A stretch of 64,000 nucleotides of DNA. Origin: an uncultured bacterium (lineage in GTDB: Bacteria > Bacillota > Clostridia > Lachnospirales > Lachnospiraceae). Of this stretch, positions 1 through 64,000 are shown piece after piece; the stretch's first letter is position 1, and each line of letters begins with the position of its first letter. The translations under genes and the position numbers were made by a program. The notes under the pieces are model-generated. The model was not told the origin of the DNA and searched no databases. It saw only the letters and a program-made list of their open reading frames with translations. Where the stretch lies: assembly GCA_947647735.1 (NCBI GenBank), contig CANSLJ010000004.1, positions 1 to 64,000 of the forward strand, read 5' to 3'.

Positions 1-26
1 GCAAGGGCTTACAGCCAGCGTCCCGA

Positions 27-47
27 GCCACCCGTTTTACGGGTGGC
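27..47 (-). terminator. Hairpin downstream of aroA
   Basis: A perfect 8-bp stem (GCCACCCG / CGGGTGGC) with a 5-base loop begins 7 bases past the aroA stop codon. No T-run follows on the minus strand, so it may be a non-canonical terminator or part of an intergenic repeat that runs off the window. Confidence 0.45.
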
Positions 48-53
48 GGCGAC

Positions 54-1331
54 TTATTTTATACTCAATTTATTCAGGTCATCATAAAAATCGGGATAGC
101 TGATCTTCACACAGTCAGCATCTTTCATTTCTGTATCACCCTCTGCGATCATGGCAGCTATGGCAAAGCTCATGGCGATGCGGTGATCTAAGTGAGAGTC
201 TATCACGGCACCATGCAGCGTTTTTCCACCGTTTATGATCATCCCATCCTCTGTGGCAGTGATATCACAGCCCATGGCAGAAAGATTCTCCGTCATCACA
301 GCGATTCGGTCAGATTCCTTGACCTTCAGTTCAGCGGCATCTCTGATCACGGTAGTTCCCTCCGCGGCGGCAGCCATCACAGCGATAACAGGCAGTTCGT
401 CTATTAAAGTGGGAATGATATCCCCGCCGATGGTAATGCCATGCAGAGAACTGCTTTTTACAAGCAGATCCGCAACCGGTTCTCCGGTATTTTTTTCATT
501 CAATAAAGTGATATCAGCCCCCATTTTTCTGGCAACCCTTAAGATACCGTCTCTGGTGGGATTGATGCCGACGTTGCGGATCAGTATCTCCGCATTCGGC
601 ACAAGGCAGCCGGCGGCAATAAAATAGGCGGCGGAAGAGATGTCGCCCGGCACAAGAATATCCATGCCGTGAAGTGCGGGTTCCGGCTGCACTGTGGCAG
701 TCAGTCCTTCTGTTTTCACATCGGCTCCGAAGCTTTTTAACATCAGTTCCGTGTGATTTCTGCTGATGGCAGGCTCCGTCACGCTTGTCTCTCCATCAGC
801 ATAAAGCCCTGCCAGTAAAACAGCAGACTTTACCTGAGCTGAGGCAACCGGAGACAGGTAGGAGATACCATGCAGAGCGCTTCCGGTGATTTCCAGCGGC
901 GCGCAATCGTTCCCGTTTAAGCTGCAGATGGAAGCTCCCATTTGTGACAAAGGTGTCATAATGCGCCGCATGGGACGTTTTTGGATGGAGGCGTCGCCGT
1001 TTAAGACAGAAGTAAATTTCTGTCCGGCAAGAATGCCTGATATGAGCCTTGTTGTAGTGCCGCTGTTGCCTGTATCCAATACATCGGCAGGGGCGCTCAG
1101 CCCATGCAGCCCTTTTCCCTCCACCAGGATCTTGTCTGCTGTCTCATCAATGGAAATGCCGAGCTGCCTGAAACAGGAGATCGTGGAGAGACAGTCGGCT
1201 CCCCGCAAAAAGCCTGTGATCTCTGTCTTTCCCTTTGCCAGTGCGCCGAACATAACGGCGCGATGGGAGATGGATTTATCACCGGGGACGGTGACCTCGC
1301 CCCGGAGTCCGGATACTGAATGAAATTTCAT
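54..1331 (-). CDS. aroA: 3-phosphoshikimate 1-carboxyvinyltransferase (EPSP synthase)
   Basis: Condenses shikimate-3-phosphate with PEP in the cytoplasmic shikimate pathway to chorismate. The 425-residue length is normal for the family. The N-terminal GDKSISHRA motif (residues 17-25) and TGNSGTTTRL (about 87-96) form the substrate and PEP sites, and the DELP motif of the second half is present. The start has AAAGGA 8 bases upstream. It lies 90 bp downstream of tyrA on the same strand with no obvious promoter between them, so both are probably cotranscribed for tyrosine and phenylalanine synthesis. Identification is secure. Confidence 0.97.
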   Translation of the reverse strand: MKFHSVSGLRGEVTVPGDKSISHRAVMFGALAKGKTEITGFLRGADCLSTISCFRQLGISIDETADKILVEGKGLHGLSAPADVLDTGNSGTTTRLISGILAGQKFTSVLNGDASIQKRPMRRIMTPLSQMGASICSLNGNDCAPLEITGSALHGISYLSPVASAQVKSAVLLAGLYADGETSVTEPAISRNHTELMLKSFGADVKTEGLTATVQPEPALHGMDILVPGDISSAAYFIAAGCLVPNAEILIRNVGINPTRDGILRVARKMGADITLLNEKNTGEPVADLLVKSSSLHGITIGGDIIPTLIDELPVIAVMAAAAEGTTVIRDAAELKVKESDRIAVMTENLSAMGCDITATEDGMIINGGKTLHGAVIDSHLDHRIAMSFAIAAMIAEGDTEMKDADCVKISYPDFYDDLNKLSIK

Positions 1332-1421
1332 GGTATTTATTCCTTTCGATGTTCTTTCAATTTATCAGTCTTGAATTTTTGCTGGCAGGATTAAGGTATT
1401 TCTTTCATTGGTATAGTCCGG

Positions 1422-2537
1422 TCATTTCCTGACGCGCACAACATATCCCTTGGCAGACAGTATTTCCTGCGCCCGGGCAATCTCTTTTTCTTCCCAGACT
1501 TCAATGAGGAGCGAGCCTTCCGCCACTTCCCGGTTATGGGTAATACCGATATTTTTCAGGTTGATCTGCTGGAAGGCAAGCAGCGTAACGATAGTGGCCA
1601 GCGCGCCCGGCTCGTCCGGGATGTCCACATAAAAAACATAGGACTTTTTGATCGGTCCCCCGGAAACATCCGTAAAAGATTCCCTGTAGCGCCGGGCGGA
1701 ATCAAAAAAGTCATAGGCAGCCCGGGAATCCCGCGCCTCAATGCTGTTCCGGATATCCCGCAGGGATGTGATATAACTGTCCAGCAGAGAAAGGATATTC
1801 TCCCTGTTTGTCATGCAGATATGCTCCCACATGACGGGAGAGGAGGAGGAGATCCGCGTGATATCCTTGAAACCGCCCGCCGCGATCAGTTTCATGATGC
1901 CCTCTGCGTTGTCCTTGTTTTTCACCAGATTGACCAAAGAAGCGGAGACCACATGGGGCAGGTGGCTTATACCGGCGGTCACATAATCGTGTTCCTGAGC
2001 ATTTAAGATGAGCGGAATAGCCCCGAGAGAACGCACCAGCGTTTCCATAAGATCCGTTTTTTCCTGAGGTGTTTTATCTGTAGGTGTCAAAATATAGTAA
2101 GCATTTTCCAAGAGCTTTGCCTTGGAATTTCGATATCCGGTGCGTTCGCTCCCCGCCATAGGGTGCCCGCCGATAAACTGACCTTCCAGTCCGGCGGCCT
2201 TGATATGTGCATGGATATCCCCCTTCACGCTCCCCACATCCGTAATCAGTGCATCCGGGTCCAGTACCTTCTGCAATAACAGCAGATTTTCATCATTACA
2301 GGAAACCGGCGCACACAAAAAAACAAGACCGCATGCCGAAAAAACCCGGTCGATCTCATAAGCGCAGATATTCACCACGCCATCCCGTTTCGCCGCCTCC
2401 ACAGAGGAAGGCTCCACATCATAAGCCGTGATCATACACCCCGGATATTTCTCCCGAAGCCCCCTTGCAATGGACCCCCCGATTAATCCAAGTCCTATAA
2501 AACCATAATGAATATTTTCAAAATCCGTAAAATTCAT
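1422..2537 (-). CDS. tyrA: Prephenate dehydrogenase with C-terminal ACT domain
   Basis: NAD(P)-dependent oxidative decarboxylation of prephenate to 4-hydroxyphenylpyruvate in tyrosine synthesis. The Rossmann glycine motif GLGLIGGS lies at residues 15-22 and the family motif GGHPMAGSE in the middle. The last ~75 residues (from DIPDEPGALA) form an ACT domain, the usual site of amino-acid feedback. I place the start at the ATG at 2537 because AAAGAGG lies 5 bases upstream. A GTG start at 2552 would add five residues and would put that ribosome site inside the gene. It is first in the operon with aroA. Confidence 0.94.
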   Translation of the reverse strand: MNFTDFENIHYGFIGLGLIGGSIARGLREKYPGCMITAYDVEPSSVEAAKRDGVVNICAYEIDRVFSACGLVFLCAPVSCNDENLLLLQKVLDPDALITDVGSVKGDIHAHIKAAGLEGQFIGGHPMAGSERTGYRNSKAKLLENAYYILTPTDKTPQEKTDLMETLVRSLGAIPLILNAQEHDYVTAGISHLPHVVSASLVNLVKNKDNAEGIMKLIAAGGFKDITRISSSSPVMWEHICMTNRENILSLLDSYITSLRDIRNSIEARDSRAAYDFFDSARRYRESFTDVSGGPIKKSYVFYVDIPDEPGALATIVTLLAFQQINLKNIGITHNREVAEGSLLIEVWEEKEIARAQEILSAKGYVVRVRK

Positions 2538-2572
2538 AGAAACCTCTTTCACAAAACTGATAATCCATAAAA

Positions 2573-2601
2573 ATTATAGAGATTTCAATAAAAAAAGTCA
2601 A
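2573..2601 (-). promoter_or_regulatory. Sigma-A promoter of tyrA-aroA
   Basis: On the minus strand TTGACT (2601-2596) and TATAAT (2578-2573) are separated by 17 bases, a near-consensus vegetative promoter about 36 bases before the tyrA start. The leader is too short for a T-box or attenuator. Confidence 0.8.
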
Positions 2602-2667
2602 ATGAATACTGATATTATAAAACTATCGTATTAATATTAATGAACATATTTAGCCAAAATTCAGCAG

Positions 2668-2793
2668 TCAGCGAATAAATGCCCTGTGAAGGCTGTAGAA
2701 AAACGCCGGCACTTGGCGAGGTATTTTCGAGCCTAGTACCGCTGCGTTTTTCTCCAAGCGAGAGCATGCCTGAACAGGGCATTTATTCGCTGA
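2668..2793. repeat. Long inverted-repeat element A with conserved core
   Basis: A perfect 20-bp inverted repeat (2668-2687 and 2774-2793, TCAGCGAATAAATGCCCTGT on the left) encloses an inner stem GAAAAACGC/GCGTTTTTC and a 47-bp core (2702-2748). The reverse complement of the core matches the core of element B (7850-7896) at 42 of 47 positions, while the arms of the two elements are unrelated. It fills most of the gap between tyrA and the EF-G-like gene. A 61-codon ORF across it is a by-product of the repeat. Confidence 0.85.
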
Positions 2794-2851
2794 ATGCGTC
2801 CGATTTCACCATATTTCCCACAAAAAAACTGGTAAAAATGAATAATCACTC

Positions 2852-2880
2852 TTGTAAAATGTAAAAAACTTTAGTAAAAT
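2852..2880 (+). promoter_or_regulatory. Sigma-A promoter of the EF-G-like gene
   Basis: TTGTAA (2852-2857), a 17-base spacer and TAAAAT (2875-2880), in an A/T-rich stretch about 90 bases before the chosen start. Confidence 0.7.
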
Positions 2881-2967
2881 ATCCCTATGGGTGTTTTGCG
2901 GGAAATGAAAAAGTCGGAATTTTCTGTGCATAATGCCTGTAAAATTACCAGCATTGGAGGAATTTAC

Positions 2968-5055
2968 ATGAACGTTTACACAACCGACAAGATTAGAAAC
3001 GTTGTATTACTGGGGCATGGCGGCTGCGGAAAGACATCACTGGCAGAAGCAATGGCATATCTGTCCGGGATCACATCCAGAATGGGCAAGGTATCCGATA
3101 AGAATACAATAAGCGATTACGGTAAAGAAGAACAGGCGAGAGGCATTTCCACAAATACAACGCTGATACCTGTGGAATGGGAAGGTTATAAGATCAATAT
3201 ACTCGATACCCCGGGATTTTTTGATTTCGTGGGTGAAGTGGAAGAGGCAATGAGCGCTGCAGGCGCTGCGATCATCGTTGTGTCCGGTAAGGCGGGCGTG
3301 GAAGTTGGTACGGAAAAGGCGTGGGAGCTCTGTGAAAAGTACAATCTGCCGAGAATATTCTATGTGGATGATATGGATATCGACAATGCTTCCTTCAGAC
3401 AGGTGGTGGAAGATCTGACTGAGCGCTACGGCAAGAAGATCGCGCCGTTCCATCTGCCCATCAGGGAGAATGAAAAGTTTGTCGGCTATATCAATGTGAT
3501 CACGGAAACCGGTAACAGATGGCAGGGCAAGGAGGTTGTTCCCTGTGACGTACCGGATTACAGCAAGGATAACCTGCAGATCTGTCGTGATACGCTGCTT
3601 GAGACAGTGGCGGAGACATCTGAAGAATTTATGGAACGCTATTTCGGCGGCGATACTTTCTCAGAGGCGGAGATCCGTGCGGCGCTTCGTGTCAGCGTGA
3701 TGGACGGCAGCGTTGTTCCCGTGACAATGGGATCTAATGTGCTGTGCCAGGGCGTTTATACGCTGCTTGACGATGTGCTGAAATATTTCCCGAGCCCGGA
3801 AAACAGAAAATGTGCCGGCGTGGATATGAAGACAAATGAGATCTTTGAGGCAAACTATGATTTCTCAAAAGCAAAATCAGCAGTGGTATGGAAGACCATC
3901 GTTGATCCGTTTATCGGTAAATACTCACTGATCAAGGTAAACTCCGGTGTATTGAAACCGGACGACATGATCTATAACGTGGATAAAGACGTGGAGATGA
4001 AGGCGGGCAAGCTCTACGTGATGCAGGGAAACAAAGCAATCGAAGTACCGGAGCTGCATGCCGGCGATATCGGTGCGATCTCCAAGCTGACCGCTGCAAG
4101 AACAGGCGATTCCCTGTCCACAAAACAGCATGTGATCAAATACGGCAAGCCGGAAATCTCCGTTCCTTATACATACAAGCGTTACAATGCTGTCAATAAG
4201 GGCGATATCGATAAGATTTCCCAGTCCCTGCAGAAGATCATGCACGAAGACCTGACTTTGAAAGTTGTGAATGATTCTGAGAACAGACAGACGCTGCTTT
4301 ACGGTATGGGCGATCTGCATCTTGATGTGGTGGCAAGCCGCTTAAAGAATGAATATAAGGTTGAGATTGAGATGGCTGAGCCGAAGGTTGCCTTCCGTGA
4401 GACCATTCGCAAGAAATCTGATGTGGAGTATAAGTATAAAAAGCAGTCCGGCGGACATGGCCAGTACGGGCATGTTAAGATGCGTTTTGAGCCTTCAGGG
4501 GATTTAGAGACCGCTTATGTATTCGATCAGGAGGTTGTGGGCGGTGCCGTGCCGAAGAACTACTTCCCTGCAGTCGAAAAAGGTATTGCGGATTCCGTAT
4601 TGAAGGGACCTCTTGCCGGTTATCCGGTAGTTGGCGTGAAGGCGGTTCTGTATGATGGTTCCTACCATCCGGTTGACTCCTCCGAAATGGCATTTAAGAC
4701 AGCGGCGAGCCAGGCGTTTAAGAAGGGCTTTATGGATGCAAATCCTGTGCTGATGGAGCCTATCGCCAATCTGAAGGTAACGGTTCCTGACAGCTATACC
4801 GGAGATGTCATGGGCGATCTGAACAAGAGAAGAGGACGCGTGCTCGGCATGAATCCGGCTCCCGGCGGAAAGACTGTTGTGGAAGCGGATATTCCGATGA
4901 CAGGGCTTTATGGCTATTGTACGGATCTTCGTTCCATGACCGGCGGCAGAGGCGTATATGCCTATGAGTTTGCCCGCTATGAGCAGGCGCCGTCCGATAT
5001 TCAGGAGAAGGAAGTTGCGGCGAGAGCGGCAGCGATGGCTGATGGCGGAGAATGA
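2968..5055 (+). CDS. Elongation factor G-like GTPase (FusA paralogue)
   Basis: A 695-residue translational-GTPase-family protein with EF-G domain order. The P-loop is GHGGCGKT (16-23) rather than the AHIDAGKT of true EF-G, and the G3 box is DTPGFFDF rather than DTPGHVDF. The guanine-specificity box, usually NKxD, reads DDMD (134-137). These changes mark the EF-G-like paralogue common in Clostridia, not the ribosomal fusA gene. Domain IV (GGHGQYGHVKM) and domain V follow. Start 2968 has GGAGG 7 bases upstream; the reading frame also extends 27 codons upstream but without a ribosome site. Its role is not established. It is followed by a strong terminator. Confidence 0.88.
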   Translation: MNVYTTDKIRNVVLLGHGGCGKTSLAEAMAYLSGITSRMGKVSDKNTISDYGKEEQARGISTNTTLIPVEWEGYKINILDTPGFFDFVGEVEEAMSAAGAAIIVVSGKAGVEVGTEKAWELCEKYNLPRIFYVDDMDIDNASFRQVVEDLTERYGKKIAPFHLPIRENEKFVGYINVITETGNRWQGKEVVPCDVPDYSKDNLQICRDTLLETVAETSEEFMERYFGGDTFSEAEIRAALRVSVMDGSVVPVTMGSNVLCQGVYTLLDDVLKYFPSPENRKCAGVDMKTNEIFEANYDFSKAKSAVVWKTIVDPFIGKYSLIKVNSGVLKPDDMIYNVDKDVEMKAGKLYVMQGNKAIEVPELHAGDIGAISKLTAARTGDSLSTKQHVIKYGKPEISVPYTYKRYNAVNKGDIDKISQSLQKIMHEDLTLKVVNDSENRQTLLYGMGDLHLDVVASRLKNEYKVEIEMAEPKVAFRETIRKKSDVEYKYKKQSGGHGQYGHVKMRFEPSGDLETAYVFDQEVVGGAVPKNYFPAVEKGIADSVLKGPLAGYPVVGVKAVLYDGSYHPVDSSEMAFKTAASQAFKKGFMDANPVLMEPIANLKVTVPDSYTGDVMGDLNKRRGRVLGMNPAPGGKTVVEADIPMTGLYGYCTDLRSMTGGRGVYAYEFARYEQAPSDIQEKEVAARAAAMADGGE

Positions 5056-5116
5056 TGAAGGAAGCCATCTGAAAATGAAAGAATCGGGGTTACAGTGATA
5101 AAGGGGTAATAGAGAG

Positions 5117-5144
5117 CACCTGTGCATATCTGCACGGGTGTTTT
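5117..5144 (+). terminator. Rho-independent terminator after EF-G-like gene
   Basis: A 10-bp stem (CACCTGTGCA / TGCACGGGTG, one G-T pair) with loop TATC, then TTTTCTAGTTT. Confidence 0.85.
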
Positions 5145-5162
5145 CTAGTTTATTTTCCTTAC

Positions 5163-5191
5163 TTGACAAAAAGACGCTGTATAGGTAATAT
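5163..5191 (+). promoter_or_regulatory. Sigma-A promoter of leuS
   Basis: Consensus TTGACA (5163-5168), 17-base spacer and TAATAT (5186-5191). The leader to the leuS start is only about 53 bases, which leaves no room for a T-box riboswitch. Confidence 0.88.
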
Positions 5192-5250
5192 TTAGGAAGG
5201 ATTCTTAGAAAAATACAGGCTGGATAAAATCGCAGCAGGGAGGATTATAT

Positions 5251-7779
5251 ATGTCTGAAGTTTATAACCACAGAGAAGTGGAACAAAAATGGCAGAGGAT
5301 ATGGGATGATGAGCAGGCTTTTGCCACATCGGAGGATTACAGTAAACCGAAGTATTACGCGCTGGTGGAATTTCCTTATCCGTCAGGGCAGGGGCTCCAT
5401 GTGGGGCATCCGAGGCCTTATACGGCGATGGACATCGTGTCCCGTAAGCGCAGGATGCAGGGGTATAACGTGCTGTTTCCGATGGGCTGGGATGCCTTTG
5501 GACTGCCTACGGAGAATTACGCGATCGCAAACAAGATCCATCCGAAGATCGTCACAAAGAACAATGTGGAACGGTTCAAGGAGCAGCTCCATTCTCTGGG
5601 ATATTCTTTTGACTGGAACAGGGAGATCAATACCACGGATCCGGAATACTATCACTGGACACAGTGGATCTTTTTGCAGCTTTTCAAGAGGGGGCTCGCT
5701 TATAAAGCGGAGATGCCGATCAACTGGTGTACCTCCTGTAAGGTCGGGCTTGCCAATGAGGAAGTGGTGAACGGCGTGTGCGAACGCTGCGGCGCTGAGG
5801 TGATCCGGAAGGTGAAGAGCCAGTGGATGCTGAAGATCACGGATTATGCGGAGAAGCTGATCGAGGGCCTTGAGGGCGTTGACTATGTGGAAAAGATCGC
5901 AGTGTCCCAGAAAAACTGGATCGGGAAGTCCAAGGGGGCGGAAGTGGATTTTTCCATTGCTGGAAAAGAAGACAAACTGCGGGTTTACACGACGAGATGC
6001 GATACATTGTTCGGGGCTACTTATATGGTGGTTTCTCCGGAGCATCCGATCCTGGATAAATATAAAGCGGAGATCAAAAACTGGGATGATGTGGAGCGCT
6101 ACAGAGAGCAGGCGGCGAAGAAGTCTGATTTTGAGCGTTCTGAACTGGCAAAGGATAAGACCGGCGTGGTGCTTGACGGACTTTTTGCGGTGAATCCGGT
6201 CAATCAAAAGGAGATTCCGATCTTTGTGTCGGATTATGTACTCATGAGCTACGGTACGGGCGCGATCATGGCGGTGCCCGCTCATGATGAGAGGGACTGG
6301 GATTTTGCGAAAAAGTTCCATCTCCCGATCGTGGAAGTGGTAGCCGGCGGCGAGGATGTTCAGAAAAAAGTATATACGGATGTGGAAAGCGGCATTCTGG
6401 TTAATTCTGACTTTCTGGACGGTATGCCTGTGGCGGCGGCGAAGGAGCGCATGATCCAGTATCTGGAATCCAAGGGTATCGGTAAGGAAAAGACAAACTA
6501 TAAACTCCGTGACTGGGTATTTTCCAGACAGCGCTACTGGGGTGAGCCGATCCCGGTTGTGCACTGTGAAAAATGCGGTTATGTGGCAATTCCGGAGAGC
6601 GAACTGCCTTTAGAGCTGCCGGATGTGGACAGTTATATGCCGACTGACACAGGGGAATCGCCTCTGTCAGCAATGACTGATTGGGTCAATACCACTTGCC
6701 CCTGCTGCGGCGGGCCGGCGAAGAGAGAGACGGATACCATGCCTCAGTGGGCGGGTTCCTCCTGGTATTTCCTGCGTTACACAGATCCGAAGAATGACAG
6801 GGCGCTTGCCAGCAAGGAAGCACTCGATTACTGGATGCCGGTTGACTGGTACAACGGCGGTATGGAGCATACCACACTGCATCTGTTGTATTCCAGATTC
6901 TGGCACAAGTTCCTCTATGATGAGAAGGTGGTGCCCTGTCCGGAACCTTACCAGAAACGTACGTCCCATGGAATGATCCTTGGACTGAATCCTCACAGCT
7001 TCTCCAATCTGCCCGCGCAGGAGCAGAAGAAACTGCTGGAAGAATGCGGCAGCGAGGAGGCGGCAAGGGCTGCTCTCAGAGAAAAATTCGGTGAGATGGC
7101 GGATCATCCGGTGGTGAAGATGTCCAAGTCTCTTGGAAACGTGGTAAATCCGGATGATATCGTCAGGGATTATGGTGCGGATACGCTGCGTACCTATGAA
7201 ATGTTCATCGGCGCTTTTGACTTGAGCGCAGGATGGAGCGAGGACGGCGTAAAGGGCTGCCGGAGATTTCTGGAGCGTGTCTGGAAACTGCAGGATATCA
7301 TGACGAAGGAAGAAGGTTACAGTGCGGATCTGGAGACAAAGATGCACCAGACCATCAAGAAAGTGAGCGGCGATTACGAAAACCTGAAGTTCAACACAGG
7401 CATTGCGGCGATGATGGCGCTGATCAATGAGTTTTACCGGAAGAATGCGGTCACAAAGGGTGAGTACAAGACACTGCTCGCACTGCTGAATCCTGTGGCG
7501 CCTCATATGACGGAGGAACTTTGGCAGACGATCGGGGAAGAGGGACACCTCTATAACCAGAGCTGGCCGGAGTTTGAGGAGGCGAAGACGGTTGAATCTA
7601 CGATAGAGATCGCTGTGCAGATCAACGGAAAAGTCCGCGGCACGATGAATATCGGGAAGGATGATCCGAAGGAGGAGATCATTGCCAGAGCGAAAGAGAT
7701 GATGGCGGATCGGATCACCGGGACGATCGTGAAGGAGATTTATGTGCCGGGGAGACTGGTTAATATAGTGCAGAAGTAA
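5251..7779 (+). CDS. leuS: Leucyl-tRNA synthetase
   Basis: Charges tRNA-Leu with leucine. It is an 842-residue class Ia synthetase with the HIGH-type motif HVGHP at 50-54 and KMSKS at 623-627. A zinc-binding-like CTSC...CERC segment follows the first half of the catalytic domain. The CP1 editing domain is present ([22 protein letters not shown]). A segment of about 45 residues just before KMSKS (around [10 protein letters not shown] to EKFGEMADH) accounts for length beyond a ~805-residue bacterial enzyme. GGGAGG lies 7 bases before the start. It is transcribed alone from its own promoter and followed by element B. Confidence 0.98.
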
Positions 7780-7795
7780 ATAAGACTTTGGTGGA

Positions 7796-7938
7796 GATGC
7801 CGTCAGGCGGTTATATATCCTTTCCATGCCACGCTTGCGCTTCGGGCGCGACGCAGCGGTACTAAGCTCGAAAATACCTCGCTAAGTACCGGCGTCTTGC
7901 AGAGGCATGGAAAGGATATATAACCGTCTGGCGGCATC
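7796..7938. repeat. Long inverted-repeat element B with conserved core
   Basis: Thirty-five-base arms at 7796-7830 and 7904-7938 are reverse complements with two differences, and both differences are G-T pairs, so all 35 positions could pair in RNA. Between them lies a 47-bp core (7850-7896) that itself folds (GACGC / GCGTC ends, GGTACT / AGTACC inside). The core equals the reverse complement of the element A core except for five bases; the first and last core bases change together (G-C here, A-T in A). It starts 16 bases after the leuS stop codon. No T-run follows, so it is not a simple terminator. Confidence 0.88.
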
Positions 7939-8106
7939 ATTTACGTTGTTGGTTTTGCGTTGGGCGAGTGTTGGTTGTGATATTGAGCTTGATTTTTCCG
8001 GGTATGGGTATCAGGATATGCTTTCAATTCTGAGGATTCGTGTAGAAAAATGAAAGATTGAAAAGAATATTCATGTTGTTTAGCGTAAAAAGATATAAAA
8101 AATTCG

Positions 8107-8135
8107 TTGATTTTTACATGAATATATATTATACT
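8107..8135 (+). promoter_or_regulatory. Sigma-A promoter of the AAA/DUF4143 gene
   Basis: TTGATT (8107-8112), 17-base spacer and TATACT (8130-8135), 68 bases before the start codon. The rest of the 7780-8202 gap is element B plus AT-rich sequence. Confidence 0.7.
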
Positions 8136-8202
8136 ATGGTCAATATCTTTTATAAGGTAAACTGTCAGCAGGTATGGGATGTTTTCGGGAGGGGATTGAT
8201 CG

Positions 8203-9498
8203 ATGTATAGAAAGATCATGCGTTTTTTGGAAGAATGGAAAGAGAGCGGGCATCGCAAACCTCTTATTTTGCAGGGGGCGAGGCAGGTTGGTAAGACTTA
8301 TTCTGTTCTGGAGTTCGGGCGTACGCATTATGAGAATGTGGCGTATTTTAATTTTGAAACAAATCCCCGGTTGAATCGGACGTTTGAGGAGGATATCAGT
8401 CCTGATTATCTGATTCCTATTTTGTCGCATATCGCCGGGCAGACGATCGTAAGGGAAAAGACACTGATCGTATTTGATGAGGTGCAGCTCTGTGAACGGG
8501 CGTTGACGGCTCTGAAATATTTTTATGAGGATGCTCCAGACTATCATATTGTCGTGGCAGGCAGTCTGCTTGGCGTTGCGGTTAACAGGGCAAAATTTTC
8601 GTTTCCTGTGGGTAAAGTGGATATGAAAACGCTTTATCCCATGGATGTGGAAGAGTTTATGCTTGCTTTGGGTGAAGGTGCGCTGGTAGAGCAGATCAAA
8701 AAATGTTTTCAGACGGATATGCCGATGCCTTCTGCCTTGCACGATACGGCAATGCGGTTATATCGCCAGTATCTTATTGTAGGAGGCATGCCGGAGTGTG
8801 TTTTGCAGTTTGCAGAAACAGGGGACTTTATTCTTGTGCGCCATACGCAGGATACCATTCTCGCAAGTTATCTGAATGATATGAGCAAGTACAATACGCT
8901 CAATGAGATTAAAAAAACAAGGCTTGCCTATGACAATATCACCGTGCAGCTTTCCAAAAAAAATACCCGTTTTCAGTATAAGCTTATCAAAAAGGGCGGG
9001 CGGGCTTCGGAATTTGAAAACGCTATCGAATGGCTTTGCCTCTCTGGTATTGTGTCGCGGGTGTATAAAGTCGAACAGGTGAGAAAACCTTTGGAGAATT
9101 ATCGTGATATTAATGCGTTTAAGATTTATGTGTCGGATCTGGGACTGCTTTGTGCCAAGAAGGATTTAGCGGCAAATGATATTCTTTATATGTTGGAGGA
9201 GCTGAATGATTTTAAAGGCGGGATGGCTGAAAACTATGTGAATGCGCAGCTTTCCATGAACGGATATCATACTTTTTACTGGGAGTCCGAGCGGGGAGCA
9301 GAGATTGATTTTGTCATTCAGCGCGGTGGAAAGCTGATTCCCATTGAGGTCAAATCTGCTGATAATACAAAAGCAAAGAGCCTGAAAGTCTATATGGAAA
9401 CCTATAAACCGGATTATGCGATCAAGCTTTCGGCAAAGAACTTTGGAATGGAGAACGGAAAAAAGACCGTTCCCCTTTACGCCGCATTTTGTATCTGA
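8203..9498 (+). CDS. AAA-family ATPase with C-terminal DUF4143
   Basis: A 431-residue protein with Walker A GARQVGKT near residues 26-33 and Walker B LIVFDEVQ near 89-96, the AAA_14 fold. The C-terminal DUF4143 region contains GAEIDFVIQ...LIPIEVKSA, which resembles a PD-(D/E)xK nuclease-type core (D, then ExK). Such proteins are very common in Clostridia and Bacteroidetes and their role is unknown; mobile or defence-related functions have been suggested but nothing here proves it. GGGAGGGG lies before the start. It stands alone between element B and convergent genes. Confidence 0.85.
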   Translation: MYRKIMRFLEEWKESGHRKPLILQGARQVGKTYSVLEFGRTHYENVAYFNFETNPRLNRTFEEDISPDYLIPILSHIAGQTIVREKTLIVFDEVQLCERALTALKYFYEDAPDYHIVVAGSLLGVAVNRAKFSFPVGKVDMKTLYPMDVEEFMLALGEGALVEQIKKCFQTDMPMPSALHDTAMRLYRQYLIVGGMPECVLQFAETGDFILVRHTQDTILASYLNDMSKYNTLNEIKKTRLAYDNITVQLSKKNTRFQYKLIKKGGRASEFENAIEWLCLSGIVSRVYKVEQVRKPLENYRDINAFKIYVSDLGLLCAKKDLAANDILYMLEELNDFKGGMAENYVNAQLSMNGYHTFYWESERGAEIDFVIQRGGKLIPIEVKSADNTKAKSLKVYMETYKPDYAIKLSAKNFGMENGKKTVPLYAAFCI

Positions 9499-9537
9499 AC
9501 AAACAGGGGAGTGACTGAATTTATTTGTGGTCTTTCA

Positions 9538-9846
9538 TTATCCCATAGTTTTTCGCATCTGCATGATCTGGTTCATACGTGTGAGTTCGTCCGGGGTGGA
9601 GTGTTCCTTTAAGACCTCGAGGATGGAATCCATTTCCGCTTCGGTGAAGGTGATATTTTTTTCGCGGCTCACCTTGATGACGGACATAAAAAAGGGGAGC
9701 ATCTCGTCCTGTTTTAATTTGCGGCTCTCGAAGAGCATGATCTGGAGGAATTCCAGTTTGGAATGAGGGATGTGGGAAAGCGATTTATCGCGCATCCATT
9801 CTCCGGAGGTTAAGTAGCTGTTCGTGTTATCGGTTTTTTCTGCCAT
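9538..9846 (-). CDS. Small conserved protein of unknown function
   Basis: A 102-residue soluble, mostly helical, charged protein with no signal peptide or membrane segment. I do not recognise a named domain. AAAGGA precedes the ATG by 7 bases. It starts 15 bases after the stop of the 230-codon gene on the same strand and is probably cotranscribed and coupled with it. It converges with the AAA/DUF4143 gene. Confidence 0.72.
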   Translation of the reverse strand: MAEKTDNTNSYLTSGEWMRDKSLSHIPHSKLEFLQIMLFESRKLKQDEMLPFFMSVIKVSREKNITFTEAEMDSILEVLKEHSTPDELTRMNQIMQMRKTMG

Positions 9847-9861
9847 AATGATCCTTTCCTT

Positions 9862-10542
9862 TTATAAATTTTTAAATCGCTCGTTGAATTTCTGGTATAG
9901 TTCCTTCTGGGAGTCCGACATCATGTTTTTCAGGACATCACCGCCGGATGCGCCTTGTATCATATTCTGGAAAATGCCGTTTACAGACGGCGGTTTCTTT
10001 TGAGAGAAGGGAGATGCATTTACGGGCCCGGAAGATGAGGCGTCAGCTGGATCGGCATTTTGTGTATGAGGCCCATCTGACATAGAACCAGTCCTGTTAT
10101 CCGTTTCCTGATCGCCGGCATTGCTGTACGGGTTCATTCCAGCCATCTGCCCGAACAAGGTTTCAAGATCCATGCCTTCCGGCAGGATTCCTTTCAGTGC
10201 CTCCATATTTTTCTGCATATTGGAAAACTGTTTCATCATATCCATCCCCTTTTGGAGCTGACGGAAATTTTCAGCTTCCCTTGGAGTAAGATAGGGGAGC
10301 AGGTCTTCCAGAGGAATTTCCTGTTCCCCGTATTTTTTATCGAAACCGCATCCGCTGAGGACATAAGGGTGTGTGTTCAAAAACGAGATCGTATAACGAA
10401 GCTCTAAAAATTTGATGTACAATGCCAGATTTTTTTGAAGGGGAGGATTTAAACAGGGTAACAGTATCTTCAGCATCTGAATATGGTTGGTGGTATATAA
10501 ACTGTCAAAGGCATATATTTGTTCGTTTTTTATTGTTTCCAT
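9862..10542 (-). CDS. Conserved protein of unknown function with Met/Gln-rich linker
   Basis: About 226 residues. The first ~110 residues look globular and helical, followed by a Met-rich stretch (MDMMKQFSNMQKNMEALKGILPEG as the type of sequence, around residues 105-130), a polar Asn/Ser/Asp linker and a final segment ending in YQKFNERFKNL. I see no catalytic motif. The start is uncertain: the frame can begin at TTG 10554 or ATG 10542, and GGAG is badly spaced for both. It is the upstream partner of the 102-residue gene; a role in sporulation or in a cell-surface process is possible but not shown. Confidence 0.7.
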   Translation of the reverse strand: METIKNEQIYAFDSLYTTNHIQMLKILLPCLNPPLQKNLALYIKFLELRYTISFLNTHPYVLSGCGFDKKYGEQEIPLEDLLPYLTPREAENFRQLQKGMDMMKQFSNMQKNMEALKGILPEGMDLETLFGQMAGMNPYSNAGDQETDNRTGSMSDGPHTQNADPADASSSGPVNASPFSQKKPPSVNGIFQNMIQGASGGDVLKNMMSDSQKELYQKFNERFKNL

Positions 10543-10676
10543 AGAATCACACAATGCTCCGGTTCTTTTAAAAATGTTCTTTTATATTATGTATGCGCCG
10601 GAAACATGCTTCATAACTGAAAAAGCCTGATCTGCCCCTCGTTGGCGCAGGGGATGCGGGAGGAATAGTCTGAAAC

Positions 10677-10698
10677 AGAGGCAGCGTAAGCTGCCCCT
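10677..10698 (-). terminator. Hairpin after the Cys/Gly-rich gene
   Basis: Stem AGGGGCAGC / GCTGCCTCT on the minus strand with a 4-base loop, followed by GTTT. It is a weak candidate terminator for the gene ending at 10708. A second hairpin (CCCCT / AGGGG) with a following CTTTTTC lies just beyond, near 10625-10655. Confidence 0.5.
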
Positions 10699-10707
10699 GA
10701 CCGGTTC

Positions 10708-10944
10708 TTAGCAGAAACCGTTGCCGTTGCCGCCACAGCAGCTTAACAGCAATAAGATCCAGATGATGCATTCGCAGCCGTTGCCGCCGCCAAAGCCGAA
10801 GCCGTTGCCGCCGCATCCACAGTCATCATTGCCATTACCGCCGCAGAGGAAGAGCAGAAGGATGATCCAGATGAAATTACCGCATCCGCATCCGTTTCCG
10901 CTTACGTTACCGCATCCACAGTTTGTAGCTGTTAAATCACTCAT
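10708..10944 (-). CDS. Cys/Gly-rich small protein with two hydrophobic segments
   Basis: A 78-residue protein built from two similar halves. Each half has a Gly/Cys/Asn-rich stretch followed by a hydrophobic segment (FIWIILLLFLCGG and CIIWILLLLSCCGG) and Gly-Asn repeats. It has about 12 cysteines. Similar proteins in Clostridia are often mislabelled chorion class high-cysteine protein. The composition suggests a membrane-associated or cross-linked structural protein such as a spore-layer component, but this is inference. GGAGG lies 8 bases upstream of the ATG. A long ORF on the opposite strand is a shadow of the repetitive composition. Confidence 0.75.
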   Translation of the reverse strand: MSDLTATNCGCGNVSGNGCGCGNFIWIILLLFLCGGNGNDDCGCGGNGFGFGGGNGCECIIWILLLLSCCGGNGNGFC

Positions 10945-11076
10945 GATAGTTGCCTCCGTTTGTTTGTTATGGTTTATCTTATGCGGGGGATGAAAAAGGG
11001 TTCGCCTTTTGGAAAAATTTATGTAGGGGAAATGAGAGGTTGGAAAGAATTAGTTTCCCAGATGTTGTAAAAACAC

Positions 11077-11104
11077 TTGCATTTCGAGCAAGATATAGTA
11101 AAAT
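11077..11104 (+). promoter_or_regulatory. Probable promoter of srtB
   Basis: TTGCAT (11077-11082), 16-base spacer and TAAAAT (11099-11104), 52 bases before the sortase start. Confidence 0.5.
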
Positions 11105-11156
11105 AATATATGTTAGCAGGAGTGCATCCGAGGAGGGAGATGGACAGGAGACAAAG

Positions 11157-12014
11157 ATGGGCAGACTGCAGGATATAGAAGATGAGAAGCTGAAAGCTGC
11201 TGTGATCAGGGAACTTAAGAAGCGGGAGAAGAGGAGAAAGAGACTGATCGCTCTCTGTGTGGTTCTGGCGACCGGCTGTATCGGTTATTTTTCTGTGTAT
11301 ACTTATATGAATCATAAGACGCAGGCGGAGAGTGCGAACTGGGCACAGTTAAAAGAAGAGAGCCGGAAAAAAGTGCCGCTTGACAAGAAGGATGAGCCTG
11401 TGATACACAGGACAGGCGAGACGGAAGTACCGGATATTCTTCCCGAATATGAAATTTTGTATAATAAGAATAAAAAGCTAATCGGATGGGTGAAAATAGC
11501 CGATACAAATATTGACTACCCGGTTATGCAGACGGTGGATAACGAATATTATCTGGATCACGATTTTGGCCAGAATTATGACAAGAACGGTTGTATTTTC
11601 ATGGATAAAGATTGTGATGTGGTAGAGAGATCCACAAATCTGATTGTATACGGGCATCATATGAAATCCGGAGCCATGTTCGGAGAGCTTGACAAATATA
11701 CCGATGAGTCCTTTTATCAGGAGCATCAGACGTTCCAGTTTGATACGATCTATGAAAAGGGGACTTATCAGGTTGCTTATGCATTTCAGGCGCAGGTGCT
11801 TGCCGAGGATGAGATCGCGTTTAAATATTATCAGTTCATTGATGCCAATTCGGAGGAGGAGTTTTATTCCAATATGGCGGCGATGGCTGAGATGTCCCTG
11901 TATAATACAGGGATTACACCGGTTTACGGGGATGAACTGGTAACGCTTTCAACCTGTGACAGATCTCAGGGCGCGGAAGGGCGGTTTGTGGTAGTCGGCG
12001 TGAAGGTTGCATAG
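11157..12014 (+). CDS. srtB: Class B sortase
   Basis: A 285-residue membrane-anchored cysteine transpeptidase that joins surface proteins to peptidoglycan. A basic N-terminus and one membrane segment (about residues 22-44) are followed by the sortase fold. The catalytic residues are visible: His167 in YGHH, Cys267 in TLSTC and Arg276 in EGRFVV. The TLSTC context and length fit class B. Start 11157 is chosen because GGAG lies 6 bases upstream; the frame is open 69 codons further up but that part reads through the promoter. The next gene carries a TPKTG sorting signal, so it is the likely substrate. Confidence 0.93.
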   Translation: MGRLQDIEDEKLKAAVIRELKKREKRRKRLIALCVVLATGCIGYFSVYTYMNHKTQAESANWAQLKEESRKKVPLDKKDEPVIHRTGETEVPDILPEYEILYNKNKKLIGWVKIADTNIDYPVMQTVDNEYYLDHDFGQNYDKNGCIFMDKDCDVVERSTNLIVYGHHMKSGAMFGELDKYTDESFYQEHQTFQFDTIYEKGTYQVAYAFQAQVLAEDEIAFKYYQFIDANSEEEFYSNMAAMAEMSLYNTGITPVYGDELVTLSTCDRSQGAEGRFVVVGVKVA

Positions 12015-12129
12015 GATAAAGAGATGGTTTTTATGCCTGCATATGAATGACATGCAGAGCAGTACATAGATAGCAGTGGGGAAAAGCGTTTACCCCAGAT
12101 CATAAAATGACAGAAGAAGGTGGATTTTT

Positions 12130-15100
12130 ATGTTTGGAAAAGGAAGAAAAAAATTGGATAGAAGGATGCGGAGACGGATTCGGAAGACTTCGGCTGTTAT
12201 GTTGCTGATTTCTGCTATTGTAGTTGCGGCTATTCCGGTGCCGGATGCAGTGGCTGCAGACGGAGATGAAATTGTTGCCTATGATGACGACGGTCTTATT
12301 GTGGGAACGAAGGACGATTATAGTGGGAAGCCTACAGAAGGCAGTATTTTATTTGAAACAGAAAAATATGGCGATGGTACTACTAATCCGAATTATAAAA
12401 AGAGTAAGATTCCCTATTTAGACAATCCAGATGAGCCTATTTATTCTTCAGAGAGTGATATATATCGCTTTGCTTGTGAGAGGATATCGGGGCAGGGTGA
12501 AAGGGCTATTTTGCTCGGAGTATCAGCACCGGCAATAGATGTAGATACAGGGGCAATTAAAATACCGGAAACTGTGGATGCTTATGTACAGTACACGAAT
12601 GTAATCGGTTCTACAGCAGGATTTGCTGCAGCAAATACGGATGGACATTGGTTATATTATAAAACATTGCGGAAAGAGACATGGGTGCAAACTGGAACAA
12701 GGGAGCAAGACGGCACTTATAAATGGGGAACGCCGCAGCATACATCAACAGAATTAGGCACAGAAACGGAGCATAATCAAGATCTTGCTCCCATTCTTAC
12801 TGATCCTCAGCTTGTAGATGCTACAACTAATACATATAGCAGGACATTAGAGTATTATCGTTATAAAGCTGAAGTTTGTTATATGAAAGATCAGGAAGAC
12901 TGGTCGCCTAAACTTGTTGATAAAGTGAATTTATATGCATTAGCAAAGAACGATGACTATAGTGAGGGTAGAGTTACTTTTAGAAATGAATTGGAAAATT
13001 ATGAGTATTATGATCTGCCGACAAATTTTGATGCGAGTGAAGCTGCTACTTTTGGTATAAATTATGATAATTTAACAAAAAATAAATGGAGAGATTATTA
13101 TATTCTTACGGGGTCGGGTAACTCATGGCTGAGAGACATAACAGTTGGTTGTATTTCTGGACAGAGAGTAAAGACAGAAAAATCTATATATAAACTTGCG
13201 AGAGAAGAAGATAATGATCCAGAAGTTAATGATAGCTTTTTTGCTAATGCAGGTTCTATTGATAGTATTACTTTGCCGACAGAACTCTATGCAGTAGCAC
13301 CACGCACTTTTTCAAAATGTACGTCGTTAAGATCGGTTAATTTTAATGCAAGAATTGAGGAAATTGGTGCAGGGGCTTTTGAGAATTGTGCTAATTTGCA
13401 AAGTGTAAATATGCCTTCTAATGCAGGGATTGAAGAGATTGCTGAAAGGACATTTTTCAATTGTCAGTCTTTAACGGGATTTACATTCCCGACACATGTG
13501 ACAAAAGTCGGAGATTCTGCGTTTAGTGGCTGCTATAGTTTATCGCAGGTGAATTTTGCAGATCCTTCATTGGTGACTGATTTTGGGCGTAATGTGTTTG
13601 AAAGATGTACTTCGCTTACCGATATTGTTTTGCCAGAGTCTATGACAAATATGGGATACGGAACTTTTAAGGGGTGTACAGCTTTACAACATGTGACATT
13701 ACCAGAACGAAATGAGTTGGTACCTCTCCGATATTCTGCATTTGAGGAATGTACAGCATTAGAATGGATTGACGTAAAGAATAGAAACACAACTTTTGAA
13801 TCTTCTGGAGAGGATGCAAGTGGCAGATATCCTTATGATGTAGATCAGTTTAAGAAGGATGTCGGAGAAGAGTTCTATTTTATTGGTCAGGGAAACACCA
13901 GCAAGATTCATGATATCACAGCAACACATGAAATTGCATTCCAATATGCAGATACGAAAAATTATGAAAAGATAGTTCGGGATGAGAATTATAAAGATAA
14001 TAATGTGAAATATACTTATTTAGTAAGTGAAAGTGGACAGCTGCTTGGTATTGATATTAGTGGAGAGATCGATAAGGTTGACTCGGTGGTAATAGCATCT
14101 CAGGTAGGACCGCATAAAATCACTTCTGTTGGCAGTGAGTTTAGTAATGGAGGACTCGGAAATAAAAATCTGAAATCTATTACAATACCGAAAACAATTA
14201 CAACGATTGGTCCAGATGCTTTTAAGGGCTGCAGTAATCTGGAAAAAGTTATTTTTGAAGAGCCCACTAATGTTACGGAAATTGGGGAGAATGCTTTCTG
14301 GACTCAGTATGGCGCGACAGGGGATGTAACACCATTAACGTTTTATGGAACAATAAAGGCTGGATCTGTTCCTTTTGAATATGCGATGAATCCAAATCAT
14401 ACGATTCACAGTGGTAATCAGACTCCAACTTATATTGATTTTTGTTCAGGAAATCCTACATATATTCATGTGAAATATAATCCTGATAAAGCAAAAAATG
14501 AAGTATGGTGGGTACCTGTAATATATGAGGATGCAGATGCCAGCGATGAGGATAAAGCGGCTCACAAGGAATATTTAGAGGCGATTGAAGATGCACTTAA
14601 GGATTATCCGGTTGTTAGCGGTAATGATCCTACGGCTACGTTGTCGCCAACACAGGTTCTTGCTGCTTATGACAAATATTTAAAGGGAGAAGGAACAATT
14701 ACTTTGTCACCGAATGTAGAGAAGGTTGTCAAAGCGGCTTTTGATATCACATTGCCTTCCGGTATTCAAACGATTGCATCAAATTTATTTTCCGGTGCAG
14801 ATGACGATAATACAGGAACGGAAGTCAAGAATCTGCTTAGTGATAATGTTACATTTACGGAGAATGCGACAAAATTAAATGACATAAAAGGTAGAAATTG
14901 TACGATCCGAAAGATTACAATGGAAGATGTTGAAGAACTAGATGATTTTACTTTTTATGGATGCGAAGAGTTAAAAGAAGTTGTTATGCATTCTTCAGGC
15001 GTAGAAGGTGGAGAAGAAATTGGTGATTATGTATTTGGTCAATGCACAGAATTGAGAAGTGTTGTATTGCCCAATACTTTGAGCAGCATAGGAAACAGAC

Positions 15101-17247
15101 CGTTTGCAGCAGACAAAAAGCTACAGACTAATGATAACGAGGAGCCGTCCAGCGTACCTGCTGTCCAGTTTACCGGGGAGGCGTCAACGGTTACAGGAGT
15201 TGAGCCTGGAAGAACAACCAGTGGAAATCATTTCCTGTATGAGGATGGTATTCTCTATGGAACAGTTAATGATGGTACTACTAGAGATTCTATCGTACAA
15301 TGTCTGGAAACCAGAGGGAATATTATGGGTTCCAGTAAAGTTGGCCCAGATGAATTTATTGGTGTAACGACGGTTTATCCAGAAGCCTTTATGGATTGTA
15401 AATATTTGGGAATGGCGGAGCTTGGAAGTTCCGATATTGGAAGCATACCAGAATTTTGTTTTAATAATGCTGAAAAACTGACAACAGTTACACTTCCTGT
15501 AAGTTGTACTGCAATAGAGAATTATGCCTTTAAAGATACAGGGCTTACAATTTTTACAGTACCATATAAAGAAACAAGATTTCCGCAGTATGGTTTTTAC
15601 GATACGACGGCTCCTAAGCATGTAAAACAGGGTGTGGAAGTGATCACTGCTGATAATAGTACGGCAGTGGATCTGGTGAATAAAGAGTATGGCCGGGAAA
15701 AAGAACCTCTTATCGGTTGGATTATTTCCAAAGATAAGGTTTTACCAGAGTGTAGAATTCTTTTTCAGGATGAAGATTTGCGTGAAATTTTAACGCGTAA
15801 AGTGAAGTTAGGACAGGATGTAGCAGAACCTACTCCGGGTGAATTAGAAGCGTTCTATGCAGAATATCCTGAAATATATGGTGGAAAACATTTCAGTAAA
15901 GTAGAATGGACGCCCAGACAGTTTAGCCCTGCAGGTGGAGATGCAACTGTCACAGCGAGATTTATTGAAAGTACAGAAGGGCCTTGGACAGTTGAATTTA
16001 GAAATGATGATTATTCTGTTGTAGCAGTTTATACGGTGGAAAATGGTAATTATTCACCACAACCCCAAACACCAACCTCTACTAAAGGAAACTACAGGTT
16101 TACGGGATGGTCAAATGCGGATGGTCAGAGTTTGTATGAGCCAATTACAAGAAATGTAACATTTACAGCAAACTACAATTATCCGGGAGGTACGACTAGC
16201 GGTAATGATCCGTATGATCCAAATGACCCCAATAACCCAAACAATCCGAATAATCCAAACAATCCAAATGGCGGTAATGGGACAAATAATAGTGGCGGAA
16301 CAAATAGCGGGAATGATACTAATTCCGGAAAAGCACGCTATACCCTTACTGTTGTAAACGGTTCTGGTTCTGGTGATTACGAAGAAGGTACCACTGTAGT
16401 TATAGCAGCTTTTGAGCCGAACACTGGATATTCGTTCTATAACTGGACTTCTTCGGAAAGCGATACAACGTTCGCCAGCAAGACAATGTCGGCTACCACG
16501 TTTAAGATGCCGGCTAAAAACCTGACAGTTACGGCAAACTACAGGGTAAAGAGCGAAACGGGTAACGCAATTACTTCCAGAAGGGGTCAGGGAACGATAA
16601 CATCATCTCCTGCATCCAATACAGGCTCTGTGAGCAGTAGTAACAGCAATGGCAGTAACAGCAATAGTAACAGCGGAAGTTCCGTACAGGTAAGCAGACC
16701 GGGAATTTCTGATACGAATGTGGCGTCTGCAACGGTAAACGGTTCTACCGATAACTTTGTGATAAAAGTAACGGAGGATGGTCAGGCGACAGCGGCAGTG
16801 GCGGAGGCACTCAGAAATGAGTACGGCGATCTTTCCAATATCCACTACTTTGCGATGGATATCTCACTGTACGATGAGACCGGAACAACAAAGATAACAG
16901 ACACAACGGGAATTTCCGTGACGATTACATTGCCTCTGCCGGATGAACTTCGTCAATATGGCGGAAATAATAAAGTGGCGGCTGTGACAGGCGGCAATAA
17001 TCTGGATAAGTTGAATCCGAGATTTACAACTGTAAACGGAGTACCGTGTGTAACCTTTACAGCGACACACTTCTCACCGTATACCGTTTATGTGGATACG
17101 GCGAACCTTTCAGAAGGAGCTTATGATATCACGCCGAAGACGGGTGATGCGATTCATCCGAAGTGGTTCCTGGCAATCGGATTGGGACTGCTCTCAGCGG
17201 TATTGTTCCTGAAAAAAGATAAGAAAGTACGTCCTGAATTGGCGTAA
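12130..17247 (+). CDS. Giant BspA-like leucine-rich-repeat surface protein, sortase-anchored
   Basis: A 1,705-residue secreted protein. The order is: basic signal peptide (cleavage near AVA-AD, residue 43); a ~320-residue N-terminal region I do not recognise; LRR_5/BspA repeats at about 365-550, 680-710, 935-990 and 1080-1145; an InlB B-repeat-like segment (about 1250-1350, ends FTGWSNADG...NVTFTANY); an Asn-Pro spacer (1356-1385); a second bacterial repeat domain (1402-1474); a Ser/Asn linker; a C-terminal beta domain; and the sorting signal TPKTG (1668-1672), a hydrophobic segment and KKDKK. TPKTG matches class B sortase motifs of clostridia. A probable adhesin or host-interaction protein. 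The body is markedly AT-richer than its neighbours, suggesting separate acquisition or drift. Confidence 0.93.
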   Translation: MFGKGRKKLDRRMRRRIRKTSAVMLLISAIVVAAIPVPDAVAADGDEIVAYDDDGLIVGTKDDYSGKPTEGSILFETEKYGDGTTNPNYKKSKIPYLDNPDEPIYSSESDIYRFACERISGQGERAILLGVSAPAIDVDTGAIKIPETVDAYVQYTNVIGSTAGFAAANTDGHWLYYKTLRKETWVQTGTREQDGTYKWGTPQHTSTELGTETEHNQDLAPILTDPQLVDATTNTYSRTLEYYRYKAEVCYMKDQEDWSPKLVDKVNLYALAKNDDYSEGRVTFRNELENYEYYDLPTNFDASEAATFGINYDNLTKNKWRDYYILTGSGNSWLRDITVGCISGQRVKTEKSIYKLAREEDNDPEVNDSFFANAGSIDSITLPTELYAVAPRTFSKCTSLRSVNFNARIEEIGAGAFENCANLQSVNMPSNAGIEEIAERTFFNCQSLTGFTFPTHVTKVGDSAFSGCYSLSQVNFADPSLVTDFGRNVFERCTSLTDIVLPESMTNMGYGTFKGCTALQHVTLPERNELVPLRYSAFEECTALEWIDVKNRNTTFESSGEDASGRYPYDVDQFKKDVGEEFYFIGQGNTSKIHDITATHEIAFQYADTKNYEKIVRDENYKDNNVKYTYLVSESGQLLGIDISGEIDKVDSVVIASQVGPHKITSVGSEFSNGGLGNKNLKSITIPKTITTIGPDAFKGCSNLEKVIFEEPTNVTEIGENAFWTQYGATGDVTPLTFYGTIKAGSVPFEYAMNPNHTIHSGNQTPTYIDFCSGNPTYIHVKYNPDKAKNEVWWVPVIYEDADASDEDKAAHKEYLEAIEDALKDYPVVSGNDPTATLSPTQVLAAYDKYLKGEGTITLSPNVEKVVKAAFDITLPSGIQTIASNLFSGADDDNTGTEVKNLLSDNVTFTENATKLNDIKGRNCTIRKITMEDVEELDDFTFYGCEELKEVVMHSSGVEGGEEIGDYVFGQCTELRSVVLPNTLSSIGNRPFAADKKLQTNDNEEPSSVPAVQFTGEASTVTGVEPGRTTSGNHFLYEDGILYGTVNDGTTRDSIVQCLETRGNIMGSSKVGPDEFIGVTTVYPEAFMDCKYLGMAELGSSDIGSIPEFCFNNAEKLTTVTLPVSCTAIENYAFKDTGLTIFTVPYKETRFPQYGFYDTTAPKHVKQGVEVITADNSTAVDLVNKEYGREKEPLIGWIISKDKVLPECRILFQDEDLREILTRKVKLGQDVAEPTPGELEAFYAEYPEIYGGKHFSKVEWTPRQFSPAGGDATVTARFIESTEGPWTVEFRNDDYSVVAVYTVENGNYSPQPQTPTSTKGNYRFTGWSNADGQSLYEPITRNVTFTANYNYPGGTTSGNDPYDPNDPNNPNNPNNPNNPNGGNGTNNSGGTNSGNDTNSGKARYTLTVVNGSGSGDYEEGTTVVIAAFEPNTGYSFYNWTSSESDTTFASKTMSATTFKMPAKNLTVTANYRVKSETGNAITSRRGQGTITSSPASNTGSVSSSNSNGSNSNSNSGSSVQVSRPGISDTNVASATVNGSTDNFVIKVTEDGQATAAVAEALRNEYGDLSNIHYFAMDISLYDETGTTKITDTTGISVTITLPLPDELRQYGGNNKVAAVTGGNNLDKLNPRFTTVNGVPCVTFTATHFSPYTVYVDTANLSEGAYDITPKTGDAIHPKWFLAIGLGLLSAVLFLKKDKKVRPELA

Positions 17248-17261
17248 GATGATTATAATTG

Positions 17262-17297
17262 ATCAGGAAAGTCGGATATTTATCTGACTTTCCTGAT
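17262..17297 (+). terminator. Hairpin after the adhesin gene
   Basis: A 12-bp perfect stem (ATCAGGAAAGTC / GACTTTCCTGAT) extended by four inner pairs including one G-T. No T-run follows, so termination is likely but not certain. Confidence 0.6.
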
Positions 17298-17376
17298 ATG
17301 ATAAAGGATGACATGGGAAACGTGGCATCCGTTGTTTAAGTTTTGGATAAAAATACACTGACAGGAGCCGGATATA

Positions 17377-18282
17377 ATGAAAAAAATATTGATTGGCGGT
17401 AGTGTGCTTGTCCTGTTTGCATTGCTTTGGGTTGGCGCAGGAGAAATAGGCGCGACTGCAAAGGAAGATGTGTCAGCAGGGGAGGAGACAAAGCGATATG
17501 CTGTAGGTTCTGATAGAGAAAGTACAGATTCTTCTCAAGATGAGTCAGAAGATTCGGAGGCGGATTCCGTAAGTAATCTGGCTAAGATCATATCAGAAAT
17601 AGCGGAAAGGATAAAGATGGTAGAGGCAAGGGAAAGCACTGTTTCTGAGGAAGGTCTTCTTTATAAAATAGAGACTTCCGGCGGAAATAATCTGGGTATG
17701 GTCCCGATCGTAAACGGAAGTGCTGTTGTGCTGTTGGACGGGAGTTCCGCTTCTACTTATCAGGGCGATTACTCACCGGAGGAGATGAGCGCCTTGTCTT
17801 TGAAACTGGAGGAAAAGACCACGCAGGCGACAGAGAGCGGGAAGATTGATGCATGGGCTTTTTACAGGGAGTCTGCGCTTAGAACTTTTGAGATTCCGGC
17901 GGGAGTTGCGACTATCGAGAAATTTGCTTTTTCCAGAAGCAGTTTAGGTAGTATTGAGATTCCGGAAGGCGTGACCACTATCGGTTATGGCGCGTTTTAT
18001 CATTGTGATGCTCTCTCTGATGTCACGATACCGGCAAGCGTGACAACGATTGAGGAGAATGCTTTTTCTCATACCCCATGGCTTGAGAACTGGATGACGG
18101 GCGGGGTGGAGACGGAAGAGACACCGGACGGAGAAGAGGCAGCGGAAAGTTCGGAAGTTTCAGATGATGGCGATTTTCTGATCGTTGGTGACGGGATTCT
18201 GCTTGCTTACCGTGGGAATGAAGAGAATCCGGAATTGCCGGTGGGAGTAAAGAGTGTTGTTCCCGGGGCGATTGGGGAGTAG
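17377..18282 (+). CDS. Secreted protein with short BspA-like LRR block
   Basis: A 301-residue protein with an N-terminal signal peptide (hydrophobic residues 4-24), then an acidic Ser/Glu/Asp-rich segment (about 28-70), a region without recognised domain, and an LRR_5 block (about 165-230, consensus IPxGVxTIxxxAFxxC). A second acidic stretch follows. It has no sorting signal and no lipobox, so it is probably released or loosely bound. AGGAG lies 9 bases before the start. It follows the adhesin and its stop codon abuts the stop of the convergent protease gene with no spacer. Confidence 0.82.
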   Translation: MKKILIGGSVLVLFALLWVGAGEIGATAKEDVSAGEETKRYAVGSDRESTDSSQDESEDSEADSVSNLAKIISEIAERIKMVEARESTVSEEGLLYKIETSGGNNLGMVPIVNGSAVVLLDGSSASTYQGDYSPEEMSALSLKLEEKTTQATESGKIDAWAFYRESALRTFEIPAGVATIEKFAFSRSSLGSIEIPEGVTTIGYGAFYHCDALSDVTIPASVTTIEENAFSHTPWLENWMTGGVETEETPDGEEAAESSEVSDDGDFLIVGDGILLAYRGNEENPELPVGVKSVVPGAIGE

Positions 18283-19197
18283 TTACATCTCCGTCGGATT
18301 TACCATCCCATACCCCTGCTTGTTCCAGGCTTCACCCAGATTATGGGCAGTCTGTATCAGTCTTCTTTTACAGTATTCATTGGATTCTTCCGGATGATCT
18401 TTAAAATAGAGCGCACAGCATCCGGACACGATGGCTGTTGCCATGGAAGTGCCGCTTTTCTTACAATAATATTTGTCAAATATCGTTCGTCCGCGGTAGG
18501 GGGCTGCCTTACAGGAAATGATCTCCGTGCCGGGAGCAACGATATCAGGTTTTCTGTAGACGTCTGAAAGTTCGCCTCTGCCGGAGTAGATCTGGCAGGG
18601 ACGTCCGAAACGATAACTTTCCTGTCCTTCGTGACATCCCACAGTGATGATATTGCGGTTCATACCGAGCATGGAGATGCTGCCGCCGGCAGGTCCGCTG
18701 TTACCTGCGGCACAGACGATCATAATACCCTGATACCATGCCTCATCGAGCAGATCTCTGATCTCGTTATATTCCTGTTTTTCATATCCTTTTCCAGTGC
18801 CGATGGAAATGTTCAGCACGCGGATGTTAAAGTCATCTTTTATTTCCATGATCCAGCGCATGGCGCTGACCATTTTTTCTACATTACCATCTCCGCGTTT
18901 GTCCAGGATCTTTCCGATGACAAGGCGGGCGTCCGGGACAATGCCGGCGTAAATGCCGTCGGAGGCTTTTCCGGTTCCGGCGATACATCCGCAGACATGG
19001 GTTCCGTGACCGTAATCGTCGTATGGTATTTTTCGTTCCGCGATAAAATCCTGAAAGGCAAGTACCTTTCCCTCCAGATCAGGATGTTTACTGTCAATGC
19101 CGCTGTCAAGCACAGCGACTGTCACAGGTTCTTGTTTTTTTCCTAGAATTTCATTTTCTGTTTTATATAATGCAAGCTGATTTCTGACTCTGTTCAT
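18283..19197 (-). CDS. Subtilisin-family serine protease without signal peptide
   Basis: A 304-residue S8 peptidase. The catalytic triad is Asp31 (VLDSGID), His64 (GHGTHV) and Ser251 (SGTSMA), with the oxyanion Asn166 (AAGNSG). The protein begins almost directly with the catalytic domain and has no signal peptide or long propeptide, as in intracellular subtilases of the Isp type. No good ribosome site precedes the ATG at 19197, so expression may be low. Its 3-prime end abuts the convergent LRR gene. Substrates are unknown. Confidence 0.92.
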   Translation of the reverse strand: MNRVRNQLALYKTENEILGKKQEPVTVAVLDSGIDSKHPDLEGKVLAFQDFIAERKIPYDDYGHGTHVCGCIAGTGKASDGIYAGIVPDARLVIGKILDKRGDGNVEKMVSAMRWIMEIKDDFNIRVLNISIGTGKGYEKQEYNEIRDLLDEAWYQGIMIVCAAGNSGPAGGSISMLGMNRNIITVGCHEGQESYRFGRPCQIYSGRGELSDVYRKPDIVAPGTEIISCKAAPYRGRTIFDKYYCKKSGTSMATAIVSGCCALYFKDHPEESNEYCKRRLIQTAHNLGEAWNKQGYGMVNPTEM

Positions 19198-19422
19198 TGT
19201 GTCATATCTGGTAAAACTGTTCTTTTTCTATCATAATCAGAAACCTCTTGTTTTGAGTTTGTACGGGTATATTTTAGTGAATATTGGAATATCCCGAGGA
19301 AACGATGTTCGCTGTTTTTCATTGTTTTTATTCGCAGTTCCTTGATAATTGCATAGACTTTACACTCCGGATATGGTATACTTATTAAATATATAGAGAA
19401 GGAAATAATGGGAGGATATACT

Positions 19423-19719
19423 ATGTTGACGAAAGATGATCTGCAGGCTATCTCTGATTTGATGGATAGAAAATTAGATGAAAAGCTGGACGAAAGATTC
19501 GAAAGGGAATTAAGTCCGATTAAGCAGGAGTTGAAAGAATTGAAAGGCAGTGTGAATCTGCTGAATGTGAAGGTGGACAGAAATACGAGGAAACTGAAAG
19601 AAATGGATCTGTCCATGAAAAATATAAAGTTTGATAATGACAGAAAATTTGCCAGACTGCAGGACGGGATGGATACCGTGGAGCAGGTTCTGAGAATGAA
19701 CCGTTTTATTCCGTGCTGA
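19423..19719 (+). CDS. Small coiled-coil protein
   Basis: A 98-residue highly charged protein that is almost entirely heptad-like coiled coil (about residues 15-85), opening MLTKDDLQAISDLMD. Similar short proteins occur in phage and conjugative regions and as solitary genes in Firmicutes. GGAGG lies 7 bases before the ATG at 19423, preferred over an ATG at 19408. An apparent 202-codon minus-strand frame over it is a shadow with unnatural Ser/Phe-rich composition. Confidence 0.7.
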   Translation: MLTKDDLQAISDLMDRKLDEKLDERFERELSPIKQELKELKGSVNLLNVKVDRNTRKLKEMDLSMKNIKFDNDRKFARLQDGMDTVEQVLRMNRFIPC

Positions 19720-19872
19720 GATGAGAGACGGAAAGTTTGTACCCTGTTAAGATAAGTGTATTGAAGGAGTGTGGAGTCTATGGAGTGATCAAAGAACTGC
19801 ACTTCTTTTCTGTTATGAATAAAAAGTGATTATATCTGCCTGTTTTCTCCTGTTTTTTGGTGAAAATGATGA

Positions 19873-19902
19873 TTGACACGGAAGTGTACGATTGTATACA
19901 AT
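19873..19902 (+). promoter_or_regulatory. Promoter of the Re-citrate synthase operon with candidate GntR operator
   Basis: TTGACA (19873-19878) is followed after 16 bases by TATACA (19895-19900), or after 18 by TACAAT. The perfect 12-bp palindrome ATTGTATACAAT (19891-19902) covers the -10 region and contains TTGT-AT-ACAA, which fits the operator half-sites of FadR/FCD-type GntR regulators. Such a regulator is the second gene of the operon, so autogenous repression is a reasonable inference. Confidence 0.65.
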
Positions 19903-19976
19903 AATACAGTAAAAACAATAAAACTGCAGATAAACGGGAAACTCCCGAGGCGATGCAGGTGGCAGGAGGTATGAAG

Positions 19977-21392
19977 ATGACAGATTTTTATAACAGGGAT
20001 ATCTTTACAAACAGGCCGATCACGATGAACGAGAGCAATCATCTGCTGGAGATCGAGGAGCACATGTATATTCTGGACGATGTGAAAAAGCCAAACGTGT
20101 TCCGCAATATGTTTCCCTATTCCGAAGTACCTAAGATTCCTTTTAATGACAGGATCGTGCCCCATAACATGCCCGGGGAGATCTGGATCACGGATACGAC
20201 GTTCCGGGACGGCCAGCAGTCGAGGGCGCCTTACACAACGGAGCAGATCGTGACGATCTATGACTATCTGCACAGGCTGGGCGGCCCGAAGGGGCTGATC
20301 CGCGCCAGTGAATTTTTCCTGTACAGCAAGAAGGACCGGGATGCGGTTTATCGCTGTATGGAGCGCGGTTATGAATTTCCGGAGGTGACAAGCTGGATCC
20401 GTGCGTCGAAGGAGGATTTTAAGCTTGTCAAAGAGATCGGGATGAAGGAGACCGGTATTCTGGTGAGCTGTTCCGATTATCATATTTTTATGAAACTGAA
20501 GATGACAAGAAAGCAGGCGATGGAACATTATCTGAACGTGATCCGGGATTGTCTGGAGGAGGGCATCAGTCCCCGGTGTCATCTGGAGGATATCACAAGG
20601 GCGGATATCTACGGGTATGTGGTGCCGTTCTGTCTGGAGCTGATGAGGCTGATGGAGGAGTATCAGATACCGATCAAGGTGCGTGCCTGCGATACGATGG
20701 GATATGGCGTAAACTATCCGGGAGCGGTGATCCCCCGTTCGGTACAGGGCATCATCTATGCAATCCATAAGCACGCCGGTGTGCCCCATGAACTGATCGA
20801 ATGGCATGGACACAATGACTTTTATAAAGCGGTCGTCAATTCCACGACCGCATGGCTCTACGGATGCTGCGGTGTGAACACTTCCCTGTTCGGCATCGGC
20901 GAGAGGACCGGCAATACGCCGCTGGAGGCGATGATCTTTGAGTATGCTCAGTTGAAAGGCACGCTGGATGGTATGGACACGACGGTGATCACGGAGCTGG
21001 CGGAGTATTATGAGAAGGAGATCGGTTATCAGATCCCGCCGAGGACGCCTTTTGTGGGAAAGAATTTTAATGTGACAAGGGCAGGCATCCATGCGGACGG
21101 GCTCCTCAAAAATGAGGAGATTTACAATATCTTTGACACGGAGAAGTTTTTGAACAGGCCGGTGCTCTGCGCGGTTTCCAATACTTCCGGGCTTGCGGGG
21201 ATCGCGCACTGGATCAATACATATTACAAGCTGAGGGAGGATGAGCAGGTTGATAAGACGAGTGAGCTTGTGAAAAATGTGAAGGTCTGGGTGGATGAGC
21301 AGTATGCGGAGGGGCGTGTGACGGTTCTGACGGATGAGGAGCTGGTGCGCGTGATCGATCAGGAGTGTGAGAAGCTCGGGATCGTGTTATAG
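19977..21392 (+). CDS. Probable Re-type citrate synthase (isopropylmalate/homocitrate synthase family)
   Basis: A 471-residue TIM-barrel acyltransferase with family motifs DTTFRDGQQS (about 70-79), RCHLEDITRAD and the metal-binding HGHND. It belongs to the isopropylmalate/homocitrate synthase superfamily, but the N-terminus, the missing LeuA regulatory domain and the gene neighbours (isocitrate dehydrogenase and a GntR regulator) fit the Re-citrate synthase known from Clostridium kluyveri. That enzyme makes citrate from oxaloacetate and acetyl-CoA with opposite stereochemistry to common citrate synthase, feeding 2-oxoglutarate and glutamate synthesis in anaerobes. GGAGG lies 7 bases before ATG 19977. 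Homocitrate synthase is the main alternative. No aconitase gene is in the window. Confidence 0.8.
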   Translation: MTDFYNRDIFTNRPITMNESNHLLEIEEHMYILDDVKKPNVFRNMFPYSEVPKIPFNDRIVPHNMPGEIWITDTTFRDGQQSRAPYTTEQIVTIYDYLHRLGGPKGLIRASEFFLYSKKDRDAVYRCMERGYEFPEVTSWIRASKEDFKLVKEIGMKETGILVSCSDYHIFMKLKMTRKQAMEHYLNVIRDCLEEGISPRCHLEDITRADIYGYVVPFCLELMRLMEEYQIPIKVRACDTMGYGVNYPGAVIPRSVQGIIYAIHKHAGVPHELIEWHGHNDFYKAVVNSTTAWLYGCCGVNTSLFGIGERTGNTPLEAMIFEYAQLKGTLDGMDTTVITELAEYYEKEIGYQIPPRTPFVGKNFNVTRAGIHADGLLKNEEIYNIFDTEKFLNRPVLCAVSNTSGLAGIAHWINTYYKLREDEQVDKTSELVKNVKVWVDEQYAEGRVTVLTDEELVRVIDQECEKLGIVL

Positions 21393-21435
21393 GTTCCGCG
21401 GAGATATAGTGGAAAAGTAAGAAGTGAGGCAAAAA

Positions 21436-22113
21436 ATGGGTAAGTATGATGTAAAAAATGAGGTGACGGACAAGTATTCCCTGCGGGGGAGAGTCTTCCA
21501 TAAGCTCAGAGATGATATTTTAAGCGGAAAGTACAAGGAGCATGAGGAGCTGAAGGAGGTTGCGATCGGGGAGGAACTGGGCGTGTCGAGAACGCCTGTC
21601 AGGGAGGCATTCCGGCAGCTTGAGTTGGAGGGGCTGATCCAGATCATTCCGAACAAGGGCGCTTTTGTGACCGGGATCACGATAAAGGATGTGAAGGATA
21701 TCTACATGATCCGTTCCAAATTGGAAGGGCTCTGTGCCAGATGGGCAACGGAGCATATCACAAAGGAACAGATGGAGGAGATGGAGGAAAATGTCTATCT
21801 GACGGAATTTCATACAAAAAAGGGACATATGGAGCAGATTGCCGACCTGGACAACAGATTTCATGATATACTGTATGAAGCCTGTGATTCCAAAATGCTG
21901 GAACATCTGTTGAAGGATTACCATAATTATGTGTTGCGGGTGCGGAGAAAGAGCCTTGCGACCAGCAGAGCCAGCGATTCCAACAATGAGCACCGGCTGA
22001 TCATGGAGGCGATCCGGGACAAGGATGCGGACAGGGCGGAGGAACTGGCGAATATCCATATGGTGAAGGCGTTTGAGAATATGGTGAAGAGTGGGATTTA
22101 TCGGGATGAGTGA
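21436..22113 (+). CDS. GntR-family transcriptional regulator (FCD/FadR subfamily)
   Basis: A 225-residue regulator with an N-terminal winged helix (ELGVSRTPVREAFRQLELEGLI, read in pieces around residues 45-70) and a C-terminal all-helical FCD ligand domain with conserved Asp and His residues (DLDNRFH, NNEHRLI) that usually bind a metal and an organic acid. GTGAGG lies 6 bases before ATG 21436. It sits between the citrate synthase and isocitrate dehydrogenase genes, so a TCA-type acid such as citrate is a likely effector; this is inference. Confidence 0.9.
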   Translation: MGKYDVKNEVTDKYSLRGRVFHKLRDDILSGKYKEHEELKEVAIGEELGVSRTPVREAFRQLELEGLIQIIPNKGAFVTGITIKDVKDIYMIRSKLEGLCARWATEHITKEQMEEMEENVYLTEFHTKKGHMEQIADLDNRFHDILYEACDSKMLEHLLKDYHNYVLRVRRKSLATSRASDSNNEHRLIMEAIRDKDADRAEELANIHMVKAFENMVKSGIYRDE

Positions 22114-22175
22114 TTTTAGGGTTGGATTGAAAATATAAAATAAATTTATAAACACAAAATTAAAGGAGATGGAGC

Positions 22176-23381
22176 ATGGACAAGATTAAGATGACTACCC
22201 CGCTGGTTGAGATGGACGGGGACGAGATGACGAGGATTCTCTGGGGGATGATCAAGGAGGAACTGTTATTGCCCTTTATCAATCTGAAGACGGAGTATTA
22301 TGATCTGGGACTGGAGCACAGGAATGAGACGGATGATCAGGTGACGGTGGATTCCGCGATGGCAACGAAGAAGTACGGGGTTGCTGTGAAGTGTGCAACG
22401 ATCACGCCCAACGCGGCGAGGGTGGAGGAATACCATCTGAAGGAGATGTGGAAGAGCCCTAACGGAACGATCCGTGCGCTGCTCGACGGTACTGTTTTCC
22501 GGACACCGATCGTGGTGAAGGGGATCGAGCCCTGTGTGAAGAACTGGGAGAAACCGATCACGCTGGCGAGACATGCCTACGGCGATGTATATAAGAATGT
22601 GGAGATCAAAGCGCCGGGGCCCGGGAAGGCTGAGCTGGTCTTTACCGGGGAAGACGGGACCGAGATCAGGGAGACGATCCATGAGTTTAAAGGGGCAGGT
22701 ATTTTGCAGGGAATGCATAACACGAACGCTTCCATAGAAAGTTTTGCCAGGGCCTGCCTTGGTTATGCGCTGGATATGAAACAGGATATCTGGTTTGCGA
22801 CCAAGGATACGATCTCCAAAAAGTATGATCATACCTTTAAGGATATCTTTCAGGAGATTTACGAGAAGGAATACAGGGATGCCTTTGAGAAGGCGGGGAT
22901 CGAGTATTTCTATACGCTGATCGACGACGCAGTGGCGAGAGTCATGAAGTCAAAGGGCGGCTTTATCTGGGCCTGCAAGAACTATGACGGTGATGTGATG
23001 AGTGATATGGTTTCCTCCGCCTTTGGTTCTCTTGCCATGATGACTTCCGTGCTGGTCTCTCCGGACGGGGTTTATGAATATGAGGCGGCTCACGGTACGG
23101 TGCAGCGCCATTATTATAAGCATCTGGCGGGGGAGGAGACTTCCACGAACTCTGTGGCAACGATCTTTGCGTGGACAGGGGCGCTGAGGAAGCGCGGAGA
23201 GCTGGATGAGAACAGGGAATTGATGGCGTTTGCAGACAAACTGGAAAAGGCGACGGTGGAAACCATCGAATCCGGTAAGATGACGAAAGACCTTGCGCTG
23301 ATCACCAGCATGGAGGATGTGACTGTTCTGAATTCACAGGATTTTATTAAGGCGATCCGTGAGAGGCTGGAAGAGATATAA
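22176..23381 (+). CDS. icd: NADP-dependent isocitrate dehydrogenase
   Basis: Converts isocitrate to 2-oxoglutarate with NADPH formation. The 401-residue length and sequence ([14 protein letters not shown] near the start, [38 protein letters not shown]) fit the dimeric eukaryote-like type II subfamily rather than the E. coli type. AAAGGAG lies 7 bases upstream of the ATG. It is the third gene of the citrate-synthase operon and supplies carbon for glutamate. Confidence 0.96.
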
Positions 23382-23393
23382 AGGAAATGAGAT

Positions 23394-24914
23394 ATGGAAC
23401 AGAAAAAACGCTCTGTTTTTGAGAAGATCAGTATTGTGTATTTTATCTGGATGCTCCTTTATTTTTCAGGCGCATTGCTTCTTCGGGCGACAGATCTGGA
23501 ATACCGGATGTGGGTGTGGTTTTTGGGAAACTGTTCGCTGTTTTGGGGCCTTCCTGTGTGGCTGTTTTTTGTCTGGTTCAGATGGCATGTGCGGCGAGGG
23601 GGAAAGGAAATACTGAGAGTTCTGGTCACGACAGTTCTGGCGGTGGTTTTTCTGTTGTGGAGCGTTTTTTGCTTTATCTGTATGGCGCTTGTTGTGCACG
23701 AAGAACATTGGCTGTTTGGCGGATATTTTGTGGTAGACCACGGCGGGCTTGGAGATCCGATGTATGTCAGCTACAAAAGTAAAGCGCTGTTTTTCCGGGA
23801 GAGGACAGACTGGGATGCGGATTTTGAGATAGAATATCTGGAACAAAAATATCACCGGGAATTTCAGAAGATTTCTGTCAAGAAGGAAGTGGGAGAAAAT
23901 AATTATTTATATGATGAGAACGGTGAACGCATCCTCTATTATTATGAGGAAACGCCGGCGCCTTTGGATCGTCCGGAACTTCCGATCGGTGTTTATCTGT
24001 CAGGGGCGGGGGATCTGAATGATGATTATGTAAATCGTCTGACAGACTGGTATATAACGGAAGGATGCGGGGAGCTGAACATTGACAGATCTTATGAGAC
24101 CGGGAAGGATGGCGGTATTCGTCTGTTTTTCTCCGGCAGTGAGGATATCGAAGCGGCAGCTTCGGATGTACAGAGATTGATGGCATATGCCATGCAGGAT
24201 GATATCTTTCAGGATTATTCCGGCACGATCCGTCTCTCGCCGGAGGATGGGAAAGAGTATGAGTATATTTATCTTTCTTTTGGCAGGGTAAACAGGGGAA
24301 ACGGCACGGAGATCGGATATGAGAAGGATCTTTCAGTGCTGGTGGAATCCATAGGAGAACAGTATGAAAGTATCCTGAATAACAGAAAACAGCGTCAGGA
24401 GGTTGAAAAAGAGCGGGAAAGAAGGCTGAAGGAGGAGGCGGCAGAACGGGAGAAGAGACAGGCGGAGGAAGAGGCAAAGCGATTAAGAGAAGAGGAAGCC
24501 GGGATCAGGGTAAAGCCGCCCTTTGACGAGGAAGGCAATAAGCAGGAGAGCACCTACGAGAAGGAGGCGCGCCTGATCTTTGAAGAAATTCGCGGGTCGA
24601 TGGATATTGAGGAAGATTTCAGCGCGGAATGCAATGCCAGAGGGGAAGAGTACTTCCTGCTCGGGGAGGACGGGACTTTTCAATATACGTTGGTCTATAA
24701 CGGGGATTCTCCAAATGAGGCGTGCAGAATTTATGTTCTATTCCGCTCCCCTTTTGATGAGGAGAGCGGTGATTACTATTATTATACAGATACGATGACA
24801 CAGATCGCGGATACCTACGCTGTGGTGAAAGGGACGCGGGAGATCATTGCCTCCGGCAAAAAGTCCTGGGGCGATGCAGGAAGCAGTGCGTACCGGGAGG
24901 CAGTGGGTGAGTAA
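23394..24914 (+). CDS. Membrane protein of unknown function with coiled coil
   Basis: A 506-residue protein with three N-terminal membrane segments (about 12-32, 39-62, 73-101), a long soluble part, a Glu/Arg/Lys-rich coiled coil (about 330-368) and a C-terminal globular domain of ~125 residues. I do not recognise a family. It starts 12 bases after the icd stop with AAAGGA upstream and so is probably cotranscribed with icd, though no functional link is evident. Confidence 0.75.
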   Translation: MEQKKRSVFEKISIVYFIWMLLYFSGALLLRATDLEYRMWVWFLGNCSLFWGLPVWLFFVWFRWHVRRGGKEILRVLVTTVLAVVFLLWSVFCFICMALVVHEEHWLFGGYFVVDHGGLGDPMYVSYKSKALFFRERTDWDADFEIEYLEQKYHREFQKISVKKEVGENNYLYDENGERILYYYEETPAPLDRPELPIGVYLSGAGDLNDDYVNRLTDWYITEGCGELNIDRSYETGKDGGIRLFFSGSEDIEAAASDVQRLMAYAMQDDIFQDYSGTIRLSPEDGKEYEYIYLSFGRVNRGNGTEIGYEKDLSVLVESIGEQYESILNNRKQRQEVEKERERRLKEEAAEREKRQAEEEAKRLREEEAGIRVKPPFDEEGNKQESTYEKEARLIFEEIRGSMDIEEDFSAECNARGEEYFLLGEDGTFQYTLVYNGDSPNEACRIYVLFRSPFDEESGDYYYYTDTMTQIADTYAVVKGTREIIASGKKSWGDAGSSAYREAVGE

Positions 24915-25004
24915 GCTGTACCGTCTCAAAAGACACCGATGTCGGAACTGAAACGGGTGTATATTCTCAGGAGACAGTGAATACTGAAAATGAGATAGAT
25001 CAGA

Positions 25005-26936
25005 TCACATCATCTCTGACAGTTCCTCCCATGTCTCATAGAGGGCGTCCAGTTCTTCCTGCAGTTTTCCCTGCTCGGTGGAAAGTTCTCCGAGCTTTGC
25101 GGAGTTGCGGCAGACTTCGTCGGATGCCATCAGGGTATCCAGATCGGCTATTTTTTCTTCCAGTTCCGCGATCCGGGTTTCTGTCTTTTTCAGATCGTTT
25201 TCCAGCTTGCGCTGTTTTGCCTGCGCCGCTTTTTTTGCCTGATAGTCCGCCTTGGCAGAGGAAATGACAGAAGTGTCATTTGAGGCGTTGGCGGAGGAGC
25301 CGGCATTTTTTGCCTGTGCCGTGCCTGCAGCTGCCGTCTTTTTTTCCAGATAGTAATCGTAATTGCCCATATAGCCGGTGAGTGCCTGTCCGCTTAATTC
25401 CAGAATGCGGTGGGCAGTCCGGTTGATAAAATACCGGTCATGGGAAACGTAGAGCACGGTTCCCTCATAGTCGTTCAGCGCGTCCTCCAGTATCTCCTTT
25501 GAGGTGATATCCAGATGGTTCGTAGGCTCATCCAGGATCAGGAAGTTTGCCTCGGAGAGCATCAGCTTCGCCAGAGAGATACGTCCTCTTTCTCCGCCGC
25601 TGCATTCCTTTATCAGCTTAAAAACATCATCCCCTGTAAAGAGGAAAGCCGCCAGGATATTGCGGATCTCCGTTGTGGTGAGGGTCGGGTACTCATCGGA
25701 GATCTCATCATAGATGGATTTTTCCGGGTGCAGTACATGGTGTTCCTGATCATAGTAACCGATATGTACGTTTGTGCCGAGGCGGATCGTGCCCTCATCG
25801 GCAGGAAGCAGTTCGTTGATCAGCTTTAACAGCGTGGTCTTCCCAGTGCCGTTGTCCCCGATGATCGCTACGTGCTCACCCCGCTTTAAGGAAAAAGATA
25901 TTTTCTGAAACAGGACTTCCGACTCGAAAGCTTTGCTGAGTTCCTCGATATCCAGCACATCCTTTCCGCTGGTGATACTGGGAATAAGGGCGATGCGCAT
26001 ATCAGAGCGGACTTCCGTGGGTTTTTCCAGAACCTCTATCTTTTCCAGCATCTTTTCCCGGCTTTCCGCCCGTTTGATGGATTTTTCCCGGTTGAAGGAT
26101 CTTAATTTGTCGATGACCTCCTGCTGATGTTTGATCTCCCGCTGCTGGTTTAAGTAAGCATGCATCCGGCTGATGCGGTATTGTTCTTTTTTATGGGCGT
26201 AATCGGTGTAATTGCCGGTAAAGCTCATGACAACGCCGGCGTCTATCTCTATGATCTTCATGGCGATGCGGTCCAGAAAGTACCGGTCGTGGGAAACGAT
26301 CAGGACAGCGCCCTTGTAGGCGGCAAGATACCCCTCAAGCCAGCGGATCGCATTCATATCCAGATGGTTTGTGGGCTCATCCAGCAGGATGATATCGGGG
26401 GAGAGCAGAAGGAGTTTTCCCAGCGCCACTCTTGTTTTCTGGCCGCCGGACAGGGTACTGACAGGTTTGTCATATTCTGACTCCTCGAAGCCAAGTCCTT
26501 TTAGGACGCCGGTCAGTTCGCTCTTGTAGGCATAGCCGTTCTCCATCTCAAAACGGGTGGTGAGACGGGCATACTGGTTCATGAGGGATTCCAGCGCGTC
26601 GCCCTCCTTGTGCTTCATGTCATGTTCCATCCGGCGGATATCCTGCTCCATCTTCAGCAGGTAATCCTTGACGCTCATCAGTTCGTCGTAAATCGTGTTT
26701 TCGCTGTCCAGAATGGGATTCTGCTCCAGATAGCCTATGGTCTTTCCTCTGGAAATGCTGACAACGCCCTCGTCGGGCTGGAGTTTTCCTGTGATGATAT
26801 TGAGGAGCGTGGTCTTCCCGGCGCCGTTTATGCCGATGATGGCTGCTTTTTCGTGTTCTTCTATATGAAAATTAGCCTGTTTCAGGATGGTCTTTCCATC
26901 GAAGGCTTTTGTGATATTCTGACAGGATAAGATCAT
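25005..26936 (-). CDS. ABC-F subfamily ATPase (YdiF/Uup-like)
   Basis: A 643-residue soluble protein with two ABC ATPase domains in tandem and no membrane domain. Walker A motifs are GINGAGKT and GDNGTGKT, signatures LSGGQKTR and CSGGERGR, and both Walker B regions read LLDEPTNHLD or LILDEPTNHLD. An inter-domain linker precedes the second ABC half. The C-terminus ends in a coiled coil (about 575-635) as in YdiF/Uup proteins. ABC-F proteins act on the ribosome, in translation control or antibiotic protection. The start is the ATG at 26936 with GGAGG 9 bases upstream; a longer frame runs into the divergent mscS gene. Confidence 0.93.
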   Translation of the reverse strand: MILSCQNITKAFDGKTILKQANFHIEEHEKAAIIGINGAGKTTLLNIITGKLQPDEGVVSISRGKTIGYLEQNPILDSENTIYDELMSVKDYLLKMEQDIRRMEHDMKHKEGDALESLMNQYARLTTRFEMENGYAYKSELTGVLKGLGFEESEYDKPVSTLSGGQKTRVALGKLLLLSPDIILLDEPTNHLDMNAIRWLEGYLAAYKGAVLIVSHDRYFLDRIAMKIIEIDAGVVMSFTGNYTDYAHKKEQYRISRMHAYLNQQREIKHQQEVIDKLRSFNREKSIKRAESREKMLEKIEVLEKPTEVRSDMRIALIPSITSGKDVLDIEELSKAFESEVLFQKISFSLKRGEHVAIIGDNGTGKTTLLKLINELLPADEGTIRLGTNVHIGYYDQEHHVLHPEKSIYDEISDEYPTLTTTEIRNILAAFLFTGDDVFKLIKECSGGERGRISLAKLMLSEANFLILDEPTNHLDITSKEILEDALNDYEGTVLYVSHDRYFINRTAHRILELSGQALTGYMGNYDYYLEKKTAAAGTAQAKNAGSSANASNDTSVISSAKADYQAKKAAQAKQRKLENDLKKTETRIAELEEKIADLDTLMASDEVCRNSAKLGELSTEQGKLQEELDALYETWEELSEMM

Positions 26937-26961
26937 TGCTGCATACCTCCAAACTGTAAAT

Positions 26962-26990
26962 AGTTTACTAAGGAAAGCGAAAACTGTCAA
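26962..26990 (-). promoter_or_regulatory. Promoter of the ABC-F gene
   Basis: On the minus strand TTGACA (26990-26985), 17-base spacer, TAAACT (26967-26962), 25 bases before the start, giving a very short leader with no room for an attenuator. Confidence 0.75.
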
Positions 26991-27009
26991 TAAAATGTGC
27001 GAAGAGTAT

Positions 27010-27038
27010 TTGCCGACTTTTGGATATGGTGCTATACT
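27010..27038 (+). promoter_or_regulatory. Promoter of mscS-rex
   Basis: TTGCCG (27010-27015), 17-base spacer and TATACT (27033-27038), 25 bases before the mscS start and divergent from the ABC-F promoter. Confidence 0.65.
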
Positions 27039-27063
27039 ATGGTGTGGAAGGCAGGTGAGGGAA

Positions 27064-27846
27064 ATGAGCATCGGCCAGATCATTATGATCGCTGTTTTTG
27101 TCGGTGTTACTTTTGTTCTGGTTCAGATCGTGAATCTGATATTCAGGCGGTTGGAGAGAAAAAACAATGCGGCACATCTCCGGTTTTCCCGGAGCGTCAT
27201 CAATGTTTTTATCATTGTGATGACCATCTATATGCTCGCGCAGCAGTTTGAAGTGACAAAGGATATGAGCACAGCGCTTCTGCAGAGCGGATCGCTCGTG
27301 ATCGCTGTGGCAACTTTTGCGGCACAGCAGGCACTGTCCAATGTGATCAGCGGTTTTATTCTGGCATTTTCCAAGCCTTACAATGTGGGGGATAAGATCA
27401 GGGTATCTCAGGGAAACAGTGTGATCGCGGAGGGTGTTGTGACAGATATCACAATGCGCCATACGATCATCAATCAGTACAATGACGAGAGTTGCATCGT
27501 GCCCAATTCCGTGATGGATTCTTCGGTGATCACCAACACGAATTACACGGAGAACATCGGAAACTTTATGGAGATCACGGTGGGGTATGATTCGGATATC
27601 CAGAAGGCAATGGAACTGATGAAGCGGATCTGCGCAGGGAATGAGCTGACACTGAATACGATGGAGAACAAGGTGTTCGTGAAGGGATATTCCGCGGACG
27701 GCGTGATCCTGAAGACGACAGTCTGGACGAAGAATCTGAATGACAGTTTCCAGGCATGCAGTGAGATCAGGCTGGCGCTTGTACAACAGTATCTGGAAAA
27801 CGGGATTGAGATTCCTTATCAGACGGTTACGGTGAAGAAGGGTTAA
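27064..27846 (+). CDS. mscS: Small-conductance mechanosensitive channel (MscS family)
   Basis: A 260-residue channel protein that releases solutes under osmotic downshock. Two membrane segments (about 5-25 and 45-65) precede the pore helix (AVATFAAQQALSNVISGF region) and the cytosolic beta and alpha/beta domains. The pore sequence is typical of MscS. Start ATG 27064 has AGGTGAGG upstream; the frame extends 23 codons further up, into the promoter. Confidence 0.92.
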   Translation: MSIGQIIMIAVFVGVTFVLVQIVNLIFRRLERKNNAAHLRFSRSVINVFIIVMTIYMLAQQFEVTKDMSTALLQSGSLVIAVATFAAQQALSNVISGFILAFSKPYNVGDKIRVSQGNSVIAEGVVTDITMRHTIINQYNDESCIVPNSVMDSSVITNTNYTENIGNFMEITVGYDSDIQKAMELMKRICAGNELTLNTMENKVFVKGYSADGVILKTTVWTKNLNDSFQACSEIRLALVQQYLENGIEIPYQTVTVKKG

Positions 27847-27850
27847 GGGC

Positions 27851-28501
27851 ATGGAAGAAAACAAGGAGTTGTCGAAGGCGATCTCCCAGGCGGTGATCGG
27901 GAGGCTGCCGAGGTATTTTCGGTATCTGGGGGAGTTGAAGGATGAGGGGGTTACGAGGATCTCGTCCAAGGAACTGAGTGAGATCATGCATGTGACGGCT
28001 TCCCAGATCAGGCAGGATCTGAATCAGTTCGGGGGTTTCGGCCAGCAGGGGTACGGGTATAATGTGGAGTATCTGTATCATGAGATTGGGAAGATCCTGG
28101 GGCTTGACAAGACCCATCATCTGATCATCGTGGGTGCCGGGAATCTTGGGCAGGCGCTGGCGAATTATATGAACTTTCAGAGGCGGGGATTTCTGTTTGA
28201 GGGGATCTTTGACAATGATCCGGCGCTCTACGGGAAGAAGATCCGGGAGATGGAAGTGAAGCCGATGGAGGATATGGAGCAGTTTGTGAAGGAGAACGAT
28301 ATCGATATCGCGGTGCTGACCATTCCGAAGACCTGTGCGGTGGAGGTGGCGGAGAAACTGGTAAACTGTGGGATCCGCGCCATCTGGAATTTCGCGCACT
28401 GCGACCTGAACGTGCCGGCACATATCAAGGTGGAGAATGTGCATCTCTCGGAGAGCCTGATGAAGTTGTCCTTCTTATTGAAGAAAGATGATTCGATATA
28501 A
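27851..28501 (+). CDS. rex: Redox-sensing transcriptional repressor Rex
   Basis: A 216-residue repressor that senses the NADH/NAD+ ratio and controls fermentation genes. The N-terminal winged helix (residues 1-80, with SSKELSEIMHVTASQIRQD as recognition region) precedes a Rossmann domain with VGAGNLG (94-100). A C-terminal swapped helix completes the fold. It starts 4 bases after the mscS stop, so it is cotranscribed. I found no clear Rex operator (TTGTTAA-type inverted repeat) in the window. Confidence 0.96.
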   Translation: MEENKELSKAISQAVIGRLPRYFRYLGELKDEGVTRISSKELSEIMHVTASQIRQDLNQFGGFGQQGYGYNVEYLYHEIGKILGLDKTHHLIIVGAGNLGQALANYMNFQRRGFLFEGIFDNDPALYGKKIREMEVKPMEDMEQFVKENDIDIAVLTIPKTCAVEVAEKLVNCGIRAIWNFAHCDLNVPAHIKVENVHLSESLMKLSFLLKKDDSI

Positions 28502-28528
28502 AGAAAAATGCAAGAAAGAGGAATTACA

Positions 28529-29173
28529 ATGTCCAGAACAGATGAGATTTATAAACCTGCTTTAGATAAGATGAAACTGCCGCTCTTAACGCTGGATAAC
28601 AACTGGCACAAGCTGTTCACCCAGACGAACGAGACGCCGGAGATCAAAAAGCTGGAAAAGAAGTTGAATGATCTTCTGAAAAAACAGGGTAAAGCCAATA
28701 CGGAGCAGAAAAAGTTAAAGGCATGCAAGCGGAAGCTGATGGATGAGATCATTCAGCTCGCCGACAGGTATGACACAGGCAGGGATGAAGCGATCCAGCG
28801 GGAGATGGACCGTCACAGACGGCTGGTGGAGGAGTGCAGCGGGCGTCTGGAACAGCTTGAAGAAGAAAACGGGGATATTCCGGATGAGATAGAGGAGACT
28901 AACTATCAGTTGATGCTGAAAACGATGGAGTTATGCTACAAGCGTCTGGAGGAGAACAGGAAAGAGATCGAATATTATGAGGACTGGATCAATAAGATGC
29001 GGGTGGAGCTGAAGGAAAATATCATCCGCAAGCAGGAGCGGGAAACCAGCACTTATGAATTATATACTTATATGCACAATATTTTCGGGCGGGATGTGAT
29101 CGATATTTTTGATATGCATTATCATCCGGAGGAGTATCGTCCGAAACGGAAAGAGGACGGCTATATAGAATGA
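28529..29173 (+). CDS. Coiled-coil protein of unknown function
   Basis: A 214-residue soluble protein dominated by charged coiled coil (about 30-180), beginning MSRTDEIYKPALDKMK. I see no known catalytic motif. AGAGG lies 7 bases before ATG 28529, preferred over the upstream ATG at 28508. It lies 27 bases after rex and probably belongs to the same transcript. Confidence 0.78.
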   Translation: MSRTDEIYKPALDKMKLPLLTLDNNWHKLFTQTNETPEIKKLEKKLNDLLKKQGKANTEQKKLKACKRKLMDEIIQLADRYDTGRDEAIQREMDRHRRLVEECSGRLEQLEEENGDIPDEIEETNYQLMLKTMELCYKRLEENRKEIEYYEDWINKMRVELKENIIRKQERETSTYELYTYMHNIFGRDVIDIFDMHYHPEEYRPKRKEDGYIE

Positions 29174-29227
29174 TAAAAAATAAAGCAGCGGATGCTTGCG
29201 GAAGTATCTGCGGAACTGGGATAGAAA

Positions 29228-30676
29228 ATGCTGTTTAATTCATATATCTTTATATTTTTGTTTCTGCCTGTGGCCCTGATCGGCTATTATGTTCTGAACA
29301 GATGCGGAAAATATAAGCCGGCACAGGTTTTCCTGATCGGAATGTCCAGCTGGTTTTACGCTTACTTTAATATTTCCTATCTGGCGCTTTTGGGTGTCAG
29401 CGTCGGTGTGAATTATTTTTTCCATTGCAGGATATGTGCGGACAGGCGTAAGTCCTATATTGTGACAGGGGTGGCTTTTAATCTGCTGCTCTTGTGCTAC
29501 TTTAAATATTTTGACTTTTTTACCGAAAATATCAACACGGTTTTCGGTACTTCTTTTGTGCTCAAAAATATCATACTGCCGCTGGGGATCAGTTTTTTTA
29601 CGTTTCAGCAGATTTCCTTTCTGGCGGATACCTACAGAGGGGAAGCGGGAAAGTGCGGGTTTATTGAATACACGCTGTTTGTGGTGTTTTTCCCTCAGCT
29701 GATCGCGGGGCCTATCGTGACCCACGGGGAGATGATGGCGCAGTTTCGCGATCCGGTGCGGAAAAAGCCGGATACGGATCTGTTTGCAAAGGGCGTGATG
29801 CTTTTTACATTGGGATTGGCAAAGAAGGTCATCCTTGCGGATACGCTGGGACAGGCGGTGGACTGGGGATATGGCGCTATAGCGGTGCTGGATTCCACCA
29901 ATGCCATCATTATCTCGGTGCTGTACACCTTTCAGCTCTATTTTGATTTTTCCGGGTACTGTGATATGGCGAAGGGCATCGGCTGCATGTTGCATATCGA
30001 GCTGCCTGTGAATTTCAATTCGCCCTATCAGTCGGCGGGGATCATTGAGTTCTGGAAGAGGTGGCATATCACGTTGGGACGTTTTTTTACAAAGTATGTC
30101 TATATTCCTCTGGGCGGAAGCCGGCAGGGAAAAGCAAAGACCTGCAGGAACAGTTTTATCGTGTTTTTCCTGAGCGGGCTCTGGCATGGCGCAAGCTGGA
30201 CCTTTGTGCTCTGGGGGGTGATGCACGGCGTCGGCTATATCATAGATTATCTGGGAAAACCTTTCTGGAAGAAGGTGCCGAGATGGCTGATGGTCTTTCT
30301 GACGTTCTGTTTTGTGGATCTGGCGTTTGTGTCATTCCGGTCGCCGGATCTTGGCACCATGTGTGAGATGTACCGGCAGATCTTTTCCGGCGGGTTCGGG
30401 CTGCCGATGGCGGAGATCGCCGTGTTTTTTAAGGGGAGCGCGTGGGATTATCTGTTTCAGGTGATTCCGGTGAGTTCGGTGTTTTTGAGTGTCTATCTGC
30501 CCTTTGTTTTGTTTATGGGTTTATCTCTGTATCTGGTGTTTTTTGGAAAAAATGCGGTGGAGCGTGTGGAGAGAGGCAGATTTGGGACAGGGAGTGCGAT
30601 GGCGATAGCGGTATTGTTTTTATACTGTGTGATCTCGTTGGCGGGCGTCAGCTCGTTCCTGTATTTTAACTTTTGA
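29228..30676 (+). CDS. MBOAT-family O-acyltransferase (DltB/AlgI-like)
   Basis: A 482-residue polytopic membrane protein with roughly ten membrane segments. The MBOAT features are RWHITLGRFF and the catalytic-His motif SGLWHGASW (about residue 320). Proteins of this type move acyl groups, usually acetyl or D-alanyl, across the membrane onto polysaccharides or teichoic acids. The neighbouring gene encodes a DltD/AlgX-like partner. There is no dltA/dltC nearby, so acetylation of a surface polymer is more likely than D-alanylation. Confidence 0.92.
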   Translation: MLFNSYIFIFLFLPVALIGYYVLNRCGKYKPAQVFLIGMSSWFYAYFNISYLALLGVSVGVNYFFHCRICADRRKSYIVTGVAFNLLLLCYFKYFDFFTENINTVFGTSFVLKNIILPLGISFFTFQQISFLADTYRGEAGKCGFIEYTLFVVFFPQLIAGPIVTHGEMMAQFRDPVRKKPDTDLFAKGVMLFTLGLAKKVILADTLGQAVDWGYGAIAVLDSTNAIIISVLYTFQLYFDFSGYCDMAKGIGCMLHIELPVNFNSPYQSAGIIEFWKRWHITLGRFFTKYVYIPLGGSRQGKAKTCRNSFIVFFLSGLWHGASWTFVLWGVMHGVGYIIDYLGKPFWKKVPRWLMVFLTFCFVDLAFVSFRSPDLGTMCEMYRQIFSGGFGLPMAEIAVFFKGSAWDYLFQVIPVSSVFLSVYLPFVLFMGLSLYLVFFGKNAVERVERGRFGTGSAMAIAVLFLYCVISLAGVSSFLYFNF

Positions 30677-30730
30677 CGTGGGCGTACGGATTTAGTTTGA
30701 TCAATCATTTTGTCAGGAAGATAAATATTT

Positions 30731-31801
30731 ATGAAAATAAAAGATGGAAAACAGGTAAATGATAAAAAGAGATGGCTCGCGGTCTTCGGGGCGGTGGCAG
30801 GCATATGCCTTCTTGCCATGATGGCGCTGGTCATCTATGTGGATCCGTTTTTTCAGTATCATAAGCCTCTGCCGGAGTTTCCCTATGTGCTGGATAATCA
30901 GTTGAATCAGAATCCGGGCATTGCGAAAAACACGGAGTATGACAGTATCATTCTGGGTTCTTCCATGGTGGTGCAGTTCAATACGCAGTGGTTTGAGGAG
31001 ATACTGGGACTGAACACGATGAAACTGCCTTACAATGCGGCGCACGCCAAGGATCAGGACCGGATCCTCGGCATTGTGGAAAAGCATCATGAGATGCCGA
31101 AGGCTGTATTTCTGGGGATCGATCTTCTGCCTTATGCAAACGGGACGGATATCGATGCCTATCCGGTGCCGGAAGCTTATTACGATGACAATATTTTTAA
31201 CGATGTGGAATACTGGTGGAATAAGGATGTACTGCTGGATTATGTGATAGCGCCCTATATCGGCAAGGATGAGGCGGATGATTTTCATATTATTTATGGG
31301 AAGAACTATTACGGGGAATACTATAACAAGGAAAATGTGCTGAGTAATTATGTGCCGGAGGAAAAGTCGGAGGAAGTCGTTCCGGCGGATGCCTATGTGG
31401 AGGCGGCAGGCGCCAATATGGAGGAACATATCCTTCCCCATATCAAGGGAAATCCCGATACGGAGTTTTATGTATTTTTCCCGCCCTACAGCATATTATT
31501 CTGGTATGACTGCCTGCAGGATAATGATGTGGACGCCCGGCTGGCGGAGTATGATACGATCATGCAGTCCTTATTTGCCTGTGATAATGTGAGGGTGTTT
31601 TTCTTTCAGAATGATCCTGAACTGATCACTGATCTGGACCGGTATATCGATTATACCCATTATGACAGGGAGGTTAACCTGTATATGACGGAGTGTTTTG
31701 CGAGCGGGAAGAAGGAAGTGACAGTGGAGACGTATCGGAGGGAACTGGAGGAGCTCAGAGAGCTTGTGAACGGCTTTGATTTCAGCGTGTGGGGATTGTA
31801 A
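30731..31801 (+). CDS. DltD/AlgX-like membrane-anchored SGNH-type protein
   Basis: A 356-residue protein with an N-terminal membrane anchor (about 15-38) and an extracellular domain. The motif SIILGSSM (about residues 75-82) corresponds to the SGNH nucleophile block (Ser in GSS). It is the probable acceptor-side partner of the MBOAT protein 54 bp upstream, transferring the acyl group to a cell-surface polymer. The ribosome site AGGAAG is adequate. Confidence 0.8.
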   Translation: MKIKDGKQVNDKKRWLAVFGAVAGICLLAMMALVIYVDPFFQYHKPLPEFPYVLDNQLNQNPGIAKNTEYDSIILGSSMVVQFNTQWFEEILGLNTMKLPYNAAHAKDQDRILGIVEKHHEMPKAVFLGIDLLPYANGTDIDAYPVPEAYYDDNIFNDVEYWWNKDVLLDYVIAPYIGKDEADDFHIIYGKNYYGEYYNKENVLSNYVPEEKSEEVVPADAYVEAAGANMEEHILPHIKGNPDTEFYVFFPPYSILFWYDCLQDNDVDARLAEYDTIMQSLFACDNVRVFFFQNDPELITDLDRYIDYTHYDREVNLYMTECFASGKKEVTVETYRRELEELRELVNGFDFSVWGL

Positions 31802-31910
31802 GCCTGAAAGGATTCGGTGAAATCGGATAACAGGGAACGAGCTGGTTTTGATGTGGAAGAAATTGTATGGAATCAAATGCTGTTCATGGAAATAAGTCAG
31901 GTGGAAAAAG

Positions 31911-33575
31911 ATGGATTATATCGTAGATGCGGCGGAGATGCAGCGTGCGGATGAAAATACAATACAATATTTCGGCGTGCCACAGCTTGTACTGATGGAG
32001 CGGGCTGCATTGTGCGCAAGGGATCTTATCGTACAGAGATGGCCTGAAATGTTTCAGGGGAGAGCACGGATCCTGGTGGCGGCCGGGAACGGGAATAACG
32101 GCGGCGACGGCGCGGCGCTGGCGCGTCTTTTTTTTCTGATGGGACATTCGGTAACAGTGCTTGTCGGTGGGAAGGAGGAGAAATATTCTCCTGCTTTGAA
32201 GGTGCAGATAGATATATTAAGGAAGTATATTGGCGAATATGATTTACGTGACGATATTCAGAGCATGATGTGTGATAAAAAATCTCTGCAGATTGTATCG
32301 GATGATGAGTGGAGAATAAAATGCGGTTCGTATACGGAAAAGTATGATCTTGTGGTGGATGCTCTGTTCGGTATCGGTTTATCGCGTCCGATCACCGGAA
32401 TTTATCAGGAAAAGATTGCATGGCTGAATGGGTTATCGGGGAAAAAGGCGGCGCTGGATATTCCTTCCGGCGTATCGGCGCAGGACGGGAGCGTGCTGGG
32501 ATGCGCCTTCCGGGCGGATCTCACGGTGACATTCGGTTTTGTGAAAAGAGGGATGCTGCTCTATCCCGGGCGGAATCTGTGCGGGGAGAGGAAGATTGCG
32601 GATATCGGTATTACAGAGGAAAGTTTTCGGGGCATATATCCCGGAGGTGTAACGATCGCCAGAGAAGATACGGATATGGCCAAGGCGTTTCTGCGCCGGA
32701 AGGCGGACGGGCACAAGGGGAGTTTTGGAAAAGTGCTGCTTTTTGCCGGGAGCGTGGGTGCGCCGGGAGCGGCTCTGCTCGCCGGGGAGGCGGTTCTTCG
32801 GAGCGGCGCCGGTATGCTTCAGATGGTTTCCGCACCGGAAAACAGGGAGATCGTCATTACCCGGCTGCCGGAGACGATGTATCGGGTGCTGGATGAAAAT
32901 ACGGATTGGGAAGCGCTGTTAAAGTGGTGCGATGCGGTGGTGATCGGGCCGGGCATCGGGCATGATGGACTGGCGGAAAAGAGTATGGAAAATATTCTGA
33001 CACTCCTGTCAGATGAGAGGGCGCGTAAGCCTCTTGTGCTGGATGCGGACGGCTTAAATCTCGTGGCGGCTTCGGAAAGGCTTTCCGGACAGATAACAGA
33101 ATATACAGCTTCCGGCGGCATTGTGATCATGACGCCCCATATGGCGGAGTTTACAAGGCTTCTGCACTGCGGCATGAAGGAGCTGCAGGCGGAACGTATG
33201 GAAAGGCTGGAATCTTATTGTCGGCAGACGGGGGTGATCCTGATCAGTAAGGATGCTGCTACGGTGGTCGGTTATACGGGAAAAGCAGGAGATTTTCATT
33301 ACTATATCAATCAGACCGGAAACAGCGGTATGGCTACGGCGGGCTCCGGGGACGTGTTGGCGGGGATGACCGGGGCGTTTGCAGCGCTTACGGCTGTCAG
33401 GCAGAACACGGATAAAGAAGAGGGATATCCGGAAAAGGAAGTTTATTTTCAGGCGGCATACAACGCTGTTTTTCTGCATGGGCTCTCCGGCGACAGGGCG
33501 GCGAAGAAATATGGGGAAGTTTCGATGAAGGCAGGGGATATTCTGGATGCACTGCCGGAATTGCTGATGATATAA
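31911..33575 (+). CDS. nnr: Bifunctional NAD(P)H-hydrate repair enzyme
   Basis: A 554-residue fusion. The N-terminal YjeF domain (about 1-215, GNGNNGGDG near residue 59) is the NAD(P)HX epimerase. The C-terminal ribokinase-like domain (about 230-550, NSGMATAGSGDVLAGM) is the ADP-dependent dehydratase. Together they repair damaged hydrated NAD(P)H. AGGTGG lies 6 bases before the start. It is followed 36 bp later by alr, an arrangement common in Firmicutes. Confidence 0.95.
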   Translation: MDYIVDAAEMQRADENTIQYFGVPQLVLMERAALCARDLIVQRWPEMFQGRARILVAAGNGNNGGDGAALARLFFLMGHSVTVLVGGKEEKYSPALKVQIDILRKYIGEYDLRDDIQSMMCDKKSLQIVSDDEWRIKCGSYTEKYDLVVDALFGIGLSRPITGIYQEKIAWLNGLSGKKAALDIPSGVSAQDGSVLGCAFRADLTVTFGFVKRGMLLYPGRNLCGERKIADIGITEESFRGIYPGGVTIAREDTDMAKAFLRRKADGHKGSFGKVLLFAGSVGAPGAALLAGEAVLRSGAGMLQMVSAPENREIVITRLPETMYRVLDENTDWEALLKWCDAVVIGPGIGHDGLAEKSMENILTLLSDERARKPLVLDADGLNLVAASERLSGQITEYTASGGIVIMTPHMAEFTRLLHCGMKELQAERMERLESYCRQTGVILISKDAATVVGYTGKAGDFHYYINQTGNSGMATAGSGDVLAGMTGAFAALTAVRQNTDKEEGYPEKEVYFQAAYNAVFLHGLSGDRAAKKYGEVSMKAGDILDALPELLMI

Positions 33576-33611
33576 ATTTTTTGCTTTGAGTTTGAGAGGA
33601 AGAAACAGGAT

Positions 33612-34769
33612 ATGAATAATATACCGGTTAAACATAAAAGGGTATGCGCCGTAGTTGATCTGGACGCGGTTGTGGAGAATATGGAAAATATGAGGAAAAA
33701 TCTCCGTTCGGAGACGAAGATGCTGGCGGTCATCAAGGCAAACGGCTACGGGCACGGGGCAGTGCAGATCGCGAAAAAGCTGGATGGACTAAAGTTTGTT
33801 TTCGGTTACGCTGTCGCGACCGTGGAGGAGGCGCTGCAGCTTCGCAGAAACGGACTGTACAAGCCGATCCTGATTCTGGGCTATACCTTTCCCGATTGCT
33901 ATAAAGAACTGGTGGAGGCGGATATACGCCCTGCGGTGTTCCGTATGGATATGGCAGAGGCGTTGTCAGAAGAAGCGCTCCGGCAGGAAAAGGTACTGAA
34001 GATCCATATCAAAGTAGATACCGGCATGTCCAGGATTGGAATCTATCCGGATGATGCGGGACTGGATTTTGTGAAACAGGTGAGGGAATTGCCGGGGCTG
34101 GAGGTTGAGGGGATATTTACCCATTTTGCGAGGGCGGACGAGGTGGATAAGTCCAGTGCGCTGGAACAGTTTGAACGGTTTACAGCTTTTACGGAGCGTC
34201 TGGAAAAAGAACTTTCTTTGCAGATACCCATAAAACACTGCGCCAACAGCGCCGCCATTCTGGAACTGCCCAAGACACAGCTTGATCTGGTTCGGGCGGG
34301 CATCGCGATGTACGGTTTATGGCCTTCGGAGGAGATCAGGCGGGATCAGGTGCAGCTTCGTCCAATGCTCAGTGTGTACAGTCATATTGTCTATGTGAAG
34401 GAAATACCGGCGGGAACGGCTGTCAGTTACGGCGGCACTTATGTAGCCGACAGAACAAGGCGGATCGCCACGATCCCGGTGGGTTACGGGGACGGCTACC
34501 CCAGAGGACTTTCCGGTAAGGGGGATGTGCTGATCCGGGGAAAGAGGGCTCCTGTCCTCGGCAGAGTCTGCATGGATCAGTTTATGGTGGATGTGACAGA
34601 GATTCCGGAGGCGTCGGAGGGGGATCCGGTGACGCTGATCGGTGCAGACGGGGTAGAACGGATCACGATGGAGGAGTTAGGGGATATTTCCGGCAGGTTC
34701 AATTATGAGCTGGCGTGCGATCTGGGGAGCAGGATTCCGAGAGTGTATATTGGAGACAGCGAAAAATAA
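33612..34769 (+). CDS. alr: Alanine racemase
   Basis: Supplies D-alanine for peptidoglycan. It is a 385-residue fold-type III PLP enzyme with the PLP lysine Lys42 in VIKANGYGHG and the opposing catalytic Tyr273 in SYGGTY. It is in an operon with nnr and followed by mazF. Confidence 0.97.
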   Translation: MNNIPVKHKRVCAVVDLDAVVENMENMRKNLRSETKMLAVIKANGYGHGAVQIAKKLDGLKFVFGYAVATVEEALQLRRNGLYKPILILGYTFPDCYKELVEADIRPAVFRMDMAEALSEEALRQEKVLKIHIKVDTGMSRIGIYPDDAGLDFVKQVRELPGLEVEGIFTHFARADEVDKSSALEQFERFTAFTERLEKELSLQIPIKHCANSAAILELPKTQLDLVRAGIAMYGLWPSEEIRRDQVQLRPMLSVYSHIVYVKEIPAGTAVSYGGTYVADRTRRIATIPVGYGDGYPRGLSGKGDVLIRGKRAPVLGRVCMDQFMVDVTEIPEASEGDPVTLIGADGVERITMEELGDISGRFNYELACDLGSRIPRVYIGDSEK

Positions 34770-34831
34770 AATCTGAATAAATGATATTTTTATGTATGAA
34801 ATAAAATCCGCGGGAAATACTGTAAATATCA

Positions 34832-34852
34832 CCTGCAAAAAGAATTTGCAGG
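34832..34852 (+). promoter_or_regulatory. Hairpin in the alr-mazF spacer
   Basis: A perfect 8-bp stem CCTGCAAA / TTTGCAGG with loop AAGAA lies just before the mazF ribosome site. No T-run follows, so it may be an RNA-processing or translation-control hairpin rather than a terminator. Confidence 0.4.
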
Positions 34853-34875
34853 AAAAATATAAGAGGTGAGTTTCT

Positions 34876-35232
34876 ATGAAACGCGGAGATATTTACTATG
34901 CCGACTTAAGGCCCGTGGTAGGTTCCGAACAGGGCGGCGTAAGACCGGTACTTATCGTGCAGAATGACACGGGAAATAAACACAGTCCCACGGTCATCTG
35001 CGCGGCAATTACGTCAAGACAGAACAAAGCAAAGCTGCCTACACACATAGAACTGCAGGCAGATCAGTACCAGATGGAGAAAAATTCAGTGATCCTGCTG
35101 GAACAATTGAGAACGATAGATAAAATGCGGCTAAAAGACAGGGTATGTCATCTGGATGACAAGATGATGCATCAGGTAAACCGCGCACTGGCGATCAGTC
35201 TTGAACTGACGAGAGGTTCCGCTGTCGGCTGA
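34876..35232 (+). CDS. mazF: MazF/NdoA-type endoribonuclease toxin
   Basis: A 118-residue MazF/PemK-family mRNA interferase closely resembling Bacillus Ndo[12 protein letters not shown], the RPVLIVQND strand, the catalytic-region AAITS and [10 protein letters not shown]. In Bacillus and relatives the antitoxin gene lies between alr and the toxin gene. Here the spacer is only 106 bp and holds no plausible antitoxin ORF. The toxin starts with a good AAGAGGTGAG ribosome site. Confidence 0.93.
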
Positions 35233-35242
35233 ATTTCTGAGA

Positions 35243-35284
35243 ATCCCGTCCTGTCCGGAAGTGGTCTTACCGGCAGGGCGGGAT
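35243..35284 (+). terminator. Terminator after alr-mazF
   Basis: A GC-rich stem (ATCCCGTCCTGTCCGG with CCGGCAGGGCGGGAT, one bulge and one G-T pair), 11-base loop, followed by the weak T-run ACATATTTTG. Confidence 0.7.
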
Positions 35285-35354
35285 ACATATTTTGAAATTA
35301 AGAATGAGTCCCAGAAAGATATTTTTCGAATAGAGTTTAGTATGTTTACATGAA

Positions 35355-35384
35355 TTGCTGGTTCATATATGGAGTAATTATAAT
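35355..35384 (+). promoter_or_regulatory. Promoter of the 124-residue protein gene
   Basis: TTGCTG (35355-35360), 18-base spacer and TATAAT (35379-35384), 19 bases before the start codon. Confidence 0.55.
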
Positions 35385-35402
35385 AGATGACAGGAGAATA
35401 GT

Positions 35403-35777
35403 ATGAGTGTAACCGATGAATTATTAGAATATTTAAAAAATAAAGATAAAAAAATATTAATAACAACAGATATCCATTTAAGTAGTACTGAGCTCAATGT
35501 AGTAGTTATGAAAATATTATCATGGATGAAGTTAGAGTATAAAAGAAGTGTTTGGATAGCTGAGGGAAGAAGAAATTCTCTTAAATCTTTAGCGGTTGAT
35601 AAAAAATATCGGTGGTGTATGAATTTATATGAACTTGTTGCTAAAGAAAAACTGTTTCATGATAATTTTTCAATAAGAGATGGAAAATTTGATTTTGCAG
35701 ATATGGTAACTGAGAGGGAAAGGGAAATAGCAAGAGAAAAAGCCTATCAAAAGTATAACCCTGAAAGACATACATAA
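35403..35777 (+). CDS. Protein of unknown function, AT-rich gene
   Basis: A 124-residue soluble charged protein with no recognised motif. AGGAG lies 8 bases before the ATG, and a TATAAT-type promoter lies just upstream, so the gene is probably real. Its base composition is clearly more AT-rich than its neighbours and it stands alone downstream of the alr-mazF terminator, suggesting acquired DNA. Confidence 0.65.
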   Translation: MSVTDELLEYLKNKDKKILITTDIHLSSTELNVVVMKILSWMKLEYKRSVWIAEGRRNSLKSLAVDKKYRWCMNLYELVAKEKLFHDNFSIRDGKFDFADMVTEREREIAREKAYQKYNPERHT

Positions 35778-36136
35778 ACTCCGGCAACAATTGGTATGAA
35801 AGCAGTTTTGACAATAAAACCTATTCAAAACGCAGATGAGAAATCTCAAAACGCGGCAGGAAAACAGGTGGATAGAAGGATGTGCCGAAGAATGAGGAAG
35901 AAACTCTAAAGGCTCAAACAGTGCCTGTTGTTAAAGAAAAAATTCTAAATCAATTCTAATCTTATTATGCAATGAACTGCAGAAAAAATAACTGCAATAA
36001 CAATTCGCGGTCAACATTCGACAATTAACGGCCAATATATTTTCTTCAATAAAAATCGTGTTATAATATATCAAAATATATTTAAGGCATATATTAGAAT
36101 ATCTTTTATATGAGGAAGCGGGGGAAAGAGAAAAAA
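35778..36136. other. AT-rich intergenic region
   Basis: I see no supportable gene. A 37-codon frame from ATG 35796 ends in an Arg/Lys-rich tail but has no ribosome site. A TATAAT at 36062-36067 could serve the next gene but has no good -35 partner. Confidence 0.5.
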
Positions 36137-36703
36137 ATGAAAAATAATTGGTTTGATACAAGAAAAAAGAAGATCAAGCAATTTTATTTAAGAGAGACAG
36201 GTACGAAAGATCAATTAGAAGGTTGGATCTTCCTCATGGTAGTGGTTCTATTGCTGCTGTTTAAGCAAGCAAACCATACGATAAAAGAAGCACCTCAAAA
36301 CAAAATAAGAGTTGAGAAAACCGGTTATTTTGAGAATATATATTATGGACATCGAGAGATAGTGATTGTTTTAATGAATGGGGAAAGATATAGTATATAT
36401 GGTCCTATGTATTATTATTCAGATGCTTTTAATAAACGGGATTTTTTCGATGAAGTTAAAAAGGGGGATGAATTACATTTTGTGATATGGGATGATGATG
36501 AAAGGAAATACCCGGTTATTTACCAGCTGGAATGTAATAATAAGGAGTATCTTTCTTATAAAAAAGCTATAAGGGTAATATATAAAGAGAATGCTTTTTT
36601 ACTTACAGTATGTATTTTGGCATTTTTGCTTTGCTGCAGTTTTTCTGTAGTAGCATTATTCAGGTATGTAAAGGCAAAACACAACAGAGAAAAGTGTCTC
36701 TGA
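36137..36703 (+). CDS. Membrane protein of unknown function
   Basis: A 188-residue protein with an N-terminal membrane segment (about 30-48), an extracytoplasmic loop of ~100 residues and a second membrane segment (about 155-180), then a short basic tail. AAAGAG precedes ATG 36137; a start nine codons upstream is possible. AT-rich like the preceding gene. It ends shortly before a strong terminator. Confidence 0.65.
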   Translation: MKNNWFDTRKKKIKQFYLRETGTKDQLEGWIFLMVVVLLLLFKQANHTIKEAPQNKIRVEKTGYFENIYYGHREIVIVLMNGERYSIYGPMYYYSDAFNKRDFFDEVKKGDELHFVIWDDDERKYPVIYQLECNNKEYLSYKKAIRVIYKENAFLLTVCILAFLLCCSFSVVALFRYVKAKHNREKCL

Positions 36704-36750
36704 ACATTTGGAGCAGTATTTGAAAATGTATCCGGACTGATATACCGGCT

Positions 36751-36790
36751 CTCGGGCGGCATGGCTTACCTGTCGCCCGAGGGCTTTTTT
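36751..36790 (+). terminator. Rho-independent terminator
   Basis: Stem CTCGGGCG / CGCCCGAG with a 15-base loop, then GGC and six T residues. Confidence 0.85.
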
Positions 36791-36791
36791 C

Positions 36792-36820
36792 TTGACTGTA
36801 TCAGGGATAAATGGTATAAT
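36792..36820 (+). promoter_or_regulatory. Sigma-A promoter of the CorC-like gene
   Basis: TTGACT (36792-36797), 17-base spacer and consensus TATAAT (36815-36820), directly after the preceding terminator. Confidence 0.85.
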
Positions 36821-36896
36821 ATCTGGCGATATTGTACTGTTTGAAATACAATAGTATATTTTGACAGTAAATCAACAAGTATAAGGAGATGAGAAA

Positions 36897-37808
36897 ATGG
36901 CAGATGGAAACCCTGATAATTTCGGGCTGGGGGCCATCGTAAAATCCGTAAAAAAAGGATTGGAAAACAGACGGCATGGTAAGCCGGAGGAAGTGGAGGA
37001 AGATATTCTGACCATGGTCAGTGAAGGCCAGGAGCAGGGAGCGATCGAGGATGACGAGGCGGAGATGATCTCCAATATCTTTGCCTTGAACGATAAAGAA
37101 GCCGGAGACATCATGACGCACCGTTCCCAGATCAGCGCGGTGGAGGCCGGTGCGACCTTAAAGGAGGCGCTGGATCAGATGCTGGATGGTACAAACAGCA
37201 GATTTCCTGTCTACGACGAAAACATTGACCACATTATCGGCATCTTATTTTTAAAGGATGCATTCCGGATGAACCGGATCGCGGCAAACCGGAAGATGGC
37301 GGTGAAGGATATTCCGGATCTGCTCAGGAAGGCTGTCTTTGTCACGGAAAAGAAAAAGATCGATACGCTGTTTCGTGAGATGCAGCAGAAAAAGGTGCAG
37401 ATGGCGATCGTCATCGACGAGTACGGACAGACCGCCGGCCTTGTGACGATGGAGGACATCCTGGAGGAGATCGTCGGAAATATTCTGGACGAATATGATG
37501 AGGAAGAGAGCCATATCCAGAAAAAAGGGCAGGATGAGTATGTGATCGACGGGATGTCGGAGCTGAGGGAGCTGGAGGAGCGGTTCGGCATTGATTTTGA
37601 GGAGGATGAGTTTGATACGCTGAACGGTTTCCTGATCTCAAAAATGGATCGGATCCCCGAGGAGAACGAAGAGTTTTCCATTATGGTCGGCGCATACAGG
37701 TTCCAGATCCTGAAGGTGGAAAACAGGCGGATCGAAAAGGTGCTTGTTGAAAAACAGGAGATGGAGACAGCTCAGAAAAAGAAGAAGGATAATTCAGCGG
37801 AAAGCTGA
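36897..37808 (+). CDS. CorC-like CBS-domain protein (hemolysin C family, soluble form)
   Basis: A 303-residue cytoplasmic protein with two CBS domains (about 68-190; MTHRSQISAV, ...FPVYDENIDHIIGILFLKD, and VIDEYGQTAGLVTMEDILEEIVG) and a C-terminal CorC_HlyC transporter-associated domain (about 215-290). It lacks the DUF21 membrane domain of the long family members. Related proteins are linked to Mg/Co efflux or adenine nucleotide binding. AAGGAG precedes the start by 8 bases. Confidence 0.9.
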   Translation: MADGNPDNFGLGAIVKSVKKGLENRRHGKPEEVEEDILTMVSEGQEQGAIEDDEAEMISNIFALNDKEAGDIMTHRSQISAVEAGATLKEALDQMLDGTNSRFPVYDENIDHIIGILFLKDAFRMNRIAANRKMAVKDIPDLLRKAVFVTEKKKIDTLFREMQQKKVQMAIVIDEYGQTAGLVTMEDILEEIVGNILDEYDEEESHIQKKGQDEYVIDGMSELRELEERFGIDFEEDEFDTLNGFLISKMDRIPEENEEFSIMVGAYRFQILKVENRRIEKVLVEKQEMETAQKKKKDNSAES

Positions 37809-37865
37809 CCGGAGCAAGAAATAAAAAGAATATTATAATTTACATAAATAAAGGAGATGACACAG

Positions 37866-38594
37866 ATGTCAGGACATTCAAAATTTGCAAATATCAAGCA
37901 TAAGAAAGAGAAAAATGATGCGGCAAAGGGAAAGATCTTTACGATCATCGGCCGTGAGATCGCCGTTGCGGTAAAAGAGGGGGGACCGGATCCCGCCAAC
38001 AACTTTAAGCTGGCACAGGTGGTTGCGAAGGCGAAGGCAAATAATATGCCCAACGATACGATCGAGCGCGGCATCAAGAAAGCGGCAGGCGAGGATGGCA
38101 ATGTCAACTATGAGTATGTAACCTACGAGGGTTATGGGCCGAACGGTATTGCGATCATTGTGGATGCGCTGACGGACAACAAAAACCGTACCGCTGCCAA
38201 TGTCAGGAATGCTTTCACCAAAGGGCAAGGCAACGTGGGCACTCAGGGCTGTGTATCCTATATGTTTGACAAGAGAGGGCAGATCATCATTGACAAGGAA
38301 GAGTGCGATACGGACGCGGATGAGATCATGATGCTGGCTCTGGATGCAGGCGCCGAGGATTTCAACGAGGAGGATGACAGCTACGAAGTGCTGACAGCGC
38401 CGGATGACTGCGAGACGGTAAGGCAAGCTCTGGAGGAGGCGGGGATCCCGATGGTTTCCGCCGAGGTGACGATGATCCCCCAGAATTATGTGGATCTGAC
38501 GGATGAGACAGCGCTGAAGAATCTGCAGAGAACGCTGGATCTGCTGGACGAAGACGACGATGTGCAGGCAGTGTATCACAACTGGAACGAATAA
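37866..38594 (+). CDS. YebC/PmpR family regulatory/translation-associated protein
   Basis: A 242-residue protein with the family signature [18 protein letters not shown] at the N-terminus and a [10 protein letters not shown] segment. Members have been described both as DNA-binding regulators and as factors that ease translation of difficult peptide motifs. The start is taken at ATG 37866, with AAGGAG 9 bases upstream. The upstream ATG at 37857 directly abuts that ribosome site. Confidence 0.95.
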
Positions 38595-38600
38595 AATATT

Positions 38601-38782
38601 GCGATTCGCAGGCACAGCACAGACAATGTTCGGTTTTGCAGGATTGTCTGGAAAATCGAATGTTGGCTGTACTGTGTCTGGAAGAAGGAATTTAACGAAC
38701 TGCTGCAAAAGAAAGCTGCGCAGCAGCGGCAGACGGCTTTGCCGGCTGTTTTGCGGCTGGACGTTAAATTCCTGCGAATCGC
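38601..38782. repeat. Nested inverted-repeat region
   Basis: The right arm (38762-38782) is matched by two separated left blocks: GCGATTCGCAGG at 38601-38612 and GGAATTTAACG at 38687-38697, both perfect. The 74 bases between the left blocks (38613-38686) form their own imperfect inverted repeat (CACAG...TTCG against CGAATG...GTGTC, with CAGACAAT/ATTGTCTG inside). Beyond the second block, GCTGCAAAA and TTTTGCGGC extend the stem around a GC-rich loop. It reads like a long hairpin whose left arm was split by a second small hairpin element. Confidence 0.75.
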
Positions 38783-38801
38783 CGGAAAGAAAGGATAAAG
38801 A

Positions 38802-39758
38802 ATGGAAACCATTTTGATCAAGTGTCCTCACTGTAAGGAAGAGATGCAGGCGCCGGCAGGCAGGGAATCTATCCTCTGCATGTTCTGCGGTAAAAAGATC
38901 GATCTGTCGGCTCTTGGGGCGGCAGGGGAGGTATCTGCGCTTCAGGATGCAAAGGATGCAGGCAAGTGCTATGAGAATCTGAATTTTGTACTGGAACACG
39001 CGGAGGCGGCGTGCAGAGGGTATTCGGAGAAAGTGAGGGCTTTTAAAAAGGATTCCTATCACGGGCTGTTTGAGCGGTATAAAGAGGAAAATTATGCCTT
39101 TTATACCGCAATCAAGCTGGTGCTGGACAACGCGCCGGATGATCAGGAGAGCCTCTCCGGTATCTATCACCAGATAGCGGGCGGTTTTATCCGTGCGCAG
39201 GAGGCGGAACTGGAACAGGTGAAGAAAAAGAACGAAAAGTTCTCCGTGCAGATGGATAAAAATATGTTTATGGCTGTCTATGTGCTGCCTTCCATCAAGG
39301 AGATCCGGGGAAAGAAGGCGGATGATCTGGCGGAGGCGATCTGTAAGGAGTGGGGAAGCAGCTTTAAGGACAGCAACATCATTGCTTCCGATTACGATTC
39401 CATCACACAGGGCTTTAAGCGGAAACTCTGCTATGTGACGACGGCGGTCTGTCAGAACCTGAACAGGGGTGAGGACTGTGAGGAACTGCGGCTGATCAAG
39501 GATTTCAGGGACGGCTATCTCTCCGGTACGAAGGAGGGACAGGCTCTGATTGAGGAATATTATGATATCGCGCCAACGCTGGTGAAGCGGATCGCAAAGG
39601 ATGCCGAGGCACAGGCGAAATATATCTGGCTCTGGAATACTTATCTTGCGCCCTGTGTTGCCTATATCAGGGCAGGACAGCAGGAGGCATGTAAGGATAC
39701 CTACTGTCATATGATGGAGAAGCTCAGGGAAGAGTATATGCCGGGGCGGAAGAAGTGA
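38802..39758 (+). CDS. Zinc-ribbon protein with CFI-box C-terminal domain
   Basis: A 318-residue protein. The N-terminus has a zinc ribbon (CPHC at 8-11, CMFC at 28-31 approximately). Much of the middle is helical. The motif CYVTTAVCQNLN followed by DCEELRLIKDFRDGYL (about 203-235) is the CFI-box-CTERM signature, whose conserved cysteines are otherwise of unknown function. AAAGGA lies 6 bases before the start. It follows the inverted-repeat region and precedes metY. Confidence 0.82.
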   Translation: METILIKCPHCKEEMQAPAGRESILCMFCGKKIDLSALGAAGEVSALQDAKDAGKCYENLNFVLEHAEAACRGYSEKVRAFKKDSYHGLFERYKEENYAFYTAIKLVLDNAPDDQESLSGIYHQIAGGFIRAQEAELEQVKKKNEKFSVQMDKNMFMAVYVLPSIKEIRGKKADDLAEAICKEWGSSFKDSNIIASDYDSITQGFKRKLCYVTTAVCQNLNRGEDCEELRLIKDFRDGYLSGTKEGQALIEEYYDIAPTLVKRIAKDAEAQAKYIWLWNTYLAPCVAYIRAGQQEACKDTYCHMMEKLREEYMPGRKK

Positions 39759-39817
39759 TCGTTCGGCGTGTGGAAAGGACGGTCCTGTAAAAAAGAACAG
39801 GAAACGGGAGCAGAAAT

Positions 39818-41098
39818 ATGAGTCAATATAAAAAAGATACTATTTGCGTGCAGTCCGGCTGGAAACCCGGGAACGGGGAACCGAGGCTGATGCCGATCAT
39901 CCAGAGCACGACTTTCAAGTATGACAGTTCCGAGCAGATGGGACGGCTTTTTGATCTGGAGGATTCCGGTTATTTTTATACAAGGCTGCAGAATCCCACC
40001 AACGATATGGCAGCGCAGAAGATTTGCGAGTTGGAGGGCGGTTATGCGGCTATGCTGACAAGCTCCGGGCAGGCGGCGAATTATTATGCGGTGTTCAATA
40101 TCTGTGAGGCGGGGGATCATGTGGTGATGTCCTCCACCGTCTATGGCGGTACGTTTAACCTGCTCACCTGTACGATGAAAAAAATGGGGATATCCTGTAC
40201 GGTGGTGGATCCCGATGCGCCGAGGGAGGAACTGGAAAAGGCTTTTCAGGATAATACGAAGTGTGTGTTTGCGGAGACCATCGCAAATCCGGCGCTGGTG
40301 GTGCTGGATCTGGAAAAGTTTGCACATCTTGCCCATGAACATCACTGTCCCCTGATCGTGGATAATACGTTCGCGACGCCGATCCACTGTAATCCTTTTC
40401 AGTGGGGAGCGGATATCGTGACTCATTCCACCACAAAGTATATGGACGGGCATGGCGCAACAGTGGGCGGCTGTATCGTGGATTCCGGCAATTTTGACTG
40501 GGCGGCGTATCCGGACAGATATCCGGGGCTCTGCACGCCGGACGAATCCTATCACGGTATCGTCTATACGGAAAAATTCGGGAAGGGCGCGTATATCACC
40601 AAGGCGACCTCTCAGCTGATGCGGGATCTCGGTTCCATTCAGGCGCCAATGAATGCGTTTTTACTGAATCTGGGGCTGGAGACGCTGGCGCTCCGCATGG
40701 AAAAACATTGCGGCAACGCGCTGAGGATCGCGCAGTTCTTAGAGAGTCATGAAAAGGTGGCATGGGTGAATTATCCGGGGCTGCCGGGAAATAAATATTA
40801 TGATCTGGCGCAGAAATATATGCCGGACGGCACCTGTGGCGTGATCGCTTTCGGATTGAAGGGCGGCAGGGCTGCCGCGGGAGAGATGATGGATCGGTTA
40901 AAGCTTGCCGTGATCGCAACCCATGTGGCGGATTCCAAAACCTGTATGCTGCATCCCGCAAGCCATACCCACAGGCAGATGACGGATGCCCAGCTCGTGG
41001 AGGCAGGCGTGGCACCAGATCTGATCAGACTTTCCGTGGGGATTGAAAATGCGGAGGATATCATCGCGGATCTGAAGCAGGCGATAGAGGCGGTGTGA
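39818..41098 (+). CDS. metY: O-acetylhomoserine sulfhydrylase / Cys-Met metabolism PLP enzyme
   Basis: A 426-residue fold-type I PLP enzyme; the PLP lysine is Lys207 in HSTTKYMDGHG. Length and the N-terminal THCVQSG-like start (DTICVQSGWKPGNGEPR) fit O-acetylhomoserine sulfhydrylase, which makes homocysteine from O-acetylhomoserine and sulfide. Methionine gamma-lyase is the main alternative. GGGAG lies 7 bases before the start. I see no SAM riboswitch upstream. Confidence 0.88.
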   Translation: MSQYKKDTICVQSGWKPGNGEPRLMPIIQSTTFKYDSSEQMGRLFDLEDSGYFYTRLQNPTNDMAAQKICELEGGYAAMLTSSGQAANYYAVFNICEAGDHVVMSSTVYGGTFNLLTCTMKKMGISCTVVDPDAPREELEKAFQDNTKCVFAETIANPALVVLDLEKFAHLAHEHHCPLIVDNTFATPIHCNPFQWGADIVTHSTTKYMDGHGATVGGCIVDSGNFDWAAYPDRYPGLCTPDESYHGIVYTEKFGKGAYITKATSQLMRDLGSIQAPMNAFLLNLGLETLALRMEKHCGNALRIAQFLESHEKVAWVNYPGLPGNKYYDLAQKYMPDGTCGVIAFGLKGGRAAAGEMMDRLKLAVIATHVADSKTCMLHPASHTHRQMTDAQLVEAGVAPDLIRLSVGIENAEDIIADLKQAIEAV

Positions 41099-41189
41099 TC
41101 TATAATGGAGCAGATAAAGCCGGTTATATAAACAGAAAGCAGAAGTTTGAATAAAAGGCAATGCTGTTATATATGGAAAGGATAGTAGA

Positions 41190-42146
41190 ATGGACAGACT
41201 TGCGCTGGTAGTACCCTGTTATAACGAGGAAGCGGTGATGAAGATCTCTTCGGAGGCGCTGCGGGGAGTGCTGCAGGATTTGATAAAAAAGCAGAAGATC
41301 GCTGAGGACAGTTTTGTGCTCTTTGTGGATGATGGCAGTAAGGATAAGACCTGGGAGCTCATCGAGGAGGAACACAGGCTGCATGAAAATGTGAAGGGCC
41401 TGAAGCTTGCCGGTAATGTGGGACATCAGTTTGCGCTGACCGCGGGGCTGATCACAGCGAAGGACCACAGTGATGTGACGGTTTCCATCGATGCGGATCT
41501 GCAGGATGACGTGAGTGTGATCGAGGAGATGATCGATAAGTTCCATGCCGGAAACGATATCGTGTACGGTGTCCGCAATGACAGATCCTCAGATTCATTC
41601 TTTAAGCGTTTTACGGCACAGGGATTTTATAAGATGATGGCGATCATGGGGGTAAAGACGGTTTACAACCATGCGGATTTCCGGCTGATGTCGAAGCGGG
41701 CTGTGGAGCAGTTCTCCCGGTATAAGGAGTCCAATCTGTTCCTTCGGGGGATGATGCCGCTGATCGGCTATCAGACGGACTGTGTGTATTATGAGAGAAA
41801 AGAGCGGGTGGCGGGCGAGTCCAAGTATCCGCTGAAAAAAATGCTGGCGCTCGCTTTTAACGGCATCAGTTCTTTCAGTGTGAAACCCATAAGCCTGATC
41901 ACCGCCTTTGGCGTTATCATTATCTGTCTGTCTTTTCTGGCGGCGGTCTATGCCCTGTGGAGTTATTTTACTGGGCATGTGACAGCGGGATGGACATCGC
42001 TTATCCTGTCCATCTGGTTTTTGGGCGGTGTGCAGCTTGTGAGCATCGGGCTGATCGGGCAGTATATCGGTAAGATCTATATCGAGGTAAAACAGAGGCC
42101 GAGATATAATATCGAAACCTTTTTAAACGAAAAAGAAGAAAGATAA
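41190..42146 (+). CDS. Family 2 glycosyltransferase with two C-terminal membrane segments
   Basis: A 318-residue bactoprenol-type glycosyltransferase: LVVPCYNEE at the start, the FVDDGSKD nucleotide motif, DADLQDD and two membrane helices (about 233-256 and 267-290). This arrangement is typical of enzymes that load glucose or related sugars on undecaprenyl phosphate (GtrB/CsbB-like). The membrane glucosyltransferases at 42184 and 44898 could use such a lipid-linked donor. Confidence 0.92.
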   Translation: MDRLALVVPCYNEEAVMKISSEALRGVLQDLIKKQKIAEDSFVLFVDDGSKDKTWELIEEEHRLHENVKGLKLAGNVGHQFALTAGLITAKDHSDVTVSIDADLQDDVSVIEEMIDKFHAGNDIVYGVRNDRSSDSFFKRFTAQGFYKMMAIMGVKTVYNHADFRLMSKRAVEQFSRYKESNLFLRGMMPLIGYQTDCVYYERKERVAGESKYPLKKMLALAFNGISSFSVKPISLITAFGVIIICLSFLAAVYALWSYFTGHVTAGWTSLILSIWFLGGVQLVSIGLIGQYIGKIYIEVKQRPRYNIETFLNEKEER

Positions 42147-42183
42147 AGCAGGCGGCGGTTTTAAGAGCTGTCTGAGGAAGTAT

Positions 42184-43824
42184 ATGAATCTGAAAAAAAG
42201 TATATTCAGCTATATAATCTGGGCGGCGTTTGCCCCTCTTTGCTGTCTTTGTATAGTCTTTGCTCTGGAAAGGGCAGGCATCACAGAGATGCTGGGGCTG
42301 CCGCTCTACGGTATCATCGGCGCGGTATGCGTTTATCTTCTGCTCACTGCGGCAGTGTTTTTTGCACTTCATACGATCGCTGCGGAGATCGGCAGGCATG
42401 TCAGGGACAGGAAAAAAGCGGAGGCGGTGCTTTCCGTTGTACTGCCGGTGGCGGTACTGGTCGGTGTGGTCGTCTATCTTGTGCTTTATCTTGTATATCA
42501 TACGCCGCTCACGCTGGCAGATGATCGTTTTTACAGACAGGCTCTGGTTTCCGGCGGGAAGAGCGTTCCTTTTGCGGTACATGGGGCATCCTGGCTATAT
42601 ACTTGGCTGCTGCATATCATGTTTCTGGTGTTCGGCAATACGCCTTTTGCGGGGGTTGTGCTGCAGATCGTCCTGTTCTTTGGTTGTTTGCTGTTTCTAT
42701 ATATCGGGATGCAGGCTTTTGCCGGTACGCTGCCGGCGGCGGTTTCCATGGCGTTATTTGGCTTTCTGCCGGTTTCGATAAAATATGTTTTTTCCCTGAC
42801 ACCGGAATTGTTTCATCTGGCGCTGTATCTGCTGGGATTTTCTTTGGCCGGGGCATTATACAAGAAGTTCAGACGGCAGGGGATCGTATCGCCTGTTCAA
42901 TATCTCCCTGTTTTCCTGACAGGGATTTACATTGGATTTTTGGCTTATCTTGATATTTACGGAATCTCTTTATACCTTTTTCTGGCTGTTCTGTTTTCCA
43001 CGGGTAGGGAAAAAACGAAACAGGCGGCGATTTCTGGTATTGTTTCTTTGGCGGGAGGTATATGCGGCTTTCTGTTGTCCGTTGCTGCGGTCTGCGCGCT
43101 GGAGGATATTTCTGTCCTTGCATATTTACAGGAATTTGTTTCCCTTTATTTTTCAGAAGTAGCGCTTGAGGCGGAACTTTCGCGGTTTCTTTTGTTTTTG
43201 CCGGATATTACACTCAGCGGTTCGGTGCTGCTCGTTTCCCTTTCCTTCTTTATCATACCCGCATTTTTCCTGTGGAAAAAGGGGCAGTGCAGAGCCTTTA
43301 TCGTGAATCTGTTTCTGGTGTACGGACTGGCGGGGATTTCGGTTTTCTGTCTGGATATGCAGATGGTTGTTACGTTTGCGTGGAGCATTCTGGCGGGCGC
43401 CGGGGTGTATGGCGTTGTCAGGACAGCGGAGGAAGAGATGATGGAAGAGGCTGTGACAAAAGAAGATAACGGGGATGAAAAAGAGTCCGGGACGAGCGAA
43501 GAAGTGGAGATAGGAGAAGAGGAGAAAACTGGCGATCTCAAGATGAAGACAGGAAAAAAAGCGAAGAAAAATGTGCAGAGTGAGAAAAAGAAGTCTTCTG
43601 TAAAACAGTCAGAACGGATATCAAAAGACTCGGAAATTCCGGTTAAAACGTCTTCCGAAAATAAAAAGGAGCAGGAAAAACCTGCCCCCGGCGAACCGTT
43701 GCACAATCCGCTTCCCGTACCGAAACGGAAGATCCGTCCTCAGGTGGATTTCGGTTATCAGGTAAAGGAAACGGAGATGAAATTTGATCTCGATGTAACG
43801 GATCAGGATGACTTTGACTGGTAA
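42184..43824 (+). CDS. Polytopic membrane protein, probable glycosyltransferase-like, with charged tail
   Basis: A 546-residue protein with about ten to eleven membrane segments over residues 1-420 and a long cytoplasmic tail rich in Glu/Lys/Ser (about 425-546). A loop after the third helix contains ADDRFYRQ, reminiscent of the acidic catalytic loop of GT-C enzymes. It starts 37 bases after the GT2 gene with GAGG upstream, so the two are probably cotranscribed and may act together on a surface glycan. The family is not certain. Confidence 0.72.
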   Translation: MNLKKSIFSYIIWAAFAPLCCLCIVFALERAGITEMLGLPLYGIIGAVCVYLLLTAAVFFALHTIAAEIGRHVRDRKKAEAVLSVVLPVAVLVGVVVYLVLYLVYHTPLTLADDRFYRQALVSGGKSVPFAVHGASWLYTWLLHIMFLVFGNTPFAGVVLQIVLFFGCLLFLYIGMQAFAGTLPAAVSMALFGFLPVSIKYVFSLTPELFHLALYLLGFSLAGALYKKFRRQGIVSPVQYLPVFLTGIYIGFLAYLDIYGISLYLFLAVLFSTGREKTKQAAISGIVSLAGGICGFLLSVAAVCALEDISVLAYLQEFVSLYFSEVALEAELSRFLLFLPDITLSGSVLLVSLSFFIIPAFFLWKKGQCRAFIVNLFLVYGLAGISVFCLDMQMVVTFAWSILAGAGVYGVVRTAEEEMMEEAVTKEDNGDEKESGTSEEVEIGEEEKTGDLKMKTGKKAKKNVQSEKKKSSVKQSERISKDSEIPVKTSSENKKEQEKPAPGEPLHNPLPVPKRKIRPQVDFGYQVKETEMKFDLDVTDQDDFDW

Positions 43825-43885
43825 TTTTGGGGTCAGGATATGACCGCTTATGGAATGTGCAGACGCCTGTTCTGACTGATGTTTT

Positions 43886-44656
43886 TCAGTTGTTTGATCT
43901 GCGTCTGGCTATCCGCCTTTGCAGTTCTGCCATAGCCTCCTTGAGGCCGCCTACTTCGTCAATGATACCTTCCTCGACGGTTTCAGCGCCTTCTAAAATG
44001 GTACCCACATCCTTGGTCAGCATCTTGGTCTCCATCATCAGTTCTTCAAACCGTTCCTCGGTGATGCCGGAATGATGGGAGACAAACCAGCTGATGCGTG
44101 CCTGCATCTGTTTGAAATAGTCAAAGGTCTGCTGGGCGCCGATCACGGTGCCATTCATCCGCACCGGGTGTACGACCATCGTGCCGGTGGGTACGATGAA
44201 GGAATAATCCGTGCTGACTGCGATGGGGATCCCGATGGAATGGGAACCGCCCAGCACAAGGGAGACGGTGGGTTTGCTGATCGATGCGATCAGTTCCGCG
44301 ATGGCGAGCCCGGCTTCCACATCTCCGCCCATCGTGTGCAGGAGAAAGAGCAGTCCGTCAATGTTTTCATCGTCCTCCGCCGCCGCCAGCTTTGGCAGGA
44401 TATGCTCATATTTTGTGGTCTTGGAATTGCTTCCAAGGTTATCGTGGCCTTCCACTTCACCGATGATCGTGATCAGCTGAATGTGGTTTTTCTTCTTGTT
44501 TTTATCCAGGACAAGCTGGCCGCTCTCCTTGATCTCCTCGCGGGCGTCTTCTTTTTGGTTTTTATTTTTATCATCACTCATGCGCTGTTCCTCCTGAATT
44601 TTTCCGGTATCCTGTTTTTTACTGTTCTTTTTATGTTGTTGTTTCTTATTGCTCAC
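43886..44656 (-). CDS. tepA: ClpP-family serine protease, TepA-like
   Basis: A 256-residue ClpP/SppA-fold protein closely resembling Bacillus TepA (YmfB): GEVEGHDNLG, TTKYEHILP, MGGDVEAGLAIAE, catalytic Ser140 in GGSHSIGIP and His163 in MVVHPVRM. There are two possible starts: GTG 44656 with GGGAGG 11 bases upstream, and ATG 44581 with AGGAGG 8 bases upstream. The latter would give 231 residues and drop a Lys/Gln-rich tail. TepA proteins have been linked to protein export and to small-protein degradation during sporulation. Confidence 0.92.
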   Translation of the reverse strand: MSNKKQQHKKNSKKQDTGKIQEEQRMSDDKNKNQKEDAREEIKESGQLVLDKNKKKNHIQLITIIGEVEGHDNLGSNSKTTKYEHILPKLAAAEDDENIDGLLFLLHTMGGDVEAGLAIAELIASISKPTVSLVLGGSHSIGIPIAVSTDYSFIVPTGTMVVHPVRMNGTVIGAQQTFDYFKQMQARISWFVSHHSGITEERFEELMMETKMLTKDVGTILEGAETVEEGIIDEVGGLKEAMAELQRRIARRRSNN

Positions 44657-44780
44657 GTTTTGATTATCCTCCCGTTATTTACAGTTTCTATTTTTAAAAA
44701 ATGTGTTTACGGTTTCTTTTATGATGTGTAGAATGAGAGGATTTATGCATTTTCTTGATAATTCTCCGGAGCTTCGAATC

Positions 44781-44809
44781 TTGTCAAAAATAGCTATATA
44801 TAGTACAAT
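44781..44809 (+). promoter_or_regulatory. Promoter of the GtrII-like gene
   Basis: TTGTCA (44781-44786), 17-base spacer and TACAAT (44804-44809), about 89 bases before the start. Confidence 0.75.
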
Positions 44810-44897
44810 GGGAAAAATTTCTTGTAGTTGTTTTCTGAAAAACTATTCTTTAAAACTATATGACAAATGAAGAAGCTAACAATAGGAGGGAATACAA

Positions 44898-46504
44898 ATG
44901 AGACAGATAAAAGAGTATTTAGGTAAGGTAAGATGGATTATTGCGGCCATCATAATGATTACTTTTATGGCACACGGTGCTATATTATTTTCACAAAGCT
45001 TTGGTATAGATACAGATAGTATCATGAATGGGGAACATAATTTTGATCAAATTGGCAGACAAGGGTTGATATGGCTTGCAAAACTACTGGATCTGGACTG
45101 GTTTAATTTATATCATGCGCAGGTTTTGGCTTTCTCTTTAATGATATTGGCGCCAGTTTCTTTTGGTTTTTTGTTTTATCAATTCGGGGGGGTACGGAAA
45201 CCAATGCTGGATTGTCATTGCTTGTATTGAGCATTTCTTTTATAGTGTCACCATTTTGGGTAGAGCAGGTTTATTTTTTGAATCAAAGCGCTCAGATACT
45301 ATTGGCATGTATCATGACCGCATACAGTATTTTTCTGGCGGAAAACGCAAGAACGGATTTAAAACATAAGTGGTATTATATTTTATTTTCAGTGATGTTA
45401 ACGCAGACTGTTCTTGCGTGCTATCAAATATTGGCTGTGGTTTATATTACAGGGACAGTGGCGGTTTTTTTGATTACTACCATAAAAAAAGAGTTAACAT
45501 TGAAACAGCAGATTCAGTGGATTGGCTTTCATGCAGGGATTTTTATAATTGGCCTTACTGTTTATTTGACGATAGCTCAGCTTTTTTTCATGAGTGGAAG
45601 CGGGTATTTGAAAGGACAGATTCTTTGGACAAAAATAGGACTTGTGGAAGGCTTACATCAATGTTTCAAAGCAATACGGTATTCGTTGAAAAATAATCCG
45701 CCTTTCTATACCGGATTTTATGATATATTTTCCATACTGCTAATTGTTCTTACTGTATGTAGGATGATACAGAATAGAAAAATTAAAAGGCGTAGTAATG
45801 TTATAATTTTGTTGGCAGAATTTTTTCTGATCCTTTCTCCGTATGTGTTTGTATTTTTTTATGGTGGAGGAATTATGCCTCGAATGCAGCTTGTTATGCC
45901 GCTTAGTCAGGGATGCATTCTGTACTTGATTGTTTTGATATTTCCAGACAGGGCTATATTCAAGACGAAAGTGCAAAAAATTTTTGTGCAAGGGATTATT
46001 CTGTTTTTTGCAGCAACTTTGTATAAGGATACAATATCGCATCTAAATTATTGTAATCGTTTATATTACACATATGATTGGGTTTTTCAATATGATACTG
46101 AAATATCGAAGAAACTGTATTGGGATATAAAAGAAGCAAAAGATACTTGTGGATTGGAGGATTCTTTTGATGAAATTCTTTTTGTGGGATATCCTGATAT
46201 TCCATATAATATGACATGTCATACAGGGCTGGATGTTGGAGTGTCCTTTTTCCAACGCGATATAACTGTGACAATGCCATTTCGATATCGTATATTGTGT
46301 TCTATGAGAAATCTGGGGTATCCGGTAGAATGTAATTTTTCAGAGGATCAAGTATCAGACTATCATACTTATTTTGAGGAATACTTTGCGGAACGAGTAG
46401 ATGGGATGCCTAGTTATCCGGATGAGGGCTATATACAGTATTTGAAAGACGTTGAAGTGGATCTGGAGTATTTGGTAGTTAAATTAGGAGATGAATGGCA
46501 CTGA
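44898..46504 (+). pseudogene. GtrII-like membrane glucosyltransferase, split by a frameshift at a G7 tract
   Basis: Two overlapping frames (44898-45230 and 45212-46504) together encode a ~535-residue polytopic membrane protein resembling GtrII-type glucosyltransferases that decorate surface polymers. The join lies at seven G residues (45186-45192): reading ...YQFGG then TETNAGLSLLVLS gives a continuous family-like sequence, and either 5 or 8 G residues would restore the frame. GGAGGG lies before the first start. The gene has its own promoter and is AT-richer than its neighbours. It may be a decayed gene, a phase-variable gene in the off state, or an assembly error at the homopolymer. Confidence 0.8.
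45186..45192 (+). repeat. G7 homopolymer at the frameshift
   Basis: Seven consecutive G residues sit exactly where the reading frame of the GtrII-like gene changes, a configuration used for slipped-strand phase variation. Confidence 0.7.
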
Positions 46505-46544
46505 TTACCGGATATTATATTATGGTTAATCGTGTTAAAAATTC

Positions 46545-46573
46545 TTGTTACAGGATTTATAATGTGCTAAAAT
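46545..46573 (+). promoter_or_regulatory. Promoter of gltX
   Basis: TTGTTA (46545-46550), 17-base spacer and TAAAAT (46568-46573). The leader is about 75 bases and shows no T-box. Confidence 0.7.
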
Positions 46574-46654
46574 AAAAAGCTGAAAAAATAATAGTCAAAA
46601 CGGGAATGACTTTGGGAAAATACTTATAAAAACAGATAAAGGAGCATTGCGACA

Positions 46655-48106
46655 ATGAAAGTAAGAACAAGATTTGCACCGAGCCCCACAGGGCGGATGC
46701 ATGTGGGGAATTTAAGAACAGCGCTTTATGCGTATCTGATCGCCAAGCATGAGGGCGGAGATTTTATCCTCCGTATCGAGGATACGGATCAGGAGAGGCT
46801 GGTGGAGGGTGCTGTGGACATTATCTACAGAACACTCCAGAAGACAGGGCTTGTTCACGACGAGGGGCCGGACAAGGATGGCGGCGTAGGCCCCTATGTT
46901 CAGAGTGAGCGGCAAAAGAGCGGGATCTATCTGGAATATGCGAAAAAACTGATCGAAAAAGGGGAAGCCTATTATTGTTTCTGTGATAAGGAGCGGCTTG
47001 CAGGGCTGACAAGGACGGTTGCGGGAAAGGAGATCAATGTCTATGACAAGCATTGTCTCTCCCTGAGCAAAGAGGAAGTGGAGGAAAAGCTTGCGGCGGG
47101 TGTTCCCTATGTGATACGGCAGAACAATCCCATGGAGGGCGAGACGGTTTTCCATGATGATATCTACGGGGATATCGCGGTGAACAATGCGGAACTGGAC
47201 GATATGATCCTGATCAAGTCCGACGGCTATCCTACTTACAATTTCGCCAATGTGGTGGATGACCATCTGATGGGGATCACCCATGTAGTGCGGGGAAATG
47301 AATACCTTTCCTCTTCGCCGAAATATAACAGGCTCTATGAGGCGTTCGGCTGGGAAGTGCCCGTGTATGTGCACTGTCCGCTGATCACGGATGAGGAGCA
47401 CAACAAGCTTTCCAAGCGCTGCGGGCATTCCTCCTATGAGGATCTGATCGATCAGGGATTTCTGACTGAGGCGGTGGTGAACTTTGTGGCGCTTCTCGGG
47501 TGGAGCCCTTCCGATAATAGAGAGATATTTACCTTGCAGGAGCTGACAGAGGCTTTTGATTATCACCATATGTCCAAGTCTCCGGCGGTATTTGATTATA
47601 CAAAGCTGAAATGGATGAACGGCGAGTATATCAAACAGATGGATTTTGACAGTTTTTATGAAAAGGCACTGCCTTATCTGGAGGATACCATCAAAAAGCC
47701 TCTTGATCTGAAAAAGATCGCGGAAATGGTAAAGACAAGGATCGAAGTTTTCCCGGATATTCCGGCGCTGGTCGACTTTTTTGAGACGCTGCCCGAATAT
47801 GATTCGGCGATGTATACCCATAAGAAGATGAAGACAACGACCGAGTCTTCCCTTGCAGTTTTGGAGGAACTCCTTCCTGTCCTGGAAAAACAGGAAGATT
47901 ACAGCAATGATGCGCTGTATCAGATGCTCTGTGATTTTGTGGCGGAAAAGGGCTGTAAAAACGGCTATGTGCTCTGGCCTGTCCGCACGGCGGTTTCCGG
48001 TAAGCAGATGACGCCGGCGGGCGCTACGGAGATCATGGAAATCCTTGGAAAGGAAGAATCTTTATCCCGGATCAGAACGGGGATCGAGCTTCTGAAACGG
48101 GCTTAA
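46655..48106 (+). CDS. gltX: Glutamyl-tRNA synthetase
   Basis: A 483-residue class Ib synthetase. The HIGH-type motif is HVGN (16-19, in [15 protein letters not shown]) and the KMSKS counterpart is KLSKR (251-255). Bacteria of this group usually use a non-discriminating form that also charges tRNA-Gln; the window cannot decide this. Its stop codon overlaps the start of the helicase gene (TAATG). Confidence 0.97.
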
Positions 48107-50130
48107 TGGGAAATCCAGAGCAGCAAAAGGCAATTCAACACGGAGCCGGTCCCATGATGGTACTCGCGGGACCGGGCTCTGGGAAAACCTTTGTGCTGAC
48201 GAGAAGAATCGCACATCTGATCCATACGCATCATGTAGATCCGTCGGAGATCCTTGTGATCACATTCACAAGAGCCGCTGCGGGAGAAATGCAGCAGCGT
48301 TTTCTCTCACTCTGTGAGGGGACACATCCACCGGTGACTTTCGGCACATTCCATGCCGTTTTCTATTCCATCTTAAAAGAAACTTCTGTCTGCCGCACAG
48401 GCAGTATCTTATCCGAAGCGGAAAAGAGAAAACTGCTTCGTGACATTATCCGGAGAAATAAATACGATATCAGCACGCATACGGATATGCTGGAAGAGAT
48501 CCTTTCAGAGATCGGGCAGTATAAAAACCGTCTGGAACCATTCAAACAAAACAACAGTCAGTACGGTGCACAAGTTTCCCATATATCAAACAGTAATATA
48601 GAATTTACACCGCAAAATATTCCGCCTGCATTGTTTTATAACATTTACCGGGACTTTACAGAGGCGCAGGATATCCTGGGGAAGGTTGATTTTGATGATA
48701 TGGCGCTGAAATGCGAAGCGTTGTTTCGGGAAAGGCCGGACATTTTAAAGCGATATCAGGCAAGATACCGGTATCTGCTGGTGGATGAATTTCAGGATAT
48801 CGCGCCCCTGCAGTATCATCTTGTCCGTCTGCTTGCAAAGCCGGAAAATAATCTGTTTATCGTGGGGGACGATGATCAGTCCATCTATGGGTTCCGGGGC
48901 GCAAGACCGGATATCATGAGAAATTTTCCGAAGGATTATCCGGATGCGGAGATCGTTCCGCTGCAGGTAAACTACCGGAGTACGCCTCAGATTGTTACAT
49001 CGGCAAAAAGGCTGATCGCCCACAATCAAAACCGCTTTTCGAAGGACAGCAGGGCGGCACAGGAAATAGGGCTGCCTGTCCGCATGGAGGGCTATGAAAC
49101 GGCAGACAGTCAGGAAAGTGCTCTGATCCGGTATCTGCTGCAGGAAAAGAAGACGGGAAAGCTCTCGGAATGCGCGGTGATCAGCAGGACTTCCGGCAGT
49201 TTTCCAATTCTTGCGGAGAAACTCAGACAGGCGGGAATTCCCTGCTGCTTGAAGGAGAAGGTAAAGAGTATTTTTGACCACGAAATGGTAAATGACCTGC
49301 TGGCATATCTGGAATTTTCAGGCACGCCTTTAAAAGACAGGAGCAGAAGCCAGTTTTTTCAGTTTATGAATCGTCCTCTTCGGTATATCAGCAGGGAAGC
49401 CGTGAATGAAACAGCGGATTTCGGGCATTTAATGCAATTTTATAGGGGAAGGCCGGCAATGCAGGAAACGGTGATAAGGCTCCGGCAGGATCTGGACAGA
49501 ATACGGACCATGCCTGTCTTTCTGGCGATCAACTATATCAGAAAAGTGATAGGATATGACAGTTATCTGCTGGAAAAGTATGGCGCGGGAACGGCACAGA
49601 GCAGCAGGGATGAGCCGGGGAATATACTGGAGACGGCAGATCTGATACAGAACTCCGCCAAAGGGTGCAGAACGCTGAGGGAATGGAAGGAGATGATGGA
49701 TGTGTGCAGGAATGAGGGTGGTTCCGTTGACAGGCGCAGCGCTTCCCTGAGCACAACAGCTTTCGGCGGAAAAATGACCGGCAAGGCAAAAGTTTCCGGT
49801 GCGGGGAATAAAACCGAAGAAAAAAGTATGGAATCCGGCGTAGCCCTGATGACCATGCATGGTTCCAAAGGATTGGAATATGATAAAGTGTTTATCGTAA
49901 ACTGCAATGAAGGGATCACTCCGCACAGGAAGGCGAAGACAGCGGAGGAAGTGGAGGAAGAACGCCGGATGTTCTACGTGGGCATGACAAGGGCGAAAAA
50001 AGAGCTGACGCTGTTTTACATATCCGGTTTAAAAGATCCGGACAAAGAAAGTGGCACAGCAAAGGCCATGCCGCCATCCAGATTCCTGAAAGAGATACAG
50101 GAAGAATCAACAATCCAGAAAACCTTATAG
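48106..50130 (+). CDS. UvrD/PcrA-type superfamily I DNA helicase
   Basis: A 674-residue ATP-dependent 3-to-5 helicase. Motifs seen in order: Q-motif NPEQQKAI, Walker A AGPGSGKT (21-28), TFHAV, Walker B VDEFQDI, VGDDDQSIYGFRGA, QVNYRS, and the C-terminal MTMHGSKGLEYDKVFI and MFYVGMTRAKKEL. It is shorter than typical PcrA (~730), with a short variable 2B region and a low-complexity insertion around 545-570. It is translationally coupled to gltX, with no ribosome site of its own. Confidence 0.94.
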   Translation: MGNPEQQKAIQHGAGPMMVLAGPGSGKTFVLTRRIAHLIHTHHVDPSEILVITFTRAAAGEMQQRFLSLCEGTHPPVTFGTFHAVFYSILKETSVCRTGSILSEAEKRKLLRDIIRRNKYDISTHTDMLEEILSEIGQYKNRLEPFKQNNSQYGAQVSHISNSNIEFTPQNIPPALFYNIYRDFTEAQDILGKVDFDDMALKCEALFRERPDILKRYQARYRYLLVDEFQDIAPLQYHLVRLLAKPENNLFIVGDDDQSIYGFRGARPDIMRNFPKDYPDAEIVPLQVNYRSTPQIVTSAKRLIAHNQNRFSKDSRAAQEIGLPVRMEGYETADSQESALIRYLLQEKKTGKLSECAVISRTSGSFPILAEKLRQAGIPCCLKEKVKSIFDHEMVNDLLAYLEFSGTPLKDRSRSQFFQFMNRPLRYISREAVNETADFGHLMQFYRGRPAMQETVIRLRQDLDRIRTMPVFLAINYIRKVIGYDSYLLEKYGAGTAQSSRDEPGNILETADLIQNSAKGCRTLREWKEMMDVCRNEGGSVDRRSASLSTTAFGGKMTGKAKVSGAGNKTEEKSMESGVALMTMHGSKGLEYDKVFIVNCNEGITPHRKAKTAEEVEEERRMFYVGMTRAKKELTLFYISGLKDPDKESGTAKAMPPSRFLKEIQEESTIQKTL

Positions 50131-50176
50131 AATTTCTACTGCTGTCTGTCACCCCGCATCACTGCACGTCGTGTTT

Positions 50177-50512
50177 TTACAGCATTTCATCAAACTCACA
50201 TTTATCTAAAAATTCATCAAACGCATCGGCTGCCTGTTCATATTCTTCATCATCTTCAATATAGCGAAGTTCCGGCTCCTCGTTAGGATCGTCCGGATTT
50301 TCTGAATAGCCGTAGATCCAGACGGAACCATCCGCATTATCATTGTCTTTATCCAGGGGAAGCAGGGCGATATAATCCTTTTCGCCTACAGAGAAGATCG
50401 TTACGACGGAGCAGGTGACGGTTCCCTCATCCAGCTCCAGATCTACAGTCATCTCTTCCTGTGCCATGTTTTTATCGGGTTCGGTTATTGTTTTTTGTTT
50501 TTCGTTTTTCAT
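50177..50512 (-). CDS. DUF1292 family protein
   Basis: A 111-residue acidic protein of the DUF1292 family, typical of Firmicutes: the core VTIFSVGEKDYIALLPLD and a following Asp/Glu-rich tail. The function is unknown. GAGG lies 7 bases before the ATG. It converges with the helicase gene; no clear terminator is seen between them. Confidence 0.88.
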   Translation of the reverse strand: MKNEKQKTITEPDKNMAQEEMTVDLELDEGTVTCSVVTIFSVGEKDYIALLPLDKDNDNADGSVWIYGYSENPDDPNEEPELRYIEDDEEYEQAADAFDEFLDKCEFDEML

Positions 50513-50638
50513 GGGAGATCCTCGCTTTCTATACAGAGATGTTTTTATTTTACAGTCTGTTGATCATTTCTGCAATCCCTATCATTAAAAACATATGTGG
50601 TGTTCTATAACTCTTGCTCTATTTTTTAATATCAAATG

Positions 50639-50682
50639 ATAGCAAATTTGCTATTGAAACGAAAAAAAGTATATGTTATAGT
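50639..50682 (+). promoter_or_regulatory. Promoter and palindromic operator of higBA
   Basis: TTGAAA (50654-50659), 17-base spacer and TATAGT (50677-50682) form a promoter 18 bases before the toxin start. A perfect 16-bp palindrome ATAGCAAATTTGCTAT (50639-50654) ends at the first base of the -35 box. It is well placed as the site through which the antitoxin represses its own operon. Confidence 0.75.
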
Positions 50683-50700
50683 CATAAGGAGATCATTATT

Positions 50701-51066
50701 TTGTATCAGGTTATATTTTACGAAGATAAACATGGTAACAAAGAAATAGAAAAATATTTGCTGGATTTAAAATCGAAATCTGACACTGGTAATAAAGATG
50801 CAAAAATACATTTTTGTAAAATAGTTGCATATATTGATTCTCTGGAAGAATACGGTACAAGGATCGGAACGCCGGTCACAAAACATCTGGATGGTGAGAT
50901 CTGGGAACTCAGGCCATTAGATAACCGCATATTATACGCCTATTACAAAAATAATACCTTTATACTTTTGCATCATTTCAAAAAGAAAACCAGAAAGACA
51001 CCGAAAAAGGAGATAAAACAGGCGGTCAGAAATCTGAAAGATTATCAGGAAAGGTATGGTGGGTAG
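50701..51066 (+). CDS. higB: HigB-type toxin (RelE-like, phage Gp49 family)
   Basis: A 121-residue ribosome-dependent RNase-type toxin of the Gp49/HigB family: YQVIFYEDKHG at the start, EIWELRPLDNRILYAYY and ILLHHFKKKTRKTP, with basic residues suited to RNA binding. The start is a TTG at 50701 with AAGGAG 9 bases upstream; the frame is open 29 codons further upstream but that part overlaps the promoter. The antitoxin gene begins 4 bases after the stop. Confidence 0.88.
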   Translation: MYQVIFYEDKHGNKEIEKYLLDLKSKSDTGNKDAKIHFCKIVAYIDSLEEYGTRIGTPVTKHLDGEIWELRPLDNRILYAYYKNNTFILLHHFKKKTRKTPKKEIKQAVRNLKDYQERYGG

Positions 51067-51070
51067 TGAT

Positions 51071-51358
51071 ATGTCTACAACATGGAAAAGTGTACGGAAA
51101 GAATTAAATATTAATGCGGAGGATGAAGCGATCATTGCTCTGGAGAAGGATCTGATTAAAACGATGGTCAACATAAGGGAGGAAAAGGGCTTATCTCAGG
51201 CACAACTGGCAAAAATGTGTAATATGAAGCAACCTGTTTTAGCCAGAATGGAAACGTCGGCTCATTTTCCGCGGATTGACAGCTTGCTTAAAGTTTTGAT
51301 CCCGCTCGGTTATACTCTTAAAATAGAACCTCTCACAAAATCCAACAACATTTTATGA
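51071..51358 (+). CDS. higA: HigA-type antitoxin (Xre family)
   Basis: A 95-residue protein with a central helix-turn-helix of the Xre type (GLSQAQLAKMCNMKQPVLARMET, around residues 45-68). It pairs with the toxin gene 4 bases upstream; toxin-first order is normal for HigBA. It probably binds the palindrome at 50639-50654. Start ATG 51071 lies downstream of the toxin stop; the ribosome site is weak. Confidence 0.88.
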   Translation: MSTTWKSVRKELNINAEDEAIIALEKDLIKTMVNIREEKGLSQAQLAKMCNMKQPVLARMETSAHFPRIDSLLKVLIPLGYTLKIEPLTKSNNIL

Positions 51359-51436
51359 AAAAACTCCACAGATGGAAATAATTATGTTATACTGATTCCG
51401 TAGACTTAAAACAAGTACGCAACATAGGAAAATTAT

Positions 51437-53566
51437 ATGAATAAAAACTATACATTGAAGAAATGGCCGGCGGATGCCACGGGTGTCAGTGTTACCGCAC
51501 ATGGTATCAGCATCTGCGCGGAGCTTTACGGACGGGAGAGCAACGGTATTTTACTGTACGGGCGGGAGAATGCGGAACCGGTCCGTATTGACTTCACCGA
51601 AGAGATGAGATCCGGCAGTGTCTATCGTTGTATGCTGTCCGGCGTCCCTGTGCAGGATCACACCTACCTTTTTCATGAGGACGGGATGCCTGTTACAGAT
51701 CCTCTTGCAAAGCGCCTTGTGGGGCATCGGCTGTTCGGGGAAGAGCATGCAAAGGCGGGGGAAGAAGATGCGCTGAAAGCCTGTGCTTTTGTATCCGGCC
51801 AGTTCGACTGGCGGGGGGATAAAAGGCCGGGAACTGCCTATGAGGACAGCGTTTATTACGGAATGCATGTCCGGGGATTTACAAAAGATCCGTCTTCCAG
51901 GATAAAAGAAGCCGGAACCTTTGCGGGCGTACAGAAAAAGATTCCTTATCTGAAAAAACTGGGTGTGACGGGTATTGTGTTGCAACCGGTTTACGAGTTT
52001 GAGGAATGTATGAGGCAGAGGGAGGCCAGAACAGTTTCCGACGCGTTGCAGGAGCCTGCCGGGAAGACACCGCTTCGTCTGAACTACTGGGGCTATCTGC
52101 CGGGATTTTATCTGGCGCCGAAAAATGCTTATGCATACAGCGATGATGCGGTGACAGAGTTGAAAACGCTGGTACGTCAGCTTCATAAAAACGATCTGGA
52201 GGTGATCCTGCAGTTTTATTTTGAGCCGGATATGCCTGCTGTTCGAATGCGGGATATTTTAGTATACTGGGTAAAGCATTATCATATTGACGGCTTTGAA
52301 TTACTGGGAGCCTCACTTCCTTTAAAAGAGATTGCGCTGGAGCCGGAACTTTCGGATGCCAAACTCTGGAGTGAATGGTTTCCTTATGATGAAATAGATC
52401 AGGCAAAGAAGAAAAGAGTTCCTGTTCAGAGTCCGGAAACCGGCAGAAAACCGGCGGGGAAGAAGGCGCTGATCAAAGAAAAACGTTATCTGGCAAGTGC
52501 CAGCAAAGAATATCAAAATACTCTGCGGCGTTTCCTAAAGGGCGACGGCGGCCTGCTCTCAGCATTTTTGCAGTGCCAGCGGGATAATCCGGAAGGGTAC
52601 GGAAAGATCAACTTTCTCGCGTCCTACGATGGTTTCCGTCTTGCGGATGTTGTCTCCTATGAGAAAAAGCACAATGAGGCAAACGGAGAGGACAACCGGG
52701 ACGGAGAAAATGAGAATTTCAGCTGGAACTGCGGCATGGAGGGTGAGACAAAGAAAAAGAGCATTCTTGCGCTGCGGATGAAGCTGATGAAAAACGCTCT
52801 GATCATGCTGTTTACGGCACAGGGTACGCCTTTTCTGTTTATGGGGGATGAGTGGGGAAAATCTTCCGGCGGCAATAATAATCCCTATTGTCAGGATAAT
52901 GAGATAACCTGGCAGAAATGGAATCTGAAAAAAGCGCAAAAGGAACTGCTTGATTTTACGGAGCAGCTGATCGCCCTGCGGAAGGCCCACGGCGTGATGC
53001 ATCAGAAGGGGCAGCTTAAGTTCATGGATTACTTATCCTGCGGTTGTCCGGATCTGTCCTATCACGGGCAGGAGGCGTGGCGCACCAGTATGGATTACCA
53101 GACGCGTCATATCGGTGTGATGCTCTGCGGAAAATACTGTGTGGTGGATGGAAAAGAGGATGACTGCCTGTATATGGCTTACAATATGCACTGGGAGCCT
53201 CATGATTTTGCGCTGCCGAAGCTTTTTAAGGACAGAAGGTGGAAACTGCTTCTGGACACCGGGGAAGAGCGGGATACTGAGCAGAAAGGGAATACGCAGG
53301 CGGATGCGGTTTCGGGTGAAATATCCGGTATGCCCGGTTCAGCGCTTTCGGTAAATCCTGTCGGTGCATCTGCCCCGGAACTTTTGGCGAACCCTGAAGG
53401 GAGAACAGACGGCGGGACAGAAACAGCGGAAGATGCTGGGGAAAAGATCCCTGTTTCAGATATCACAAGCCAGTCCGTAACGCTGTCCGGAAGAAGCGTG
53501 CGCATCTATATATCAGAGGAAGTGCCGAAGGCGGCGAAAAAGAGACGGTATAAGAAACGAACATAA
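51437..53566 (+). CDS. GH13 glycogen-debranching-like protein with degenerate active site
   Basis: A 709-residue isoamylase/GlgX-like protein: N-terminal beta domain, TIM barrel and C-terminal beta domain with a ~75-residue low-complexity Gly/Pro/Glu/Ser insertion (about 610-690). Region II, normally GFRFD, reads GFELL (286-290), so the invariant Arg and the nucleophile Asp are Glu288 and Leu290. Region IV HD reads Tyr397-Asp398; a Glu at 313 remains. The family segment KHNEANGEDNRDG is intact. It therefore probably does not hydrolyse glucan and may bind glycogen or regulate its use. A weak TATACT (51388-51393) lies upstream. Confidence 0.85.
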   Translation: MNKNYTLKKWPADATGVSVTAHGISICAELYGRESNGILLYGRENAEPVRIDFTEEMRSGSVYRCMLSGVPVQDHTYLFHEDGMPVTDPLAKRLVGHRLFGEEHAKAGEEDALKACAFVSGQFDWRGDKRPGTAYEDSVYYGMHVRGFTKDPSSRIKEAGTFAGVQKKIPYLKKLGVTGIVLQPVYEFEECMRQREARTVSDALQEPAGKTPLRLNYWGYLPGFYLAPKNAYAYSDDAVTELKTLVRQLHKNDLEVILQFYFEPDMPAVRMRDILVYWVKHYHIDGFELLGASLPLKEIALEPELSDAKLWSEWFPYDEIDQAKKKRVPVQSPETGRKPAGKKALIKEKRYLASASKEYQNTLRRFLKGDGGLLSAFLQCQRDNPEGYGKINFLASYDGFRLADVVSYEKKHNEANGEDNRDGENENFSWNCGMEGETKKKSILALRMKLMKNALIMLFTAQGTPFLFMGDEWGKSSGGNNNPYCQDNEITWQKWNLKKAQKELLDFTEQLIALRKAHGVMHQKGQLKFMDYLSCGCPDLSYHGQEAWRTSMDYQTRHIGVMLCGKYCVVDGKEDDCLYMAYNMHWEPHDFALPKLFKDRRWKLLLDTGEERDTEQKGNTQADAVSGEISGMPGSALSVNPVGASAPELLANPEGRTDGGTETAEDAGEKIPVSDITSQSVTLSGRSVRIYISEEVPKAAKKRRYKKRT

Positions 53567-53672
53567 ATATACAGATATATAAATGTGGAGCAGATACGGT
53601 GATGCAAAAAACGAGGGGATAAAAGACATACGGGAACAATATAGAAAATCAGGAAACGGAGAAGTGAAGGCC

Positions 53673-54284
53673 ATGCATGCATGGGCACATTTTAAAACGA
53701 TAACACATCACAGGCATCTTGTGAGAAAAGGATGTTTCAGGGTTGGTTTATACCGACAGGGGCTTCTGCATGATCTGTCAAAGTATTCCCTCTCGGAATT
53801 TTTAGTGGGAGCAAAGTATTACCAGGGCACAAGGAGTCCGAACAATGCGGAGCGGGAAGATATCGGTTTTTCATCCGCCTGGCTCCATCACAAGGGAAGA
53901 AACAGGCATCACTATGAATACTGGATCGATTATTCGCTGAAGGCGGGGCCTGGCGGCATGCTGCCCTGTCCCATGCCGGATAAATATATCGCGGAGATGA
54001 TCATGGACAGGATCGCCGCCTGTAAAACCTATCAGGGGGAGGACTACACGGATAAGAGCCCTCTGGAATATTATCTGCAGGGGAGAGATCCGGCGCCGCT
54101 CCATCCCTACACGCGGAAAAATCTGGAGTTTCTGCTCCGGATGCTGGCGGAAAAAGGGGAAGATAAAACATTCTATTATATAAAATATATATTTTTGAAA
54201 AAGCGTGGGAGGCTGTACGCAAAATATCTGCTGCAGAGAAAGGGCTTTGACGCTTACCAGAAAACAGGAAAGGAAGGAAAATAA
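53673..54284 (+). CDS. DUF5662 family protein
   Basis: A 203-residue protein of the DUF5662 family: HAWAHFKTITHHRHLV at the start, GLLHDLSKYS, and LHHKGRNRHH. The pattern of His and His-Asp pairs suggests an HD-like metal site, but activity is unknown. The start at ATG 53673 matches the usual N-terminus of the family; an upstream ATG at 53583 lacks a ribosome site. It ends 2 bases before trpS. Confidence 0.82.
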   Translation: MHAWAHFKTITHHRHLVRKGCFRVGLYRQGLLHDLSKYSLSEFLVGAKYYQGTRSPNNAEREDIGFSSAWLHHKGRNRHHYEYWIDYSLKAGPGGMLPCPMPDKYIAEMIMDRIAACKTYQGEDYTDKSPLEYYLQGRDPAPLHPYTRKNLEFLLRMLAEKGEDKTFYYIKYIFLKKRGRLYAKYLLQRKGFDAYQKTGKEGK

Positions 54285-54286
54285 AA

Positions 54287-55291
54287 TTGATAGACGGTAA
54301 AAAGGTACTTTTCAGCGGTATGCAGGCTACGGGAAATCTGACTCTGGGGAATTATCTGGGGGCGCTGAAAAACTGGGTGAGTTTATGTGATGAATATGAA
54401 TGCTTTTATTCCGTGGTGGATCTGCATTCCATCACCATACGGCAGGAGCCGGCGGAACTGAGAAAACGGGCGAGAAATCTTCTGACGCTGTATATCGCGG
54501 CAGGGCTTGATCCGGAGAAGAACTGCCTGTATTATCAGTCCCATGTATCGGGGCACTGTGAGCTCTCCTGGATCTTAAACTGCTTTACTTATATGGGTGA
54601 ACTGAACAGGATGACACAGTTCAAGGACAAGGCCGCAAAACATGCCGACAACATCAATGCAGGGCTGTTTACCTATCCGGTACTGATGGCGGCGGATATT
54701 CTGTTATATCAGGCGGATGTGGTGCCGGTGGGGAAAGACCAGCTGCAGCATCTTGAGATCACCAGAGATATCGCGCAGCGTTTCAATGCGATCTACGGCG
54801 ATGTGTTTACGATCCCGGAGCCTTATGTGGGCAAAGCAGGGGCGAGCATCAAGAGTCTTCAGGCGCCGGAGAAAAAGATGTCGAAATCTGATGAAAATCC
54901 CAATGCCAGCATTTATCTGATGGATGATCCCGATACGATCATGCGCAAGTTTAAACGCGCCGTGACGGATTCGGAGGCACAGGTACGCTACCGCATGGAA
55001 CAACCGGGCATCTATAACCTGATCAACATTTACAGTGTATGTACCGGAAAGAGCCCGGAGGAGATCGAAAGGGAATTTGACGGGAGAGGCTACGGCGATT
55101 TTAAGACGGCTGTGGGCGAAGCGGTTGTCAGTGTGCTGAAACCTTTGCAGGAACGCTATGCGGATCTTTCCAAAAATAAGGATTATATCGATTCCATCAT
55201 TAAAAACAATGCGGAAAAAGCGAATTATTATGCGACAAAAACGCTAAGGAAAGTACAGAAAAAGGTGGGTTTTCCGGAGCGGATCAGATAA
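54287..55291 (+). CDS. trpS: Tryptophanyl-tRNA synthetase
   Basis: A 334-residue class Ic synthetase with the HIGH counterpart TLGN (19-22) in TGNLTLGNYLGA and KMSKS at 197-201. The start is a TTG at 54287, two bases after the DUF5662 stop, with AGGAAGGAAA upstream; the following in-frame sequence MIDGKKVLFSG matches the family. No T-box leader is visible. Confidence 0.96.
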   Translation: MIDGKKVLFSGMQATGNLTLGNYLGALKNWVSLCDEYECFYSVVDLHSITIRQEPAELRKRARNLLTLYIAAGLDPEKNCLYYQSHVSGHCELSWILNCFTYMGELNRMTQFKDKAAKHADNINAGLFTYPVLMAADILLYQADVVPVGKDQLQHLEITRDIAQRFNAIYGDVFTIPEPYVGKAGASIKSLQAPEKKMSKSDENPNASIYLMDDPDTIMRKFKRAVTDSEAQVRYRMEQPGIYNLINIYSVCTGKSPEEIEREFDGRGYGDFKTAVGEAVVSVLKPLQERYADLSKNKDYIDSIIKNNAEKANYYATKTLRKVQKKVGFPERIR

Positions 55292-55306
55292 GGAGGGTTT
55301 TCAGCA

Positions 55307-56380
55307 ATGCAGGGTAAATATGTAGCCTATGTGTCAACCTATACTATGGGGACTCTGACAAACGACCAGAAGAGCTATGGTATCAGGATTTATGATGTAG
55401 ATATGAAAAACGGTCGTTTTACGGAGAAGGATCAGGTGGAGATCACCAATTCCTCCTATGTGACGATCTCACATAACAAGAAATTTCTGTATTCGATCAC
55501 AGATATGGGGGTGGAGTCTTACCGCATAAAGAAAGACGGTACACTGGCAAATATCAACCATGCTTCGATCAATGGTATGCGCGGCTGTTATCTGTCCACG
55601 GATTACGAGGATAAATTCCTGTTTACAGCGGGGTATCATGACGGAAAGATCACGGCGCTGCGCCTGAACGAGGATGGCAGTATCGGCGCGATCACGGATG
55701 AGATCTTCTGTAAGGGCATGGGCAGTATTGCGGAACGGAATTTTCGCCCTCACGTGAGCTGTGTAAAGATGACACGTGACAACAAATATCTCTGTGCAGC
55801 TGATCTGGGGATGGATCATGTGAATGTGTATCGGTTGGATCATGTGACCGGAAGGTTGAAACTGGTGGATATCATCAGAAGCGATCTGGAATCTGCGCCC
55901 CGGCATATGAAATTCTCTCAGGACGGCAAGTTTATGTATGTCGTTCATGAGTTAAAGAATTATATTGATGTATATACTTACAAGGAGGAGAAAGGACTGC
56001 CTGAGTTTGAGAAGATCCAGACGATCTCCACGGTGAATGAATATCATGCATCCAATTCTTCGGCGAGCGCACTGAACATTTCAGACGATTTCCGCTATAT
56101 GGTGACTTCCAATGCGGGGGATAATACGGCAACCGTCTATAAAGTGGACAGAAAGACAGGGCTTTTAGAAAAGCTGCTCTGTCTGCCGATCAGCGGGGAC
56201 TATCCGAAGGATGCTGTGCTGTTCCCGGATAATAAGCACCTTGTTTCCCTGAACCATGAATCCAATACGATGACGTTTTTTACGACGGATCTCAAGAACG
56301 GGCTGATCGTGATGAATACGAAGGAGATTCAGGTGAATTATCCGAATTGTATTATTTTCCATAGGCTGGAAGAGCAGTGA
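55307..56380 (+). CDS. Seven-bladed beta-propeller of the lactonase (YbhE/Pgl) family
   Basis: A 357-residue protein with repeated propeller strands (e.g. NKKFLYSITDMGVESY, DNKYLCAADLGMDHVNVYRLD, HMKFSQDGKFMYVVHELKNYIDVY) typical of the 6-phosphogluconolactonase-like lactonase family. No signal peptide, so it is cytoplasmic. Actual substrate is uncertain; many family members are not true 6-phosphogluconolactonases. AAGGAGG lies 9 bases before the start, 15 bases after trpS. Confidence 0.85.
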   Translation: MQGKYVAYVSTYTMGTLTNDQKSYGIRIYDVDMKNGRFTEKDQVEITNSSYVTISHNKKFLYSITDMGVESYRIKKDGTLANINHASINGMRGCYLSTDYEDKFLFTAGYHDGKITALRLNEDGSIGAITDEIFCKGMGSIAERNFRPHVSCVKMTRDNKYLCAADLGMDHVNVYRLDHVTGRLKLVDIIRSDLESAPRHMKFSQDGKFMYVVHELKNYIDVYTYKEEKGLPEFEKIQTISTVNEYHASNSSASALNISDDFRYMVTSNAGDNTATVYKVDRKTGLLEKLLCLPISGDYPKDAVLFPDNKHLVSLNHESNTMTFFTTDLKNGLIVMNTKEIQVNYPNCIIFHRLEEQ

Positions 56381-56400
56381 AAAACAGATAAAACAGATAA

Positions 56401-56444
56401 ACATGAAAAGGCGGCTGAAGGATATTTTGGCTGCTTTTTCATGT
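56401..56444. terminator. Bidirectional terminator
   Basis: A 15-bp stem (ACATGAAAAGGCGGC with GCTGCTTTTTCATGT, two G-T pairs) and 14-base loop between the convergent lactonase and AP2-like genes. Short T-rich tracts occur on both sides of the stem. Confidence 0.7.
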
Positions 56445-57233
56445 AGAAAAATGAATATCATATATTTTCTCTGAAATTTTCACCTTGTCATACAATTCAG
56501 CATATTCCGAGGCTTTCAATTCCGCAATATAATTCAGTTCATAATTTTTGAATGGATATCGTTCTTTCAGCACATCCACCGCTTTGTTATAGGCAACGGC
56601 GGCTTCTATGGCATTGTCGTAATAGCCGATCAGGTAGTAGCTTCGCAGATGGATCCTTGCGCGGTATTTTACAGTATCTTTTTCCCGTATGACAGAAACG
56701 CCGTGATAGGTGTTCAGGATCTTGATGTTTTCGTAGCGGTAATCGTAGGGATCGCCGTTGATAAACAGGTAATCTTTCCCCTGTACCGCGTAGTTTTTGA
56801 TGCCGTAGCGGGAGGGGATCGTCACCTGCATGCCGTAGTCAGCGACGAAAAGATGTCCGCCCCGGCGCATGATCTTGTGGGAGGCATAGTAAAACAGATC
56901 TTCCAGATCGAATTTCAGTTCCAGTTCCGGTTCCAGATAGTAGATAAAATAGGTTTTCATCAGGTAGATGGGAGTGGAAAAGTAGATGCCGTTGTCACGA
57001 AGATTGACCAGGATCACCCATTTATCGAAGGAAAGGGGGCAGGACTGTTTATAATCCAGGATGCCCAGCGTATGATCGGAAAGCACGGAAAAAGCCAGAA
57101 GATAGGCATCATGAGCGCTTTTTTCTTCCGGAAAACTGCCGAGGCTGATATGCTTTTTCTGGTAAGTTATGGAGGCACGGAAGGAAGGCGTGCCGTCTTT
57201 TAAAGTTGTTTCGTATACACCGGGAAGGCTCAT
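56439..57233 (-). CDS. Double-AP2 protein with degenerate HNH-like core
   Basis: A 264-residue protein. The C-terminal part (about 176-225, YHGVSVI...YRARIHL...YLIGYYDNAIEAAVAYNKA) is a clear AP2 DNA-binding fold, and the N-terminal 60 residues (LPGVYETT...FRASITYQKKHISLGSFP) are a second AP2-like repeat. Between them the segment FINGDPYDYRYENIKILN matches the N-x-DxRxEN pattern of HNH-AP2 homing endonucleases but lacks the catalytic histidines. It is therefore probably a domesticated DNA-binding protein. Start ATG 57233 has AGGAG 7 bases upstream. Confidence 0.72.
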   Translation of the reverse strand: MSLPGVYETTLKDGTPSFRASITYQKKHISLGSFPEEKSAHDAYLLAFSVLSDHTLGILDYKQSCPLSFDKWVILVNLRDNGIYFSTPIYLMKTYFIYYLEPELELKFDLEDLFYYASHKIMRRGGHLFVADYGMQVTIPSRYGIKNYAVQGKDYLFINGDPYDYRYENIKILNTYHGVSVIREKDTVKYRARIHLRSYYLIGYYDNAIEAAVAYNKAVDVLKERYPFKNYELNYIAELKASEYAELYDKVKISEKIYDIHFST

Positions 57234-57339
57234 GAATAGCTCCTGTATTATAAAAATTAGGATATATCGGTGTCCGTTTTGAAAATGCAAATTTCTATTT
57301 ACTGTCTGTGGATGGGTTATCGACATCCTCATTCAGCTT

Positions 57340-58272
57340 CTAGCCCTGAGCATTAGGGTAAATCATTTCGACTTCCAGTTCCTGATAGGGAATATCCAGA
57401 GTTTTTGCTCCACTTAGATATTGGTTCCGCCAGTTTTCATAGTCCGGACCATCCACGATGGCAGAACTGTTATATTGACCTTCCCAGTCAGCGGACAGGA
57501 GAAAATATACATAACCATCTTTATCGATATCAATCTCATCCGGAAACGCCCCCAGATAGTTGTCAAAATCTGCCCGTTCCCGATCCCAGGCATCCACAGA
57601 ACCCAGCAATTCATAGTTGTCTGTTTCCGGCTGGTACCGGTATAAATTATAAGGCCAGAGCCGTTCTCCGGACAAGCCCTGATTATGGGACCACTCCGCC
57701 TGAATGATGCCGTTATCGTAATAGGTTAAAACAGGAAACTCGGAAAGCTCCTCCCTGAAAATGCCGTCCTGACAACTGTAGATCCGTTCTGTCATGCCTG
57801 ACATAAAAGTGTCGGAGTTCTGTAAGATCAGTTCGTCTTTGCCGTCTTTATCTATGTCGTAAACCGCGTAGGAAATCCTGTCAGGAACGGCGCCGCCCTC
57901 TTGCCCGTCCGGGAATGTTCCGTTATAACAGTAGTTTTCGATAGCATGGGCAATGTCAGCGGGAAGGCTGTCAGAATCAAAATCGACTGGACGTCCATAG
58001 GGAAGGCCTTCCTTTTCCGGCGAAGATGTTTCATCTGATTCAGAGAAAACTGATTTGGCTGTTTCGTTAGGAACCGATTCTTCAGCTTCGGCGGGAATTG
58101 CTTCTTCCACGTCGCTGGAAACGTTTTCTTCTGCTTCGTTGGAGACGGACTCATCTATATCAGCAGACAGAATGGAAGATTCTGCTGATGTTTCATTTTC
58201 TGCACTGGCGGAGCAGGCAGTCAGGCTCAAAGCAATGCATATGATACCGACGGGCATCCATGATTTTTTCAT
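57340..58272 (-). CDS. Lipoprotein with acidic repeat stalk
   Basis: A 310-residue secreted lipoprotein. The signal peptide ends in the lipobox LTAC, Cys20. Residues ~22-85 are a Ser/Glu/Asp stalk with imperfect repeats of the type EESVPNE/EEAIPAE. The C-terminal ~200 residues form a globular domain with DIDKDGKDELIL and EIDIDKDGYVY, calcium-loop-like FG-GAP elements. AAAGAG lies 9 bases before ATG 58272. Function unknown; a surface binding role is plausible. Confidence 0.85.
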   Translation of the reverse strand: MKKSWMPVGIICIALSLTACSASAENETSAESSILSADIDESVSNEAEENVSSDVEEAIPAEAEESVPNETAKSVFSESDETSSPEKEGLPYGRPVDFDSDSLPADIAHAIENYCYNGTFPDGQEGGAVPDRISYAVYDIDKDGKDELILQNSDTFMSGMTERIYSCQDGIFREELSEFPVLTYYDNGIIQAEWSHNQGLSGERLWPYNLYRYQPETDNYELLGSVDAWDRERADFDNYLGAFPDEIDIDKDGYVYFLLSADWEGQYNSSAIVDGPDYENWRNQYLSGAKTLDIPYQELEVEMIYPNAQG

Positions 58273-58325
58273 AAAAATTTTCTCTTTCAAATATTTACCC
58301 TCGATTTTTAAGGTTTTATATAGGA

Positions 58326-58354
58326 ATTATAATTCATTTTGGAGAAGAACACAA
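58326..58354 (-). promoter_or_regulatory. Promoter of the lipoprotein gene
   Basis: On the minus strand TTGTGT (58354-58349), 17-base spacer and TATAAT (58331-58326), 54 bases before the start. Confidence 0.7.
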
Positions 58355-58416
58355 TTATATATTAACCGGCTGTTTCACAGCAAAAGAAGGCAGCTCAAAA
58401 GTCTGTCATGAGATAC

Positions 58417-58444
58417 TTGATTTTAAGAAGTGGGGGGGTATAAT
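58417..58444 (+). promoter_or_regulatory. Promoter with G7 tract in the spacer
   Basis: TTGATT (58417-58422), a 16-base spacer ending in seven G residues (58432-58438) and TATAAT (58439-58444). Gain of one G would give the optimal 17-base spacing, so this could act as a phase-variable promoter for the DUF1266 gene. Confidence 0.6.
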
Positions 58445-58469
58445 AAAAACAATGGAGGATGAAGTAAAT

Positions 58470-59714
58470 ATGGCAAGATACAAAATATCAAACAAAAACA
58501 TATACGGTTTTAAGGACAATATGTATCAGATGTTTCTATTGATCCCGGTCGTATGGATCCTGACACTGCTTGTGGAGTTCGGCCTTGGGCCGATCCTGTA
58601 TATCGGTTATCAAAAAAACGTGACGCTGGAGGAAGGAGAGGCAGGAACGGAGGCCGGGCCGGATGTTCCTGTGGCCAAGTCCGTGGCGGATATGGAGCAG
58701 ATGGAAACGTTCACGCTAATCACAAAGGGCGCTGTGGTTAATTATGACGATTTCCGCGTCGGAGATGAGCTTTATCATTATATTACCCTTCCCAGCGGGG
58801 AGAAGGTATTTGCTCATATCAATAAAAAGGCGATTCAGGAGACGGATGAACTGGGGATTTACCGCCTTCCGACAGGCGTCTGGAAAGAGTGGGAGGCGCC
58901 GGAGGAGGCTTTGATCTATAAAAATCATGTGACGGATCATTATATAGATATGTATGGTGATTTTGTGCCGGTGCTGTCTGAGGATACATATACCAGAACG
59001 CTGGGAAGCGCGGCCTCTGCATGGCTGTGTATTATTGTTATAGTTCTGTACAGAGTGATCGGAGTGCGGAAGGGGCGTTTTGCGCCTGCGCTTTTCTGGA
59101 AAAGCGATCCGCTGCTGCCGAAAAATGACATGGAGTGCTGGTGCGCATCCACCTTTGCGATCTGGGCGCATTCTTTCTCCATGCTGGAGGGCTGGCCTCT
59201 GGTCACGGGCGTACATAGAAACAGGAAAGCTGTCGCCAATTTTAAAAATGTGGCGTTGGGAGAGCAGTGGGAGATCAAAAACCGGCAGGACGGCATTCAG
59301 ACTGTGCATGAACTGGTAGAGAAACATGCGGGACGATTGGATACCATGTATGCGGGTTGGGATCTGTGCCGGGCCACACAGCTTCTCGGCATGATGTATA
59401 TGGTGAAGATGATAGACCGGGAGGAGATGGACCGGGAATTCAGCGCGGCAGGAAAAGTGATCCAGCAGCAGTTCAGTTCCTGGGATGAGATGGCGGAGAG
59501 CTATCTGGGCGGATATCAGGCGTGGCTGGAGAGATGCGGAAATCAGGATGCGGTGCAATATACCGAGAGGCGCAGAGCTATTTTCAAGAAATTGAAAGCA
59601 AATATCAATGGTCCTTACTCAGTGCCCTGGCGGACGGATCTGACGTGGATGCCGGGGAACGGTAAGGGGGAGAGAACGGTGGTGAAGAGAATTTTGTCGA
59701 ATTATCGGCCATAG
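58470..59714 (+). CDS. DUF1266 membrane protein
   Basis: About 414 residues. A membrane segment (about 18-42), an extracytoplasmic region of ~130 residues and a second membrane segment (about 180-200) precede a cytoplasmic C-terminal DUF1266 domain (AGWDLCRATQLLGMMYMVKMI and YLGGYQAWLERCG). Function unknown. GGAGG lies just after the alternative ATG at 58452, so ATG 58470 is preferred, although the 11-base spacing is long. Confidence 0.8.
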   Translation: MARYKISNKNIYGFKDNMYQMFLLIPVVWILTLLVEFGLGPILYIGYQKNVTLEEGEAGTEAGPDVPVAKSVADMEQMETFTLITKGAVVNYDDFRVGDELYHYITLPSGEKVFAHINKKAIQETDELGIYRLPTGVWKEWEAPEEALIYKNHVTDHYIDMYGDFVPVLSEDTYTRTLGSAASAWLCIIVIVLYRVIGVRKGRFAPALFWKSDPLLPKNDMECWCASTFAIWAHSFSMLEGWPLVTGVHRNRKAVANFKNVALGEQWEIKNRQDGIQTVHELVEKHAGRLDTMYAGWDLCRATQLLGMMYMVKMIDREEMDREFSAAGKVIQQQFSSWDEMAESYLGGYQAWLERCGNQDAVQYTERRRAIFKKLKANINGPYSVPWRTDLTWMPGNGKGERTVVKRILSNYRP

Positions 59715-59769
59715 AACGATTTATGGGACTTTGGTTGTTGTGGAGAACTGATCATGGAATATTGATGTT

Positions 59770-60045
59770 TTAAGAGAACAAATCAGAATGTGTGCCTGTT
59801 CTGGAAGCTGTTAGAATTAGTTTTTCTTTGTCTTTTGCATAAATCAGAAGCCAGTCCGGTAAAATATGACATTCTCTAAATCCAATGTAATTTCCCTGCA
59901 GTTCATGGTCTCGATAATGCTGGGCAAGAGGCTGTTCCTTTAATAATAAATCAATAACCTCTTCCAGCAACATCATATTATAGCCCCGCTTTTTGATTCT
60001 TTTATAGTCTTTACGAAATTGTCCGGTAGTTGTTAATTTCAGCAT
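59770..60045 (-). CDS. yafQ: YafQ-type mRNA interferase toxin
   Basis: A 91-residue RelE/ParE-superfamily toxin of the YafQ group: MLKLTTTGQFRKDYKRIKKRGYN at the start, EVIDLLLKEQPL, the conserved core HELQGNYIGFRECHILPDWLLIY and a final RTGTHSDLF. The catalytic His-rich end (His-x-Asp) is present. It overlaps the antitoxin stop codon (TAATG) and has GAGGAGG upstream. Confidence 0.93.
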   Translation of the reverse strand: MLKLTTTGQFRKDYKRIKKRGYNMMLLEEVIDLLLKEQPLAQHYRDHELQGNYIGFRECHILPDWLLIYAKDKEKLILTASRTGTHSDLFS

Positions 60046-60335
60046 TACAATTCCTCCTCTGCATCAAGTTCGCAAAAAAGGGCTTTTGCAGAAGGATAGC
60101 GTTTTGCTTCGAGCTGTCCTGCTAAAATGGCACCAGCTTCTTTGATTGCGGCTTCTGTCTCTGCGTTATAGCGAGGCTGTTTTACTTCAAAGGGAAGTCC
60201 GCCTTCCATAATTGATTTGTGCAGAAAAATATTGATGGCATCCGTAATGGTAATTCCAAAACTGGAAAATAATTTTTCTGCCCGGGATTTTGTTTCCGGA
60301 TCGATCCGTAAGTTGATATTTGCAGTTTTTGGCAT
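60045..60335 (-). CDS. dinJ: DinJ/RelB-type antitoxin
   Basis: A 96-residue antitoxin with an N-terminal ribbon-helix-helix (TANINLRIDPETKSRAEKLF) and a C-terminal toxin-binding region. It is upstream of and overlaps yafQ, the standard order. AAGGAAA lies before the start. Confidence 0.93.
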   Translation of the reverse strand: MPKTANINLRIDPETKSRAEKLFSSFGITITDAINIFLHKSIMEGGLPFEVKQPRYNAETEAAIKEAGAILAGQLEAKRYPSAKALFCELDAEEEL

Positions 60336-60433
60336 AATATTTCCTTTCTTGTACTGAAGTATATGACAGACTGTTATAAATGGATATCAATCGTTTGACA
60401 GCTTTCTATACAGCACTTTTTTATTTCTTTATT

Positions 60434-60468
60434 TTATACAGTATAACTATATGTAATACAAATGTCAA
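60434..60468 (-). promoter_or_regulatory. dinJ-yafQ promoter with operator-like palindrome
   Basis: On the minus strand TTGACA (60468-60463), 17-base spacer and TATACT (60445-60440). The 13-bp inverted repeat TTATAC-A-GTATAA (60434-60446) covers the -10 box, a suitable autorepression site for DinJ. Confidence 0.75.
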
Positions 60469-60555
60469 CACAATGTAAAACATTTATGCAAATCTTCCTT
60501 TTTATAGAATATTCTGTTATACTACATACAGATATACTTTTCTGGAGAACTGATC

Positions 60556-61251
60556 ATGGAACGGATTTTGGTGGTGGAAGATGATTTAATGCTCAGCACC
60601 GGGCTTTGCTTTGAACTGGATTCGGCAGGATATGCCACGCAGGCGGCATATAATTGCAAAAAGGCGGAATATCTTATGGAAAAGGAGAAGTTTTCTCTTG
60701 TGATCCTGGATATCAATCTGCCCGATGGAAACGGTTTTGACTTGTGCAAGAAGATAAAGGATAGAAATAATGACATTCCTGTCATTTTTTTGACGGCGAA
60801 TGATCTGGAGGAAGACGTTTTAAACGGCTATGATATGGGCGCGGAGGATTATATCACGAAGCCCTTCCGTATGCCGATCCTGCTGAAGCGGGTGGAAGTG
60901 GCGCTGCGTCATGGCGGAACGGCATCAGAAAAGCAGGGAAATACAGACTGCTGGCAGGATGATTTTCTGCAGATCGATTTCGATGCCCTGACTGCGCTGC
61001 GGGGAGGCGAAAAGCTGTCTGTTACGCCGAATGAGTATAAGCTGCTCCGGGTGCTGACTGCCAATGCGGGTAATGTGGTCACAAGAAAACTGCTGCTGGA
61101 GAAGCTCTGGGACTGTGACGGGAATTTTATCGATGATCATACGCTGACCGTCACGATGAACCGGCTGAGAGCGAAGATCGAGGATGAAGAGCATACTTAT
61201 ATCAAGACGGTGCGTGGGCTTGGGTATGTATGGGAAAACAACCAGACATGA
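60556..61251 (+). CDS. OmpR-family response regulator (Bce type)
   Basis: A 231-residue regulator. The receiver domain has Asp9/Asp10, the phosphorylated Asp52 (LDINLP) and Lys102 (TKPF). The C-terminal winged helix includes the transactivation loop and TVRGLGYVW at the end. With the downstream kinase that lacks an extracellular sensor and an ABC transporter it fits the BceRS-type systems that sense antimicrobial peptides through the transporter. The last codons are part of a tandem repeat (61223-61425). Confidence 0.94.
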   Translation: MERILVVEDDLMLSTGLCFELDSAGYATQAAYNCKKAEYLMEKEKFSLVILDINLPDGNGFDLCKKIKDRNNDIPVIFLTANDLEEDVLNGYDMGAEDYITKPFRMPILLKRVEVALRHGGTASEKQGNTDCWQDDFLQIDFDALTALRGGEKLSVTPNEYKLLRVLTANAGNVVTRKLLLEKLWDCDGNFIDDHTLTVTMNRLRAKIEDEEHTYIKTVRGLGYVWENNQT

Positions 61252-61425
61252 TGGAACTATATCGGCGCCGAGCGGAGCGAGTGTGCATCGTGAAGCGTAC
61301 CATGTCTGAAAGACACGGTATGTATGAGAAAACAACTAGGTATGATGGAACTATATCGGCGCCGAGCGAAGTGAGTGTGCATCGCGAAGCGTACCATGTC
61401 TGAAAGACATGGTATGTATGGGAAA
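61223..61425 (+). repeat. 94-bp tandem repeat at the regulator-kinase junction
   Basis: Unit 1 (61223-61316) and unit 2 (61317-61410) are near-identical, and a 15-base partial third unit follows. Unit 1 begins inside the last ten codons of the regulator gene. Each unit holds a hairpin (TACCATGTCT GAA AGACATGGTA, one G-T pair in unit 1) and the palindrome CGGCGCCG. The repeat fills the gap between regulator and kinase. Confidence 0.88.
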
Positions 61426-61444
61426 GTGGATCAGGTAAGGGAAT

Positions 61445-62467
61445 ATGAGAGAAAAAAGAGAATGGATCATCAGTTTATGCATGATCCTTACCGGAGCCGC
61501 CCTGTTTAGCGGCTTTCTTTATACGGTGTGGATCTGGGTGCCGAGGGCGGGGATACGGTATCTGCTGATATTGTTCTGCGGCGGGCTATGTGTCCTTGGC
61601 CTTTTGTGGAATCTGCATCAGAGACGGCAGATCTGCCGGTTTGCGGATGAACTGTGCGGGACGCTGGATGATCTGAGCGCGGACCGGAAACCGGAAAGAT
61701 ATTTTTACTATGAGGATACGCTTGCCTCCAAAGTGCAGGGAAAGTTCCAGCAGTTTTATGATCTGATGAGCGAGGAGCGCAGACAGAGCAGGAAGGACAA
61801 GCAGGTCATACAGGAGCTGGTGTCGGATATTTCCCATCAGGTCAAAACGCCGATTGCCAATCTGCAGATGTTTTCGGGAATTCTGCAGTCCCATGAACTG
61901 AGCGGGGAGAAAAGAACGGAATTTCAGGGAATGATAGCCGGACAAATTGATAAGCTGGATTTTCTGATGCAGTCTCTGATCAAGATGTCGCGGCTGGAGA
62001 CGGGGACTTTTACGCCTCATGTGGAAAGATCTGATCTGTATGATACGATCGCGGAGGCATTAAACGGTATCTGGACAAAAGCGGAAAAGAAGGATATTCA
62101 ATTATCGGTGGAGTGTGAGAGCGGGATTATAGCAAAGCATGATCCGAAATGGACCGCGGAGGCACTGAGCAATATTCTGGACAATGGGGTGAAATATACA
62201 CCGGCAGGAGGCAGTATAAGGATCAGTGTGCGCCCCTGGCAATTCTACACCCGGGTGGATATTTCGGATACCGGCATCGGCATCCCCGAAGAGCAGTGTC
62301 ATGAGGTGTTTAAACGGTTCTGGCGCGGGGAGGAGGCGTCGCAGGAAGAAGGTGTCGGTCTGGGACTTTATCTGGCACAGGAGATCATCACAAAGCAGAG
62401 AGGGTATATCAGCGTGAACTCTGCGCCGGGAGAGGGATCTGTTTTTTCGGTTTATCTGCTGAGCTGA
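61445..62467 (+). CDS. Intramembrane-sensing histidine kinase (BceS-like)
   Basis: A 340-residue kinase with two membrane segments (about 8-31 and 38-57) joined by a very short outer loop, so no sizeable sensor domain. The HisKA domain has the phosphorylated His131 (DISHQVKTP), followed by the N box (ALSNILDNGVKY), DTGIGIP and GVGLGLYL ATP-binding motifs. Such kinases receive their signal through the partner ABC transporter, encoded next. Confidence 0.93.
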   Translation: MREKREWIISLCMILTGAALFSGFLYTVWIWVPRAGIRYLLILFCGGLCVLGLLWNLHQRRQICRFADELCGTLDDLSADRKPERYFYYEDTLASKVQGKFQQFYDLMSEERRQSRKDKQVIQELVSDISHQVKTPIANLQMFSGILQSHELSGEKRTEFQGMIAGQIDKLDFLMQSLIKMSRLETGTFTPHVERSDLYDTIAEALNGIWTKAEKKDIQLSVECESGIIAKHDPKWTAEALSNILDNGVKYTPAGGSIRISVRPWQFYTRVDISDTGIGIPEEQCHEVFKRFWRGEEASQEEGVGLGLYLAQEIITKQRGYISVNSAPGEGSVFSVYLLS

Positions 62468-62515
62468 TGTGGTATAGAGTATCACGCAGAAAGGGTTAAT
62501 GAAAAGGGATACAAT

Positions 62516-63196
62516 ATGGACATCATTACATTGCACAATGTAAAAAAATATTATGGCAGTAAAGAAAATACAGTGAAGGCCCTTGACGGCATCGATCTGC
62601 ATATCAAACAGGGGACATTTACCGCCATCGTCGGCACATCGGGAAGCGGTAAGACCACGCTTCTGAATATGATGGGCGGACTGGATGTACCTGACAGCGG
62701 GGAAGTGATCGTGAACGGCGTGAACCTCTCCGGTTTAAAGGAGGAACAGCTTGCGGTATTCCGCCGGAAAAAAGTGGGATTTATCTTCCAGAATTATAAT
62801 CTGATCCCTACACTGACCGTGGAGGAGAATATTCTGTTTCCTCTTGACCTGGACGGCTCCGCACCGGATAGGGAGTATCTGCGGGAGATCACGGAACTGT
62901 TGGGATTAAAGGACAAGCTGAACGCTTTTCCCGAGATGCTTTCCGGCGGCGGCCAGCAGAGGGCGGCGATCGCAAGGGCTCTGGCGGCGAAACCTTCCAT
63001 CATCCTTGCGGATGAGCCCACCGGCAATCTGGATTCCCAAAACGGACAGAATGTGGCAGGTCTTTTAAAAATGACAACGGAACTGTTCCATAGGACGCTT
63101 GTGATGATCACTCATAATCTAGAGCTGGCGCAGCTTGCAGACCGGGTAGTACGGTTGCAGGACGGGCGGATCGTGGAGGGTGCTGTTCATGCCTGA
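62516..63196 (+). CDS. ABC transporter ATPase (BceA/MacB type)
   Basis: A 226-residue ATPase with Walker A GTSGSGKT (40-47), signature LSGGGQQRA and Walker B ILADEPTGNLD. The fifth position of the LSGGQ signature is Gly rather than Gln. It is the ATP-hydrolysing subunit for the following permease, in antimicrobial-peptide export or resistance by analogy to Bce and related systems. Confidence 0.94.
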   Translation: MDIITLHNVKKYYGSKENTVKALDGIDLHIKQGTFTAIVGTSGSGKTTLLNMMGGLDVPDSGEVIVNGVNLSGLKEEQLAVFRRKKVGFIFQNYNLIPTLTVEENILFPLDLDGSAPDREYLREITELLGLKDKLNAFPEMLSGGGQQRAAIARALAAKPSIILADEPTGNLDSQNGQNVAGLLKMTTELFHRTLVMITHNLELAQLADRVVRLQDGRIVEGAVHA

Positions 63197-63238
63197 TTTA
63201 AAAGAGCACGCGCAGAGAGAGATAGAAGAGGAACGTAG

Positions 63239-64000
63239 ATGCTGCAAAACAACAATCTCAAAATCTGCCGGAAGCTGGTCCGGCGGGAGTTTCAATTTCA
63301 TAAGGGACAGAACCTTCTTCTTGTCATAGCGGTCACACTGGTATGTATGCTGTATACCTTTTCTTTTTGTCTGGGGAATCTGACTTATGACGGATTCCTT
63401 TATTCTTACCGGACAGTTTATGGCTCAAACAGTCATATTATATACGAAAATGTCACAAAAACACAGGCGGCGGCACTGGAAAAACATCCGGCGGTGAAAG
63501 ATGCGGTTTCTCTCTCAACGGCCGGCATACTCAGTGATGAAATGCTGGAAAACCGGAATGTAAAGCTGGCGGAGGTTTCGGAAGGCTGGGCAGAGGCAAC
63601 GGATTCCTTTCCCCTTTACGGTCGGATGCCCGAGAAAAAGGACGAGATCGCACTGGATGAGATCACTATGAATTCTCTTGTGATACCTCATGAGATCGGT
63701 GCGGAAGTCCCTGTAAAGCTGCGGTCTGAGGACGGAGTGGAATATAGCCATACGTTCCGGCTCTGCGGCTGGTGGAAAAATCTTACCGGAGAGACCGATT
63801 CCTGTGCCTGGATCACAGAGGAAGCAATGAAAGAGCTCTGCGGCAGATCACCGGATACCCTGATGCTCGGCGTAACCCTGTATCTGCCGGGAGATCTGGA
63901 AAGACAGGCGGGGGACATACTGACAGACCTCGGGATCAGGGACATTTCATACACCACCAATCTGGCGTACAATAAAGCCCGGCAGGATTATGCAAACGCG
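63239..64000 (+). CDS. ABC transporter permease, partial (FtsX/MacB type)
   Basis: The first 254 residues of a frame that stays open to the window end. An N-terminal membrane segment (about 25-48) is followed by an extracytoplasmic MacB-PCD-like domain, as in large peptide-responsive permeases. GAGG lies 7 bases before the ATG. It is the membrane partner of the preceding ATPase; the remaining permease helices lie beyond the window. Confidence 0.88.
   Translation, partial: MLQNNNLKICRKLVRREFQFHKGQNLLLVIAVTLVCMLYTFSFCLGNLTYDGFLYSYRTVYGSNSHIIYENVTKTQAAALEKHPAVKDAVSLSTAGILSDEMLENRNVKLAEVSEGWAEATDSFPLYGRMPEKKDEIALDEITMNSLVIPHEIGAEVPVKLRSEDGVEYSHTFRLCGWWKNLTGETDSCAWITEEAMKELCGRSPDTLMLGVTLYLPGDLERQAGDILTDLGIRDISYTTNLAYNKARQDYANA

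Follow-up and report, generated by a model that had tools for sequence, protein, structure and literature searches.

A MITE-like hairpin repeat family of Lachnospiraceae with a conserved core and locus-specific arms that remain complementary

Introduction

Hairpin repeats such as bcr1, ERIC, Correia and the like are dispersed imperfect palindromes of 100–200 bp. By that description they resemble the family reported here, which also consists of dispersed imperfect palindromes and has two copies in the window (the whole analysed stretch of 64,000 nt from an uncultured Lachnospiraceae bacterium). We know of no conserved core with locus-specific arms in bcr1, ERIC or Correia. Bacterial MITEs associated with DDE insertion sequences (IS) provide a second point of comparison: the family is like them in its short length, terminal repeats (TIRs), target duplications (TSDs) and an IS with like ends in the same genus, whereas in the window's genome TIRs can no longer be recognised on copies whose inner palindrome is still near-perfect, and the structured core is common to genera whose outer ends differ, as read by eye.

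REP repeats of the GTAG/CGTC type are reported to have stems of 5–13 bp within units of 20–40 bp (PMC3733652). The present family shares with REPs a high copy number and an extragenic position mainly downstream of genes, and the left side of its hairpin foot is frequently GTAG, GCAG or CCAG, the right side CGTC. It differs in its median of 23 paired bases, in its three-way junction and in not tracking Y1 matches; neither by stem length nor by a RAYT link is it a REP.

Two studies describe template switching at inverted repeats as homogenising arms and inverting spacers (PMC8604942; PMC8794818). Arm homogenisation (hairpin maintenance, PMC8794818) and spacer inversion (PMC8604942) are common to those cases and ours; those cases, however, concern individual loci, in RNA genes and in yeast genes, where the inverted spacers amount to 2–5 substitutions, whereas here one repeat family is involved and the inverted unit is 87 bp. 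Among the papers listed by our literature searches, we recognised none dealing with this hairpin repeat family.

Copies A and B in the window

Copy A (whole hairpin element 2664–2797, plus strand) has a 5′ arm at 2668–2687 that is perfectly complementary over 20 bp to its 3′ arm at 2774–2793, in agreement with the preliminary description. Between the arms lie the conserved core hairpin (2702–2748) and a small hairpin, AAGC-GAGA-GC (2756–2765), with a GNRA-type loop at 2760–2763. Copy B (7796–7938, minus strand) starts 17 nt beyond the end of an ORF at 5251–7779, which we take to encode a leucyl-tRNA synthetase-like protein; its arms (5′ arm 7904–7926, 3′ arm 7808–7830) are perfect over 23 bp within a 35-bp pair of 94% complementarity. 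The core of copy A and that of copy B (7850–7896, minus strand) match at 42 of 47 positions in inverted orientation, as had been described, and this was the window's top match on either strand. Copies A and B folded far better than dinucleotide shuffles, with z values of −9.3 and −11.7, respectively, and for each copy 0 of 200 shuffles folded as well.

Neither a TIR nor a TSD was recognisable at copy A or copy B. Copy A sits between two divergent ORFs, and at this site the element was absent in all 8 other genomes of the genus, with flanks too diverged for an exact reading of the empty site; filled/empty pairs sought elsewhere in the genus failed for the same reason. The arms had been described as unlike, which held for copy A against copy B but not generally, since some other copies of this genome are similar to copy A in their arms as well; the best of these reaches 88% over query positions 1–129.

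Elsewhere in the window, at 61223–61410, we observed two 94-bp tandem units that are 91% identical and contain GAGCGRAGYGAGTGTGCATCG; tandem repeats somewhat like these occur in G004 (L064) between the genes that flank copy A.

Copy number, distribution and gene context

A BLAST search of the window's genome with copy A returned 42 rows corresponding to 40 distinct places (40/71 candidates scored). A covariance model built from 31 copies, with 150 candidates scored per genome, matched in 8 of the 9 genomes of the genus: 89 times in the window's genome (G000), 148 in G004, 26 in G005, 12 in G007, 8 in G001, 4 in each of G006 and G008, 3 in G002, and zero times among the candidates of G003. Because palindromic copies can match on both strands, as did 21 of the 87 matches in one scan of the model, the values of 89 and 148 may count some copies twice; the window's genome has at least 69 distinct places (66 plus three weaker ones) and G004 at least 69 among the matches listed. 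Across the family, 64 of 150 genomes carried the element (20 candidates scored per genome), and sampling of the whole class gave matches in 7 of 291 genomes, all 7 of them in the same family (10 candidates scored per genome). The family of repeats is a large one.

Gene context was judged from open reading frames only. Of the copies that could be placed, 39 of 64 in the window's genome and 57 of 79 elsewhere had their 3′ end toward the next gene's stop codon; for the 5′ end the counts were 24 and 23, respectively. The gap between element and stop codon was frequently 10–45 nt. Copy A, flanked by divergent ORFs, is an exception. Relatives with a copy no more than about 3.2 kb from the leuS-like gene included Lachnospiraceae bacterium GAM79 and Lachnospiraceae bacterium G11 (5 matches among 80 loci). 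The G11 element (L481, 5647–5798) lies just beyond the leuS-like gene, matching copy B in both position and orientation.

Architecture of the element

The hairpin stands on a foot whose left side is often CCAG, GCAG or GTAG and whose right side is often C-GTCC or C-GGAC. Above it, a variable outer stem leads through an internal loop, with tandem G-A in one subtype, to a three-way junction bearing the core hairpin (ACGYCRGYRCTTRRYGAG ... CRARYYTAGTRYYGCTRCGT, read by eye) and the small hairpin. In the window's genus, a loop of the small hairpin could be recognised in all but 6 of 147 copies, and 137 of these 141 loops were GNRA; outside the genus, 73 of 75 copies had a GNRA loop and the other 2 gave no loop. 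The apical loops of the core hairpin are variable and may bear additional hairpins. Paired bases ranged up to a maximum of 83 around the median of 23 (190 of 201 copies measured), and one copy had 79 bases paired over 82. The consensus fold comprised 43 pairs, with two-sided change in 30. The conservation of the core and the variation of self-complementary arms, first noticed in two copies, were recovered in other genera.

At gathering threshold, Rfam returned nothing in the window, and at 8 further loci, searched with E up to 5, elements of other genera drew only miRNA matches far below threshold. An intrinsic terminator was rejected as the conserved function, since the core hairpin in G000 is flanked by A5/T5 tracts that several other genera do not conserve (by eye).

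A second, nested repeat was also seen in two species: an extra hairpin of type GGCTCTTGARRAACAGAGCC, or its complement, stands beside or replaces the small GNRA hairpin (L132 4257, L133 3773, L172 8555, L174 7917, L287, L290 and L291). Separately, a palindrome, TAACAGTTCAGCC...GGCTGAACTGTTA, surrounds elements L283, L286, L174, L151, L336 and L337 in G004 and G123, whole or in part, and these elements seem to be inserted within another repeat family.

Terminal repeats, target duplications and a candidate helper

Twelve copies in G001, G004, G005 and G008, selected by the TIR pattern itself, bear CAATGTCATTWAGTTAAC-like terminal repeats 89 to 243 bp apart; one of them, L285, has a partial core and another, L293, has none. 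L293 (G005) is an 89-bp copy in which TIRs and arms are present and the core is absent. In 7 of these 12 copies the flanking 10-mers agreed at no fewer than 8 positions, versus 1 of 132 mismatched pairings, a spacing of 10 being best; in two further copies, L282 and L286, 9-bp duplications with a one-base shift were noted by eye. The TIRs on complete congener copies, and the 10-bp target duplications on most of those read, indicate that these moved as DNA elements lacking a gene of their own, and the position of the arms inside both TIRs and TSDs makes the arms part of the element. By TIR and TSD, the intact congener copies are MITEs; the initial impression that the element is unlike a transposon was thus wrong for the congeners.

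An IS of 1680 bp in G006 has ends CAATGTCATTTAGATAAG, which are like the MITE ends, and encodes a DDE_Tnp_1 protein of 437 aa. An IS of this kind, with ends like those of the MITE and a transposase of the DDE type, would be the helper that mobilises it. Relatives of the IS transposase were found in 2 of the 9 genomes of the genus and are absent from the copy-rich G000 and G004 assemblies. Mobilisation by RAYT/Y1 was rejected because Y1 matches do not follow element matches: G005 has 26 element matches and 0 Y1 matches, G006 has 4 and 13, respectively, and the window's assembly holds a Y1 fragment only.

The same structured core was found by eye in genera with differing outer ends, as in G059, where these read GGGTGGGGAAA. 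What is left of the outer ends in the window's genome is TATTAAYACCACAAYCCAG-like flanks (107 copies used), while most arms are near-perfect. Presence and absence at orthologous sites were visible in the genus of G094, G159 and G160, where one or another of the genomes has no element at L390, L391, L395, L397 and L398, with gain and loss unpolarised; at L395, G160 lacks both arms, likewise unpolarised.

Core orientation at orthologous sites

The core is present in at least two of G094, G159 and G160 at 11 sites, and its orientation differs at four of these (L392, L396, L399 and L400). The inverted unit at the four sites appeared as 87-bp minus-strand matches of 91–98% identity, with arms and flanks unmoved; at L400, unequal inner parts of the arms were also exchanged (by eye). 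The inversions were seen in assembled sequence, in assemblies of 60–70 contigs in which assembly error is possible; at L399 in G094 the ungapped arm pair is just 13 bp, which we think is too short to fool an assembler. G159 was unmappable at L390 and L395, and 1 of the 15 query pieces (L388) found nothing. In the window's genus, core inversion was seen in 0 of 15 ortholog comparisons, by strands and BLAST directions.

Drift of the arms between orthologs and within genomes

Arm pairing is maintained at the DNA level. Nine ortholog comparisons from the window's genus covered 213 arm pairs, of which 28 had changed: 22 in both partners and 6 in a single one. The two arms thus change jointly. Arm divergence was lower than flank divergence in 8 of the 9 comparisons, the exception being L185/L187 (3 of 24 arm pairs changed versus 3.8% of flank sites). 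These comparisons excluded same-site pairs of differing subtype, namely L041/L149, L012/L162, L125/L172, L138/L164, L136/L186 and L134/L181. At each of these six orthologous sites, two species hold elements of different subtype, a pattern that would fit replacement of the core in place or a hot spot at the site.

Ten comparisons among G094, G159 and G160, which are closely related, yielded 4 arm pairs changed on both sides and 15 changed on one side, of which 5 were G-T, 6 A-C and 4 other. We interpret the one-sided excess to mean that mismatches form first and become resolved afterwards; with 15 one-sided against 4 two-sided changes, homogenisation is not quick. At L389, comparison of G094 with G159 revealed a length change shared by both arms of one ortholog.

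Within genomes, mean identities between copies (ungapped except in the loop, which lowers the values) separated core from arms. In G094 (7 copies) they were 1.00 and 0.97 for the core, 1.00 for the loop, 0.52 for the arms and 0.28 outside; in G074 (5 copies), 0.98 and 0.91 for the core, 0.70 for the loop, 0.36 for the arms and 0.29 outside; and in G068 (10 copies), 0.72 and 0.61 for the core, 0.28 for the arms and 0.25 outside. Arm identity between copies was at background in G065 and G104, and in the recent burst of G059 (7 copies) it was 0.82. The core is thus almost fixed in G094 and G074 with arms far apart, while in the other genomes both vary, the arms more. Either arm drift outpaces core drift, or copies homogenise their cores.

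Discussion

We consider it probable that copies A and B belong, as old members, to a Lachnospiraceae MITE-like hairpin family in which template switching homogenises the arms and can flip the core. The outer terminal repeats can no longer be recognised in the window's genome, while the inner arms drift in sequence yet remain complementary. The hairpin or cruciform may let the replicating polymerase switch template between the arms; such a switch would copy the changes of one arm onto the other and might reverse the core. Template switching, whose action here we infer, would jointly explain the paired drift, the absent G-U bias and the core inversion. Conservation of the core across genera indicates that something selects or homogenises it, and candidate keepers are recognition by the mobilising machinery or transposase or by a hairpin protein, gene conversion among copies, or a transcript.

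Several results weigh against this explanation. Copies A and B have neither TIR nor TSD, and relatives of the IS transposase were found in 2 of 9 genomes, neither of them the copy-rich G000 or G004. All 15 comparisons in the window's genus were free of core inversion, and among G094, G159 and G160 one-sided changes outnumber two-sided ones, 15 to 4. Arms that are less diverged than flanks in 8 of 9 comparisons imply more constraint than free drift with copying predicts, and the strand-specific GNRA loops suit RNA more than DNA.

That same constraint on the arms would be expected if selection acted directly on the hairpin or cruciform as DNA, for instance because a protein binds there, with ordinary point mutation followed by compensation. 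Equal G-T and A-C counts (given below) also suit selection on both strands. We nevertheless regard this account as rather unlikely, because each change requires two independent mutations and because such selection alone yields neither core inversion nor a length change in two arms.

A structured RNA, either a 3′ UTR element or a small RNA, in which selection on the fold keeps the arms paired, is an unlikely reading despite strong covariation (two-sided change in 30 of the 43 predicted pairs), the GNRA loops (137 of 141 recognised in the genus, 73 of 75 elsewhere) and the 3′ end turned toward a stop codon (39 of 64 and 57 of 79 placed copies). Selection on RNA should tolerate G-U. The arms, however, held 3379 Watson-Crick pairs with isolated mismatches of 21 G-T, 21 A-C and 32 other (136 of 147 copies), so that G-T is not in excess of A-C, and G-T accounted for 0 of the 6 one-sided arm changes in the window's genus. 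Core stems (206 of 222 copies scored) contained 14 G-T against 82 A-C, 62 of the latter being one recurrent C-A pair; without that pair the counts are 14 and 20. The recurrent C-A is G-U on the opposite strand and may be read as favouring RNA from that strand. Core orientation varies between orthologous sites in one genus, and no Rfam family falls on an element in the window or at the 8 further loci. The suggestion of a structured RNA whose outer stem is free to vary explains the arms poorly (G-T 21 against A-C 21, no G-T among six one-sided changes in the window's genus against 5 of 15 in the genus of G094, G159 and G160, and in the latter genus a core that flips); the core itself may have an RNA role, given its GNRA loops.

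The core could also be a selected, self-contained module residing in the loops of long palindromes, which keeps its host hairpin by provoking template switching and has spread across the bacterial family inside unrelated MITE ends. We hold this to be improbable; if true, the arms would be disposable, locus-specific housing in which the core turns freely, and the repeat would be maintained by the mutational process that it provokes.

The proposal that insertion copies flanking DNA into a second, inverted arm appears very improbable. It draws on arms that, from copy to copy, are no more alike than background in G068, G065 and G104, on the copy with 79 paired bases over 82 and on L329 in G160, where the left arm alone is fused exactly to the right flank at ATTTAT, a 6-bp direct repeat. 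L329 by itself could be an ancestral site and would be readable in this way. However, the site is occupied in G094 and G159, the junction at a direct repeat is deletion-like, and G160 has further one-armed or core-less remnants at L389, L393 and L398, so that L329 is better read as a deletion, and inverted copying of the target was rejected there. Furthermore, congener arms lie within TIRs and TSDs, and identical arms recur at several G004 loci (11 of 147 copies skipped). The arms are thus probably not copied from the target. Least probable of all is a dedicated site-specific invertase that flips the core: the four inversions do all span the same 87-bp unit, but their breakpoints fall, by eye, in the arms, which differ between loci.

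Returning to template switching in a MITE-like family, the wider meaning concerns how paired change is interpreted. Compensatory changes in stems are usually taken to prove a selected RNA fold. Here, strong covariation stands without a G-U signature and, in one genus, together with inversion of the loop, which makes the family a natural test bed for mutation-driven versus selection-driven pairing and a caution for covariation-based RNA discovery. Its many repeated loci could also allow the rate of template switching to be measured in bacteria.
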